This document shows positions 1-36,551 of a stretch of DNA of 36,551 bases, piece by piece (positions within the stretch are counted from its first letter, which is position 1; every line of letters starts with the position of its first letter). A program made the position numbers and the translations under genes. The notes beneath the pieces are model-generated. The model was not told where the DNA came from, did not search any database, and saw only the letters and a list, made by a program, of their open reading frames with translations. Source of the DNA: Candidatus Pacearchaeota archaeon (GTDB lineage: Archaea; Nanobdellota; Nanobdellia; Pacearchaeales; GW2011-AR1); the NCBI GenBank assembly GCA_017609885.1, contig JAFCDB010000003.1, positions 1 to 36,551 of the forward strand, in the 5' to 3' direction.

Positions 1-1
1 G

Positions 2-136
2 CGAAGAGTGATTTACAATTTTGTTAATCCGCATCAGGAATTGCAGGGAAGAACTCCTGCAGAGGAAGCTGGGATTGATTTGGAGTTGGAGAGAAATAAA
101 TTGTTGAGTTTGATCATTTATTTGGCAAATCGATGA
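2..136 (+). CDS. C-terminal end of DDE-type transposase/integrase (truncated by window edge)
   Basis: Frame 2 reads RRVIYNFVNPHQELQGRTPAEEAGIDLELERNKLLSLIIYLANR*; YNFxxPHxxLxGxTPAEEAGI is typical of DDE transposase C-termini. Confidence 0.65.
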   Translation, partial: RRVIYNFVNPHQELQGRTPAEEAGIDLELERNKLLSLIIYLANR

Positions 137-202
137 GGTGACGAGAACTTGACAGTATCCCAACATAACAATCTTTAAAAATGACCTCATCATATTTTAC
201 TT

Positions 203-1033
203 ATGACAAATAAAGAAGGGCTAGAAGAAATTGCAAAAACAATTATTAATTCTGGTGCTTGTGAGATAAAAGATATTGATGGGGGCCAGGAACCTTTTAT
301 TTATACAACAGGGAATAGGGGTCCAGGATACTTAATGATTAAGGGTCTTGTGGGCCAACCAGCTGTTTTAAAGTTTTTAACCAAACAACTTGCATATAAA
401 GTTGTAGATGAAGCAGAATTTGATTTTATTGAAGGAAATGCTACAGGAGGGATGATTCCTGGATGGCAATTAAGAAATGATGTTTCTGAAATTTTAGGTA
501 AAGAAATTCCGTTCTGTTATTTAAGGGGATCAAGAAAAGAAGGAGGACATGGGGAACTTATAACAGGAGATAGAAATAATCCTTTAATTAAAAAAGGCAT
601 GAAAGCATTAGTTGTTGAAGAACTTGTAAATTATGCGGGTACAACAGGTAATGCAGCAGAAGAGTTTAGGGCAGCAGGCTATCCAGTTTCACATGCAGCA
701 TGTATTTTTTCTTATGATCATGGAGAATCAAATGCAAGATTAAGAGAAAAAGATATTACCTTGGTACCATTAATAACTCTTCCTCAACTATTAGATGTTT
801 CTGAATCAGGAAATTTAATTTCTCAAAATTCTATTCAATCTTATAGAGATTTTTTAAAAGACCCCTTGGGATGGCAATTAAGTAGAAGCTTAGTTGTTCC
901 AACAGACACAGCAAAAAGAGCAATAGAAAGAGGTTATCAGATGAGAGAACTTTCAAAAGATGAAGCTCTAAAATTAGGTGCCCCACAAGGAAAACTTAAT
1001 GAAGGTTTAGTTTATTGGACCAAGGAGGAATAA
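203..1033 (+). CDS. pyrE: Orotate phosphoribosyltransferase-like protein
   Basis: ORF of 276 aa; PRTase-type motif 'KALVVEELVNYAGTTGNAAEEFRAAGY'; directly followed by pyrF. Confidence 0.8.
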   Translation: MTNKEGLEEIAKTIINSGACEIKDIDGGQEPFIYTTGNRGPGYLMIKGLVGQPAVLKFLTKQLAYKVVDEAEFDFIEGNATGGMIPGWQLRNDVSEILGKEIPFCYLRGSRKEGGHGELITGDRNNPLIKKGMKALVVEELVNYAGTTGNAAEEFRAAGYPVSHAACIFSYDHGESNARLREKDITLVPLITLPQLLDVSESGNLISQNSIQSYRDFLKDPLGWQLSRSLVVPTDTAKRAIERGYQMRELSKDEALKLGAPQGKLNEGLVYWTKEE

Positions 1034-1738
1034 ATGGCAAAACCTTTTCTTTTTGTAGGATTAGATTATCAAGAGCCTAATAAAGTTTTAGATTTAGCCG
1101 AGGAATTATCACAAATAGATAGAGATAATTTTGGATATAAGTTAAACTTAGATTTTATTATTAATTCCGTATTAACAGGAAATTGTGAACCTTTTGAGAG
1201 AGTTATGGGGTTAGGAAAACCAATATTCGCAGATTTAAAAATGTGGAATGGAAAAAGGACTATGCAATCAATTACAGCAGGATTAGTTCAAAGAGGAGTT
1301 AATTATTTTAATCTTTATTCTTTAGCAGACAAACCTTTTTTAGAATCTGTTGTTAAGTCCACAGAGGGTACTAATACTAAGGTTTTAGGAGTTACAGTTT
1401 TGACTCATTATGATGAAGATTATTGTCAAAGAATGAGAAGCTGTTCTTTTAATGAAGCTGTAAGAAGAGATGCTGAAACTGCTTATAATGCAGGTTGTCA
1501 TGGAATTATATTACCTGGAACAATGTTGGAAGAAATTAAAGATATACCAGCAGAAAAACTTGTTCCTGCTGTTAGACCTGATTGGTATGGGAAAACAGGA
1601 GATAATTTTCAAAAACAAGAGACTTCTGTGAGGGAAGCAATTGCAGGAGGAGCTAATCTTTTGGTTTGTAGTAGCCCTGTAAGAAAAAGTCCAGATAGAA
1701 AAGAAGCTCTAATAAAAACTCTTGATGAAATGAATTAG
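1034..1738 (+). CDS. pyrF: Orotidine 5'-phosphate decarboxylase
   Basis: 234 aa; 'IFADLKMWNGKRTM' (DxK motif) and C-terminal 'VRPDWYG'; abuts pyrE. Confidence 0.8.
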   Translation: MAKPFLFVGLDYQEPNKVLDLAEELSQIDRDNFGYKLNLDFIINSVLTGNCEPFERVMGLGKPIFADLKMWNGKRTMQSITAGLVQRGVNYFNLYSLADKPFLESVVKSTEGTNTKVLGVTVLTHYDEDYCQRMRSCSFNEAVRRDAETAYNAGCHGIILPGTMLEEIKDIPAEKLVPAVRPDWYGKTGDNFQKQETSVREAIAGGANLLVCSSPVRKSPDRKEALIKTLDEMN

Positions 1739-2226
1739 AATAAATTTCTTGCTAACTTGATTATTTTTAATTGTCCATAATTTTTTTCAACATCCTCACA
1801 CAATCTCTTTAAATGTGATTGATGTTCTTTCATTCTCTCTAGTTCCATCCAAGTTCCATCAAGAAGATTGCTGGTTTTGTCATATAACTTTAGAAGTCTA
1901 ACTTCTTTATCCTTGCTCCATAAATTACTCCATTCTTGTTCAGAAGAATCAAAAGTCATATCTGAAACCAAAGATCTAACTCTCTCTGAAAGCCAATTAG
2001 GTAATTCCTTATTTGTGTCTTCAAGAACATCGTGATAAAGTAAAGCTTGGCCTCCTGATTTTCTAATTTTTTCTGGTAATAAAGTTTCTTGCAAAATCAT
2101 TGTAGCACACCAGATAGGATGCACATAATAAGGAGTTTTATTGTCCCACTTTCTTACTTGTGCTACTCCTAGCTTATTCAAATTTGTATGCGAATTAATA
2201 ATGTATTCTATATCTCTTAATTCCAT
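1735..2226 (-). CDS. HD-family (RelA/SpoT hydrolase-like) protein
   Basis: 163 aa with 'YYVHPIWCATMIL...ALLYHDVLEDT', HD-type metal motif. Confidence 0.6.
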   Translation of the reverse strand: MELRDIEYIINSHTNLNKLGVAQVRKWDNKTPYYVHPIWCATMILQETLLPEKIRKSGGQALLYHDVLEDTNKELPNWLSERVRSLVSDMTFDSSEQEWSNLWSKDKEVRLLKLYDKTSNLLDGTWMELERMKEHQSHLKRLCEDVEKNYGQLKIIKLARNLF

Positions 2227-2344
2227 AAAAAAGGGTTAATTTATACTTAAAATAATTTTCTACTTTCTTTTACACATATAAGAGATTTAATATCTGCAAA
2301 TTCACCTAAATTAAGTAATAAAAAATTCTAAGATAATTTTAAAA

Positions 2345-3016
2345 GTGACATTTAACTTTGTTACAGAGATGATAGATCCACATGTGCATTGTAGAGATTG
2401 GAATTAAAGTCACAAAGAAACTATAGAACATGCTTTATATGTTGCAGAGCAAATTGGTTTAAGTGGAATATTTGATATGCCTAATACTGATCCTTCAATT
2501 AATTCGAGAGAGACTATAAAAAGAAGATTGGAGGATGCACGAAAAGTTGGGAGTCCTGTTTTAACTAATAAAGTAGGTGGCTTATTTGGAACTGGGATAA
2601 TTCCTATGGGATTAAAATGTGTTAGAGAAGTAAGACAAGCAGTTGGAGATGAGATTCCAATAATTGGTATGGGAGGAATAAGAACTGTTAGAGACATTGA
2701 AGAATATGCTAAATCTGGAGCAACTATTTTTGGTATTGGAAGTGGTTTAGCTGGAATGACTGATGAAAAGATAAGAAGATACTTTTCAGCAATCGTAAAT
2801 GATTTAAGAAGTAATGGACAATCTGATGCATCTTTAACTTTTTTACAAGAAGTTGATATGAATTATAGAAAAGTTGGAATTGAAGATATATTAACCACTG
2901 GATGTGATTTTAAAATATTTAAGACTAATATATCTCTGCAAGCAGGTCCTGAACACTTTCTTTTTTTATCTCTTAATATTTTTAACACTTTCCCATCCAA
3001 CCACAAAAAAATTTAA
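2345..3016 (+). pseudogene. Decayed fusion remnant of dihydroorotase (pyrC) N-terminus, dihydroorotate dehydrogenase (pyrD) C-terminus and pyrK-like start
   Basis: Frame reads ...MIDPHVHCRDWN*SHKETIEHALYVAEQIGLSGIFDMPNTDP (dihydroorotase, in-frame TAA at 2405-2407), then LTNKVGGLFGTGIIP...PIIGMGGIRTVRDIEEYAKSGATIFGIGSGL (DHODH C-term), then DFKIFKTNISLQAGPEHFLFLSL (PyrK-like). Confidence 0.75.
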
Positions 3017-3052
3017 AAACCCTCTCGTCTTTCTCAAATTGCAAAAAAGAAA

Positions 3053-3205
3053 ATGGTGAAAAAGTGCATTTATTGTTCGCGAGGAATTAGCGAAGAGAGT
3101 GTGGTGGATTTTTGTGAAAATTGTGGGGTAGGGGTTTGGGGGCATAAAATGTTCAGAGCAATTGTGCAAAACATGGAGGAGGCGCGGGCAAAGGGGGATA
3201 TTTAA
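3053..3205 (+). CDS. Small zinc-ribbon protein (50 aa)
   Basis: MVKKCIYCSRGISEESVVDFCENCGVGVWGHKMFRAIVQNMEEARAKGDI*; two CxxC pairs; not in the supplied ORF list because of length. Confidence 0.65.
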   Translation: MVKKCIYCSRGISEESVVDFCENCGVGVWGHKMFRAIVQNMEEARAKGDI

Positions 3206-3245
3206 TCACATAAATATTTATAAAATAAAGTTTGTAAGAAAAGCG

Positions 3246-3506
3246 ATGAAAGATGAAGATCCTGGAAATGGACAAGTTCATGTTAAAAATTTAGCTAACT
3301 ATACAAAGGGATTAACAAAAGAGGATATTGCTAGAGACTATAGAAAAGGAATATTAAGAAGTTTAAAAAGATTGAACCACGAGGCTCAAGGAGTTCGGCC
3401 TAATTTGAGAGTTAAGGAATTTGATGAAAATTTATCTAAACTTCAAGATGGATTGAAAGAAGCAAGAGAATATGAAAGGGAAAGAAGGAAACAATTGAAA
3501 TTTTAA
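3246..3506 (+). CDS. Conserved-looking hypothetical protein (start trimmed to ATG 3246)
   Basis: Charged 86 aa ORF starting MKDEDPGNGQVHVKNL; the upstream part of the supplied ORF overlaps the zinc-ribbon gene. Confidence 0.5.
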   Translation: MKDEDPGNGQVHVKNLANYTKGLTKEDIARDYRKGILRSLKRLNHEAQGVRPNLRVKEFDENLSKLQDGLKEAREYERERRKQLKF

Positions 3507-3524
3507 TTTTGAATAAAAATAATT

Positions 3525-3728
3525 TTATTTAGAATAATGATAGACTATTCCTGAATTACATTGAAAAGAAACAGGACGAATATTTCCCTGGCAACTTTCT
3601 TGAAGTTTTTTAGCCATATACATTGCCCTTCCAACTACAGAACTTTCTACAGAATTCACAACAGTTTCAAAATCTGCAGGTTTTGGAAATTCATAGTCTT
3701 GCCTCATATTTAAATTAGTAAAATACAT
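3525..3728 (-). CDS. Hypothetical protein, 67 aa
   Basis: ORF in a gap between + strand genes; no recognised motif. Confidence 0.4.
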   Translation of the reverse strand: MYFTNLNMRQDYEFPKPADFETVVNSVESSVVGRAMYMAKKLQESCQGNIRPVSFQCNSGIVYHYSK

Positions 3729-3804
3729 TTTATAATTATTGTTGTTGTGAAAATTGATTTAAGAAAGACTTTTAAAGTCACTATTTTTAAGATAATTAGA
3801 TAAA

Positions 3805-4071
3805 ATGGGAAAAAGAAAAAAGATGAGGGAGCGGGGCAAGGTTAGGTTTAGTGAATACTTTAAGGAGTTGAAAGAAGGAGATAAGGTTGCTGTGAAGAGA
3901 GAGCAATCGGTTGATGCGAGTTTTCCAAAGCGGATTCAAGGCAGGACTGGAACTGTCAAGGGCAAGAGAGGGAAGAGTTTGGTTGTAAATTTAAAGGAAT
4001 TTGCAAAGGAAAAAATATTTATAATTAGTCCTATTCATTTAAAGAAGATAAAATCAGGAGAAGAGAAATGA
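3805..4071 (+). CDS. rpl21e: 50S ribosomal protein L21e
   Basis: MGKRKKMRERGKVRFSEYFKELKEGDKVAVKRE...FPKRIQGRTGTVKGKRGKSLVV. Confidence 0.9.
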   Translation: MGKRKKMRERGKVRFSEYFKELKEGDKVAVKREQSVDASFPKRIQGRTGTVKGKRGKSLVVNLKEFAKEKIFIISPIHLKKIKSGEEK

Positions 4072-4373
4072 TAAAAGAAATGAAACCGCTGACATTGGCA
4101 GAAGCAAAACAGTTAGTTAACGCTAACAAAATTGAAAATGAAGAGATTCAGAAATATTTTAAGAAGTTTATGAAGTTGAAGGCAAAAGATGTTGCAGAGA
4201 TGAAGAAAGAATTAGAAGCGCTTGATAATCATAAAGTTAAACCAGAGCATATTGTGAAAGTTATTGATTTTCTTCCAGAGGATGCTTCTGATATTAATAA
4301 AATATTCAACGATGTGAGTTTAGATGAAAATGAAATTAAACAAATCACAGATATTGTTAGGAAATTTAAGTAA
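4068..4373 (+). CDS. rpoF: RNA polymerase subunit F (Rpb4-like)
   Basis: 101 aa, 'LTLAEAKQLV...LPEDASDINKIFNDVSLDENEIKQITDIV'; position after L21e. Confidence 0.85.
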   Translation: MIKEMKPLTLAEAKQLVNANKIENEEIQKYFKKFMKLKAKDVAEMKKELEALDNHKVKPEHIVKVIDFLPEDASDINKIFNDVSLDENEIKQITDIVRKFK

Positions 4374-4375
4374 AA

Positions 4376-4915
4376 ATGGCGCAGAAAGAAGAATATGCAA
4401 TCATCTTAGACTACCTGCCTTATGGTTATCCGCTCGACGGGAAAATGAGGCCGTTAGCCCAGGCTATAGGTGAGAAAGGGCTTACATTATTGCAATTAAT
4501 TCCTCGAAAAGGTGTTTCTTTGGAATTAAAGGAAAAAGTTTATATTGGAGACGGGAAAAGAGAAAAAATTTATTATATTATGGGGCGGTTGCCTTCAAAT
4601 AAATTGACAGAAAATGCAAAGTTCCAGTTAGATGAATTTATTGAGGGAATTGTTAAAGAAAAGGAAAAGGAATTTGTTGATTTTTTTAATACAGCTGAAG
4701 CAATTAATACTCGTGTCCATCAGATTGAGCTTTTGCCTGGATATGGGAAAAAACACATGCAAGAAATCTTAAAGGCGAGAGAAAGTAAAAAATTTGTGAG
4801 TTTTGAAGATATAAAAAAAAGAATCCCGAGTTTGCCTGATCCAAAGTCAGCTGTAAAGAAAAGAATCATTCATGAGATTTCTGAAAATGAGAGAAACAGG
4901 ATTTTTGTAATTTAA
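4376..4915 (+). CDS. DUF655 family protein
   Basis: 'AIILDYLPYGYPLDG...LLPGYGKKHMQEILKAREKKFVSFEDIKKR' with HhH-type motif; typical locus. Confidence 0.85.
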   Translation: MAQKEEYAIILDYLPYGYPLDGKMRPLAQAIGEKGLTLLQLIPRKGVSLELKEKVYIGDGKREKIYYIMGRLPSNKLTENAKFQLDEFIEGIVKEKEKEFVDFFNTAEAINTRVHQIELLPGYGKKHMQEILKARESKKFVSFEDIKKRIPSLPDPKSAVKKRIIHEISENERNRIFVI

Positions 4916-4916
4916 A

Positions 4917-5453
4917 ATGGCGAAGACACAAAAAGTGAAAGATAAAGGATATAAAACTCCTGAGAAAAAGGCTGTTGAAGAAAAAAAACGGCCGGTTGAG
5001 AGAGTTGAGAATCTTATTAGAATTATGTCGACAGATATTCCTGCGAGTAGGAATATTTATGCAGGACTGACAAAAATTAAAGGAGTAAGTTTTGCAATGT
5101 CGAATGCAGTTTGCCATATTTTGAAGTTGAATAAAAATAGGAAAATTGAATCGTTGAGTGAAGAAGAAATTGATAAAATTACAGAGGCAATTCAAAATCC
5201 AAAGATTGCGGATTTTATGAAAAATAGGAGATTTGATTTTGATAGTGGAGAGACAAAGCATTTGTCGCTGACTGATTTAGATTTGAGAAAGGAGTTTGAT
5301 ATTAAGAGGTTGAAAAAAATTAAGAGTTATCGAGGGATTCGGCATTCTCGTGGGCTTCCGACGCGAGGACAAAGGACAAAGAGCAATTTTAGGAAGAAAG
5401 GAAAGAACAAGGCAATTGGAGTTAAAACTAAAAAGACAGGTAAGAAAGGATGA
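4917..5453 (+). CDS. rps13: 30S ribosomal protein S13 (uS13)
   Basis: 'RNIYAGLTKIKGVSFAMSNAVC...SYRGIRHSRGLPTRGQRTKSNFRKKG'. Confidence 0.95.
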   Translation: MAKTQKVKDKGYKTPEKKAVEEKKRPVERVENLIRIMSTDIPASRNIYAGLTKIKGVSFAMSNAVCHILKLNKNRKIESLSEEEIDKITEAIQNPKIADFMKNRRFDFDSGETKHLSLTDLDLRKEFDIKRLKKIKSYRGIRHSRGLPTRGQRTKSNFRKKGKNKAIGVKTKKTGKKG

Positions 5454-6130
5454 TAAAAAAACATAAAAAATTCAGGAAACCAAAGAAAGCATTTGATACT
5501 GAGAGGATTAAAGATGAGAATGTTGTTGTTGGAAAGTATGGTTTGAAAAATAAAAAGGAACTTTGGAAGGCGAAGGCGAAGCTTGATAATTTTAGAAGGC
5601 AGGCGAAAAAACTTATTGATGCTGATTTAGAAATGCAGGAAGTTTTTTTAATAAAATTACGAGGGCTTGGATTTAAAGTTGATACAACTGCAGAGGTTTT
5701 GGCTCTGACTGAAGAGGATATTTTGAAAAGGAGATTGCAAACAATGGTTTTAAAAAAAGGTATTGCAACAACAGTAAAAGGTGCGCGGCAGATGATTACT
5801 CATAAAAAGATTTTAGTTAATGGAGGAGTTGTGAATATTCCTTCGTATATGGTTAGTGTTGAAGATGAGGGAAAGATTGCGATAAGGAAGAGTGTAAAGG
5901 CAAAGCCAGTTGTGGAGAAAAAGGGAGAGGAGAAAGAAGAAGAGAAAGTTGAGGAAGTGAAAGAAGAAAAGAAGGAAGAGATAAAAGAAGGAGAGAAGAT
6001 TGGAGAGAAGATTGGAGAGAAGATTGGAGAGAAGATTGGAGAAATGAAAGAAGTTGAAAATGTTGAAGAGAAAATAGAAAAACCTGTTGAGGAAAATGTT
6101 GAACTTAAAGTTGAGGGAGGGCGAAAATAA
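5450..6130 (+). CDS. rps4: 30S ribosomal protein S4 (uS4) with Lys/Glu-rich C-terminal extension
   Basis: S4 core 'RRLQTMVLKKGIATTVKGARQMITHKKILVNGGVVNIPSYMV' followed by KE-rich tail with EKIG repeats. Confidence 0.93.
   Translation: MIKKHKKFRKPKKAFDTERIKDENVVVGKYGLKNKKELWKAKAKLDNFRRQAKKLIDADLEMQEVFLIKLRGLGFKVDTTAEVLALTEEDILKRRLQTMVLKKGIATTVKGARQMITHKKILVNGGVVNIPSYMVSVEDEGKIAIRKSVKAKPVVEKKGEEKEEEKVEEVKEEKKEEIKEGEKIGEKIGEKIGEKIGEMKEVENVEEKIEKPVEENVELKVEGGRK
5990..6037 (+). repeat. 4 x 12-bp tandem repeat GGAGAGAAGATT inside rps4 tail
   Basis: Identical units at 5990, 6002, 6014, 6026 encoding EKIG x4. Confidence 0.95.
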
Positions 6131-6143
6131 TGAAAAAAAGAAA

Positions 6144-6230
6144 CTTTTCAAGATATAAATTCTGGGAGGAATTTACATAATCAAATGGAGAACATTTTCA
6201 GATATAAATTTTGGGAGGAATTTACATAAT
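6144..6230 (+). repeat. Duplicated ~37-bp leader/RBS segment before rps11
   Basis: TTTTCAAGATATAAATTCTGGGAGGAATTTACATAAT and TTTTCAGATATAAATTTTGGGAGGAATTTACATAAT. Confidence 0.9.
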
Positions 6231-6615
6231 GGCAGAGAAAAACGAACAGACAGGAGTTTTGAATATTTACGCGACATATAACAACACAATAATCCATGTT
6301 ACTGATTTAACTGGGAATACTATTTCGCGGGTTACTGGTGGGATGGTGACAAAGCAGGACAGATTAAAGGCGAATCCGACAACTGCGATGTTTATTGCAA
6401 AGAAAATTGAAGAAGAATTAAAGGATGTTGGGATAAAAAATCTTTATGTTCGGATGAGAGGCAAGACAGGGAGTCATGGAATTGGACCTGGTGCAAATGC
6501 TGTGATAAGAACTTTGTCAAAAGATGGTTTTAGATTAATTAACATTGCAGACCTTACAAAATTTTCAAGAGGCGGGCCTAAGAAAAAAGGAGGAAGACGA
6601 GGGAGAAGGGTGTAA
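6229..6615 (+). CDS. rps11: 30S ribosomal protein S11 (uS11)
   Basis: MAEKNEQTGVLNIYATYNNTIIHVTDLTG...GRRGRRV; ATG at 6229 follows GGAGG. Confidence 0.95.
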   Translation: MAEKNEQTGVLNIYATYNNTIIHVTDLTGNTISRVTGGMVTKQDRLKANPTTAMFIAKKIEEELKDVGIKNLYVRMRGKTGSHGIGPGANAVIRTLSKDGFRLINIADLTKFSRGGPKKKGGRRGRRV

Positions 6616-6647
6616 AGATTTAAATATAGTGAATTAAGATAAATAAT

Positions 6648-6854
6648 ATGGCAAGGGAATTAACAGAACAACAAGAATCAAGAAGAAAAACAGTAATAGA
6701 GACTGCTAAAAATTCAGGAAGAGTTTATTGTAAAAGAAGAGAAGAACATTTAAGTCCTCAAAAAATTGAGGAACATCAATGTTATATTGGGGGAGATAAT
6801 AAAATATGTTTTTATTGTGTTAAGGTAAGAGGATTTAGTAAGAGCGAACATTAA
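6648..6854 (+). CDS. Small Cys-containing hypothetical protein inserted between S11 and RpoD
   Basis: 68 aa [18 protein letters not shown]...[14 protein letters not shown]. Confidence 0.6.
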
Positions 6855-6859
6855 TCAAA

Positions 6860-7594
6860 ATGGCAGAAAAAAATGAACCAGACAAATTGAAAGTTGTTTT
6901 AAAGACAAATGAGAGTTTAGCAAATGCTATCAGGAGATATATTAATCAGATTCCTGTCTTGGCAATTGATGGTGTTGAGATTTATAAAAATGATTCTGCT
7001 CTTTATGATGAAGTTTTGGCTCATAGAATTGGATTGATTCCAATGAAAAGCAAGAGGAAATTGGATGAAGTGAAGGAAGATGGAAAAGCAACTGCAAAAG
7101 ATCAGCTGCAGCTGACTTTGAAAGCAAAAGGACCATGCACTGTTTATTCTGGGGATTTTAAGGGAGATGTTGAAATGATTTATGATAAGATGCCAATTGT
7201 AGTTCTTGATAAAGACCAGGAACTTGAATTAATGGCTTTTGCGCAGCTTGGAAAAGGAGAGAAACATGCGAAATATTCTCCAGGGCTTGTTTATTACAGG
7301 AATATTTCTGAAATTACAATTAAAGATGCAGAAAAAGCAAAAAAATTAATTGAGAAATTGAAGGATGATTTGGTTGAAAATAAAAATGTGAAAAATGGAG
7401 AGAAGTTTTTATGTACTCAGGATGAAGATTATATTGAATCGCTTGGAGATAAAAGCGCAATTAAAATTTCTAAGGGGAGGGATATTGTGTTTTTTGTAGA
7501 GTCGTGGGGGCAGATTAGTTCTAAGGAAATGTTTGACGAAGCAGTTAAGGTATTGAATAAGAATCTTAAGGAAATTATTAAGATTGTGAAGTAA
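6860..7594 (+). CDS. rpoD: RNA polymerase subunit D (Rpb3-like)
   Basis: '[45 protein letters not shown]'. Confidence 0.95.
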
Positions 7595-7678
7595 GCGGGA
7601 ATGCCAGAGCGGTCAAATGGGCTTGGTTAAGGTCCAAGTGGCTTAGTGCCTACGAAGGTTCGAATCCTTCTTCCCGCA
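7595..7678 (+). tRNA. tRNA-Leu, apparent anticodon AAG
   Basis: Acceptor GCGGGAA/TTCCCGC, D-arm CCA/TGG, anticodon stem CTTGG-TTAAGGT-CCAAG, long variable arm GGCTTAGTGCC, T-arm GAAGG-TTCGAAT-CCTTC, discriminator A; CCA not encoded. Confidence 0.9.
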
Positions 7679-7773
7679 TTCGAAGGTTTTATAAACCTGT
7701 ATAATTTCAAACTTTTACCTGCGAGTTAATCGCGCTGAGCGGGAATTATTCTCGTTAGTTCAGATTAGGAAAA

Positions 7774-8151
7774 ATGATAAGCAAAGCAAAAATTGAAAAG
7801 AAATTAGAAAGGAAGACGAACCCGGAATTAGTTGAGACAATTATCTTGGCGAAGAAAAATTCTCCTTGGATAAAGGTTGCGAATAAAATTTCAGGACCTG
7901 CAAGGAAAAAAATGATTTTTAATTTAGATGAAATTGATTCGCAGATTAAAGAAGGAGAAACAGCTGTGATTCCTGGGAAGGTTTTGAGTTTAGGGGAAAT
8001 AAGAAAAAAAGTGAAAATTTCGGCGCTTGATTTTTCTGAAAAAGCAAAGGAAAAACTGAAAAAAGCAGGAGTTGGAATAAATACAATTTTAGAAGAGATT
8101 AAGAAAAATCCTGATGCAAAGAATGTTAAAATTTTGGAGGGGAAAAATTAA
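7774..8151 (+). CDS. rpl18e: 50S ribosomal protein L18e
   Basis: 'TNPELVETIILAKKNSPWIKVANKIS...AVIPGKVLSLGEI' and precedes L13. Confidence 0.92.
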   Translation: MISKAKIEKKLERKTNPELVETIILAKKNSPWIKVANKISGPARKKMIFNLDEIDSQIKEGETAVIPGKVLSLGEIRKKVKISALDFSEKAKEKLKKAGVGINTILEEIKKNPDAKNVKILEGKN

Positions 8152-8472
8152 ATGGCGACAGAAAAAAGACAAACAGTTCTATGGGTTGATGACAACTGTG
8201 AAATATTAATGGCAGTAAAAACGCTTTTTCGAAAAGAAGAATATGAAATAATCACTGCATTAAATAAAAAGGATGCCCTTAAATATTATGGAAGAGAATT
8301 TGATGTTATTGTTTTAGATGGTCTTGAAAGGGAGTGTTTTGAATTAGCAAAAGATCTTAGTGCAAAAAGAAAAATTATATTTACTGGAAGTAAAGAGGTA
8401 TATCGTAAAGCAGAATCACAGGGATTTGAAGCTCAAATGAAACCTAAATACATTCCAGAAGTTTTAAAATGA
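8152..8472 (+). CDS. Stand-alone response-regulator receiver (REC)-like protein
   Basis: 'VLWVDDNCEILMAV...FDVIVLDG...IIFTGSKEVYRKAESQGFEAQMKPKYIPEVLK': acidic pair, phosphoacceptor D, T and K positions. Confidence 0.75.
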   Translation: MATEKRQTVLWVDDNCEILMAVKTLFRKEEYEIITALNKKDALKYYGREFDVIVLDGLERECFELAKDLSAKRKIIFTGSKEVYRKAESQGFEAQMKPKYIPEVLK

Positions 8473-8876
8473 ATGAAGAAATAATTATTGATGGGAAAAA
8501 CGCGACAATGGGGCGGCTTGCAAGTTATGTAGCTAAGCAAGCTTTACTTGGAAGAAAAATTGTGATTATAAATGCAAATGAAGTAATTATTGTGGGGGAT
8601 AAAAAAAATATTATTGGAAAATATCAGCAGAGAATTCGATTAGGAGGGCATAGTTTAAAGGGGCCAAAAATTATTAGAACTCCAGAGAGGATTTTGAAGA
8701 GAACAATAAAAGGCATGTTGTCGCACAAGCAAGTTCGAGGAAAAAATGCGATGAAAAATATAATGTGTTACAATAAAGTTCCTGAAGAATACAAAGAAAA
8801 AAAGAAAATTGTTGCAGGGAAGATTAAAAAAAGCAAGTTTATTACATTAAAAGAATTGAGTGAAAGGATAAAATGA
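8469..8876 (+). CDS. rpl13: 50S ribosomal protein L13 (uL13)
   Basis: 'IIDGKNATMGRLASYVAKQALLGRKIVIINANEVIIVGDK'. Confidence 0.93.
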   Translation: MNEEIIIDGKNATMGRLASYVAKQALLGRKIVIINANEVIIVGDKKNIIGKYQQRIRLGGHSLKGPKIIRTPERILKRTIKGMLSHKQVRGKNAMKNIMCYNKVPEEYKEKKKIVAGKIKKSKFITLKELSERIK

Positions 8877-9283
8877 CAAATAAAAAAACAAAAATTGTGA
8901 GTGGGAAAAGAAAGACAAGTGTTGCAAAGGCGCGTATTAGTGAAGGAAGAGGGAAAATTAGCATTAATAAAATTCCTCATGAGCTGTTGAACGAGTTCCA
9001 TAAACTTATGATTGAAGAGCCGGTGAGAATTACAAAAGAGGTTTTAGGAAAGTTTAATTATAATATTTCTATAAGTGTTTCTGGGGGAGGAAGGGAAAGT
9101 CAAATAGAGGCGGCGAGATTAGCAATTGCAAAAGCAATTGTTGAAAAAACAAAAAGCAAGGAACTTAGAGATAAGTTTGCAAAATATGATAAATATTTAT
9201 TGGTTGCTGATACTCGGAGAAAGGAAGCTTACAAGCCAGGAGATTCAAAGGCGAGGAGCAAACGGCAAAGTTCAAAGAGGTAA
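8873..9283 (+). CDS. rps9: 30S ribosomal protein S9 (uS9)
   Basis: 'VSGKRKTSVAKARISEGRGKISIN...VADTRRKEAYKPGDSKARSKRQSSKR'. Confidence 0.95.
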   Translation: MTNKKTKIVSGKRKTSVAKARISEGRGKISINKIPHELLNEFHKLMIEEPVRITKEVLGKFNYNISISVSGGGRESQIEAARLAIAKAIVEKTKSKELRDKFAKYDKYLLVADTRRKEAYKPGDSKARSKRQSSKR

Positions 9284-9327
9284 TTTCAAAACAGCAAAAT
9301 TTAAATATAGTTTGATATTTAAAAAAC

Positions 9328-9537
9328 ATGAATTCATTTACAGCAATACTTGAGAAAGATGAGGACATGTATGTTGCAACCTGTCCTGAGATTGGGACGG
9401 TTAGCCAGGGAGCTACTATTGAGGAAGCAGTTGATAATTTGAGGGAAGCTACAGAATTGTATCTGGAAGAATTTAAAATTAAACCAAGATTAAAAGCATT
9501 CTTAACTACCTTCGAAGTTTCAAATGTCGTTGCTTAA
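9328..9537 (+). CDS. hicB: HicB-like antitoxin
   Basis: 'FTAILEKDEDMYVATCPEIGTVSQGATIEEAVDNLREATELYLEE'. Confidence 0.9.
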   Translation: MNSFTAILEKDEDMYVATCPEIGTVSQGATIEEAVDNLREATELYLEEFKIKPRLKAFLTTFEVSNVVA

Positions 9538-9751
9538 AAAAATTTCAAGAAAAGATTGTATTAAAATTCTCTGCAATAAATTTGGTTTTATAATTATTAG
9601 ACAAACAGGAAGCCACATAATTTTAAAAAAAGAAAATGGCGAGAAAATTGGAACAGTTGTTCCAAATCACAGAGAAATAAAAATAGGAACGCTCAAAGGG
9701 ATTTTAAGATTAGCTAGAATAAACGAGGAAGAATTTTCTCATTTCCAATAA
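9524..9751 (+). CDS. hicA: HicA-like toxin (mRNA interferase)
   Basis: 'FGFIIIRQTGSHIILKKENGEKIGTVVPNHREIKIGTLKGILRLARI'; GSH motif; overlaps hicB. Confidence 0.9.
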   Translation: MSLLKKISRKDCIKILCNKFGFIIIRQTGSHIILKKENGEKIGTVVPNHREIKIGTLKGILRLARINEEEFSHFQ

Positions 9752-9752
9752 A

Positions 9753-10286
9753 TTATTTCTTTTTTTTAGTTTTTTCCTCAAATTCTTTTTCAGATTTTTC
9801 TTTGATAGAATTTTTTGATTTTTTTGTTTTTACTTTTAGGTGTCTTAAAACAGAATTAATATCTTTTCGGATTTCGCGAATTTCTTTTTCTGCTTTTCTG
9901 TTTACTGCATAATCATATTCTACTCTTATTCTGTCTCTTTCAGTTGTTCTGTTCTGGCTCATTAAAATAATTGGTGCTTGGATTGCTGCAAGGCAGGAGA
10001 GAACTAAATTTAAAAGAATAAAAGGATACCCATCCCATTTTCCGAAGACAATCGTAGTTGTGTTTAAAATCATCCAAGCAATTAAAATTATTGCAAAAGA
10101 AAAAATAAATGTCCAACTGCCTGCCCAAATAGTCAGGAAATCTGCAGCTCTTTGTCCAAGGGTGAGTTGTTTTTTTGAAAACATACGATTAAGCGACTTG
10201 GAATCAATTAAATCCTTTAAATTTTTTGTGGGCATGTTTTGAACATTGAACAACTCTGAACTCTTTTTTTCCTCTTGTTTTTTCAT
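9753..10286 (-). CDS. DUF1003 membrane protein
   Basis: 'QRAADFLTIWAGSWTFIFSFAIILIAWMILNT...YPFILLNLVLSCLAAIQAPIILMSQNR'. Confidence 0.85.
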   Translation of the reverse strand: MKKQEEKKSSELFNVQNMPTKNLKDLIDSKSLNRMFSKKQLTLGQRAADFLTIWAGSWTFIFSFAIILIAWMILNTTTIVFGKWDGYPFILLNLVLSCLAAIQAPIILMSQNRTTERDRIRVEYDYAVNRKAEKEIREIRKDINSVLRHLKVKTKKSKNSIKEKSEKEFEEKTKKKK

Positions 10287-10358
10287 TAAAATATATAAGA
10301 AACAACGTATTTAAATTTTGTTGCATAAATTTTTATAGTGTGAAAACTATTTTTTTAT

Positions 10359-10880
10359 ATGAAGTTAAGGAAAATTAATTTGGTGATTGGAATTTTTGTT
10401 CTAATTGTTTTGTTTGGAGGTGTTGTTTATTCTTATATTGAGGGTTGGAGTTTCATTGATTCTATTTATTTTTCAACTGTTACAATTACGACGTTGGGAT
10501 ATGGGGACTTTGTTCCGCAGACATTCGCAGGCAAGATTTTTACGATTTTTTTCTCGTTAAGTGGAATTGTAATTGGTTTGTATTTAATAACTTCGCTTGG
10601 GAAATATTTGTTTGCGATTGAATTGAAGAAAAAATCGCCTGCAAAATGCGCTTTAATAAAACATAATAAATCTTTTGAAACTTCAAAGTTTTCAATTGGG
10701 CAATTTGTGGAATGGAAGCTGAGCAAACACGAGGCATTTGAAGGGAATATTGTTGAGATAGGGTTGAATCATTTAAAGTTGAATATAACTAAGAAAAATA
10801 ATAAAATATTGCCAAAAAAAGAGCAGAAAATTATTAAGATTTTTTCAAAAGGAAAAAGAGATGATGAAATTAAAATCTAG
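10359..10880 (+). CDS. Ion channel (K+ channel pore domain)
   Basis: 'FIDSIYFSTVTITTLGYGDFVPQTFAGKIFTIFFSLSGI': pore loop TTLGYGD. Confidence 0.88.
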   Translation: MKLRKINLVIGIFVLIVLFGGVVYSYIEGWSFIDSIYFSTVTITTLGYGDFVPQTFAGKIFTIFFSLSGIVIGLYLITSLGKYLFAIELKKKSPAKCALIKHNKSFETSKFSIGQFVEWKLSKHEAFEGNIVEIGLNHLKLNITKKNNKILPKKEQKIIKIFSKGKRDDEIKI

Positions 10881-11334
10881 AGAAGTTTTGATTGGAGTTT
10901 TTGTTGTTGTGTTGCTTTGTTTTATTTATTTTTTAGTTTCTTTAGAAGAAGAAGGTGAAAGGGAGGAGAAAATTGTTACGAAAATTATTGATGGGGATAC
11001 AATTGTTGTGCAGGGCGGAGAGAAAATTCGATTGTTAGGAGTTGATTGTGATGAAAAAGGAGATGAGTGTTATTCTAAGGCAAAGGAGATTTTAGAAGAG
11101 AAGTTGTTAGGAGAAACTGTTTTTTTAGAAAGTGATTTGGAAGATAAAGATAGGTATGGACGGAGTTTGAGATATATTTTTTTAGATGGAGAAAATATTA
11201 ATGTTTTTCTTGTTGAAAAAGGATATTGTATTGCGCGGTTTGAAAGAGAGGGGGCGAAGTATAAGGAGGAGATTGTTGGAGAGGAGGAGGGGGCGATTGA
11301 GGGGAGAGTGGGTTGTAAATGGGATGGAGCGTAA
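10861..11334 (+). CDS. Thermonuclease/SNase-like nuclease with N-terminal TM or signal segment
   Basis: 'VTKIIDGDTIVVQGGEKIRLLGVDCDE...EKLLGETVFLESDLEDKDRYGRSLRYIFLDGENINVFLVEKGY'. Confidence 0.9.
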   Translation: MMKLKSREVLIGVFVVVLLCFIYFLVSLEEEGEREEKIVTKIIDGDTIVVQGGEKIRLLGVDCDEKGDECYSKAKEILEEKLLGETVFLESDLEDKDRYGRSLRYIFLDGENINVFLVEKGYCIARFEREGAKYKEEIVGEEEGAIEGRVGCKWDGA

Positions 11335-11370
11335 GGATAGTTTTATATAATTGATAATTTTATTTTATAC

Positions 11371-11580
11371 ATGAAATTAAAAGAATTTTTCAAACCAAAT
11401 TTGACAAAGATAATATTAAGTATAATTTTAATATTTTTAATCAATCTTTATTTTTATTATATTTCTTTAAATATTGTTGTAGACTGTATGAACCCCCCCA
11501 TGTCCAACACCTTCACCGGATTATTTTTTTATAAATTTAATTTTCATACTTTCCACTTATTTGGTTTCTTGTGTAGTTAA
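11371..11580 (+). CDS. Hypothetical membrane protein, 69 aa
   Basis: One hydrophobic segment; weak support. Confidence 0.35.
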   Translation: MKLKEFFKPNLTKIILSIILIFLINLYFYYISLNIVVDCMNPPMSNTFTGLFFYKFNFHTFHLFGFLCS

Positions 11581-11636
11581 TTTAATTACAATAAAAATAA
11601 AATCGAAAAAATAGTTTTTAAAGATTTTAAAAGGAA

Positions 11637-12470
11637 TTAACTCATCAAATCATCAATTGGAGATTTAATTTTTTTAATTTCTTCTTGAGAAACGTGTGCA
11701 TATAATTCTGTAGTAGAGATTGAACTGTGACCTAACAATACCTGAATGTATCTTAAATCAACACCATTTTCCAAAAGGTGAGTTGCGAAACTATGACGCA
11801 AAGTATGTGGATGGATTGATTTTTGTATTCCTGATTTTCCTGCGATTTTTTGGACGATTTTTTGAATGTTTCTTGTTGACAAATTTCCATTTGGACCTGA
11901 AAAAAGATATTCTTGGTTTAGCTCATTTTGTTTTTTTACTTGTTTTTCAAGGGATTTGTTTAGGAATTCTGGGATATTGAAGATTCTGTCTTTGCGTCCT
12001 TTTGCCTGTCTGACAAATCCGATTTTTTCGTTGAATTTTAGGTCGTTTGTTTTAAGGTTTGTGAGTTCTGAGACTCGCAAGCCACAAGAGTAAAGTAGGG
12101 AAATCATAAGTTTGCTTTTTTTTGTTTGACAATTTTTTAATAAAATCTTTATTTCGTCTTTTGTTAAAACTGTTGGAATTCTTTTTTCTCTTTTTGGGCG
12201 TTTTATTGTTATTGTTAGATCTTTTTTTAGGATGTTTGTGAAGGAATATTTTATTGAGGCGAGGAAGAGGATTACTGATATTGCTGCGCTGTCTGTGAGT
12301 TTTTCTGACATGTAATATTTTATGTCGTCTTCTGAAATTTTTTCTGGAGATTTTTTTGTGAAGTTTAGGAGATTTTGATTGCATCGAATGTAATTTTTTA
12401 TTGTGTATGGGGAAGATTTTGAGATTTTTAATTCTATTTCAAGTTTTTTTAGGAATTCTTGGTTGTTCAT
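11637..12470 (-). CDS. xerA: Tyrosine recombinase, XerA-like
   Basis: 'SLLYSCGLRVSELTNL', 'HPHTLRHSFATHLLENGVDLRYIQVLLGHSSISTTELYAHVS' (R...HxxR...Y). Confidence 0.9.
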   Translation of the reverse strand: MNNQEFLKKLEIELKISKSSPYTIKNYIRCNQNLLNFTKKSPEKISEDDIKYYMSEKLTDSAAISVILFLASIKYSFTNILKKDLTITIKRPKREKRIPTVLTKDEIKILLKNCQTKKSKLMISLLYSCGLRVSELTNLKTNDLKFNEKIGFVRQAKGRKDRIFNIPEFLNKSLEKQVKKQNELNQEYLFSGPNGNLSTRNIQKIVQKIAGKSGIQKSIHPHTLRHSFATHLLENGVDLRYIQVLLGHSSISTTELYAHVSQEEIKKIKSPIDDLMS

Positions 12471-13132
12471 TTTAGTTTTTTAGATAGTTGTTTAAACAGC
12501 TGTTTGTTTTCTTTATATAGAATGGTTTGCATTCCTAATTTTTTTGCAGGGAGGATGTTCCATTTTTGGTTGTCGATAAACAAGCAGTTTTTCGCAGGGA
12601 CGTTAAGCTTTTTTAAGCAAAGTTTGTAGATTTTTGGATTTGGTTTGCGCATTCCGACGTCGCAGGAGACGACAACAGCGTCGAATTTTTTTGTGAGTTT
12701 TGGTTTTATTAATGCTTTTTTTGAAAGATGCCATTGGTCTGAGAGAATTGCTATTTTGTAACCTTGTTTTTTTAATTTTAGGGCTAACTTGAATAAGGGC
12801 TTATTTTCTTTGAATTGTTTTTTGTAAAGTTTGATTGCAAGTCTTTCGAATTTTTTTTCTGAGATATTAACATTTTTTGAGATTGTTTTTATGACTTTTT
12901 TTTCTGTTAATTCTCCTGTTATGGATTTTGCGTATGTTGTGTCGATTGCGTCGAACCATTGGTCTAGTGAAATTCCTAATTTTTTTGAGATTGAGTTGTG
13001 GAATCCTAAAAGTTTGTGAAGATGTTTTGGGTGGGAGGAATATTTTCCTAGTTCAAGGACTCCGCCAATGTCAAAGATTATTGCTTTGATTTTTCTTTCC
13101 TCTTTTTTCACTTTCTTTTCCCCTTTTTTCAT
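12467..13132 (-). CDS. HAD-family hydrolase
   Basis: 'IIFDIGGVLELG', 'KIAILSDQW', 'MRKPNPKIYKLCLKKLNVPAKNCLFIDNQKWNILPAKKLGM' (catalytic motif I second Asp replaced). Confidence 0.85.
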   Translation of the reverse strand: MKKGEKKVKKEERKIKAIIFDIGGVLELGKYSSHPKHLHKLLGFHNSISKKLGISLDQWFDAIDTTYAKSITGELTEKKVIKTISKNVNISEKKFERLAIKLYKKQFKENKPLFKLALKLKKQGYKIAILSDQWHLSKKALIKPKLTKKFDAVVVSCDVGMRKPNPKIYKLCLKKLNVPAKNCLFIDNQKWNILPAKKLGMQTILYKENKQLFKQLSKKLK

Positions 13133-13140
13133 ATAAGTTA

Positions 13141-13338
13141 TTGTGCGAACTTGTTTATAAAATTATGGGGGGGAAGATTTTTAAAGAAGCAATGGATTTA
13201 TCGAAAATAAGGAAAGGAGATTTTGTTGAAATTTGGGGAAGAAAATATGAAGTAATTGAGATTATCTGGGAAGGGGTAATGGATCACAAAACAAAGGAAT
13301 TTGTAACTCATTTAGAATTTGTTTTGCATGAAGTATGA
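13141..13338 (+). CDS. Hypothetical protein
   Basis: Small ORF 'IRKGDFVEIWGRKYEVIEIIWEGVMDHKTKEFVTHLEFVLHEV'. Confidence 0.45.
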   Translation: MCELVYKIMGGKIFKEAMDLSKIRKGDFVEIWGRKYEVIEIIWEGVMDHKTKEFVTHLEFVLHEV

Positions 13339-13810
13339 AACAAATCAATGAAAATATGCTACCTTATATGGAAATATAAAAGTGATGGAAAAATTATTTT
13401 TATAAGAAGCACAGAGATTAAAGATTCTGATATAAAACCTATGGAAAATTGTTAATTTGTTTTTTACTAACTACTTAATTATTTAATCAATTTATTGTTA
13501 ACTACTTTCTTTATGTTAAAGGTTTTTGTTTTTGATAGGAAGTTTTTGCGGGGGGAAATTATACAAAAATTTATTAAGACTATTAAACTTATATTGAGAT
13601 AATTAACAAAGCACTTATGAAAATTATTTGTGATAGAAGGGATAGATGTGAAAAATAGGAGGAATATTATTTTCCATTTCCTTCTCAACAATTAAGATAT
13701 GTTCAGCTATGTTTAGAAATTAATAAAAACCTGTGGAAATTCGTTAATTTAATTAGTTCGTGCAATGTATCTTGTGCGAACTTTACTGAAAGGGAATTGG
13801 GATTTTAGGA

Positions 13811-14191
13811 TTATAGTTTGATTTCGGGGCAAATTAGGTCTCGATCGTCGTCTTCTACATTGAGAGCGGCGTCTGCGATCTCATCTGAGCGCATTTTGTC
13901 TAAAAGTTTTTTTCTTTTATTAAAGGATTGAGATATTAAATTCTGAGCAAAATCTTCCCAAGGCAATTCAGATTCAGAAACATGAAAATATTGAGAAAGA
14001 AAAGGTAACTGAATTTTTCCTAATCCTTTGATTTCTCCATCTAAAGAATAAACAGTAGTATCAAAAAATCCATTTGCTCCTGAAGAAAACCCTCTGATTT
14101 GATGAACGGTATTACTTCCAGGGAATTGGTAATATTTATCTCTAACAGCATCGATTAAATCTTCATATAAGGTTGAACTATTTTTTTCCAT
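13811..14191 (-). CDS. Hypothetical protein, 126 aa
   Basis: Intact ORF, no recognised domain. Confidence 0.5.
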   Translation of the reverse strand: MEKNSSTLYEDLIDAVRDKYYQFPGSNTVHQIRGFSSGANGFFDTTVYSLDGEIKGLGKIQLPFLSQYFHVSESELPWEDFAQNLISQSFNKRKKLLDKMRSDEIADAALNVEDDDRDLICPEIKL

Positions 14192-14294
14192 TTTAATTTA
14201 AAAAATTTTAATTATTTAAATATTATGGTATTGCATTTTTTATTTTTCTTCGTGCAAAAAGTTTTTGTTTTTGATAGAAAGTTTCTGTTAGAGA

Positions 14295-14510
14295 TTATGC
14301 AGTGTTTCCATCATAACTAGATTCTACAAGTTTAGGTTCGCCTGCTCTTTTCATTGCGCGAGGAGGGACATAATCTTTTTGAGGCAAATCTTCTTGGGAA
14401 AAATATACACAAAGTTGTCCCCTATCAACATGAAAATTTCCTCCTCGACAACGACTCTTTTGATCTTGATAAAAACTACATTCTGGAACACAAGTTCTCA
14501 TTGCCATCAC
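14295..14510 (-). CDS. Cys-containing small hypothetical protein
   Basis: 'RTCVPECSFYQDQKSRCRGGNFHVDRGQLCVYF'. Confidence 0.5.
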   Translation of the reverse strand: MMAMRTCVPECSFYQDQKSRCRGGNFHVDRGQLCVYFSQEDLPQKDYVPPRAMKRAGEPKLVESSYDGNTA

Positions 14511-14588
14511 TAAATTAAAAATCCTGCTTATTTAAAGATTGTTGTATTGAGATTTATAGATATTTTTGCTAAAAATTGATTTATTTAG

Positions 14589-14796
14589 TTTATCAACGGT
14601 AAACAAAAAACAAACAACAGCAAACAGCTGTTTATAGATGTTGTTTGCTGTTTAAACAGCTGTTTATTTCAAACAACAGGGTGTTTATAGGTTTTTTTTT
14701 GAGTGTTTTGACACATTCTTAGACACATTCTTAGACAGATAATTTAAGGATTTTAAGAATTTCTTGTTAAAAAATTAGTGATTTGTCGACGGCAAA
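14589..14796. promoter_or_regulatory. Multi-repeat control region upstream of the 14845 wHTH gene
   Basis: AAACAGCTGTTT at 14622 and 14654 with GCTGTTTAAACAGC at 14647; GACACATTCTTA at 14710 and 14722; TTTATCAACGGTAAA at 14589 and TTTGTCGACGGCAAA at 14782. Confidence 0.7.
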
Positions 14797-14844
14797 TGAA
14801 GGTTGGAGCAAAAGATTTATAAAGAAAGGGGAATAATTTAGAGT

Positions 14845-15459
14845 ATGTTTGGTTGGTTTGGAAGAAAAAAAGAGATAGAATTGATAAAAGAAGAGGTTCA
14901 TGATTCTTTTGGAAAAGTTAAAGAAGATATAGACAAGCTTGGACAATGGGTTGGACATTTCAATAATAAACATGATTCACATGAAAACGAGTTTTTAGGG
15001 ATTAAAAAGGATTTGTCGTTGGTAAAAAAAGAGATTGAAGAATTAAAAGATATGATTTCTATATTTGGAAATGACATGAGTAAACAGATGTTCAAAACAA
15101 ACAAACAGCTGTTTAAGAAACAAACAGCTGTTGATGCTGTTCAAACAGGTGTGCAAACAGCTGTTCAAACAGTGAATTTTGGTGGTTTTTCGAATTTGAG
15201 TGTAACTGAGCGTGCAATTGTTTGGGTGTTAGCAAATAGTGAATTGAAATTAAGTTATGAAGATCTAGCATCTATGTTAGGAAAAACAACTTCAACTATT
15301 CGTGGGCAAATAAATAGGATACAACATAAAAGTGAAGGGTTAGTAGAAATGTATGTTGAAAAAAATGGAAAGAAAAGGATTTATATGTCTGAAGAAATAA
15401 AAGAAAAAATACTAAAAAATGTGAAAGTGAAAGTCAGAGAAAAAAGAGAGGAAGATTAA
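14845..15459 (+). CDS. Coiled-coil + repeat linker + C-terminal winged-helix protein
   Basis: N-term heptad-like region, linker KQLFKKQTAVDAVQTGVQTAVQTV, C-term 'LSVTERAIVWVLANSELKLSYEDLASMLGKTTSTIRGQINRI' HTH. Confidence 0.7.
   Translation: MFGWFGRKKEIELIKEEVHDSFGKVKEDIDKLGQWVGHFNNKHDSHENEFLGIKKDLSLVKKEIEELKDMISIFGNDMSKQMFKTNKQLFKKQTAVDAVQTGVQTAVQTVNFGGFSNLSVTERAIVWVLANSELKLSYEDLASMLGKTTSTIRGQINRIQHKSEGLVEMYVEKNGKKRIYMSEEIKEKILKNVKVKVREKREED
15103..15173 (+). repeat. AAACAGCTGTT-type repeats within wHTH gene
   Basis: Copies at 15103 (AAACAGCTGTTT), 15122, 15143 (AAACAGGTGT), 15155, partial 15168. Confidence 0.85.
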
Positions 15460-15718
15460 GTAAAAATCATTTGAAAAAGGAAGGAAAGTGAGAGTTAAAT
15501 TAATAAAAATTTAGTGGAAAAGTGATAAAAGAGATGTTGTGAAAAGGTAAAAGAGAGAGTTAAAGTAAAAAGGAGAATTAAATTGTAGTTTGTAAAAAAT
15601 AAAAAAGAAAGTAAAAAATAAAATTTTGTAAAGGAAGTAGTTAGTAATATCTAAGAAAAAATAAAGAAAAATAAGAGTTTTCTATAGTTGTAAAAGTTAT
15701 TCTGTTAACCGAAAATAA

Positions 15719-16519
15719 TTATAGTTCCCGAAGAGATAATAAAGTGTTTAAGGTTGCTAATCTCTTTAAACTATCTGAAATTCTAAGGAGAATGCGTTTA
15801 TTATTGATTTTTTCTTTTATTAATGGAAAACCTTTGTTAATAATTCTTTTAATGTAATCTCTAATTGAACTTTCCGAAAGATTTAATTGTTGGGATAAAA
15901 GAGAATAATCAACGAGAGTTCCTTGTTCTTCAAATTGATATATTGATGATAAAACCAACATTTCTTGATTAGTTAAACGTTTGATTTTTAATCTAAGATC
16001 TTTTTTTATATTATCTAATTGGTTTAATATAATTGAAGGATTTGGCTGTTGATTTTGAAGTTGTTGATTTTGAGGCGAATTTTGACTAATTTGAGGTGTT
16101 TTTGGTGTTTTGACCCCATAATTTCCTGTCGAAGTGTCTGTCGAAGTGTCTGTCTGTCTGTCTGTCGAAGAATGTGTCGAAGCCCCATGGTTTCCAGTGG
16201 AAAGGGGTATATTTGAAGGTTTAAGACTTTCTAAAGGAACATTATGTGTCGAAGAATGTGTCGAATTTTTGAGATGTGTCGAATTTATGTGTCGAAGTGT
16301 CGAAGTTTCAGGATTATGTGTCGAAGAATGTGTCGAATTTTGAATTTCGGGGATTTTTTGAGACTTAGAGAGGTTTTTTGTTAAAAGATCATTTACTTTT
16401 ACTAATTCGTAGAGAGAATTTTGTATTTCGTGAAGTTCTTTTTTTATAATTTCAAATTCTAAATTTAACTGATTAATATCTGATTTAACTTTTTGAAATG
16501 CCTCTTTTATTTGATCCAT
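15719..16519 (-). CDS. Coiled-coil + Ser/Thr/His repeat linker + C-terminal winged-helix protein
   Basis: Linker STHSSTHNPETSTLRHINSTHLKNSTHSSTHN...; C-term 'LTNQEMLVLSSIYQFEEQGTLVDYSLLSQQLNLSESSIRDYIKRI' HTH. Confidence 0.7.
   Translation of the reverse strand: MDQIKEAFQKVKSDINQLNLEFEIIKKELHEIQNSLYELVKVNDLLTKNLSKSQKIPEIQNSTHSSTHNPETSTLRHINSTHLKNSTHSSTHNVPLESLKPSNIPLSTGNHGASTHSSTDRQTDTSTDTSTGNYGVKTPKTPQISQNSPQNQQLQNQQPNPSIILNQLDNIKKDLRLKIKRLTNQEMLVLSSIYQFEEQGTLVDYSLLSQQLNLSESSIRDYIKRIINKGFPLIKEKINNKRILLRISDSLKRLATLNTLLSLREL
16127..16337 (-). repeat. About 11 copies of TTCGACA(CAT) word, with a GACA tetranucleotide run
   Basis: TGTCGAA (+ strand) repeated across the linker-coding region; 5 x TGTC at 16147-16166. 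Confidence 0.85.
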
Positions 16520-16569
16520 TTAAATTTTAAGTGAAGGAATTATATAAAGTTTCATATAATAGAATATAT

Positions 16570-16842
16570 TTATTTGTAATTTTGAGAGTAGGCTTGATGG
16601 GTTTTATTTGATAATCTCCAACGAGTTCTTTTTAGATAATTATCTCCTAAGGAATTTTTGTGAATTGAGATGATTAGATTTTTATTTTTTAGTTCTTCTA
16701 GAAGAGATTTGGTGAATTCATGATCTCGGATTATTTCATTAGCAATTTGTGATGTGAAGAGGGGATTTGGAAATTTGTCGAAGAGAACTGAGAGAATTTG
16801 CTCTGAGATTCTTTGCTTTTTTTTCTCTGATAGTTTTGACAT
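16570..16842 (-). CDS. Hypothetical HTH-like protein, 90 aa
   Basis: 'ISEQILSVLFDKFPNPLFTSQIANEIIRDHEFTKSLLEELKNKNLI' resembles a winged helix. Confidence 0.5.
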   Translation of the reverse strand: MSKLSEKKKQRISEQILSVLFDKFPNPLFTSQIANEIIRDHEFTKSLLEELKNKNLIISIHKNSLGDNYLKRTRWRLSNKTHQAYSQNYK

Positions 16843-16879
16843 GAAATTATATAGAAGAAGATTTTATATATTTTTGGAA

Positions 16880-17287
16880 TTATTCTTGTTTTGTCACCCT
16901 TGGGACAGGTATATGGAATGGGATACCTAAATCTTCTTCGAGCTGAAGAGAGCGAATGTTGCATCTTGAAAGAATTACATTCATTAGATAAATTCTAATG
17001 TCTTCGGGAATTTTTTTGTCTTTCCATTTTTCTTTTACTTCTTTTAAATTATCTTCTTTATCGAAGAGAATTAAGATTGCTCCTTGAAAATTTAGTTTTG
17101 CAAAATCAGGTTCATAATTTATTTCAAATACATAATCAAATTTCATTAAGTCTTTGTCTTTAAAAATATCTGATTTTTGATCTTCGATATTTTTTATTTC
17201 AATGTTTGTGTTTACTTTGAGATCTTTCGTTATTTCTTTTTTCTTTTCTGTTGAAATTTTTGTGAAATTAAATCCGACGAGTTTCAT
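16880..17287 (-). CDS. Hypothetical protein, 135 aa
   Basis: Intact ORF '...MNVILSRCNIRSLQLEEDLGIPFHIPVPRV'; family not assigned. Confidence 0.55.
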   Translation of the reverse strand: MKLVGFNFTKISTEKKKEITKDLKVNTNIEIKNIEDQKSDIFKDKDLMKFDYVFEINYEPDFAKLNFQGAILILFDKEDNLKEVKEKWKDKKIPEDIRIYLMNVILSRCNIRSLQLEEDLGIPFHIPVPRVTKQE

Positions 17288-17349
17288 TTTAAATTATCTT
17301 ATTACTCCTTTATTTTGATAAATTGAAATTAAGGTATTTAAAGATTTAG

Positions 17350-17610
17350 TTACATGAGGTCTTCCTCTGAAACAACTACAAAGTCGCCGATTGCCATTAT
17401 TGAATTGTGTGGAACTAAGAGTTCACCGACGCTGGTTCGCTCTAAATTAAGATTTTGAGTATAAGAAGTGGGATTTTTTATGACAATTTGAATTAGTTCT
17501 CCAGAACGAGTTTCAAAAGTTATGTCGTTGATAGTGCCAAGTCTCTTGCCTTCTTTAGTTACAACCATTTTCCCAAGAATTTCTTTCAGGGGTCTTTTTT
17601 CTTCTGACAT
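17350..17610 (-). CDS. PRC-barrel domain protein
   Basis: 'LKEILGKMVVTKEGKRLGTINDITFETRSGELIQIVI...LLVPHNSIMAIGDFVVV'. Confidence 0.82.
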   Translation of the reverse strand: MSEEKRPLKEILGKMVVTKEGKRLGTINDITFETRSGELIQIVIKNPTSYTQNLNLERTSVGELLVPHNSIMAIGDFVVVSEEDLM

Positions 17611-17639
17611 AATTAATTTAGTTTAAAGTGATATATAAA

Positions 17640-18395
17640 CTTTTCTGTGATTTTGTCTATATATAAGTTATTAAATTAAAGATATTTTGGAAATTTAGTT
17701 GTTAATTTTATTTTAGAGTTTAATTATATTTATTTAAGAATTTAATTATTTGTTTGAGAGTGTAGGAATTTAAATTGATTTATTTTTAAGTGATTATGCG
17801 AACTTTATTTTGTAATTTTATTAATTTTCATGTTTTCTTGATTATATGAACTTCTATTTATGAAATCTTTTGTTTTGAGTGACCCTATGATTTCGTTTGG
17901 AAAAGTTTATAAAAGAAGTAAGAATTTAATTTTTTATTTTTATTTATAAATATTTATATTATATATAATATATATTATAAAATATATATTATATTATATT
18001 ATATTAATGTGTTTTATTTTAATTATTTGAAAATAATTAAAATTTTTATAATTTATTATATTTAATTGTGTTAAATTAATCCTTAATTGTATTAAATTGA
18101 TTTTTAGCCATGTTTTTACAAATTTAAATTGATTTTTAGTTATTCTTTGGAAATTATATTTTTATATTCTCAAAAGTAGAGAGAATTTTTGAATTTATGA
18201 ATTTCCAAACGAAATCAAGGTGTAGGGTTTTTTAAATTTTTAAAATGAATTTTTTTTGATTTGAGGAATTTCCTAATAAAATTTTTTTGAGATTTATTTT
18301 TTCCAAATGAAATTAAGGTGTAGTTAAATACTATGCAAAAGGTTATACAAAAGTTTATAAAAAATGTTTTTTATTTTTTTATATTGAATTGAGAG
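17640..18395. other. Predicted chromosomal replication origin (oriC) region
   Basis: ~750 bp AT-rich non-coding DNA next to orc1/cdc6, with ORB-like repeats at 17882-17904 (inverted), 18202-18228 and 18299-18323. Confidence 0.75.
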
Positions 18396-19616
18396 GTGAA
18401 AATGGAAGAAGTTGGAAAAAAGATTGATAAGATTTTTGATTCGTTTATGGAGAATAATTTGTTTAAGGATAAGTTTGTTTTGCAGGCGAGTTACACTCCT
18501 GAGACAATCCCTCATCGTGATGAGCAGATTGAGCAGATAGCTTTGATACTTGCTCCTGTTCTTCGAGGAGAGAGGACGAGCAATTTATTTGTTTATGGGA
18601 AGACAGGGAGTGGAAAAACACTTTCAGTGCAGTGTGTTAGAAATGAACTTTTGAAAAGAAATAATTTGGAAAAGAATAATTTAGTTATTGAGTATATTAA
18701 TTGCAAACTGAAGAAAGTTAGTGATACAGAATATCGGATTTTGGCAGAACTGATAAAAAAACTTGGAGGTAGCGTCCCTGCGACTGGACTTCCAACAGAT
18801 CAGGTTTATAATAAATTTATAGAACTTATTGATAATGAGAAGAAATTGATTGTTATAATTTTTGATGAGATTGACCATGCTGTTAATAAAATTTCTGATA
18901 ATTTTTTGTATAATCTGACGAGGTTGAATTCTGAACTTTCAAAAAGCCAGATTTGTATTGTGGGAATTTCAAATAATCTGACTTTTTTAGATGATTTAGA
19001 TCCGAGGGTAAAGAGTTCTTTAAGTGAAGAAGAGTTGGTTTTTCCGCCGTATGGTGCTTTGCAGTTGCGAGATATTTTAAAGGAGAGAGCTGATAAAGCA
19101 TTTAATGAAGGGGTTTTGGATGAAGGTGTTATTTCAAAATGCGCTGCTTTTGCAGCTCGAGAACATGGAGATGCACGCAGAGCATTGGATTTGTTGAGGA
19201 TTGCAGGGGAAATTGCAGAAAGAGATAATATGAAAAAAGTTTCAGAGGCAAATATTGATTTGGCAAATGAGAAAATTGAAAAAGATAAGATTTTAGATAT
19301 TGTAAAAACAGAGCCGAAGCAATTTCAGCTTGTTCTTCTTTCGATAATTGATCTTGTTCAGAAAAATAAATTAGAGGAGATTTTTACTGGAGATGTTTAT
19401 AATACCTATCAGATTTTATGCGAGAAGACAAGAACTGATATTTTGACGCAGAGAAGGGTTTCAGATATTTTGTCAGAGTTTGATATGATGGGGCTGATAA
19501 ATTCGAGTGTTATTTCAAAAGGGCGCCAAGGCAGAACAAGGAGAATTCGACTTTCAGTTCCTAAACAACTTTTTGGAAAAGTCAGGGATATTTTGAACGA
19601 CTCACTTAATATTTAA
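18396..19616 (+). CDS. cdc6: Orc1/Cdc6 replication initiator
   Basis: 'YTPETIPHRDEQIEQIALIL...LFVYGKTGSGKT', 'VIIFDEIDHA', C-term WH; likely start ATG 18402. Confidence 0.93.
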   Translation: MKMEEVGKKIDKIFDSFMENNLFKDKFVLQASYTPETIPHRDEQIEQIALILAPVLRGERTSNLFVYGKTGSGKTLSVQCVRNELLKRNNLEKNNLVIEYINCKLKKVSDTEYRILAELIKKLGGSVPATGLPTDQVYNKFIELIDNEKKLIVIIFDEIDHAVNKISDNFLYNLTRLNSELSKSQICIVGISNNLTFLDDLDPRVKSSLSEEELVFPPYGALQLRDILKERADKAFNEGVLDEGVISKCAAFAAREHGDARRALDLLRIAGEIAERDNMKKVSEANIDLANEKIEKDKILDIVKTEPKQFQLVLLSIIDLVQKNKLEEIFTGDVYNTYQILCEKTRTDILTQRRVSDILSEFDMMGLINSSVISKGRQGRTRRIRLSVPKQLFGKVRDILNDSLNI

Positions 19617-19617
19617 A

Positions 19618-21177
19618 ATGAGGAATGAGCTATTGAGTTTTTGTATGGAGAAGGGTATCTTATTGGATAAAGAGGTTTTGAATGTTTTTAGTGAATTAAA
19701 TAATTTTGAGCTTGCGAAGAATTTGATTGAGAGGATAAATTATAGATATAAACAGAAAATTATTGATAGGAATTTTTTTGTTGACAAGGAAAAATCTCAT
19801 GATTTGCTTTCAAATTATAAGAATGTTGAGCATAAGATTGTGGAGGAATTTTTTTTAAAGCTTGGAATTGAGGTTAAAGAAAATGATTTTGAGATTTCAA
19901 ATAAATTTGTCGAGCCTTTGAAAGGAGATTTGAATTTTAAAGTTTTTCAAAATGAGCCGAAGAAAATTGAGGTTAAGGATTTTGTTAGGAATTTTAAAAA
20001 TAGGTTTAGGGTTTTGCAGGGAATTTTGCAGGAGAGGGCTGAACTTGAGAATTTGGTTTCGATAAACCGGCTTGAGCAGGGAAGACAGGCTTCGATTATT
20101 GCACTGGTTTATGATAAGAGAATTACAAAAAATGGGAATGTTTTTCTTGAAGTTGAAGATTTAACTGGCAGGGTAACTGCAATTGTGAATAAAGATAAGG
20201 AGGAGCTTTTTAAAAAGTGCGGCGAGATTTTGTTAGATGAAGTTATTGCGCTGAAATGTTCGTCAGGGGGAGAGTTAGTTTTTGTTAATGATATTATTTT
20301 TCCAGATATTCAGATTTTTGAAAAAAAGAAATCAAAAGTTGAGGAGATAGCTGCTTTTATTTCTGATATTCATGTTGGAAGCAATAAGTTTTTGGAGAAA
20401 AATTTTTTGAAATTTATTTCTTGGTTAAATGGGGATTTTGGCGGGGATGAGCAAAAGAAGCAGGCATTGAAAATAAAATATCTTTTTATTACTGGGGATA
20501 ATGTTGATGGGGTGGGAGTTTTTCCTGGGCAGGAAAGTGAGCTGGCGATTAAGGATATTCGAGAGCAATATAAAAAATTAGCGGAATTGCTTTCGAAGAT
20601 TAGGGAAGATGTTAAAATTATAATTTGCCCTGGGCAGCACGACGCTGTTCGGCTTGCTGAACCACAACCTGTGATTGGAGAGTATTATGCAGAACCGCTT
20701 TATTATTTGAAAAATATTTTGTTTGTTACAAATCCTTCGATTGTTGAAATTGGTTCGCAGGTAAGATTTAAAGTTTTGATGTATCATGGGGCAAGTATGC
20801 ATGGAATAATAAATAATATTGAGGAGCTGAGATTAGGTAAGGGGCATGATTCTCCGACAGATGTTGTTAAGTATATGTTGAAGAAACGACATTTGGCGCC
20901 GACACATTCGCTTGTTACTTATACGCCTTTGGAAGAAGAAGATCCTTTATTGATTAAAGATATTCCGGATATTGTTGCAACTGGGGATTTGCATAGGCCA
21001 GAAGTTGCAGATTATAATGGGGTTTTAGCAATTGCATCGAGTTGCTGGCAAAGCAGGACTCCGTTTGAGGAAAAGGTTGGAAATAATCCTGACCCTTGTA
21101 AGGTGCCAATTTTTAATTTGAAGACGAGGGAAGTTAAGATTTTGGATTTTTCAGGAGGGGAAGATGATAGTGATTGA
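19618..21177 (+). CDS. polB (DP1): DNA polymerase D small subunit (DP1)
   Basis: OB region plus phosphoesterase motifs 'AAFISDIHVGSN', 'LFITGDNVDG', 'IICPGQHDAVR', 'MYHGASMHG', 'VATGDLHRPEV'. Confidence 0.92.
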   Translation: MRNELLSFCMEKGILLDKEVLNVFSELNNFELAKNLIERINYRYKQKIIDRNFFVDKEKSHDLLSNYKNVEHKIVEEFFLKLGIEVKENDFEISNKFVEPLKGDLNFKVFQNEPKKIEVKDFVRNFKNRFRVLQGILQERAELENLVSINRLEQGRQASIIALVYDKRITKNGNVFLEVEDLTGRVTAIVNKDKEELFKKCGEILLDEVIALKCSSGGELVFVNDIIFPDIQIFEKKKSKVEEIAAFISDIHVGSNKFLEKNFLKFISWLNGDFGGDEQKKQALKIKYLFITGDNVDGVGVFPGQESELAIKDIREQYKKLAELLSKIREDVKIIICPGQHDAVRLAEPQPVIGEYYAEPLYYLKNILFVTNPSIVEIGSQVRFKVLMYHGASMHGIINNIEELRLGKGHDSPTDVVKYMLKKRHLAPTHSLVTYTPLEEEDPLLIKDIPDIVATGDLHRPEVADYNGVLAIASSCWQSRTPFEEKVGNNPDPCKVPIFNLKTREVKILDFSGGEDDSD

Positions 21178-22156
21178 TAAGGTTTATGGGGAAGAAGAAA
21201 TAAAAGAGAATGTTTTGATTGAGTTGATTAATTCCAGACCTATTCAGAGATTGAAAGGAATTGCGCAGTTGGGTATGCCTGAAAAATATTATCATTTGAA
21301 AAATGGTTTTAGTCGATATGAACATTCTGTTGGAGTTTTGATTTTGTTGCGACGACTTGGTACTGATTTAAAGGAACAAGTTGCTGGATTGTTGCATGAT
21401 GTGTCACATACTGCTTTTTCGCATGTTATGGATTGGATTGTTGGAGATCCGACAAAAGAAGATTACCAAGATAAGAAACTTTTAGAGATTATGGGGAATT
21501 CTGAACTTTCGGAAATTTTGGAAAGGCATGGATATGATTATATTGAAATTGCGAGTCATGAAAATTTTAGTTTGCTTGAGCAGGATGCTCCTAGGATTTG
21601 TGCAGATAGGATTGATTATTTGTTAAGGGAGTTAGCGATGGATGGGAATAGTGATGAGATTGAAATTATTGTTGATGGTCTTTGCAATATTGGTGGGAGA
21701 ATTGTTTTTAATTCTGTAGAAAGTGGAAGGGTTTTTTCTCAAAATTATGTGAAGTGTCAGAGAGAGAATTGGGGCGGAATTCAGGCAAGGAGTCGTTATT
21801 ATTTTTTGTCTTTAATTTTGAGAAAGGCACTTGATTTGGGAATTGTGACGATAGATGATTTTCATGATAAGGGAGATATAGAGATAATTAATATGGTTAT
21901 TGGAAGTGGGAATGGTGAATTAATTTCTCGATTGGAATTGTTGGAAAATAATTTTAGGGTTTGGGAGAGTGATAAAGAGGGGATTGAAATTAAAAAGAAA
22001 TTTAGGTGGGTGGATCCAGAGATTTTTTTTGAAGAAAATGTAAAAAAACTTTCTGAAATTGATTTTGAATATAGAAAGATATTGGAAGAGGAGAAAATAA
22101 ATTCAAGTAGATTAGTTAGAGTTAAAATTGAGGAATTTGAAAATGAACACAACTGA
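21164..22156 (+). CDS. HD-domain phosphohydrolase (SAMHD1/dGTPase-like)
   Basis: 'RLKGIAQLGMPEKYYHLKNGFSRYEHSVGVLILLRRLG...VAGLLHDVSHTAFSHVMD'; overlaps both neighbours. Confidence 0.85.
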   Translation: MIVIDKVYGEEEIKENVLIELINSRPIQRLKGIAQLGMPEKYYHLKNGFSRYEHSVGVLILLRRLGTDLKEQVAGLLHDVSHTAFSHVMDWIVGDPTKEDYQDKKLLEIMGNSELSEILERHGYDYIEIASHENFSLLEQDAPRICADRIDYLLRELAMDGNSDEIEIIVDGLCNIGGRIVFNSVESGRVFSQNYVKCQRENWGGIQARSRYYFLSLILRKALDLGIVTIDDFHDKGDIEIINMVIGSGNGELISRLELLENNFRVWESDKEGIEIKKKFRWVDPEIFFEENVKKLSEIDFEYRKILEEEKINSSRLVRVKIEEFENEHN

Positions 22157-25100
22157 ATATTTTGAAGAGATTGAAAAACAAATAAAGGAGAATTATAAAG
22201 TTGCTGAATTGGCAAGAGAAAAAGGTATGGATCCTGTTGGGAAAGTTGAGGTTCCTTTGGCGCATAATTTAGCTGAGAAAGTTGTTGGACTTGTATCTAC
22301 GATTTATCCTCAGGTTTTGAATTGCGGGATTAGTGAGAGGATTGGGGAGTTGGAGAGGGAGTATGGGTTGTTAGATGTTGCTGTGTGTTTGAAAATTGCT
22401 GAGGAAGTTTCGCAGGAACGATTTTGCAAGTTTGAGAATAAGTTGCAGGCAATTGAAGCAGGGATAAGGGTTGGTTTTGCATATACAACTTTGGGAGTTG
22501 TTTCAAGTCCAATTGAGGGATTTACTTTTTTAAAATTGGGAAAGACTGCAAAAGGAGAGGATTATTTTATGCCGTATTTTTCAGGACCGATTCGAAGTGC
22601 AGGAACTACTGCAAGTTGTGTTGGGTTGTTTATTATTGATTATCTTAGGGAAAAATTTGGATATGCAAAGTATGATGCAACTGAAAATGAAATTAAAAGA
22701 ACTAGGACAGAGTTGTTTGATTTTCACGAGAGGATTACAAATTTGCAGTACTGCCCTACAGAAGAAGAGATAGAGTTTATTGCGAGTAATTTGCCTGTGC
22801 AGGTTGCTGGGGAGGCAAGTGAGAAATTAGAAGTTTCAAATTATAAAGATTTGCCGAGGGTGGATACAAATTTTTTGAGAAGCGGGTTTTGTTTGATTTT
22901 AGGAGAAGGGGTTGCGCAAAAAGCTCCGAAGGCATTGCGAATTTTGAAGGGGTTGCGGGAAAAAGGATTTAAACTTAGTGATTGGGATTGGCTGGAAAAA
23001 TATTGTGAACTTCATGAAAAACAGACATTAGGTAAAAGTAAAGAGGCTGTTGCAACTTATATGAAGGATTTGGTTGCAGGAAGGCCGATTTTTGGGCATC
23101 CGTCGAGGAGCGGGGGATTTAGATTTAGATATGGAAGGTCGCGAGTGGCGGGTTTTTCAGCTGTTAGTATTCATCCTGCGACAATGGCTATTTCTGATAG
23201 TTTTATTGCAACAGGAACACAATTGAAAATTGAAAAGCCAACAAAGGGTTGTGTTACAACTGTGTGTGATAGTGTTGACGGGCCGATTGTTAAATTAAGA
23301 AATGGGGGTGTTAAGAAACTGCAGGATTTTGAGGAAGCAAAGACTTTGTATAAAGAAGTAGAAGAGATAATTTATTTTGGAGATGTTTTATTTCCTTTTG
23401 GGGATTTAGCAAATAGAAATGCTGATTTAATTAAACCAGGTTATGTTGAGGAGTGGTGGAATCTTGAATTGGAAAAACTTGGCGGAAAAGTAGAAGATTG
23501 TTTTAATGTTGATTTTGAAAAAGCTGTTGAAATATCTGAAAAATATAAAGTTTCCTTGCATCCAAAATATATTTATTTTTGGAATCAAATTGGACGGGAG
23601 GAATTTTTAGAATTATTGAGATGGACTTCTTATGGGCGGATAAATAAAAAATTGATTTTGCCATATAGCCCTCGGGAAAAGGAGAAATTTGCAAAAGGCA
23701 AGAGGGCTTTGGAGTTGCTTGGAGTGGAGCATGAAATTGGAGTAGAGAATGTTATTTTTTCTGAAGTTGATTCTAAATCTTTGTTTGTTAATTTGGGATT
23801 GGATGAAAATTTGATTGAAAGAGATGATTATTTTATTGAAAAGGAGTTGAATGAAATTGCAGAAAGAGTTATTGAGAAGAAGCAGGATGTTTTGGAAATT
23901 GTGGATGGGCTTTCGAGATTTGTTATTAGAAATAAGGCAGGAGAGTTTATTGGGACGAGAATGGGGCGGCCTGAAAAAGCAAAGCTTCGGAAGTTGACTG
24001 GGAGTCCGCATGTTTTGTTTCCAATTGGTGAAGAGGGAGGGAGATTCAGGAGTGTGCAGGAGGCAGTGGAAAGAGGATTCGTTAATGCAGAGTTTCCAAT
24101 TTATTTTTGCGAAGATTGCAAGAATGAAACAATTTATAGAATTTGCGAGAAATGCGGAAAAAAAACGAAAAAACAATTTTATTCTTTTAGCAAACAGGAA
24201 ATTGTTAATGAGGAAAAATCTGGTGAAAGCATTAATCGGGGATTTTCAAGACGTAAAATTTTAATTAAAGATTATTTTGAAAATGCGCGTAAGATTTTGA
24301 AAATGACAAATGGGGAGATGCCTGAAATGGTTAAAGGGGTGAGGGGGACAAGTTCGAAAGAGCATGATTTTGAGCATTTGTCAAAAGGGATTTTGAGAGC
24401 TAAGTTTAATTTAAATGTAAATAAAGACGGGACTGTTCGGTATGATATGACTGAACTTCCTATTACACATTTTAAACCTTTTGAAATAGGGATTTCTGTT
24501 GAGAAACTTTTGGAATTAGGATATGTGGAAGACATTCATGGAAAGGAGTTGAAAAGTGAGGGGCAGATTTTGGAACTGAAGCCGCATGATATTATCCTTC
24601 CTTCAAATAATGAAGCAGGAGATGAAAAAGCAGATGATGTTTTTTTTAATTTAGCGAATTTTATTGACGAGTTGTTAGATAAGTTTTATGGTTTGCCAAG
24701 ATTTTATAATTTGGAGAAAAAAGAGGATTTGATTGGGCATTTGGCTGTTTGCATGGCGCCGCACAATTGTGCTGGAGTTATTTCTAGGATTATTGGTTTT
24801 TCGAAGACGCAAGGGATTTTTGCAAGTCCGTTTTTGCATGCTGCTGTCCGTAGGGATTGTGACGGCGATGAATTAGCTTCTATGCTTTTGTTAGATGTTT
24901 TGATAAATTTTTCAAGAAAATATCTTCCTTCGCATCGTGGAGGAACGCAGGATGCGCCGTTGGTTTTAAATGGAAGAATTGTTGCTGGGGAGGTGGATGA
25001 TCAGATTTTAGATTTTGAACTTGTTGATAAATATCCTTTGGAGTTGTACGAGAAGGCAGAGAAAATGATGCATAGTTCTGAGGTTGAAATTGAAATGGTG

Positions 25101-25607
25101 AAACAGAGGGTGAATAATAATTTGGACCCTTTTGTTAATATTGGTTTTACACATGACACTGAGGATTTTAATTCAGGTGTGCTTTGCAGTTCTTACAAAA
25201 TGCTGCCGACAATGCAGGAGAAAGTTGCGAGTGAGATGGAGTTTGTTAAGAAAATGAGGTGTGTTGATGCTTCTGATGTTGCGCGGTTGATTATTGAGAG
25301 GCATTTTATTCGGGATATTCGAGGGAATTTGAGGAAGTTTTCAATGCAGGGTTTTAGGTGTGTTAAGTGCAATGCAAAATATCGCAGGCCGCCTCTTGTA
25401 GGCAAGTGTTTAAAATGTAATGGAAAAATAATTTTTACAATTAGCGAGGGAGGGATTGTGAAGTATTTAGAACCTGCACTGGATTTGGCAAATAATTATG
25501 ATGTTCCTGTTTATGTTAAACAGAATTTGGAGTTGACAAAGAAATATATTGAGTCGATATTTGGAAGAGAGGAGACACGGCAGAGTGATTTGCGGGAGTG
25601 GTTTTAG
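22143..25607 (+). CDS. polC (DP2): DNA polymerase D large subunit (DP2)
   Basis: 'MNTTEYFEEIEKQIKENYKVAELAREKGMDP', 'LHAAVRRDCDGDELASMLLLD', zinc-ribbon C-terminus; start trimmed from 22128; no intein apparent. Confidence 0.95.
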   Translation: MNTTEYFEEIEKQIKENYKVAELAREKGMDPVGKVEVPLAHNLAEKVVGLVSTIYPQVLNCGISERIGELEREYGLLDVAVCLKIAEEVSQERFCKFENKLQAIEAGIRVGFAYTTLGVVSSPIEGFTFLKLGKTAKGEDYFMPYFSGPIRSAGTTASCVGLFIIDYLREKFGYAKYDATENEIKRTRTELFDFHERITNLQYCPTEEEIEFIASNLPVQVAGEASEKLEVSNYKDLPRVDTNFLRSGFCLILGEGVAQKAPKALRILKGLREKGFKLSDWDWLEKYCELHEKQTLGKSKEAVATYMKDLVAGRPIFGHPSRSGGFRFRYGRSRVAGFSAVSIHPATMAISDSFIATGTQLKIEKPTKGCVTTVCDSVDGPIVKLRNGGVKKLQDFEEAKTLYKEVEEIIYFGDVLFPFGDLANRNADLIKPGYVEEWWNLELEKLGGKVEDCFNVDFEKAVEISEKYKVSLHPKYIYFWNQIGREEFLELLRWTSYGRINKKLILPYSPREKEKFAKGKRALELLGVEHEIGVENVIFSEVDSKSLFVNLGLDENLIERDDYFIEKELNEIAERVIEKKQDVLEIVDGLSRFVIRNKAGEFIGTRMGRPEKAKLRKLTGSPHVLFPIGEEGGRFRSVQEAVERGFVNAEFPIYFCEDCKNETIYRICEKCGKKTKKQFYSFSKQEIVNEEKSGESINRGFSRRKILIKDYFENARKILKMTNGEMPEMVKGVRGTSSKEHDFEHLSKGILRAKFNLNVNKDGTVRYDMTELPITHFKPFEIGISVEKLLELGYVEDIHGKELKSEGQILELKPHDIILPSNNEAGDEKADDVFFNLANFIDELLDKFYGLPRFYNLEKKEDLIGHLAVCMAPHNCAGVISRIIGFSKTQGIFASPFLHAAVRRDCDGDELASMLLLDVLINFSRKYLPSHRGGTQDAPLVLNGRIVAGEVDDQILDFELVDKYPLELYEKAEKMMHSSEVEIEMVKQRVNNNLDPFVNIGFTHDTEDFNSGVLCSSYKMLPTMQEKVASEMEFVKKMRCVDASDVARLIIERHFIRDIRGNLRKFSMQGFRCVKCNAKYRRPPLVGKCLKCNGKIIFTISEGGIVKYLEPALDLANNYDVPVYVKQNLELTKKYIESIFGREETRQSDLREWF

Positions 25608-25643
25608 GGAAGAATTTAAAAACATCAAATCATTAATTATTTT

Positions 25644-26417
25644 ATGGCGGATATACTTCATCTTAAAAAAGTATTTCTTATAACGATGATAATTTCGTTG
25701 ATTTTGGCTGCGCTGATTGGAGTTGTGATATTTTTGATTGGTAATTTTAGCGAAGTGGAAATGAGAATTCTTGGAACAACAGCTTCTATAACTATTTATA
25801 GTTTGATTGGTTTGTTTTTTTCTTGGATTTCTGAAAAAGGAAAAATGAAATATTTTCCGTTGGGAGGATTGATTCTTACTATTTTTGCTTTTGTTTGTAC
25901 TGTTATGTTGATTTGGGAATTAAATGGGGAAATTATTGCAACAATCTGGACTGTTGGTTCTTATTTTGTTGTTGGAATGTTTTTTTACTGGCTTTTTGAA
26001 AGAAAAACTTTGAGATTTTTTTCAGGAGGAGGATTGATTCTTACTTCTTTGGCATTTGTTGTAAGATTTTTGAATATCTGGGATTTGATTGATATGCAAC
26101 TTCATATGAGATTATTTGGCGCGATTTTTATAATTGGTTTTTCACTTTTGCATATTTCTTTGTTGTGGCTTGCAAAAAATGGTAAGTTGATTGTTGATGT
26201 TTCTTTGTTTTTTACAATTGGGATGGTTTGTATTGTGGGAGGTTTCCTAGTTTTCTTAGTTTTATTTTATGAAGAGATTGAACTTGGAGAATTGTTTTTT
26301 AGGACACTTGGAGCATTTGCAATTCTTGATGGGGTGGGGACAGTTGTTACTCTGATAGTTAGAAAAGTTGGTTCTTTGTATGATAGGGATTCAGGGAAGA
26401 AAGTTGTGAAGAAATAA
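25644..26417 (+). CDS. Multi-pass membrane protein
   Basis: 257 aa, repeated TM segments; two similar halves (YFPLGGLILTIFAFV / FFSGGGLILTSLAFV). Confidence 0.6.
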   Translation: MADILHLKKVFLITMIISLILAALIGVVIFLIGNFSEVEMRILGTTASITIYSLIGLFFSWISEKGKMKYFPLGGLILTIFAFVCTVMLIWELNGEIIATIWTVGSYFVVGMFFYWLFERKTLRFFSGGGLILTSLAFVVRFLNIWDLIDMQLHMRLFGAIFIIGFSLLHISLLWLAKNGKLIVDVSLFFTIGMVCIVGGFLVFLVLFYEEIELGELFFRTLGAFAILDGVGTVVTLIVRKVGSLYDRDSGKKVVKK

Positions 26418-26469
26418 GCAAAGTTTTAAAAAGTTTAATTTTTTGATTATAGAAAGAGAGTGTGATGAA

Positions 26470-27234
26470 ATGAAGTGGATGAAACTTGCAGGAATTTTCG
26501 GAATTGTTTTTTTAATTATTGGACTTGTATTTTTTATAATGCTAAGTGTCCAGATTTTTACTATGGAAGAGCAAACTTTAATTAGTGCGACTAATGATTC
26601 TGAATCAAGTTCAATAATTGATGTTTTGATGATTTTTTGTTTCTTTATTGGATTTGTTTTGCTTATGCTTTTTTATTATGGTTTTGTTAAACTGGGAGGT
26701 TATACAAATTCAAAACTACTTAAAATTTCGTCTATATTGTTGATTATAACTTTTATTACTCTTGCTTTGATTTTTGGAATCTTGGCTTTAGTGGGTTCCT
26801 TAAGTTCAAATATTTTTGTCCCTTTAATTGCTGAAAATGTAATTGGTATGAGTCCTGGAGGGAACCTTGGAGGTCCTGATACATCTAATTTAGGAAAAGG
26901 CATTTTAGTAATTTCCTTGATTTTTGTAGTCATATGTTTTATTTTAGTTCTCGCTTCGTTGTCTGCTATTGGGTTGGTTGAAGCAGGATATAGTGTGAAG
27001 TACGCAAGAATGGCTGGGATTCTTAATGTGATATTTTTAGCTGTGGGTCCTTTATTTTCTCTTATTTCTTATTTTTCATTTCTTTTTGCTACGTTTTTAG
27101 TGATGTTTGGTGTTTCTTCATTGGCTTCAATAATTGTTTTTGTGTTATTTTTAATTCCTTTTTGCTTTTATGAACTTGTTTTGCTTCTTGAGTCTTTAGC
27201 TTTATTTGACGCTTCAAAAAAATTTGAAAAATAA
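26470..27234 (+). CDS. Multi-pass membrane protein (DUF996-like guess)
   Basis: Hydrophobic ORF; start trimmed to MKWMKLAG. Confidence 0.5.
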   Translation: MKWMKLAGIFGIVFLIIGLVFFIMLSVQIFTMEEQTLISATNDSESSSIIDVLMIFCFFIGFVLLMLFYYGFVKLGGYTNSKLLKISSILLIITFITLALIFGILALVGSLSSNIFVPLIAENVIGMSPGGNLGGPDTSNLGKGILVISLIFVVICFILVLASLSAIGLVEAGYSVKYARMAGILNVIFLAVGPLFSLISYFSFLFATFLVMFGVSSLASIIVFVLFLIPFCFYELVLLLESLALFDASKKFEK

Positions 27235-27307
27235 TTATAAAATTCTATCTATTCCTTCTCACCATTTGAATCTCTTAGATATTATGTATATATAAATAAC
27301 TAAGTGT

Positions 27308-27450
27308 TTGCAGGAAATTGCAGGAAAGGGAATTTCGTTTTCTGCGGGGAAGGAGATTGTAGGGAATGGGATTGTGAAGGAAGGGAATTGCGAGGGCAGG
27401 GAATTGTGGAGAAGGGGATTGCGTTTTCTGTAGGGAAGGGGGATTGCGGT
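27308..27450 (+). repeat. G/A-rich degenerate tandem repeat, ~16-bp unit RGGRAGGGRATTGYRG
   Basis: About 8 imperfect units; GTTTTCTG insertion recurs in two units. Confidence 0.75.
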
Positions 27451-27609
27451 TCGCTATTCTGCTCCAATGTCACAGAGCTCACGGGAGATTCTGTTAATGT
27501 AAGAAATTAATTGGCAGTTGATTTTTGGGTTTTTCTTTTTCAAAAAATTAGTATCTTAGAAAATCTAAGATTAATAAAGTTTATATAATGTGGATATCTT
27601 TATATTAAT

Positions 27610-27753
27610 ATGGAAAAAATGATGATATCAAAGGAACAATATGCTGGAATGTTGGATACAATTGAAATGCTTCAAGATGCAGATATGATGGAGCAGGTTT
27701 TGGAAAGTGAAGAAAATATTGCTGAAGGTAATGTTGAAAAATTAGAGATTTAA
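27610..27753 (+). CDS. RelB/Phd-type small antitoxin-like protein (47 aa)
   Basis: MEKMMISKEQYAGMLDTIEMLQDADMMEQVLESEENIAEGNVEKLEI*; similar to C-terminal halves of YefM/Phd antitoxins. Confidence 0.6.
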   Translation: MEKMMISKEQYAGMLDTIEMLQDADMMEQVLESEENIAEGNVEKLEI

Positions 27754-27965
27754 TAGATTTTATGTGTTCTTACAGTCTCGATAGTTATTATTTGTTTTGA
27801 ATCATCAATACTATAAATCATTCTTATATTTGAGCCAAGCCAACAAGCCCATTTTTCCCTCAATTTTCCGAAGAGAGGATGTGCCCCAATTTCTCTTCGA
27901 GGATTTTGTTTTAATTTTTGTAATTTATTTTTTATGTCTTGTCTGAAGGACATATAATTTTTCAA
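27750..27965 (-). CDS. RelE-superfamily toxin-like protein
   Basis: 'FRQDIKNKLQKLKQNPRREIGAHPLFGKLREKWACWLGSNIRMIYSIDDSKQIITIETVRTHKIY'. Confidence 0.75.
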   Translation of the reverse strand: MKNYMSFRQDIKNKLQKLKQNPRREIGAHPLFGKLREKWACWLGSNIRMIYSIDDSKQIITIETVRTHKIY

Positions 27966-28046
27966 CCTCTTTTTTGATTTGTTGTTAGCTATGTAAATTT
28001 CATATATTTTAATATTAATGAACTGTCTTATGTAAATATTTCGTCT

Positions 28047-29204
28047 TCAAAACAAATAACTCAAAACAACAGGCACAATCAAACACCCCATTAAGTTAAT
28101 TCTTTTTACATTTGATGAAATTCCGAAGAGTCCTGTGGTTGTGGAGATGATGAAAATGAAAAATCCAAAGAAGCCTGAGAAAATAATTACTAAAACGGAG
28201 ATGATTAAGATTGTTGCGATTGATAGAATTGAATAGTTTATTTTTGTGATGTGTTTTGAAAAAAATCTTGCGAGGAAGAGTGTCCAAAAGAAGCAAAGGA
28301 TTCCTGTGATTGTGATTGTTGCGAGGATTATTAGAACTTGGTTGAGAGTTATGTTGATTAGGATTTGTTCGAGGAAAACTGCCATGCCTGTTCTTGTTCT
28401 GCCAATGCTGTAGAAGACAATGAAACTTAATCCGAGGACAATTGTGTTTGTGGCTCCTAATAAGATGAGGAAATTTCTTTTTGTTTGGTTTATTAGAGAG
28501 GTTCCAAGAATTGCTGCTTGTCCGCTTCCGATTCCTGGGAGGAAACTGCAGAGCGGTGCAGTAAGTGTAGAAGCAAAAACCGGTTTTATCAAAGAGCGTT
28601 TTGAAATTTTTAATTTTTTAATTTTTTGAGTTGGGATTTGTGTTTTGTTTTTTAAACTAATTAATAATGTTGAGGCGCCGAAAAGCCCTGAGAGCATTGG
28701 GAGAAATGGTTGGGAAACATTTGAATTGAGGACTGCGATTCCGAGAAAGCCTGAAATTGTGAAGACAAGGAATGCTGCAAGTTTGTATTTTTCTCTGCTT
28801 ATTAGAAAAATTGTTGCGAGGATTAGAAGATAAGGGATTAGGAATTTTATTGCCGGTTCAAAAATTGGAAAGATGAAAATGAAAATTGGGGAAATTAAGA
28901 TGATTACTATTATAGCTACTGCGCTTCCGTAAGTTGCCAGCTGGATTGCTTCGTAACCCTTTCCTTTTTTTAATAAATCATGTCCTGGAAGAATTGAAAG
29001 AACTGTGTCTTCATCTGGAGCGCCGAGAAAAATACTTGGGATAAAGTCGATGAAGGTATGGGTGATTGCCATTGCAACTATGAAAATTGCGAGGATTATT
29101 GAGGTTGTAAAAGGGAGGAGGAAGACTGAGAGGGAGAGGAGGAGAGCTCCGACAAGATTGATGTGAATTCCTGGGATGAGGCCAGTAAATGTGCGGGAAT
29201 ACAT
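28047..29204 (-). CDS. TctA/DUF112-type tripartite tricarboxylate transporter permease-like protein
   Basis: 'TGLIPGIHINLVGALLL...FIDFIPSIFLGAPDEDTVLSILPGHDLLKKGKGYEAI...PGIGSGQAAILG'. Confidence 0.8.
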   Translation of the reverse strand: MYSRTFTGLIPGIHINLVGALLLSLSVFLLPFTTSIILAIFIVAMAITHTFIDFIPSIFLGAPDEDTVLSILPGHDLLKKGKGYEAIQLATYGSAVAIIVIILISPIFIFIFPIFEPAIKFLIPYLLILATIFLISREKYKLAAFLVFTISGFLGIAVLNSNVSQPFLPMLSGLFGASTLLISLKNKTQIPTQKIKKLKISKRSLIKPVFASTLTAPLCSFLPGIGSGQAAILGTSLINQTKRNFLILLGATNTIVLGLSFIVFYSIGRTRTGMAVFLEQILINITLNQVLIILATITITGILCFFWTLFLARFFSKHITKINYSILSIATILIISVLVIIFSGFFGFFIFIISTTTGLFGISSNVKRINLMGCLIVPVVLSYLF

Positions 29205-29325
29205 ATAAAGGGTTTTACCGACGATAAAACGCCTATATTTTGGGTGTTTTTTGTATTAATGGGTGTGGTATAAAAGGCGTTAAATCCATAGTGCTTTTTT
29301 ATATCTGTTTTTACGTCGTGAAACA

Positions 29326-30351
29326 TCATTTTTTAATACTCTCTTTATGTTTAATTTTGTTGGGTTTTGGGGCGTTAGTATCATTTTCGTTCATATTTTC
29401 TATTTTTTCTTTAACTTCTTGTTTAACTTCATCTGAAACACCCTTATACCTTAATGAATGTTTAAAGAAAATATCATTAAGGTATTTTTCTATTTCTTGT
29501 TTTGGAAAATTATTATTAATAACATAAAAAGCAGTTTGTTCTATTGCATCGTTAAGAGAAATTTGTAACCCTAAATCCATACCTAAAATTTTTCTTATAT
29601 CATTAAATTTAAGTATGTTCTTTAAATCTTTATCATTTTCTATTATTTCTTTAATTTTCTTTTCTTCGTTATCATACCTTGAAGTTATATTTTTCATTAA
29701 ACTATCGTGTGATTTACGCATTTCATCATACCATTCTTTTGAATTTTGTTTTAAATTTTCATTAAAAAAATCTTCTTGTTTGTTTTTATCTTTTTTTTCT
29801 AAATCCTTTTTTAATTCTATTTGAGAGATAACCTGTCGTAAGCTAGGGTGTGTTAATGTTGTAAATTCAAAATCACCGAAAAAAGTAAAGTAACTTAGTG
29901 CATTATAAAGAGAACATTTTTTTATTTTAGAGATATTAGAAAAATATTCTATTAATGCTTTTTTTAGATATTTGTTATTTTTTAAGTTTTTTATAAAACC
30001 TTGATTTTCTAATAACTCTAACAATTCTAATCTTTCGGGTTTAATGTTTGTTTTAAGATTATTGTGTATTTCAATAAATTCATCTTTTTGTTCTTTTAAA
30101 AGTTTAATAAATTCATCTAAAATTTTATTCCAATTTACATAAAAAAGTTTTATGTTCTTTATTTTATCGGGGTGTTTTTTGATTTTTATTAAACCCGAAG
30201 TTTTTAATTTCATTAATCTACGTTGTATTGTGCCTTGTTGTTCTTTTACTCTTCTAGCAATTTCAGACGCATACATTTCTTGATTATTTATAATGTAAAT
30301 TAATATTGAATGTTCAGAACTCTCTAAAACATTAATTTCTTTTTTAGCCAT
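29326..30351 (-). CDS. Winged-helix regulator-like protein, 341 aa, divergent from element operon
   Basis: N-term 'SEHSILIYIINNQEMYASEIARRVKEQQGTIQRRLMKLKTSGLIKIKK' wHTH. Confidence 0.7.
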   Translation of the reverse strand: MAKKEINVLESSEHSILIYIINNQEMYASEIARRVKEQQGTIQRRLMKLKTSGLIKIKKHPDKIKNIKLFYVNWNKILDEFIKLLKEQKDEFIEIHNNLKTNIKPERLELLELLENQGFIKNLKNNKYLKKALIEYFSNISKIKKCSLYNALSYFTFFGDFEFTTLTHPSLRQVISQIELKKDLEKKDKNKQEDFFNENLKQNSKEWYDEMRKSHDSLMKNITSRYDNEEKKIKEIIENDKDLKNILKFNDIRKILGMDLGLQISLNDAIEQTAFYVINNNFPKQEIEKYLNDIFFKHSLRYKGVSDEVKQEVKEKIENMNENDTNAPKPNKIKHKESIKK

Positions 30352-30357
30352 AATTCA

Positions 30358-30465
30358 GTTATACGTTTATTCTTTTTAAAGTTTATCACTATTAAGTAAT
30401 TAGTTATACGATATCGTATAACCAAAACATTTAAATAGTATATTAGTTATACTTTATTGTATAAG
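30358..30465. promoter_or_regulatory. Divergent operator/promoter region with GTTATAC-N6-GTATAAC sites
   Basis: Perfect palindrome GTTATACGATATCGTATAAC 30403-30422; GTTATACTTTATTGTATAAG 30446-30465; half site 30358-30364; TTTAAATA TATA-like box 30430-30437. Confidence 0.8.
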
Positions 30466-30469
30466 TAAG

Positions 30470-30634
30470 ATGGGGTTTAAAAATTTCCAATTAAATTTAG
30501 AAGAGAATGAAGTTAGAAAATTAGATGAGCTTAAAAAAAGAAGTGAAAGAAGTAGGAGTTATTTGATTAGAAAAGCTATCTTACTTTTATTAAAAGAATA
30601 TGAACAAAATAAAAATTTTGAGGTTTTAAGATGA
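30470..30634 (+). CDS. Ribbon-helix-helix (CopG/Arc-like) protein, 54 aa
   Basis: MGFKNFQLNLEENEVRKLDELKKRSERSRSYLIRKAILLLLKEYEQNKNFEVLR*; below the ORF-list cutoff; overlaps next ATG. Confidence 0.75.
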   Translation: MGFKNFQLNLEENEVRKLDELKKRSERSRSYLIRKAILLLLKEYEQNKNFEVLR

Positions 30635-30819
30635 CATCTACAACATATATGTTAAGAATAAGATTAACCGAAGAACAGCGAAAGCGGTTAGACGAGTTAG
30701 CGAAAGCAGACGGCGAAGTTACTTTAAGCTCTTATTGTAGAAAAAAACTTTTTGAAAGTTTATCTACTGAAATTAAATTAAATCGTATTTTGGAGTTGCT
30801 TGATAAAAGTAAAAAATAG
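30631..30819 (+). CDS. Second ribbon-helix-helix-like protein, 62 aa
   Basis: 'YMLRIRLTEEQRKRLDELAKADGEVTLSSYCRKKLFESL'. Confidence 0.7.
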   Translation: MTSTTYMLRIRLTEEQRKRLDELAKADGEVTLSSYCRKKLFESLSTEIKLNRILELLDKSKK

Positions 30820-30830
30820 AGGTTGATATT

Positions 30831-31028
30831 ATGAGCGAGTTATTAATAAGCCGATTAAAAAACTCTATTGGATTAGAGGGTATTGTTTATTTACTTAATG
30901 GTTTTAGATTTGAATGTAAAATTTTATCTTGTGATGATGATTTTTTAGAGATTTATGATATTAAAAAATCCCGAGTAAAAGTTATAAAAATTTCTGAAAT
31001 AAGCGAGGTGGATTTAAATGGATATTAA
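30831..31028 (+). CDS. Possible Sm/Hfq-fold small protein, 65 aa
   Basis: 'IGLEGIVYLLNGFRFECKILSCDDDFLEIYDIKKSRVKVIKISEISEVDL' resembles Sm1-like strand pattern; structural inference. Confidence 0.5.
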   Translation: MSELLISRLKNSIGLEGIVYLLNGFRFECKILSCDDDFLEIYDIKKSRVKVIKISEISEVDLNGY

Positions 31029-31278
31029 AAAAATAAAAGATGAGCAAGAGAAAAAAATTTTAGAGGCGATTGATGAGTATGTTAAAGTTTTTGGTGATGA
31101 TTGTGATATTTATAGGCACGGCGGGAATTTTGACGATAGATTAACTAAACAAGATTTGAAAATTTTATTAAACACTGAAAAAAAAGTTTGTGAAATTCAA
31201 AAAGAAAATTCTGATAAAATTAAACTTAAAAAAATAAATTTGAAAGGAGTGCATATTTTGGTTTATAAAAATGGATGA
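31018..31278 (+). CDS. Hypothetical element protein, 86 aa
   Basis: ORF overlapping neighbours on both sides. Confidence 0.6.
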   Translation: MDIKKIKDEQEKKILEAIDEYVKVFGDDCDIYRHGGNFDDRLTKQDLKILLNTEKKVCEIQKENSDKIKLKKINLKGVHILVYKNG

Positions 31279-31699
31279 TAATAATTATAGCAGTAACGAG
31301 AATGTAGATTTTAGAGAAATTGTTTTAAGTTATATGCGTAGAGTTATGGAGTTGAATTTAAAGGTTATTCCGCAAGAACAGATTTTAGATTATGCTAAAT
31401 GTTATAAGCGTGCTGTAATGGGTTTAAGTGATATTCTATTACCTTTTTTTGATGATGAGATGAAAATAGTTTATGAGAAATTTTTAGATGAGTATGATTG
31501 GATGATGAGGGAAACCACAAAGAACGGCACAAAAGTAAGCGATATTAACGAGTATGCTAATGGAATTATGAAAGTTTTTAGAGGGTTGTTTAGGGAATTA
31601 AATAAACTTCTTAACAGAAATGATTATTTGAAGAGTAAGGTTTATGGTGAAACTAAAAACGAAGTCGTGCAAGAGCGCGAGGATGATGAGGAGTATTAA
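31271..31699 (+). CDS. Element paralog family member 1
   Basis: 'FREIVLSYMRRVMEL...LNRNDYLKSKVYGETKNEVVQEREDDEEY'. Confidence 0.75.
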   Translation: MDDNNYSSNENVDFREIVLSYMRRVMELNLKVIPQEQILDYAKCYKRAVMGLSDILLPFFDDEMKIVYEKFLDEYDWMMRETTKNGTKVSDINEYANGIMKVFRGLFRELNKLLNRNDYLKSKVYGETKNEVVQEREDDEEY

Positions 31700-31701
31700 A
31701 A

Positions 31702-32070
31702 ATGGAAAATCAAAATAATTTTATGGGGAATGAAAAGCTAGAATACGGACAGATTATTCTAGGGCATATTAAAGAAATTTTGAAAATAAGCAGATATGGT
31801 TTATTTGAACCCGAAATTTGTGTTAGATATCAAACAGCGATTTTAGTATTAGCTGACGCGTTGTATAATTATTATGATGATGAGATGAGAGAAAGCGAAC
31901 AAGAGTTTGATAGGTGTAAAAAATTACCAAAATATGAAAATAGTTTTGGACATTATAGAGAATTTTTTAGGGCGTTAATGGGATTGTTACAGCGAAATAA
32001 TTATTTGAAGAGTGTGGTTTATGGTGAGGATAGAGATGAGCTAGCACAAGAAGAGGGTGAAAATGATTAA
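31702..32070 (+). CDS. Element paralog family member 2
   Basis: 'EYGQIILGHIKEILKIS...LQRNNYLKSVVYGEDRDELAQEEGEND'. Confidence 0.75.
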   Translation: MENQNNFMGNEKLEYGQIILGHIKEILKISRYGLFEPEICVRYQTAILVLADALYNYYDDEMRESEQEFDRCKKLPKYENSFGHYREFFRALMGLLQRNNYLKSVVYGEDRDELAQEEGEND

Positions 32071-32102
32071 ATTAAATTTTAGCGAAAGCGGGAGTAACAT
32101 AA

Positions 32103-32411
32103 ATGAAAAAAGGTTTTGTAAAAGATAAACAAGTCGGTGACGTGTTTAAGGATAAACAAGTTAGTGACGAGGAATATTGGAAACAATACGCGCCTAGTGA
32201 TGAGGATAATTTTAGTATGCAAAACCACGAAATAAGTTTAGACGTTGTTTGTAAATTTAAAGGGATTAATGGCGGTGTAATCTATGAAACAAAAGAAACA
32301 GCGATTAACTGCAATTTACCCGATTTAGAAACGTGGTTTAGAAATCTTAAAAAAGTTATTCGTATGCTAGACGAAACTATTTCAGATAAAGAAGTCGGTG
32401 AGGGTTTTTAA
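32103..32411 (+). CDS. Hypothetical element protein, 102 aa, duplicated KDKQV N-terminus
   Basis: MKKGFVKDKQVGDVFKDKQVSDEEYW... Confidence 0.6.
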   Translation: MKKGFVKDKQVGDVFKDKQVSDEEYWKQYAPSDEDNFSMQNHEISLDVVCKFKGINGGVIYETKETAINCNLPDLETWFRNLKKVIRMLDETISDKEVGEGF

Positions 32412-32435
32412 CTTCACCACTTCTATTTTTTAAAA

Positions 32436-32942
32436 ATGGAAACACAAAATACTTATACACACGATAAGCTAGAATTTAGACAGATTGTTCTAGGGCATAT
32501 TAAAAAAATTTTAGAAATTAGCAGTAGCGAGTTAAGGGATAAAACAATAATTAGAAATCACGGAAATTATAGCGAAACTATTGAGAATGAAGATACAAGA
32601 CAAAGCTATATGCAGGCGATAGAAAATTTAGCTTATATTTTAATGCCTTATTTTGATGAGGAGATGTTACAAGTTTATGAAAGGTGTGTTAGAATTATTA
32701 ACGCTTTCGGATATGAGGTTAAAAGAATTTTGAAAAAAACTTATGAGAGAATTAAAGAGGATACGGGGAAAGATGATTTAGGAAATGCTTTTGTTTTGGA
32801 AATGAAATTAAAATATGCAAAGAAATTATTTATTGCGTTAAATATGTTATTGAAAAGAAATGATTATTTGAAGAGTGCCGTTTATGGTGAGGATAGAGAT
32901 GAGTTAGGTGTTGAGGATGATAATGAGGGGGATGAGGAATAA
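32436..32942 (+). CDS. Element paralog family member 3
   Basis: 'EFRQIVLGHIKKILEIS...LKRNDYLKSAVYGEDRDELGVEDDNEGDEE'. Confidence 0.75.
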   Translation: METQNTYTHDKLEFRQIVLGHIKKILEISSSELRDKTIIRNHGNYSETIENEDTRQSYMQAIENLAYILMPYFDEEMLQVYERCVRIINAFGYEVKRILKKTYERIKEDTGKDDLGNAFVLEMKLKYAKKLFIALNMLLKRNDYLKSAVYGEDRDELGVEDDNEGDEE

Positions 32943-33871
32943 TGGCTAATGCGGTTTATCTTTATCGCGGGAAAGCAAAACTTAATAGTTGGGCGCGTTG
33001 GATGGTTAGCCGAACTATGAAACAAAATAAGAATAATCTTATTTCGGTTGTTGGAAAAACGGGGAGTGGAAAAACATTAAGTGCTATTTCAATTTGTGAG
33101 ATAATGAGTAAATTAGATGGTGTGCCTTTTAATGTTAAAGAACACGTAGTTTTTACATTAAAAGAATTAATGGATTTAATTAATAGCGGAAAGTTAAGGC
33201 GAGGTAGTAAAATAGTTTGTGACGAATTTCAGTGTAGCATATCCGCGCGTGAATTTCAAAGCAAAGCAAATAAAGTTTTCAATTATGTTTTAAGCACGTT
33301 TAGACATTTAAATTTAACTTTATTCTTTTGCACGCCATTTGAAACCTTATTAGATAAGAACACTAGAAAGTTATTTCACGCGCGCTTTGAAACTATGAGT
33401 ATAAATAAAAATAATCAAACGTGCAGAATTAAACCGCGATTTTTAGAGTATAGCGATTTTAAAGCCGAGCCATATAGAAAACAAATGTATATTTTCTTTA
33501 AGGATGATAAGGGTAATAATAAATCGCGTCAGTTGTTTTGGTGGGATATCCCGCGCCCGAGTAAAGAGAATGAGGAGATTTATGAGAAAATGAAAGTTGA
33601 TTTTACTACAAGATTAAATAAAAACATTTCGTTAGAGCTAGCTAATGAGAGAAGTTTAGCGGATGAACATACTGAAAAGATAGTAGATAGAAAACCATTA
33701 ACAGATAAGCAAGATAAGGTTATGAAAGTGTTAGCTAACATAAAAGAGAGTAATAGATATGAGGTTGCTAGTAAGAAGTTAGGTATTTCTTTAAGCTCAA
33801 TACATAAAAACAAGAAGTTAGCAGAAAAGAAAGGTTACACATTAGAGGAGTTTAAAGAAAATGATGATTAA
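32942..33871 (+). CDS. P-loop ATPase (Zot/packaging-ATPase-like) with C-terminal HTH
   Basis: Walker A 'VVGKTGSGKT', Walker B 'SKIVCDEFQ', 'FNYVLSTFRHLNLTLFFCTPFETLLDKNTRKLFHARFETM', C-term 'DKVMKVLANIKESNRYEVASKKLGISLSSIHKNKKLAEKKG'. Confidence 0.75.
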   Translation: MANAVYLYRGKAKLNSWARWMVSRTMKQNKNNLISVVGKTGSGKTLSAISICEIMSKLDGVPFNVKEHVVFTLKELMDLINSGKLRRGSKIVCDEFQCSISAREFQSKANKVFNYVLSTFRHLNLTLFFCTPFETLLDKNTRKLFHARFETMSINKNNQTCRIKPRFLEYSDFKAEPYRKQMYIFFKDDKGNNKSRQLFWWDIPRPSKENEEIYEKMKVDFTTRLNKNISLELANERSLADEHTEKIVDRKPLTDKQDKVMKVLANIKESNRYEVASKKLGISLSSIHKNKKLAEKKGYTLEEFKENDD

Positions 33872-33893
33872 AACTATTGATAGAGGTGTATAT

Positions 33894-33946
33894 GGCGAAA
33901 ATACTAGGGTTTTCGCCCTTTTTAGCCATATTTCGCCACTAAAAAG
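33894..33946 (+). other. Two abutting hairpins
   Basis: GGCGAAAA-TACTAGGG-TTTTCGCC (33894-33917) and CTTTTTAG-N13-CTAAAAAG (33918-33946). Confidence 0.75.
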
Positions 33947-34024
33947 CCCACGCTCGCCCATTAAATTAACTTATAAGGTGAGAAATTTTAACCATCATCA
34001 TAGTAAAATAGGGGTTGTGTTAGA

Positions 34025-34390
34025 ATGAAGATAAGAATACAAGACAGCAGTAAGTTTATTGATGTGGATATAGCACACCCTTATTTATTAGGTGATGTTA
34101 ATGTATATGAGCGAGAACTTAAACCAAAGATACAAGATGTTATAGATAGGGATAACTTAAAGTGTAGTGGTTGTGGAAAGCCATTAATTAATAGGGGTTG
34201 GATATGTGTTAATCACCGCCCGAAGAGTGCGCTTACTATGAAAGAAACTTATAGGGTTGAGGATAATAACACGGGCGAGGTTTATTGTGAGGGGGAGTTT
34301 GAGTTAAAAGATATGTGGGCTATGTTCTTATTCTGTTTTGATACCCGCGCAGATTGTATAAATAAATGGAAAGATAAGCGCCCAAAATGA
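34025..34390 (+). CDS. Zinc-finger-containing element protein, 121 aa
   Basis: 'LKCSGCGKPLINRGWICVNHRP'. Confidence 0.65.
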   Translation: MKIRIQDSSKFIDVDIAHPYLLGDVNVYERELKPKIQDVIDRDNLKCSGCGKPLINRGWICVNHRPKSALTMKETYRVEDNNTGEVYCEGEFELKDMWAMFLFCFDTRADCINKWKDKRPK

Positions 34391-34635
34391 AAAAAGATAT
34401 TGAAGGTATGAGCCGAGAAGAGTTAATTAAATTAATTAGTAATATGATTAATGAGCGCGAGTTTGGAATAAGCCCGATTAATAAAGTTAGTGTTTGTGAT
34501 GTTGAGGTTGCTAGTAGCATAGAGAGTTTAGATAGATGTAAGAAAGCCGTTAATGATTTGATTAAGACAAATAAAAAGTTTATCACATTAAGACAAAATA
34601 AAATTAAAGCTGATAGTTGGGGTTATTTTGGTTAA
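34387..34635 (+). CDS. Hypothetical element protein, 82 aa
   Basis: ORF overlapping previous stop (ATGA-type). Confidence 0.55.
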   Translation: MKKDIEGMSREELIKLISNMINEREFGISPINKVSVCDVEVASSIESLDRCKKAVNDLIKTNKKFITLRQNKIKADSWGYFG

Positions 34636-34644
34636 AAAATAAAT

Positions 34645-34681
34645 GTGTAATTTTGTGTAATAAAGTGTAATTTTGTTATAC
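34645..34681 (+). repeat. 10-bp-phased iteron-like repeats GTGTAA x3 plus GTTATAC
   Basis: GTGTAA at 34645, 34655, 34665, then GTTATAC at 34675. Confidence 0.75.
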
Positions 34682-34716
34682 TCACATTTAAAAGAAAGTT
34701 ATGATTAAAAAAATAA

Positions 34717-34766
34717 AGCCAAAGAGTTAAACTCTTCGGCTATCATTTCACGCTAACAAAATGATA
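34717..34766. other. Two adjoining hairpins upstream of the zinc-ribbon/primase/polymerase genes
   Basis: AGCCAAAGAGTT-A-AACTCTTCGGCT (34717-34741, one mismatch) and TATCATTT-N10-AAATGATA (34741-34766). Confidence 0.7.
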
Positions 34767-34997
34767 ATAGAAATATTGCAAATAAGATTAATAAAAGTAT
34801 GGGTGTGTTTAGCTGTTTGTTTGTTACTTAAAGATAGATGTATTAAAAGATGTTCTTGTTGTGGTTACGAGTTAGATGTTGAGGATTATTTTTTTAATAA
34901 TATTTGTGAGTGTTGCGGGGCTTCGCAGGGTTATGATAAAGAGTATTTTGAAAATTCTGATTTAAATTATAGGGGTGTAAAATGTTTAGAGATATAG
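34761..34997 (+). CDS. Small zinc-ribbon (CPCC-like) protein
   Basis: 'KRCSCCGYELDVEDYFFNNICECCGASQGYD'. Confidence 0.65.
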   Translation: MIIEILQIRLIKVWVCLAVCLLLKDRCIKRCSCCGYELDVEDYFFNNICECCGASQGYDKEYFENSDLNYRGVKCLEI

Positions 34998-35539
34998 AAT
35001 TATTTAAACCGAAGTTTGTGAGAACAGAAAGAGAAACTACTAATTATGAAACAGGCGTGGATTATAATGAGAATATTATTTTTGATTTTGTTAATGATGA
35101 TTATGTAGCTAGAAATAAAAAACTATATGGTGATTTAACACTTAAAGAATATTTGGATAAAATAGAAAGAGAGAAAGGTTTTGTTAGTTATCATATTTCT
35201 TTAAGAAGTGTAGATAATAAAAGAGCGCTGTTAGTTTTTGAAAGTGATAAAAAAGGTGGTGATGAGGTTATTAAAAAATTGACTAGGTTAGTTAGAGAGA
35301 AAGGTGTTAAATTTATTCTTAAAACAAGTGGAAATAGAAGTTTGCATTTAGTTATACCGATTATTGCAGAAACAGAAGAGGAGTATAATAGGCAGTGGTT
35401 AGGAGTATTTTATTTATTAGACGCAAGAGATAGAGAATTTATTGATGAGCAGTTAAATAAATTTTCGGGGCAGGTTAGAGGGTTTGAAAGTTTGCATTTG
35501 AAAACTTATAATAAAAGTGAGGTGTTAGAAAGTGGATAA
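34982..35539 (+). CDS. Archaeo-eukaryotic primase (AEP/PriS-like) catalytic protein
   Basis: 'RALLVFESDKKGGDEVIKKLTRLVREKGVKFILKTSGNRSLHLVIPI' aligns by eye to AEP motif I (DxD) - motif II (SxH); 'QVRGFESLHLKTYN' resembles RLPGSLHGKTG. Confidence 0.75.
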   Translation: MFRDIELFKPKFVRTERETTNYETGVDYNENIIFDFVNDDYVARNKKLYGDLTLKEYLDKIEREKGFVSYHISLRSVDNKRALLVFESDKKGGDEVIKKLTRLVREKGVKFILKTSGNRSLHLVIPIIAETEEEYNRQWLGVFYLLDARDREFIDEQLNKFSGQVRGFESLHLKTYNKSEVLESG

Positions 35540-36551
35540 TTTAGTTTTAAAAGATTTTGAAAATAACAAAAAGATAGTTGATACTTTTTCTTTAAATAAG
35601 AAATCGGCTTTAATTTCTAGGGCGGGTGATACTTCGGTTATGGGAAAAAGTAAAAACACCCGTTCTAGTTTTTTATTTGACAGCATAGAGTTAAACAGAC
35701 AAGAACAGATTTTAGAAATTGCTAGGAATTTAAAAAAAGGTGAGCGTGGTGTTTGCTTAACTTACATAGCTAGTAAGTTAAAAAAGAATGATGAGAATAA
35801 AAAGTTTTTTGAAAAAATAGTTAAAGCTATTAGAGATAAGCGAGAGTTTGATGTTAGTGAAGAGTTTAAGAAAGGTGTTAATATTTTTGAGAAAGGTTAC
35901 AGCAAAAAACTAGTAGAGAAAACAGAACACGGGCGAGGGATTGTTAAAGCGTTGTATGGCTATCAAAGAGAGATTTTAATTAAGAGAGGTATAAGCGAGG
36001 TTTGGGATGATTATTTAGGTAGGGTTAGTTTGATTGAAGATAAAGAAAAACGCGAGAGAAAAATAAAAGAGTGTGCAGACGCTAGGGCATTTTTAGACGA
36101 GAGAGGATTTTTAGAGTTTATACCCGACGCACGAAACGGAATACAAATATATCATAGTTTAAGATTAATGGAAAGTAGCGCGGGCTTGAAAATAACACGA
36201 GAGAATTATAACGTTATGGATTTAGGGAATAAAGAAGATATGATTAAAGGCGCGTTAGCTGAAAGTGGGCTTAATGATTTTAATGAGGAGTTGAAACAAG
36301 TTAATGAGATTGTTAAGCAAGAACTAAAAAGTAAAAATAAATTAGTTGAATTTAAACCCGAAATACCTAAACCCGCAAAAAATGATTATGGTGATTTTGG
36401 ATTAATGAATAAAGGAAATAAGAAATTTACAAAAATCTATTATGATATTGAAACAGATTATAAACAAGAGCCGTGTTTAGTTGGTGTTTATAATAAAGAT
36501 TTGAAGAGGATTATTTTAGCGCAAGTTGTTAAAGAGATTAGGTTAAAAGAG
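35532..36551 (+). CDS. Family B DNA polymerase-like protein, N-terminal extension plus start of exonuclease domain (truncated by window end)
   Basis: GTG start; open for 340 codons to window end; 'KFTKIYYDIETDYKQEPCLVGVYNKD' resembles PolB ExoI (DIE) motif. Not in supplied ORF list. Confidence 0.75.
   Translation, partial: MDNLVLKDFENNKKIVDTFSLNKKSALISRAGDTSVMGKSKNTRSSFLFDSIELNRQEQILEIARNLKKGERGVCLTYIASKLKKNDENKKFFEKIVKAIRDKREFDVSEEFKKGVNIFEKGYSKKLVEKTEHGRGIVKALYGYQREILIKRGISEVWDDYLGRVSLIEDKEKRERKIKECADARAFLDERGFLEFIPDARNGIQIYHSLRLMESSAGLKITRENYNVMDLGNKEDMIKGALAESGLNDFNEELKQVNEIVKQELKSKNKLVEFKPEIPKPAKNDYGDFGLMNKGNKKFTKIYYDIETDYKQEPCLVGVYNKDLKRIILAQVVKEIRLKE

Follow-up and report, generated by a model that had tools for sequence, protein, structure and literature searches.

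In phage lambda, the ori iterons lie in the linker region of the O gene, and placing an origin within the initiator gene is a known design in plasmids as well. In the RepA_N family, the linker of pSK41 Rep is encoded by DNA that carries the binding-site repeats, and the protein sequence derived from it is dispensable for replication (PMC5703833), while in repABC plasmids oriV lies inside repC, where silent changes abolish function (PMC3155836). For archaea, the common motif of the origin recognition box (ORB) has been published as TCCA[CG]T[TG]GAAA[TC][GA]AAGGGGT, and a published origin finder is confined to intergenic DNA (PMC4164010). At Sulfolobus origins, WhiP and UBP act as additional winged-helix or nucleoid proteins (PMC4010727, PMC12141716), and in vitro binding of single-stranded DNA is known for archaeal Orc1 (PMC8287685). 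The bacterial basal unwinding system (DnaA-box/DnaA-trio) consists of a dsDNA initiator box and then a short strand-specific repeat (PMC6669920). Searches of titles and abstracts retrieved nothing on point for DPANN, Pacearchaeota or Woesearchaeota origins or Cdc6, and no case of an ORB paired with a 4-nt array inside a coding stretch of a cellular chromosome turned up in a literature search of incomplete coverage.

Here, we analysed a window of 36,551 nt, i.e. positions 1-36,551 (forward strand) of contig JAFCDB010000003.1 of Candidatus Pacearchaeota archaeon (GCA_017609885.1; genome of about 750 kb). Gene A (14845..15459, + strand) and gene B (15719..16519, - strand) encode proteins which, as the preliminary description of this DNA had proposed, share one layout, i.e. 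helix, disordered linker and winged helix in both AlphaFold2 models. Protein A has a long N-terminal coiled-coil helix, a disordered linker (aa 78-111) and a C-terminal winged helix; protein B has an N-terminal helix (2-53), a long disordered linker (roughly 54-160) and a C-terminal winged helix (161-265). B is adjoined by gene C (16570..16842, -), which encodes a small winged-helix protein (Pfam and synteny) and has the orientation of B, adjacent to it, wherever it was detected. The orc1/cdc6 gene (18396..19616, +; Cdc6_C E=6e-28, Cdc6_lid E=1.2e-25; synteny) starts 1.9 kb past gene B and is followed by the genes for the small (DP1, from 19618) and large (DP2, from 22128) subunits of PolD. 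The earlier placement of the locus near oriC was supported, the locus lying at the putative oriC. Ribosomal-protein-like and RNA polymerase-subunit-like genes, read from the ORF list, are also present in the window, together with a Xer-type tyrosine recombinase gene (11637-12470), which lies near A in many loci. A run of ORFs at 30951-35560, comprising small related ORFs (31271, 31702, 32436), a P-loop ATPase-like ORF (32942) and a primase-like ORF (34982), resembles a mobile element.

The A-B pair was found as convergent neighbours in all 80 Pacearchaeota-type loci fetched (80/80), labelled mostly Pacearchaeota or Nanoarchaeota, and in most of them gene C comes next. Beyond A-B-C, a D-PRC-Cdc6-DP1-DP2 block was present in most loci with a long enough contig; in one locus (L118) this block is inverted and the A-B-C order intact. 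Gene A is conserved in 33/38 order-level relatives, homologs of gene B were detected in 133/194 phylum-sampled genomes, and the pair also occurs across the class in more diverged form.

Pfam returned only generic HTH matches for A, under cut-off, and Pfam scans of A and B gave no RepA_N domain; a search for viral relatives of A found none. Both the long helix of A and its hydrophobic N-terminal motif are conserved. The linker DNA of A is an array of ACANNTGT palindromes, its CAAACANNTGTY repeats encoding a peptide close to KQTAVxxVQTxVQTxVQT. In the window this array spans 15082..15166 (+), with AAACAGATGTTC at 15082, AAACAGCTGTTT at 15103, AAACAGCTGTTG at 15122, AAACAGGTGTG at 15143 and AAACAGCTGTTC at 15155; of the three copies of the first word previously reported inside A, the one at 15103 was exact, whereas those at 15122 (...GTTG) and 15155 (...GTTC) have one end mismatch each. 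The 8-mer ACA[GC][GC]TGT reached a density of 31.9/kb in A linkers versus 0.046/kb in the remaining 1.12 Mb (3.8/kb in the 300 bp upstream of A, 0.02/kb in B genes). Codon use in the linker is restricted (Gln CAA 216/223, Thr ACA 198/221, Val GTT or GTC 214/223), each far from that in the rest of A, and in 41/77 loci the palindrome word is read in two frames, so that it encodes distinct peptides (KQLF/KQVF and TAVQ). When up to 2 mismatches were allowed, AAACAGCTGTTT gave 13 matches in the window versus 3.8 expected, a number reached by 0/100 shuffles. Across the 750-kb genome, AAACAGCTGTT occurred at 9 distinct sites, 5 of them within 14622-15165, and is rare there; both words are specific to this locus. 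One extra exact AAACAGCTGTTT lies at 12494, inside an unrelated HAD gene where it provides KQLF codons, and was treated as a coincidence. Judging from these sequence patterns, the palindromes are most likely sites for the winged helix of A itself.

Upstream of A, we recovered at their reported places two exact copies of AAACAGCTGTTT (14622-14633 and 14654-14665) and the tandem of the second word (14710..14739, +), made of two exact copies of GACACATTCTTA (14710, 14722) and GACAGA. This tandem keeps a four-nucleotide (quartet) phase, CACA-TTCT-TAGA-CACA-TTCT-TAGA-CAGA, and shows inverted matches of 22-38 nt to repeats in the B linker. About two thirds of the loci (52/77) have GC-centred ACA[GC][GC]TGT copies in the 300 bp preceding A, at 3.1/kb versus 0.015/kb elsewhere (about 200x background). 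They are missing in the other 25/77, nearly all of which still have the words in the A linker, contrary to the expectation that promoter copies would be kept along with linkers; several class-level relatives lack them too. In one family (f52), the sequence immediately preceding A resembles xer coding DNA and the word cluster is absent. The TGTCC flank of the word was associated between linker and upstream region (Fisher P = 0.006), covariation of the centre dinucleotide between linker and upstream copies was not significant (P = 0.08-0.16), and a comparison of shared k-mers between own and swapped loci carried little information, as the whole order has these words in common. Upstream (operator) copies are common yet not obligatory, i.e. 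they are the dispensable part.

Protein B scored 24.7 bits against DnaD_N, below the cut-off of 27, and was therefore not assigned to this family; the model matched 14/25 members at E<=0.01, and generic HTH models matched more members, and better. Foldseek searches against PDB recovered the winged-helix fold of MarR/ArsR-like regulators, the best matches being MepR, AbfR2, SmtB and PefR, with low TM-scores and only part of the chain aligned. A specific PDB relative did not emerge from the fold search, which retrieved generic winged helices alone.

The B linker contains the ORB TTTCCACTGGAAACCATGGGG (16183..16203, -), which encodes STGNHG and is the only strict match in its own genome. It has the core and the G-string, with three differences from the published motif (C for G/A, T for A, C for final T); many B orthologs match that motif exactly, e.g. 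TTTCCACTGGAAATGAAGGGGTT, and so carry a box of the published type. By sequence, the B-linker box is an archaeal ORB and a predicted Orc1/Cdc6 site. A degenerate second ORB-like copy, CTTCGACAGGAAATTATGGGG (16114..16134, -; 3 mismatches), encodes STGNYGV, and further TCGACACA-type repeats occupy 16241..16341 (-), including two identical 29-mers (16241-16269 and 16313-16341). A comparable second STGN motif occurs in the B protein of another locus (L044). TTTCCANWGGAAANNNNGGGGTT translates to the linker peptide S(T/I/S/N)GNxGV, whose codons are frozen: Ser is TCC in 78/79 cases (146/1364 in the rest of B), Gly is GGG in 79/79 (63/321), Asp is GAC in 70/70 (267/896) and Val is GTT in 73/73 (245/508), with Fisher P from 1e-67 to 2e-21, values that overstate independence because the orthologs are related. 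At the unconstrained centre of the box the encoded residue is variable (T, I, S, N, R, K), and the codons listed for it all begin with A. The pattern ORB + TT had 18 matches in 38 genomes, never more than one per genome, 17 of them at B and 1 upstream of cdc6, versus 0 matches for the reversed control in the same genomes. The strict ORB in the B linker is usually the sole copy per genome, and a recognisable ORB is mostly absent from more distant B homologs.

The ORB adjoins an array of 4-nt units (16125..16182, -), CACA TTCT TCGA CAGA CAGA CAGA CAGA CACT TCGA CAGA CACT TCGA CAGG, whose far end bears the degenerate ORB-like copy. Over 103 B genes, a mean of 7.9 CA-quartets of 15 was counted versus 1.9 in 1847 control windows (control maximum 5), and self-identity of the array was 0.54-0.57 at lags 4, 8 and 12 and 0.24 at lag 3. 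Across 38 genomes, the (CAGA)n 15-mer matched at the A-B locus alone (23/23 matches). The letters of the quartet depend on the lineage: most of the order has CAGA, family f52 and a relative have CACT or CACG, and others have CAAT, CATT, CAAA or CATG/CAGA mixes. Since the 4-nt unit rotates through all reading frames, each variant yields a wholly different peptide (DRQT, HSLT, HART, QSIN, HSFI, QTNK); the CA phase is unchanged, and what is conserved is therefore the phase of the DNA, not the protein. A few B homologs have other tandem words beside the ORB instead of the array, e.g. of the GGTTATTCACTTCCT type (L254, L260). The second word, GACACATTCTTC, was present in the B linker as reported, with exact copies at 16167, 16251 and 16323 (-), and all its exact copies in the window lie upstream of A or in B. 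Taken alone with mismatches allowed, it was not above chance in the window (8 matches versus 6.8 expected), and it sits in quartet phase (CACA-TTCT-TCGA), i.e. it is a fragment of the array, so that we no longer favour the view of it as an operator for B that recurs in the A promoter. The two words are consequently not equivalent operators as once proposed: the first belongs to the A palindromes, the second to the array next to an Orc1/Cdc6-type box. The preliminary description had missed the ORB, the membership of the second word in the array and the nearby Orc1/Cdc6.

In several other families the A-linker word is CGTTCA/TGAACG, some with GTTCATGAAC, and it still clusters in A; in one locus (L196), 11/11 occurrences within 8 kb fall in A. 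Whether promoter and linker words still match where the word differs had been put forward as a check, and its outcome was mixed: of six such loci, three have matching upstream TTGAAC copies (L198, L200, L202) and the other three have none. The recognition helix of A reads TVRRH in relatives with the alternative word versus TIRGQ, a match that is not independent proof because word and helix lie in one gene. In three genomes (G119, G135, G196), A resembles the A of the window more than the A of G212, a neighbour in their family, B is closer to that of G212, and the word type goes with each gene; this tracking fits with A recognising its own word. Many class-level genomes (relatives of L193-L202, i.e. 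G111, G119, G130, G135 and others) have a second, diverged Cdc6 away from A-B.

A classical-looking oriC lies upstream of cdc6 (17883..18320), where inverted ORB-like repeats (TTTCCAAACGAAATCA...) at 17883 (-), 18202 (+) and 18300 (+) surround an AT-rich stretch; similar inverted boxes precede cdc6 in many relatives. The classical arrangement (AT-rich stretch and inverted ORBs by cdc6) was not found at A-B, which has one strict ORB plus a degenerate direct copy, the inverted pair being upstream of cdc6. Where class-level relatives have both on one contig, some 6-16 kb separate the main Cdc6 from A-B. The distance between A-B and cdc6 is about 10 and 16 kb in two single-contig genomes, and in one genome the two are on separate contigs. 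Composition skew was weak: one genome had its keto minimum 1.8 kb from A and its GC minimum 72 kb away, another had a GC minimum 13 kb away that was not significant, and the signal is ambiguous between A-B and the cdc6-adjacent oriC. Because of the oriC candidate upstream of cdc6, we make no claim that replication starts inside A-B.

As judged from frozen codons, the use of two frames and the retained phase, and since the linkers are disordered in the models, the linker DNA of A and B is demonstrably under selection as DNA, in line with the earlier suggestion that linker-coding DNA doubles as cis-acting DNA. We consider it likely that the two linker DNAs make up a bipartite element that acts in cis within the replication origin region of the chromosome; these sequences are best read as an auxiliary origin, or an element that controls the origin, housed within two genes. 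The B linker would offer an ORB to Orc1/Cdc6 and, directly after it, a strand-specific array of CA-headed 4-nt repeats. Orc1/Cdc6 would seat on the ORB, A would bind its own linker palindromes via its winged helix, with the long helix possibly promoting dimers or higher assemblies, and A and B would assemble on the flanking linker arrays. Such a complex might license, repress or position initiation, either at the oriC upstream of cdc6 or a few kb away from it; the quartet array may act in unwinding or in binding B, and the upstream copies, where present, could let A (perhaps the B/Orc1 system too) adjust A expression. As the linkers are disordered, their peptide sequence would be free and set by the DNA. 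More tentatively, and with a minor chance of being right, Orc1/Cdc6 (or B) might engage single-stranded DNA in 4-nt steps from the ORB, as a counterpart of the DnaA-box/DnaA-trio system hidden in coding sequence class-wide.

Several other explanations were weighed against this bipartite origin element. Possible, though not what we expect, is an origin-control site at which the B ORB and the A array bind Orc1/Cdc6 and A and thereby limit or time the cdc6-adjacent origin. Titration-type control is familiar from datA-type sites, and the existence of a separate oriC-like region upstream of cdc6, up to 10-16 kb from the A-B element, would suit it, but there is usually one strict ORB and no cluster, and we know of no counterpart of the 4-nt array among titration sites. 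A negative-acting downstream ORB cluster is known in haloarchaea (Haloarcula oriC2, PMC4010727). We regard as unlikely a centromere-like or nucleoid-anchoring locus, in which A would nucleate on its linker array near oriC and segregate or fold the chromosome; the clustering of palindromes near oriC, the conserved long helix and N-terminal hydrophobic motif of A and the persistence of linker sites where upstream copies are missing agree with it, and yet the ORB and the quartet array in B are left unexplained. Simple auto- or cross-regulation of transcription, exerted via operators upstream of and within the genes and the first option of the preliminary description, appears quite unlikely. The density of the upstream copies and the TGTCC association speak for it, but the linker sites persist in loci without upstream copies, including family f52 with its xer-like upstream sequence, and pure autoregulation is therefore insufficient. 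Moreover, the window copies lie well 5' of a TATA-like box near 14816, the centre dinucleotides do not correlate significantly and the ORB is not accounted for.

Two explanations that dispense with any function of the DNA fare worse. Constraint on the protein, with the peptides QTAV, STGNxGV and TDRQT mattering and the DNA words a by-product, is largely refuted and very improbable: the motifs are conserved as peptides too within the order, but the codons are frozen, one word is read in two frames, lineage peptides become wholly different while the 4-nt phase is kept, noncoding copies exist and the linkers are disordered in the models. Tetranucleotide repeats are prone to expand by slippage, but a functionless microsatellite is barely credible for an array that always lies beside the ORB at one locus, accounts for every (CAGA)n 15-mer match and retains its CA phase where degenerate.

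Set against the systems described, A and B are formally like plasmid Rep genes with their own ori. As in RepA_N, an initiator-type DNA-binding protein has repeats in its central linker-coding DNA (here sites predicted by sequence), but RepA_N concerns one gene of bacterial plasmids with its own Rep boxes, and the present case two genes of an archaeal chromosome with a box of the Orc1/Cdc6 type. A putative origin element within coding sequence recalls repABC, which has no iterons, unlike the ORB plus arrays seen here. Repeats in coding DNA between two domains are likewise a trait of lambda O, that of a phage using bacterial host machinery. The ORB with its G-string and the synteny with cdc6 resemble an archaeal oriC by orc1/cdc6 (PMC4164010, PMC4010727), but this ORB is single, inside a conserved gene and joined to a 4-nt array. 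The order of box and then short strand-specific repeat parallels DnaA-box/DnaA-trio; however, the repeat is of 4 nt and lacks the trinucleotide period of the 3-nt trio (3'-GAT-5'), as the lag-3 value indicates, so it is not a DnaA-trio, the initiator differs and unwinding or ssDNA binding is conjectural here. As additional proteins proposed at an archaeal origin region, A and B are comparable to WhiP and UBP by role, without established homology, and differ from them in carrying sites in their own genes.

The start and control of replication in DPANN archaea are essentially uncharted. The present data suggest that part of the replication-control machinery is written within protein-coding sequence, and origin finders restricted to intergenic DNA would overlook a class-wide chromosomal ORB located within a gene. 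An array with changing letters and constant phase offers a way to ask whether archaeal initiators recognise single-stranded DNA at a fixed step size, and disordered linkers may be a store of regulatory DNA in cellular chromosomes.

Follow-up and report, generated by a model that had tools for sequence, protein, structure and literature searches.

A probable replication-origin region of Pacearchaeales with putative binding words embedded in the coding linkers of two winged-helix genes

A palindromic DNA word is repeated in the disordered linker of P0001, a winged-helix gene of Pacearchaeales, and selection on the DNA of this linker is well supported. The best explanation, to which we assign a probability of roughly 60%, is that the P0001 palindromes are selected protein-binding sites of a replication-origin region, together with an origin recognition box (ORB) and GACA repeats in the convergent gene P0002, the initiator gene cdc6, an AT-rich segment and PolD. 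The locus combines constraint at the DNA level, sites embedded in coding sequence, conserved synteny, a match to the archaeal ORB and rarity of the sites genome-wide. Coordinates refer to the window, the whole 36,551-nucleotide stretch analysed from a Candidatus Pacearchaeota archaeon (GCA_017609885.1, contig JAFCDB010000003.1; Table 1).

P0001 belongs to the single-copy core genes of Pacearchaeales. The source genome has one copy, and orthologs occur in 93 of the 139 related genomes, almost all of these within the order, across which protein identity is 40–60%. A contig profile search with the P0001 sequence alone gave no matches, and one with the alignment gave 133 relatives, those with names being mostly ‘Candidatus Pacearchaeota’ and ‘Nanoarchaeota’. 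The gene was also found on contigs labelled Patescibacteria (L228, JAHJUH010000079.1) and Methanothrix (L246, JAQTYS010000291.1), both of which are probably mis-binned. An AlphaFold2 model built from the alignment has a long helix (residues 4–78) and a winged helix (residues 114–182), and the linker words sit in the disordered residues 80–111 (pLDDT <50). Structure searches returned only generic MarR/ArsR-like winged helices (Z 10–11.5 over 85–94 residues, rmsd about 3 Å for most matches), a likeness of fold alone in which no match passed the family cut-off, and profile searches of solved structures gave coiled-coil matches only.

The sequence-only reading held that one DNA word is read in two frames of P0001, as KQLF (aaa cag ctg ttt, 15103) and as QTAV (caa aca gct gtt, 15121 and 15154), and this is correct; the 11-mer AAACAGCTGTT itself starts at 15103, 15122 and 15155, and a further copy with one mismatch lies at 15082. 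The core CAGCTG, which that reading called palindromic, belongs to exact palindromes AAACAGCTGTTT at 15103, 14622 and 14654. Non-coding copies of the word extend to TAAACASSTGTTTA, and the centre is GC, GG or CC in most copies. With up to one mismatch, the word has 17 strand-matches in the window compared with 1.0 in dinucleotide shuffles (largest 6), and 10 of the 13 exact strand-matches in the whole 750-kb genome fall inside the window. Linkers of 68 of 88 P0001 genes carry 3–5 word sites, with cores spaced mostly 21, 12 or 19 bp apart. Elements of the CCGACGA/TCGTCGG/TCGACG type are enriched around P0001 as well (212 of 400 matches lie between −500 and +1500 in 80 loci of up to 20 kb; in the window, 14780–14800), which suggests a further word near the gene. 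Elsewhere in the window are a perfect 12-bp repeat in 4.4 copies (GGAGAGAAGATT; 5990–6042, within ORF 5450–6130) and a 16-bp repeat in 4.8 copies (27348–27421).

Table 1 Features of the P0001–cdc6 locus in the window
Feature	Position	Strand	Description
xerA (archaeal)	11637–12470	−	
Satellite AAACAGCTGTTT	12494–12505	.	Just upstream of xerA
Palindrome AAACAGCTGTTT	14622–14633	.	Non-coding, upstream of P0001
Palindrome AAACAGCTGTTT	14654–14665	.	Non-coding, upstream of P0001
GACACATTCTTA x2.3	14710–14737	+	Upstream of P0001; resembles ACACATTCTTCGACACA words of P0002 linker
P0001	14845–15459	+	Coiled coil (residues 4–78), disordered linker (80–111), winged HTH (114–182)
Palindromic word AAACAGCTGTTT	15103–15114	+	P0001 frame 0, read KQLF
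Word AAACAGCTGTT	15122–15132	+	P0001 frame 1, read QTAV
Related word CAAACAGGTGTG	15142–15153	+	Read QTGV; 12 bp before next copy
Word AAACAGCTGTT	15155–15165	+	P0001 frame 1, read QTAV
AAAGTGAGAG word	15485–15494	+	Purine-rich convergent intergenic region
P0002	15719–16519	−	Coiled coil (residues 2–53), low-confidence linker (54–160), winged HTH (161–265)
GACA/TCGACA repeats	16126–16182	−	P0002 linker, read STDRQTDTSTDTST
ORB-like box TTTCCACTGGAAACCATGGGG	16183–16203	−	In P0002 coding linker, read STGNHGA
Very AT-rich intergenic segment	17701–18395	.	Upstream of cdc6; 4–9% GC at 17901–18100
orc1/cdc6 replication initiator	18396–19616	+	PolD subunits follow
PolD small subunit	19618–21177		Downstream of orc1/cdc6
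PolD large subunit	22128–25607		Downstream of orc1/cdc6

Codon choice in the P0001 linker is held far more tightly than the peptide demands. When synonymous codons were redrawn from each gene's own usage with peptides fixed, 13.3 ± 3.7 copies of AAACASSTGTT(T) were expected in 88 linkers and 196 were observed, the words and regular expressions having been defined after inspection of the data and the orthologs, through shared ancestry, not being phylogenetically independent. The aligned orthologs thus bear out conservation at the nucleic-acid level, as had been proposed. Codon constraint (G/df) is 39.8 in linker columns versus 9.1 in equally conserved columns elsewhere in P0001, and at conserved columns beyond the linker codons vary in the ordinary way. 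Counted by reading frame, 53 words are read in frame 0 as K[QH][LV]F, 153 in frame 1 as QT[AGPR]V and 2 in the third frame. Glutamine is encoded by CAG at residues 81 and 88 (frame 0) and by CAA at residues 93, 100, 104 and 108 (frame 1); Ala95 is GCT in 53/53 and Thr109 is ACA in 83/83. The variable residue of QT[AGPR]V is A, G, P or R, exactly what the codons SST encode. Synonymous changes that destroy the word, the case that would have counted against selection on the DNA, are absent from the orthologs in most genomes, and in some (for example, families f4 and f7) the exact word is absent or only AAACASSTGTC is kept. The linker amino acids are conserved among the orthologs, but synonymous positions are conserved as well, far beyond codon usage.

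That peptide conservation, with Q, T and V positions nearly invariant, is what would be expected if QT[AGPR]V and STGNEGV were short linear motifs of the protein, with the repeated DNA as a by-product, but codons are fixed far beyond usage and differ by frame for the same residue, and identical words occur in non-coding DNA. Neutral spread, with slippage or gene conversion copying a simple repeat within the linker, would produce the 12-bp tandem periodicity, and some local copying also seems to happen, because the promoter and linker of locus L025 share a stretch of about 39 bp (GGCTGTCCAAACAGCTGTCCAAACAACTTCAACAGCTGT). However, position-specific codons are held across the order despite the divergence of the protein to 40–60% identity, and the ORB described below is single, non-tandem and equally frozen; we consider neutral spread very improbable. 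The sequence-only reading had left selection and spread side by side; selection is preferred because each position has a fixed codon choice throughout an order, and spread survives as local copying in one genome. A PvuII-type restriction site (CAGCTG) was also rejected, as the AAA and TTT flanks are conserved, the centre varies (GC, GG, CC) and the sites occupy a single locus.

P0002 has the same architecture as P0001, with a domain layout taken from AlphaFold2, and is convergent with it in 80/80 loci. Its linker peptide S[TI]GN.GV[PS]TDRQTDRQ is encoded by TCCA..GGAAA....GGGGT followed by GACA repeats, and, judged by sequence, the box agrees with the published common archaeal ORB, TCCA[CG]T[TG]GAAA[TC][GA]AAGGGGT, G-string included (PMC4164010). 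The archaeal ORB (TCCASTGGAAATGAAGGGGT) is present in 81 of 85 P0002 genes; the copy in the window (CCATGGGG) lacks the final GGGGT and matches less well than the majority. Resampling synonymous codons under unchanged peptides predicts 0.64 ± 0.81 ORBs in P0002 genes compared with 83 observed, and 2.5 ± 1.8 GACA3 words compared with 161. Single codons are correspondingly rigid: Ser107 is TCC in 84/84 (background 12%), Gly112 is GGG in 82/84 (background 14%) and Asp116 is GAC in 67/68 (background 28%). A scan of 1.28 Mb of loci gave 82 ORB matches, of which 79 are at P0002 on the minus strand; neither of two control patterns had a match. The P0002 ORB is usually the sole ORB of the region; genomes G087 and G096 have one further ORB each, immediately upstream of cdc6, and rare extra ORBs outside the coding linker occur in L336, 123 bp ahead of the P0002 homolog, and in L214 (−129). 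P0002 homologs from other orders of the class were found by profile and their DNA was then read, and 26 of 41 carry the ORB within the coding linker. The encoded peptide is S[TIS]GN.G in 23 of these and VPQE..GS in three (L335, L336 and L098), which have the same ORB DNA in another reading frame. Of all the arguments for selection on DNA, this frame switch within one gene family is the strongest. It also tells against selection on the peptide, a reading already contradicted by the observations above and to which we attach hardly any credence.

Replication genes lie near P0001 and P0002. A widespread gene order is xerA – P0001> – <P0002 – <winged helix – <... – cdc6> – DP1> – DP2> (arrowheads give direction), with P0001 and cdc6 about 3–17 kb apart wherever one contig holds both. 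A third small winged-helix gene beside P0002 (16570–16842, minus strand) is present in 69/80 loci. The lowest 100-bp GC content upstream of cdc6 has a median of 5.5% (44 loci) versus 22% elsewhere, and the AT-rich segment is a candidate unwinding element. The convergent intergenic region was rejected for that role since its minimum 100-bp GC content (21% versus 22% elsewhere) is unlike that upstream of cdc6. This region (15460–15718; L189–L202) is strongly A/G-rich on the P0001 strand. The AAAGTGAGAG word recurs in 68/80 loci, between +400 and +1100, and AAAGTGAGAGTTAA words are repeated in the convergent intergenic region in 68/80 loci; the latter word also codes KVRV at the P0001 C-terminus, where the codons AAA GTG are frozen. 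An inverted ORB pair flanking the AT-rich segment is lacking in most genomes, one ORB being typical; a loose ORB upstream of cdc6 was detected in just 4/44 loci, with pairs in G087 and G096, and in most genomes the ORB is about 2 kb or more from the AT-rich segment. Cumulative GC skew has its minimum 13 kb from the locus in G087 and a maximum, not a minimum, 30 kb from it in G226, and is broad in G096.

Word sites are rare outside this locus. In 80 loci taken from named genomes, 234 of 268 sites lie ≤500 bp from the P0001 start, compared with 3 for the reversed control, and 130 of 168 palindromes found genome-wide in 69 genomes are inside the 3.6–6.7-kb P0001 loci. Order members with a P0001 match average 2.4 palindromes per genome, versus 0.4 in those without. 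In G087, a single contig of 575 kb, every word site falls within 380 bp, in P0001 or just upstream. Few sites occur elsewhere in the genomes, and a regulon of a third-party protein was rejected.

This near confinement, the palindromes both upstream of and within P0001 and the resemblance of its product to MarR/ArsR regulators would suit autoregulation, in which P0001 binds operators at its own gene, the ORB serves regulation by Orc1 and replication starts elsewhere; sites almost confined to one locus also mean that there is no regulon. Upstream sites, however, peak 100–250 bp ahead of the ATG and not at the ATG itself, and a core site is missing from the 400 bp upstream in 27 of 87 genomes, most of which keep intragenic sites. 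The three copies of the variant AAACASSTGTC in G096 are confined to the P0001 linker, with none upstream; an intragenic array can therefore persist without promoter copies. The 3–5 intragenic sites of most linkers exceed what simple repression needs, and the ORB and cdc6 linkage are left unexplained. We regard autoregulation as unlikely.

A centromere (partition) site, at which a ParB/AspA/SegB-like P0001 would nucleate on clustered palindromes and segregate chromosomes, is in our judgement quite unlikely. It would fit the clustering of palindromes near the origin, the satellites reaching up to 9 kb upstream (31 versus 3 downstream in the 80 loci; these have no constant relation to xerA), the proximity of xerA in 43/80 loci and the coiled coil plus winged helix of P0001. 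SegB sites of Sulfolobales are likewise palindromic, with a central S, and mostly intragenic (PMC12284271), but SegB is a ribbon-helix-helix protein with a ParA partner and 40–50 sites around the chromosome. P0001 has no ParB or ribbon-helix-helix domain, being a winged helix on a coiled coil, and no ParA-type ATPase is encoded beside it; the sole AAA_31 match in its own genome is on contig 6 and the locus is on contig 11. Nor does a partition site account for the ORB.

If the locus is instead a replication-origin region, as we favour, Orc1/Cdc6 would bind the ORB embedded in P0002, P0001 would bind its own palindromes as a dimer through its winged helix on a coiled coil (proposed target word, AAACASSTGTTT), and the GACA words would be for P0002 itself or another partner. 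The resulting nucleoprotein array would start or regulate replication at the AT-rich segment before cdc6, which would serve unwinding, with origin recognition elements spread over about 4 kb. Co-occurrence of word and gene, together with the fold of P0001, suggests that P0001 probably binds its own palindromes. Linkers can hold such sites because their only task is to connect two folded domains, for which nearly any peptide will serve; with the protein letters dictated by DNA signals, part of the probable origin thus seems to be written inside genes.

One of the closest parallels is the phage lambda origin, which consists of iterons within the O gene (PMC5043065). As there, a putative DNA-binding protein has an array of initiator-type binding words within its own gene, here in the disordered linker between folded domains of P0001, and one or both of P0001 and P0002 probably bind their own words, as lambda O does. 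The present case differs in being chromosomal and archaeal, in involving two genes rather than one, in embedding the box of a third protein (Orc1) and in its proteins, which are winged-helix proteins with coiled coils, the binding of P0001 being putative. No Pfam or NCBIfam match to phage replication protein O was detected; by analogy, the P0001 locus appears to work like lambda ori and is not a member of the lambda O family. Archaeal Orc1/Cdc6 origins (Sulfolobus oriC1, haloarchaeal oriC; PMC12141716, PMC3528665, PMC4164010) share the ORB core with its G-string, the orc1/cdc6 linkage and an AT-rich segment, but here the ORB lies within coding sequence and usually occurs as one copy. An approach like that of Ori-Finder 2, which scans intergenic sequences (PMC4164010), would therefore pass over this ORB. 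The UBP/ucm motif of Sulfolobus (PMC12141716) is similar in that a second, non-Orc1 DNA-binding protein has its own origin motif, but UBP binds hundreds of chromosomal sites, whereas the word of P0001 hardly occurs outside its own locus and lies within its own gene.

We put it at about even odds that, in much of the archaeal class to which Pacearchaeales belongs, the chromosomal origin is partly protein-coding, with a single ORB and the words of two origin proteins placed in the disordered linkers of their own genes and the linker peptides as by-products. These tiny archaea form a large group, very abundant and mostly uncultured, and no description of an origin for them was found in the literature searched. 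The analysis pinpoints candidate elements of the origin, together with two uncharacterised proteins that are candidates for a role there, and these are testable in vitro. It explains why an intergenic-only search would miss such origin elements, and it offers a clear example of DNA signals carried in disordered linkers, in which frame switches separate selection on DNA from selection on protein.

Follow-up and report, generated by a model that had tools for sequence, protein, structure and literature searches.

A candidate replication-origin element within the coding sequence of a winged-helix gene in a Pacearchaeota-like genome

The window (the whole stretch of 36,551 nucleotides analysed here) carries dense short repeats inside a winged-helix gene, designated gene B. 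We conclude, with moderate confidence, that these repeats belong to an element of a replication origin that is woven into the coding sequence of that gene. That they constitute a cis element at the level of DNA is close to certain, and the element would probably act in initiation or its control. Its putative core is an origin recognition box (ORB) with a G-string that leads without a gap into a strand-specific array of CA-led words of 4 and sometimes 3 bases; additional arrays, found beyond the ORB on its opposite side, within the linker of the neighboring gene A and upstream of gene A, would complete the element.

Gene B (15719-16519, minus strand) encodes 266 aa, with a coiled coil (residues 2-53), a disordered linker (about 60-153) and a winged helix (161-265). 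Gene A (14845-15459, plus strand), its convergent neighbor, encodes 204 aa, with a coiled coil (4-78), a disordered linker (78-112) and a winged helix (120-197). In the predicted structures of both proteins, pLDDT in the linkers was mostly below 60. Single-protein searches recovered homologues of gene B in 44/55 relatives and of gene A in 45/55; matches to gene B that occupied two rows were halves of one gene, except for one weak extra match in G025. Protein fold searches returned generic MarR/ArsR-like winged helices only, and a sequence search of solved structures returned coiled coils and generic helix-turn-helix proteins. The DnaD_N domain scored 24.7 bits on protein B, against a cut-off of 27.

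ORBs in the reading frame of gene B

The most conserved piece of the gene B linker, S-x-G-N-x-G-V, is encoded by TTTCCANNGGAAAYNNNGGGGTT, an archaeal ORB that agrees with the common ORB TCCA[CG]T[TG]GAAA[TC][GA]AAGGGGT as given in PMC4164010. In the window, the main ORB (16183-16203, minus strand) is read in frame as S-T-G-N-H-G, shows 0 mismatches to the pattern TTTCCASTGGAAAYNNNGGGG, and is the sole exact match in the genome of 750,051 bases. A second, degenerate ORB (16114-16134, minus strand) lies 69 bp away and points in the same direction, with 3 mismatches to the strict pattern and 1 to the relaxed pattern. At 3 or fewer mismatches, TTTCCASTGGAAAYNNNGGGG is expected 0.05 times per window; at 1 or fewer, the genome contains two ORBs, both in the gene B linker.

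Exact ORBs numbered 46 in 37/55 relatives, compared with 0 for the reversed pattern. Gene B contained 34 of them, five were located just before orc1, and the remaining seven were in G051 and G053, neither of which has a gene B match; the ORBs of G053 are intergenic. The same pattern was examined in a named set of 81 loci (80 loci plus the window); because these loci were fetched by gene A, the set was not selected for the ORB. Gene B carried an exact ORB in 67/81 loci and an ORB with at most 1 mismatch in 79/81. One further ORB, in a gene B cut by a contig end, raised the count to 80/81, and the remaining gene B (L217) is cut before the ORB. Only 4 exact ORBs fell outside gene B in the 1.30 Mb of the named set, one of them being the gene B cut by the contig end. 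The ORBs at gene B were single or direct, and usually there was one strong ORB with no cluster. An inverted ORB facing that of gene B was found upstream of gene A in 5/80 loci with gene A (at 2 or fewer mismatches).

Codon choice within the ORB was nearly fixed. The serine codon was TCC in 75/76 genes (6% background), and GGA (76/76 vs 47%), GGG (76/76 vs 21%) and GTT (70/70 vs 59%) likewise exceeded background. In 5/81 genes, ORBs occurred in two frames within one gene B; in L222 (11241-11303), identical 20-base ORBs lie 43 bp apart in different frames. L185, L230, L231 and L234 also have a second ORB in another frame, 43 bp from the main one.

Distant homologues of gene B were collected from 28 genomes, comprising all matches outside the window's order (E up to 4.8e-22). 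At a threshold of 1 mismatch (2 mismatches were allowed in one reading of the distant arrays), an ORB was present in 26/28 of these across the phylum, and in 4/26 it was read in another frame (VPQE..GS or like, not S.GN.GV). There was no gene B match in 71/157 phylum genomes. Among the weaker matches, 8 loci from other families of the phylum (L278-L285) were examined, and these homologues, of about 190 aa, had neither an ORB nor a long linker. This small set suggests that the linker and the ORB may occur as a unit.

The array behind the ORB and the repeated words of the locus

The sequence-only reading of this DNA had pointed to a fivefold TGTC run at 16147-16166. The run is present there and, read on the minus strand as (GACA)5, was identified by repeat scan and array comparison as the window's version of a CANN array behind the ORB; what had been described as a GACA microsatellite is the CANN track. 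The array starts right after the ORB G-string and is built of CA-led words, most having 4 bases and some being the triplets CAA or CAT. Most gene B ORBs run into such an array. Its words vary by lineage: that of the window has CAGA, and others have CAAA, CATT, CAAT, CACT, CACG or a mixture. At the protein level, the arrays yield unrelated peptides (TDRQ, NKQT, HSFI, NQSI, RTHA). A CA-to-CA spacing of 4 made up 57% of spacings in 79 genes and 53% in 26 distant ones, compared with 14% and 17% in Markov shuffles and with 24% and 21% when codons were redrawn; the distant genes counted here exclude L247-L249, which are of the same order as the window. Behind ORBs before orc1, the value was 5% (1/21 spacings, ORBs with fewer than 60 bases behind them being dropped), and no CANN track was found at these ORBs, nor at ORBs upstream of gene A or at those of G053. 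Moreover, runs of at least four 4-base units numbered 52 in the 81 gene Bs vs 6 in 1.25 Mb elsewhere. The CANN form was not found in 3/26 distant arrays (L264, L274 and L275), which carry other repeats. In L266, L269, L273 and L276, arrays of about 10 bases (CAA-CAATCTT or CAA-CAAT-CAT), and not pure 4-base units, follow the ORB.

A second repeated word, TTCGACA, had been reported in about 11 copies, and exactly 11 were counted in 16127-16337, all on the minus strand. The whole window contains 13, against 2.9 expected on both strands, and all 9 close TTCGACA pairs of the genome are at the gene B locus (reversed-pattern control, 2). Four copies, interleaved with the GACA run, lie between the two ORBs (16127-16181, minus strand), and seven are upstream of the ORB in the sense of the gene (16247-16337, minus strand). 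Ten copies read S-T; the copy at 16290-16296 is in another frame (TCG ACA CTT CGA CAC ATA, STLRHI), just as had been noticed. The accompanying suggestion that the word is kept as DNA across frames was borne out as well, in that TTCGACA is a DNA-level unit whose spelling changes in both frames together by lineage. Among 27 genes with mostly TTCGACA in frame, the off-frame copy was TTCGACA in 10 and TCCAACA in 0; among 40 genes with mostly TCCAACA in frame, it was TCCAACA in 11 and TTCGACA in 1. Because the sequences are related, these counts over genomes do not represent independent events. TTCGACA is one lineage's spelling of the gene B linker word.

The dependence of the repeats on DNA was also measured by a cross-frame test, in which the protein was kept, synonymous codons were redrawn 200 times, and 8-mers repeated across frames were counted. 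In the window's gene B, 60 cross-frame 8-mers were observed vs 8.6 expected. Across 81 orthologues of gene B, there were 3298 pairs vs 744 expected, and 64/81 genes beat all 200 redraws. Gene A gave 1985 pairs vs 832 expected, and the Orc1 control gave 1030 vs 853, with 1/46 beating all redraws. The repeats are at the DNA level and not the protein level, because their codons do not drift as those of protein-serving repeats could.

The word scan and cross-frame test also revealed an array in the gene A linker (15103-15172, plus strand), where one word, AAACAGCTGTT / CAAACAGGTGTG, occurs in two frames (KQLF, QTAV); in general form, the gene A word is AAACAGSTGTT, which gives KQLF/KQVF in one frame and QTAV/QTGV in another. 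Word counts located a non-coding array upstream of gene A (14600-14740, plus strand) composed of AAACAGCTGTT and a gene-B-like word, GACACATTCTTAGACACATTCTT. A third word, AAAGTGAGAGTT (15485-15496, plus strand), is found again in relatives, both between genes A and B and at the gene A 3' end. When words were counted by place and composition in the loci having both genes and a gap of <1500 bp (80/81), AAAGTGAG was found 131 times in the A-B gap (67/80 loci) and 98 times in gene A (64/80 loci), with 233 copies on the plus strand and 0 on the minus strand. By position, AAACAGCTGTT clusters within gene A and upstream of it, AAAGTGAG between the two genes and where gene A ends, and TTCGACA or TCCAACA within gene B. 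The variant of the gene B word agreed weakly with the word upstream of gene A (rho 0.30, p 0.007; Fisher tests, p 0.06 and 0.75). In G008, no other 1.5-kb interval of a 511-kb contig is as dense in repeated words as the A-B locus.

The orc1 neighborhood

Gene B lies 1.9 kb from an orc1/cdc6 initiator gene (18402-19616, plus strand), which was identified by TIGR02928 (E 3.9e-127) and by Cdc6_C and Cdc6_lid above cut-off. Across 45 loci, orc1 started a median of 1.75 kb from gene B, and another locus had the opposite orientation. In the distant genomes, the main orc1 was on gene B's contig in 22/28, always within 33 kb, and in the other 6 it was on other contigs. Directly before orc1, inspection by eye suggested an AT-rich region (17883-18320) flanked by weak ORB-like sequences (about 17883-17904, minus strand; 18202-18222 and 18300-18320, plus strand). 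In the relatives, 17 ORBs with one mismatch fall in the 700 bp preceding orc1, and mean AT there is 80%. Because this more ordinary origin, with its AT-rich stretch and weak ORBs, precedes orc1, the ORB of gene B may not itself be the start site.

Composition skew was also examined. In the single 511-kb contig of G008, the cumulative GC-skew minimum is at 220.6 kb and the gene A-B pair at 312-313 kb, and no sign change was found between the flanks of 63 and 53 loci (+0.09 left, +0.21 right); neither analysis singled out an origin. Between gene B and orc1 (16570-17610, minus strand) are three small genes, encoding a weak winged helix, an unmatched protein and a PRC-barrel protein. Both DNA polymerase D subunits follow orc1 (19618-25607), with an HD-domain gene between them.

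Interpretation and relation to known systems

On the preferred reading, Orc1/Cdc6 would bind the ORB, as its consensus and the linkage to orc1 suggest. The CANN track beside it would provide a polar lattice on which an initiator, or the winged-helix protein itself, could assemble, and this assembly might open the DNA or position MCM. The disordered linkers would tolerate whatever the DNA must spell, and the disordered middle of protein B appears to have been shaped by the needs of DNA across a large group of tiny archaea. It is possible, at somewhat less than an even chance, that ORB-Gstring-(CANN)n is an undescribed, phylum-wide archaeal origin module set in the frame of a winged-helix gene, a counterpart in layout of the bacterial box-plus-trios, with the linker written by the replicator. 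A specific role of the CANN track in opening or assembly is, on these sequence comparisons, slightly more tentative.

The same elements could instead be regulatory, the strong gene B ORB and arrays titrating Orc1/Cdc6, or allowing Orc1 and the winged-helix proteins to regulate genes A and B, with initiation in the AT-rich stretch before orc1. The weak ORBs there, the arrays that also lie upstream of gene A, and the precedent of Haloarcula hispanica, in which an ORB-rich region by cdc6E is described as negatively controlling oriC2, likely by titration (PMC3936714), all fit such a role. However, gene B usually has one strong ORB and not a cluster, and titration or promoter control leaves both the CANN array and its in-frame location unexplained; we regard regulation without initiation as unlikely, albeit with an appreciable chance. 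Segregation is improbable. Two coiled-coil winged-helix proteins with arrays in their own genes near an origin could recognize the arrays as centromere-like sites, and the pNOB8 plasmid centromere-binding protein 4rs8 is among the tied fold matches (Z 9.6, rmsd 3.1, 77 aligned), but many other generic winged helices reach a similar Z, and the ORB, the most conserved element, would be left unexplained.

Two further explanations concern the coding sequence itself. A flexible linker selected as protein, with the DNA likeness a by-product, would account for the predicted disorder and for the one frame shared by most ORBs (78/79 genes), but it is contradicted by the fixed synonymous sites and the cross-frame repeats, as well as by ORBs in two frames and by the unrelated peptides of distant homologues; it is very improbable. 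The sequence-only reading had proposed a phase-variation switch through slippage of the 4-base unit, as a 4-base tandem run within coding sequence might suggest. This proposal was not supported, and we give it hardly any weight: the frame is open in all 81 gene Bs (two of them cut by contig ends) despite a longest 4-base run of 7 to 41 bases, and the array is tied to the ORB. Across the phylum, arrays of other 4-base words take the same position immediately after an ORB, a recurrence that a contingency repeat does not explain.

Compared with archaeal ORB-type origins, the candidate element shares the ORB consensus with its G-string, the linkage to orc1/cdc6 and AT-rich DNA nearby, but here the strong ORB sits within a conserved gene and leads on into a CANN array. 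The bacterial basal unwinding system (DnaA-boxes, spacer, DnaA-trios) and the DnaD recognition element, as described in PMC8287927 and PMC10201434, likewise place a double-strand initiator box beside a polar track of short-period repeats. The likeness is of layout only, since the initiator differs, the period is 4 with CA and not 3 with GAT, and the track lies in coding DNA; a DnaA box with GAT trinucleotides was not found at gene B, where an ORB and 4-base CANN words stand instead. The negative regulator oriC2D of H. hispanica also has extra ORBs near cdc6 and away from the origin proper, although the description in PMC3936714 gives 11 ORBs in a 722-bp intergenic region, as opposed to the one or two found here, which are intragenic and accompanied by an array. 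The ucm/UBP element of Sulfolobus origins, as described in PMC12141716, is also a second origin motif bound by a non-Orc1 protein, but ucm sits in the unwinding region with an ORB on either side, and the likeness is one of description.

The open-access literature, outside which most subscription journals lie, contained little on DPANN/Pacearchaeota origins, on ORBs in coding DNA or on ORBs with tetranucleotide repeats. The present analysis supplies a precise origin-element candidate for many genomes and a candidate archaeal opening element that is testable. The published origin finder, as described in PMC4164010, considers intergenic DNA only, and with the ORB within a gene, intergenic-only finders would miss such sites. 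On a long evolutionary time scale, a single stretch of DNA has served as a gene and, probably, as a replicator, and the protein has given way to the demands of the DNA.

Several minor features were also observed. The 3' end of gene B (15701-15721) has a palindrome-like sequence, TATTCTGTTAACCGAAAATA, and an exact palindrome, TATTCGTTATAACGAATA, occurs once in the 511-kb contig of G008, at the position of the gene B 3' end. The gene A word AAACAGCTGTT is also present at 12494-12505, immediately upstream of a gene for a tyrosine recombinase (11637-12470; Phage_integrase, E 1.7e-46), and this copy is perhaps a further target of protein A.
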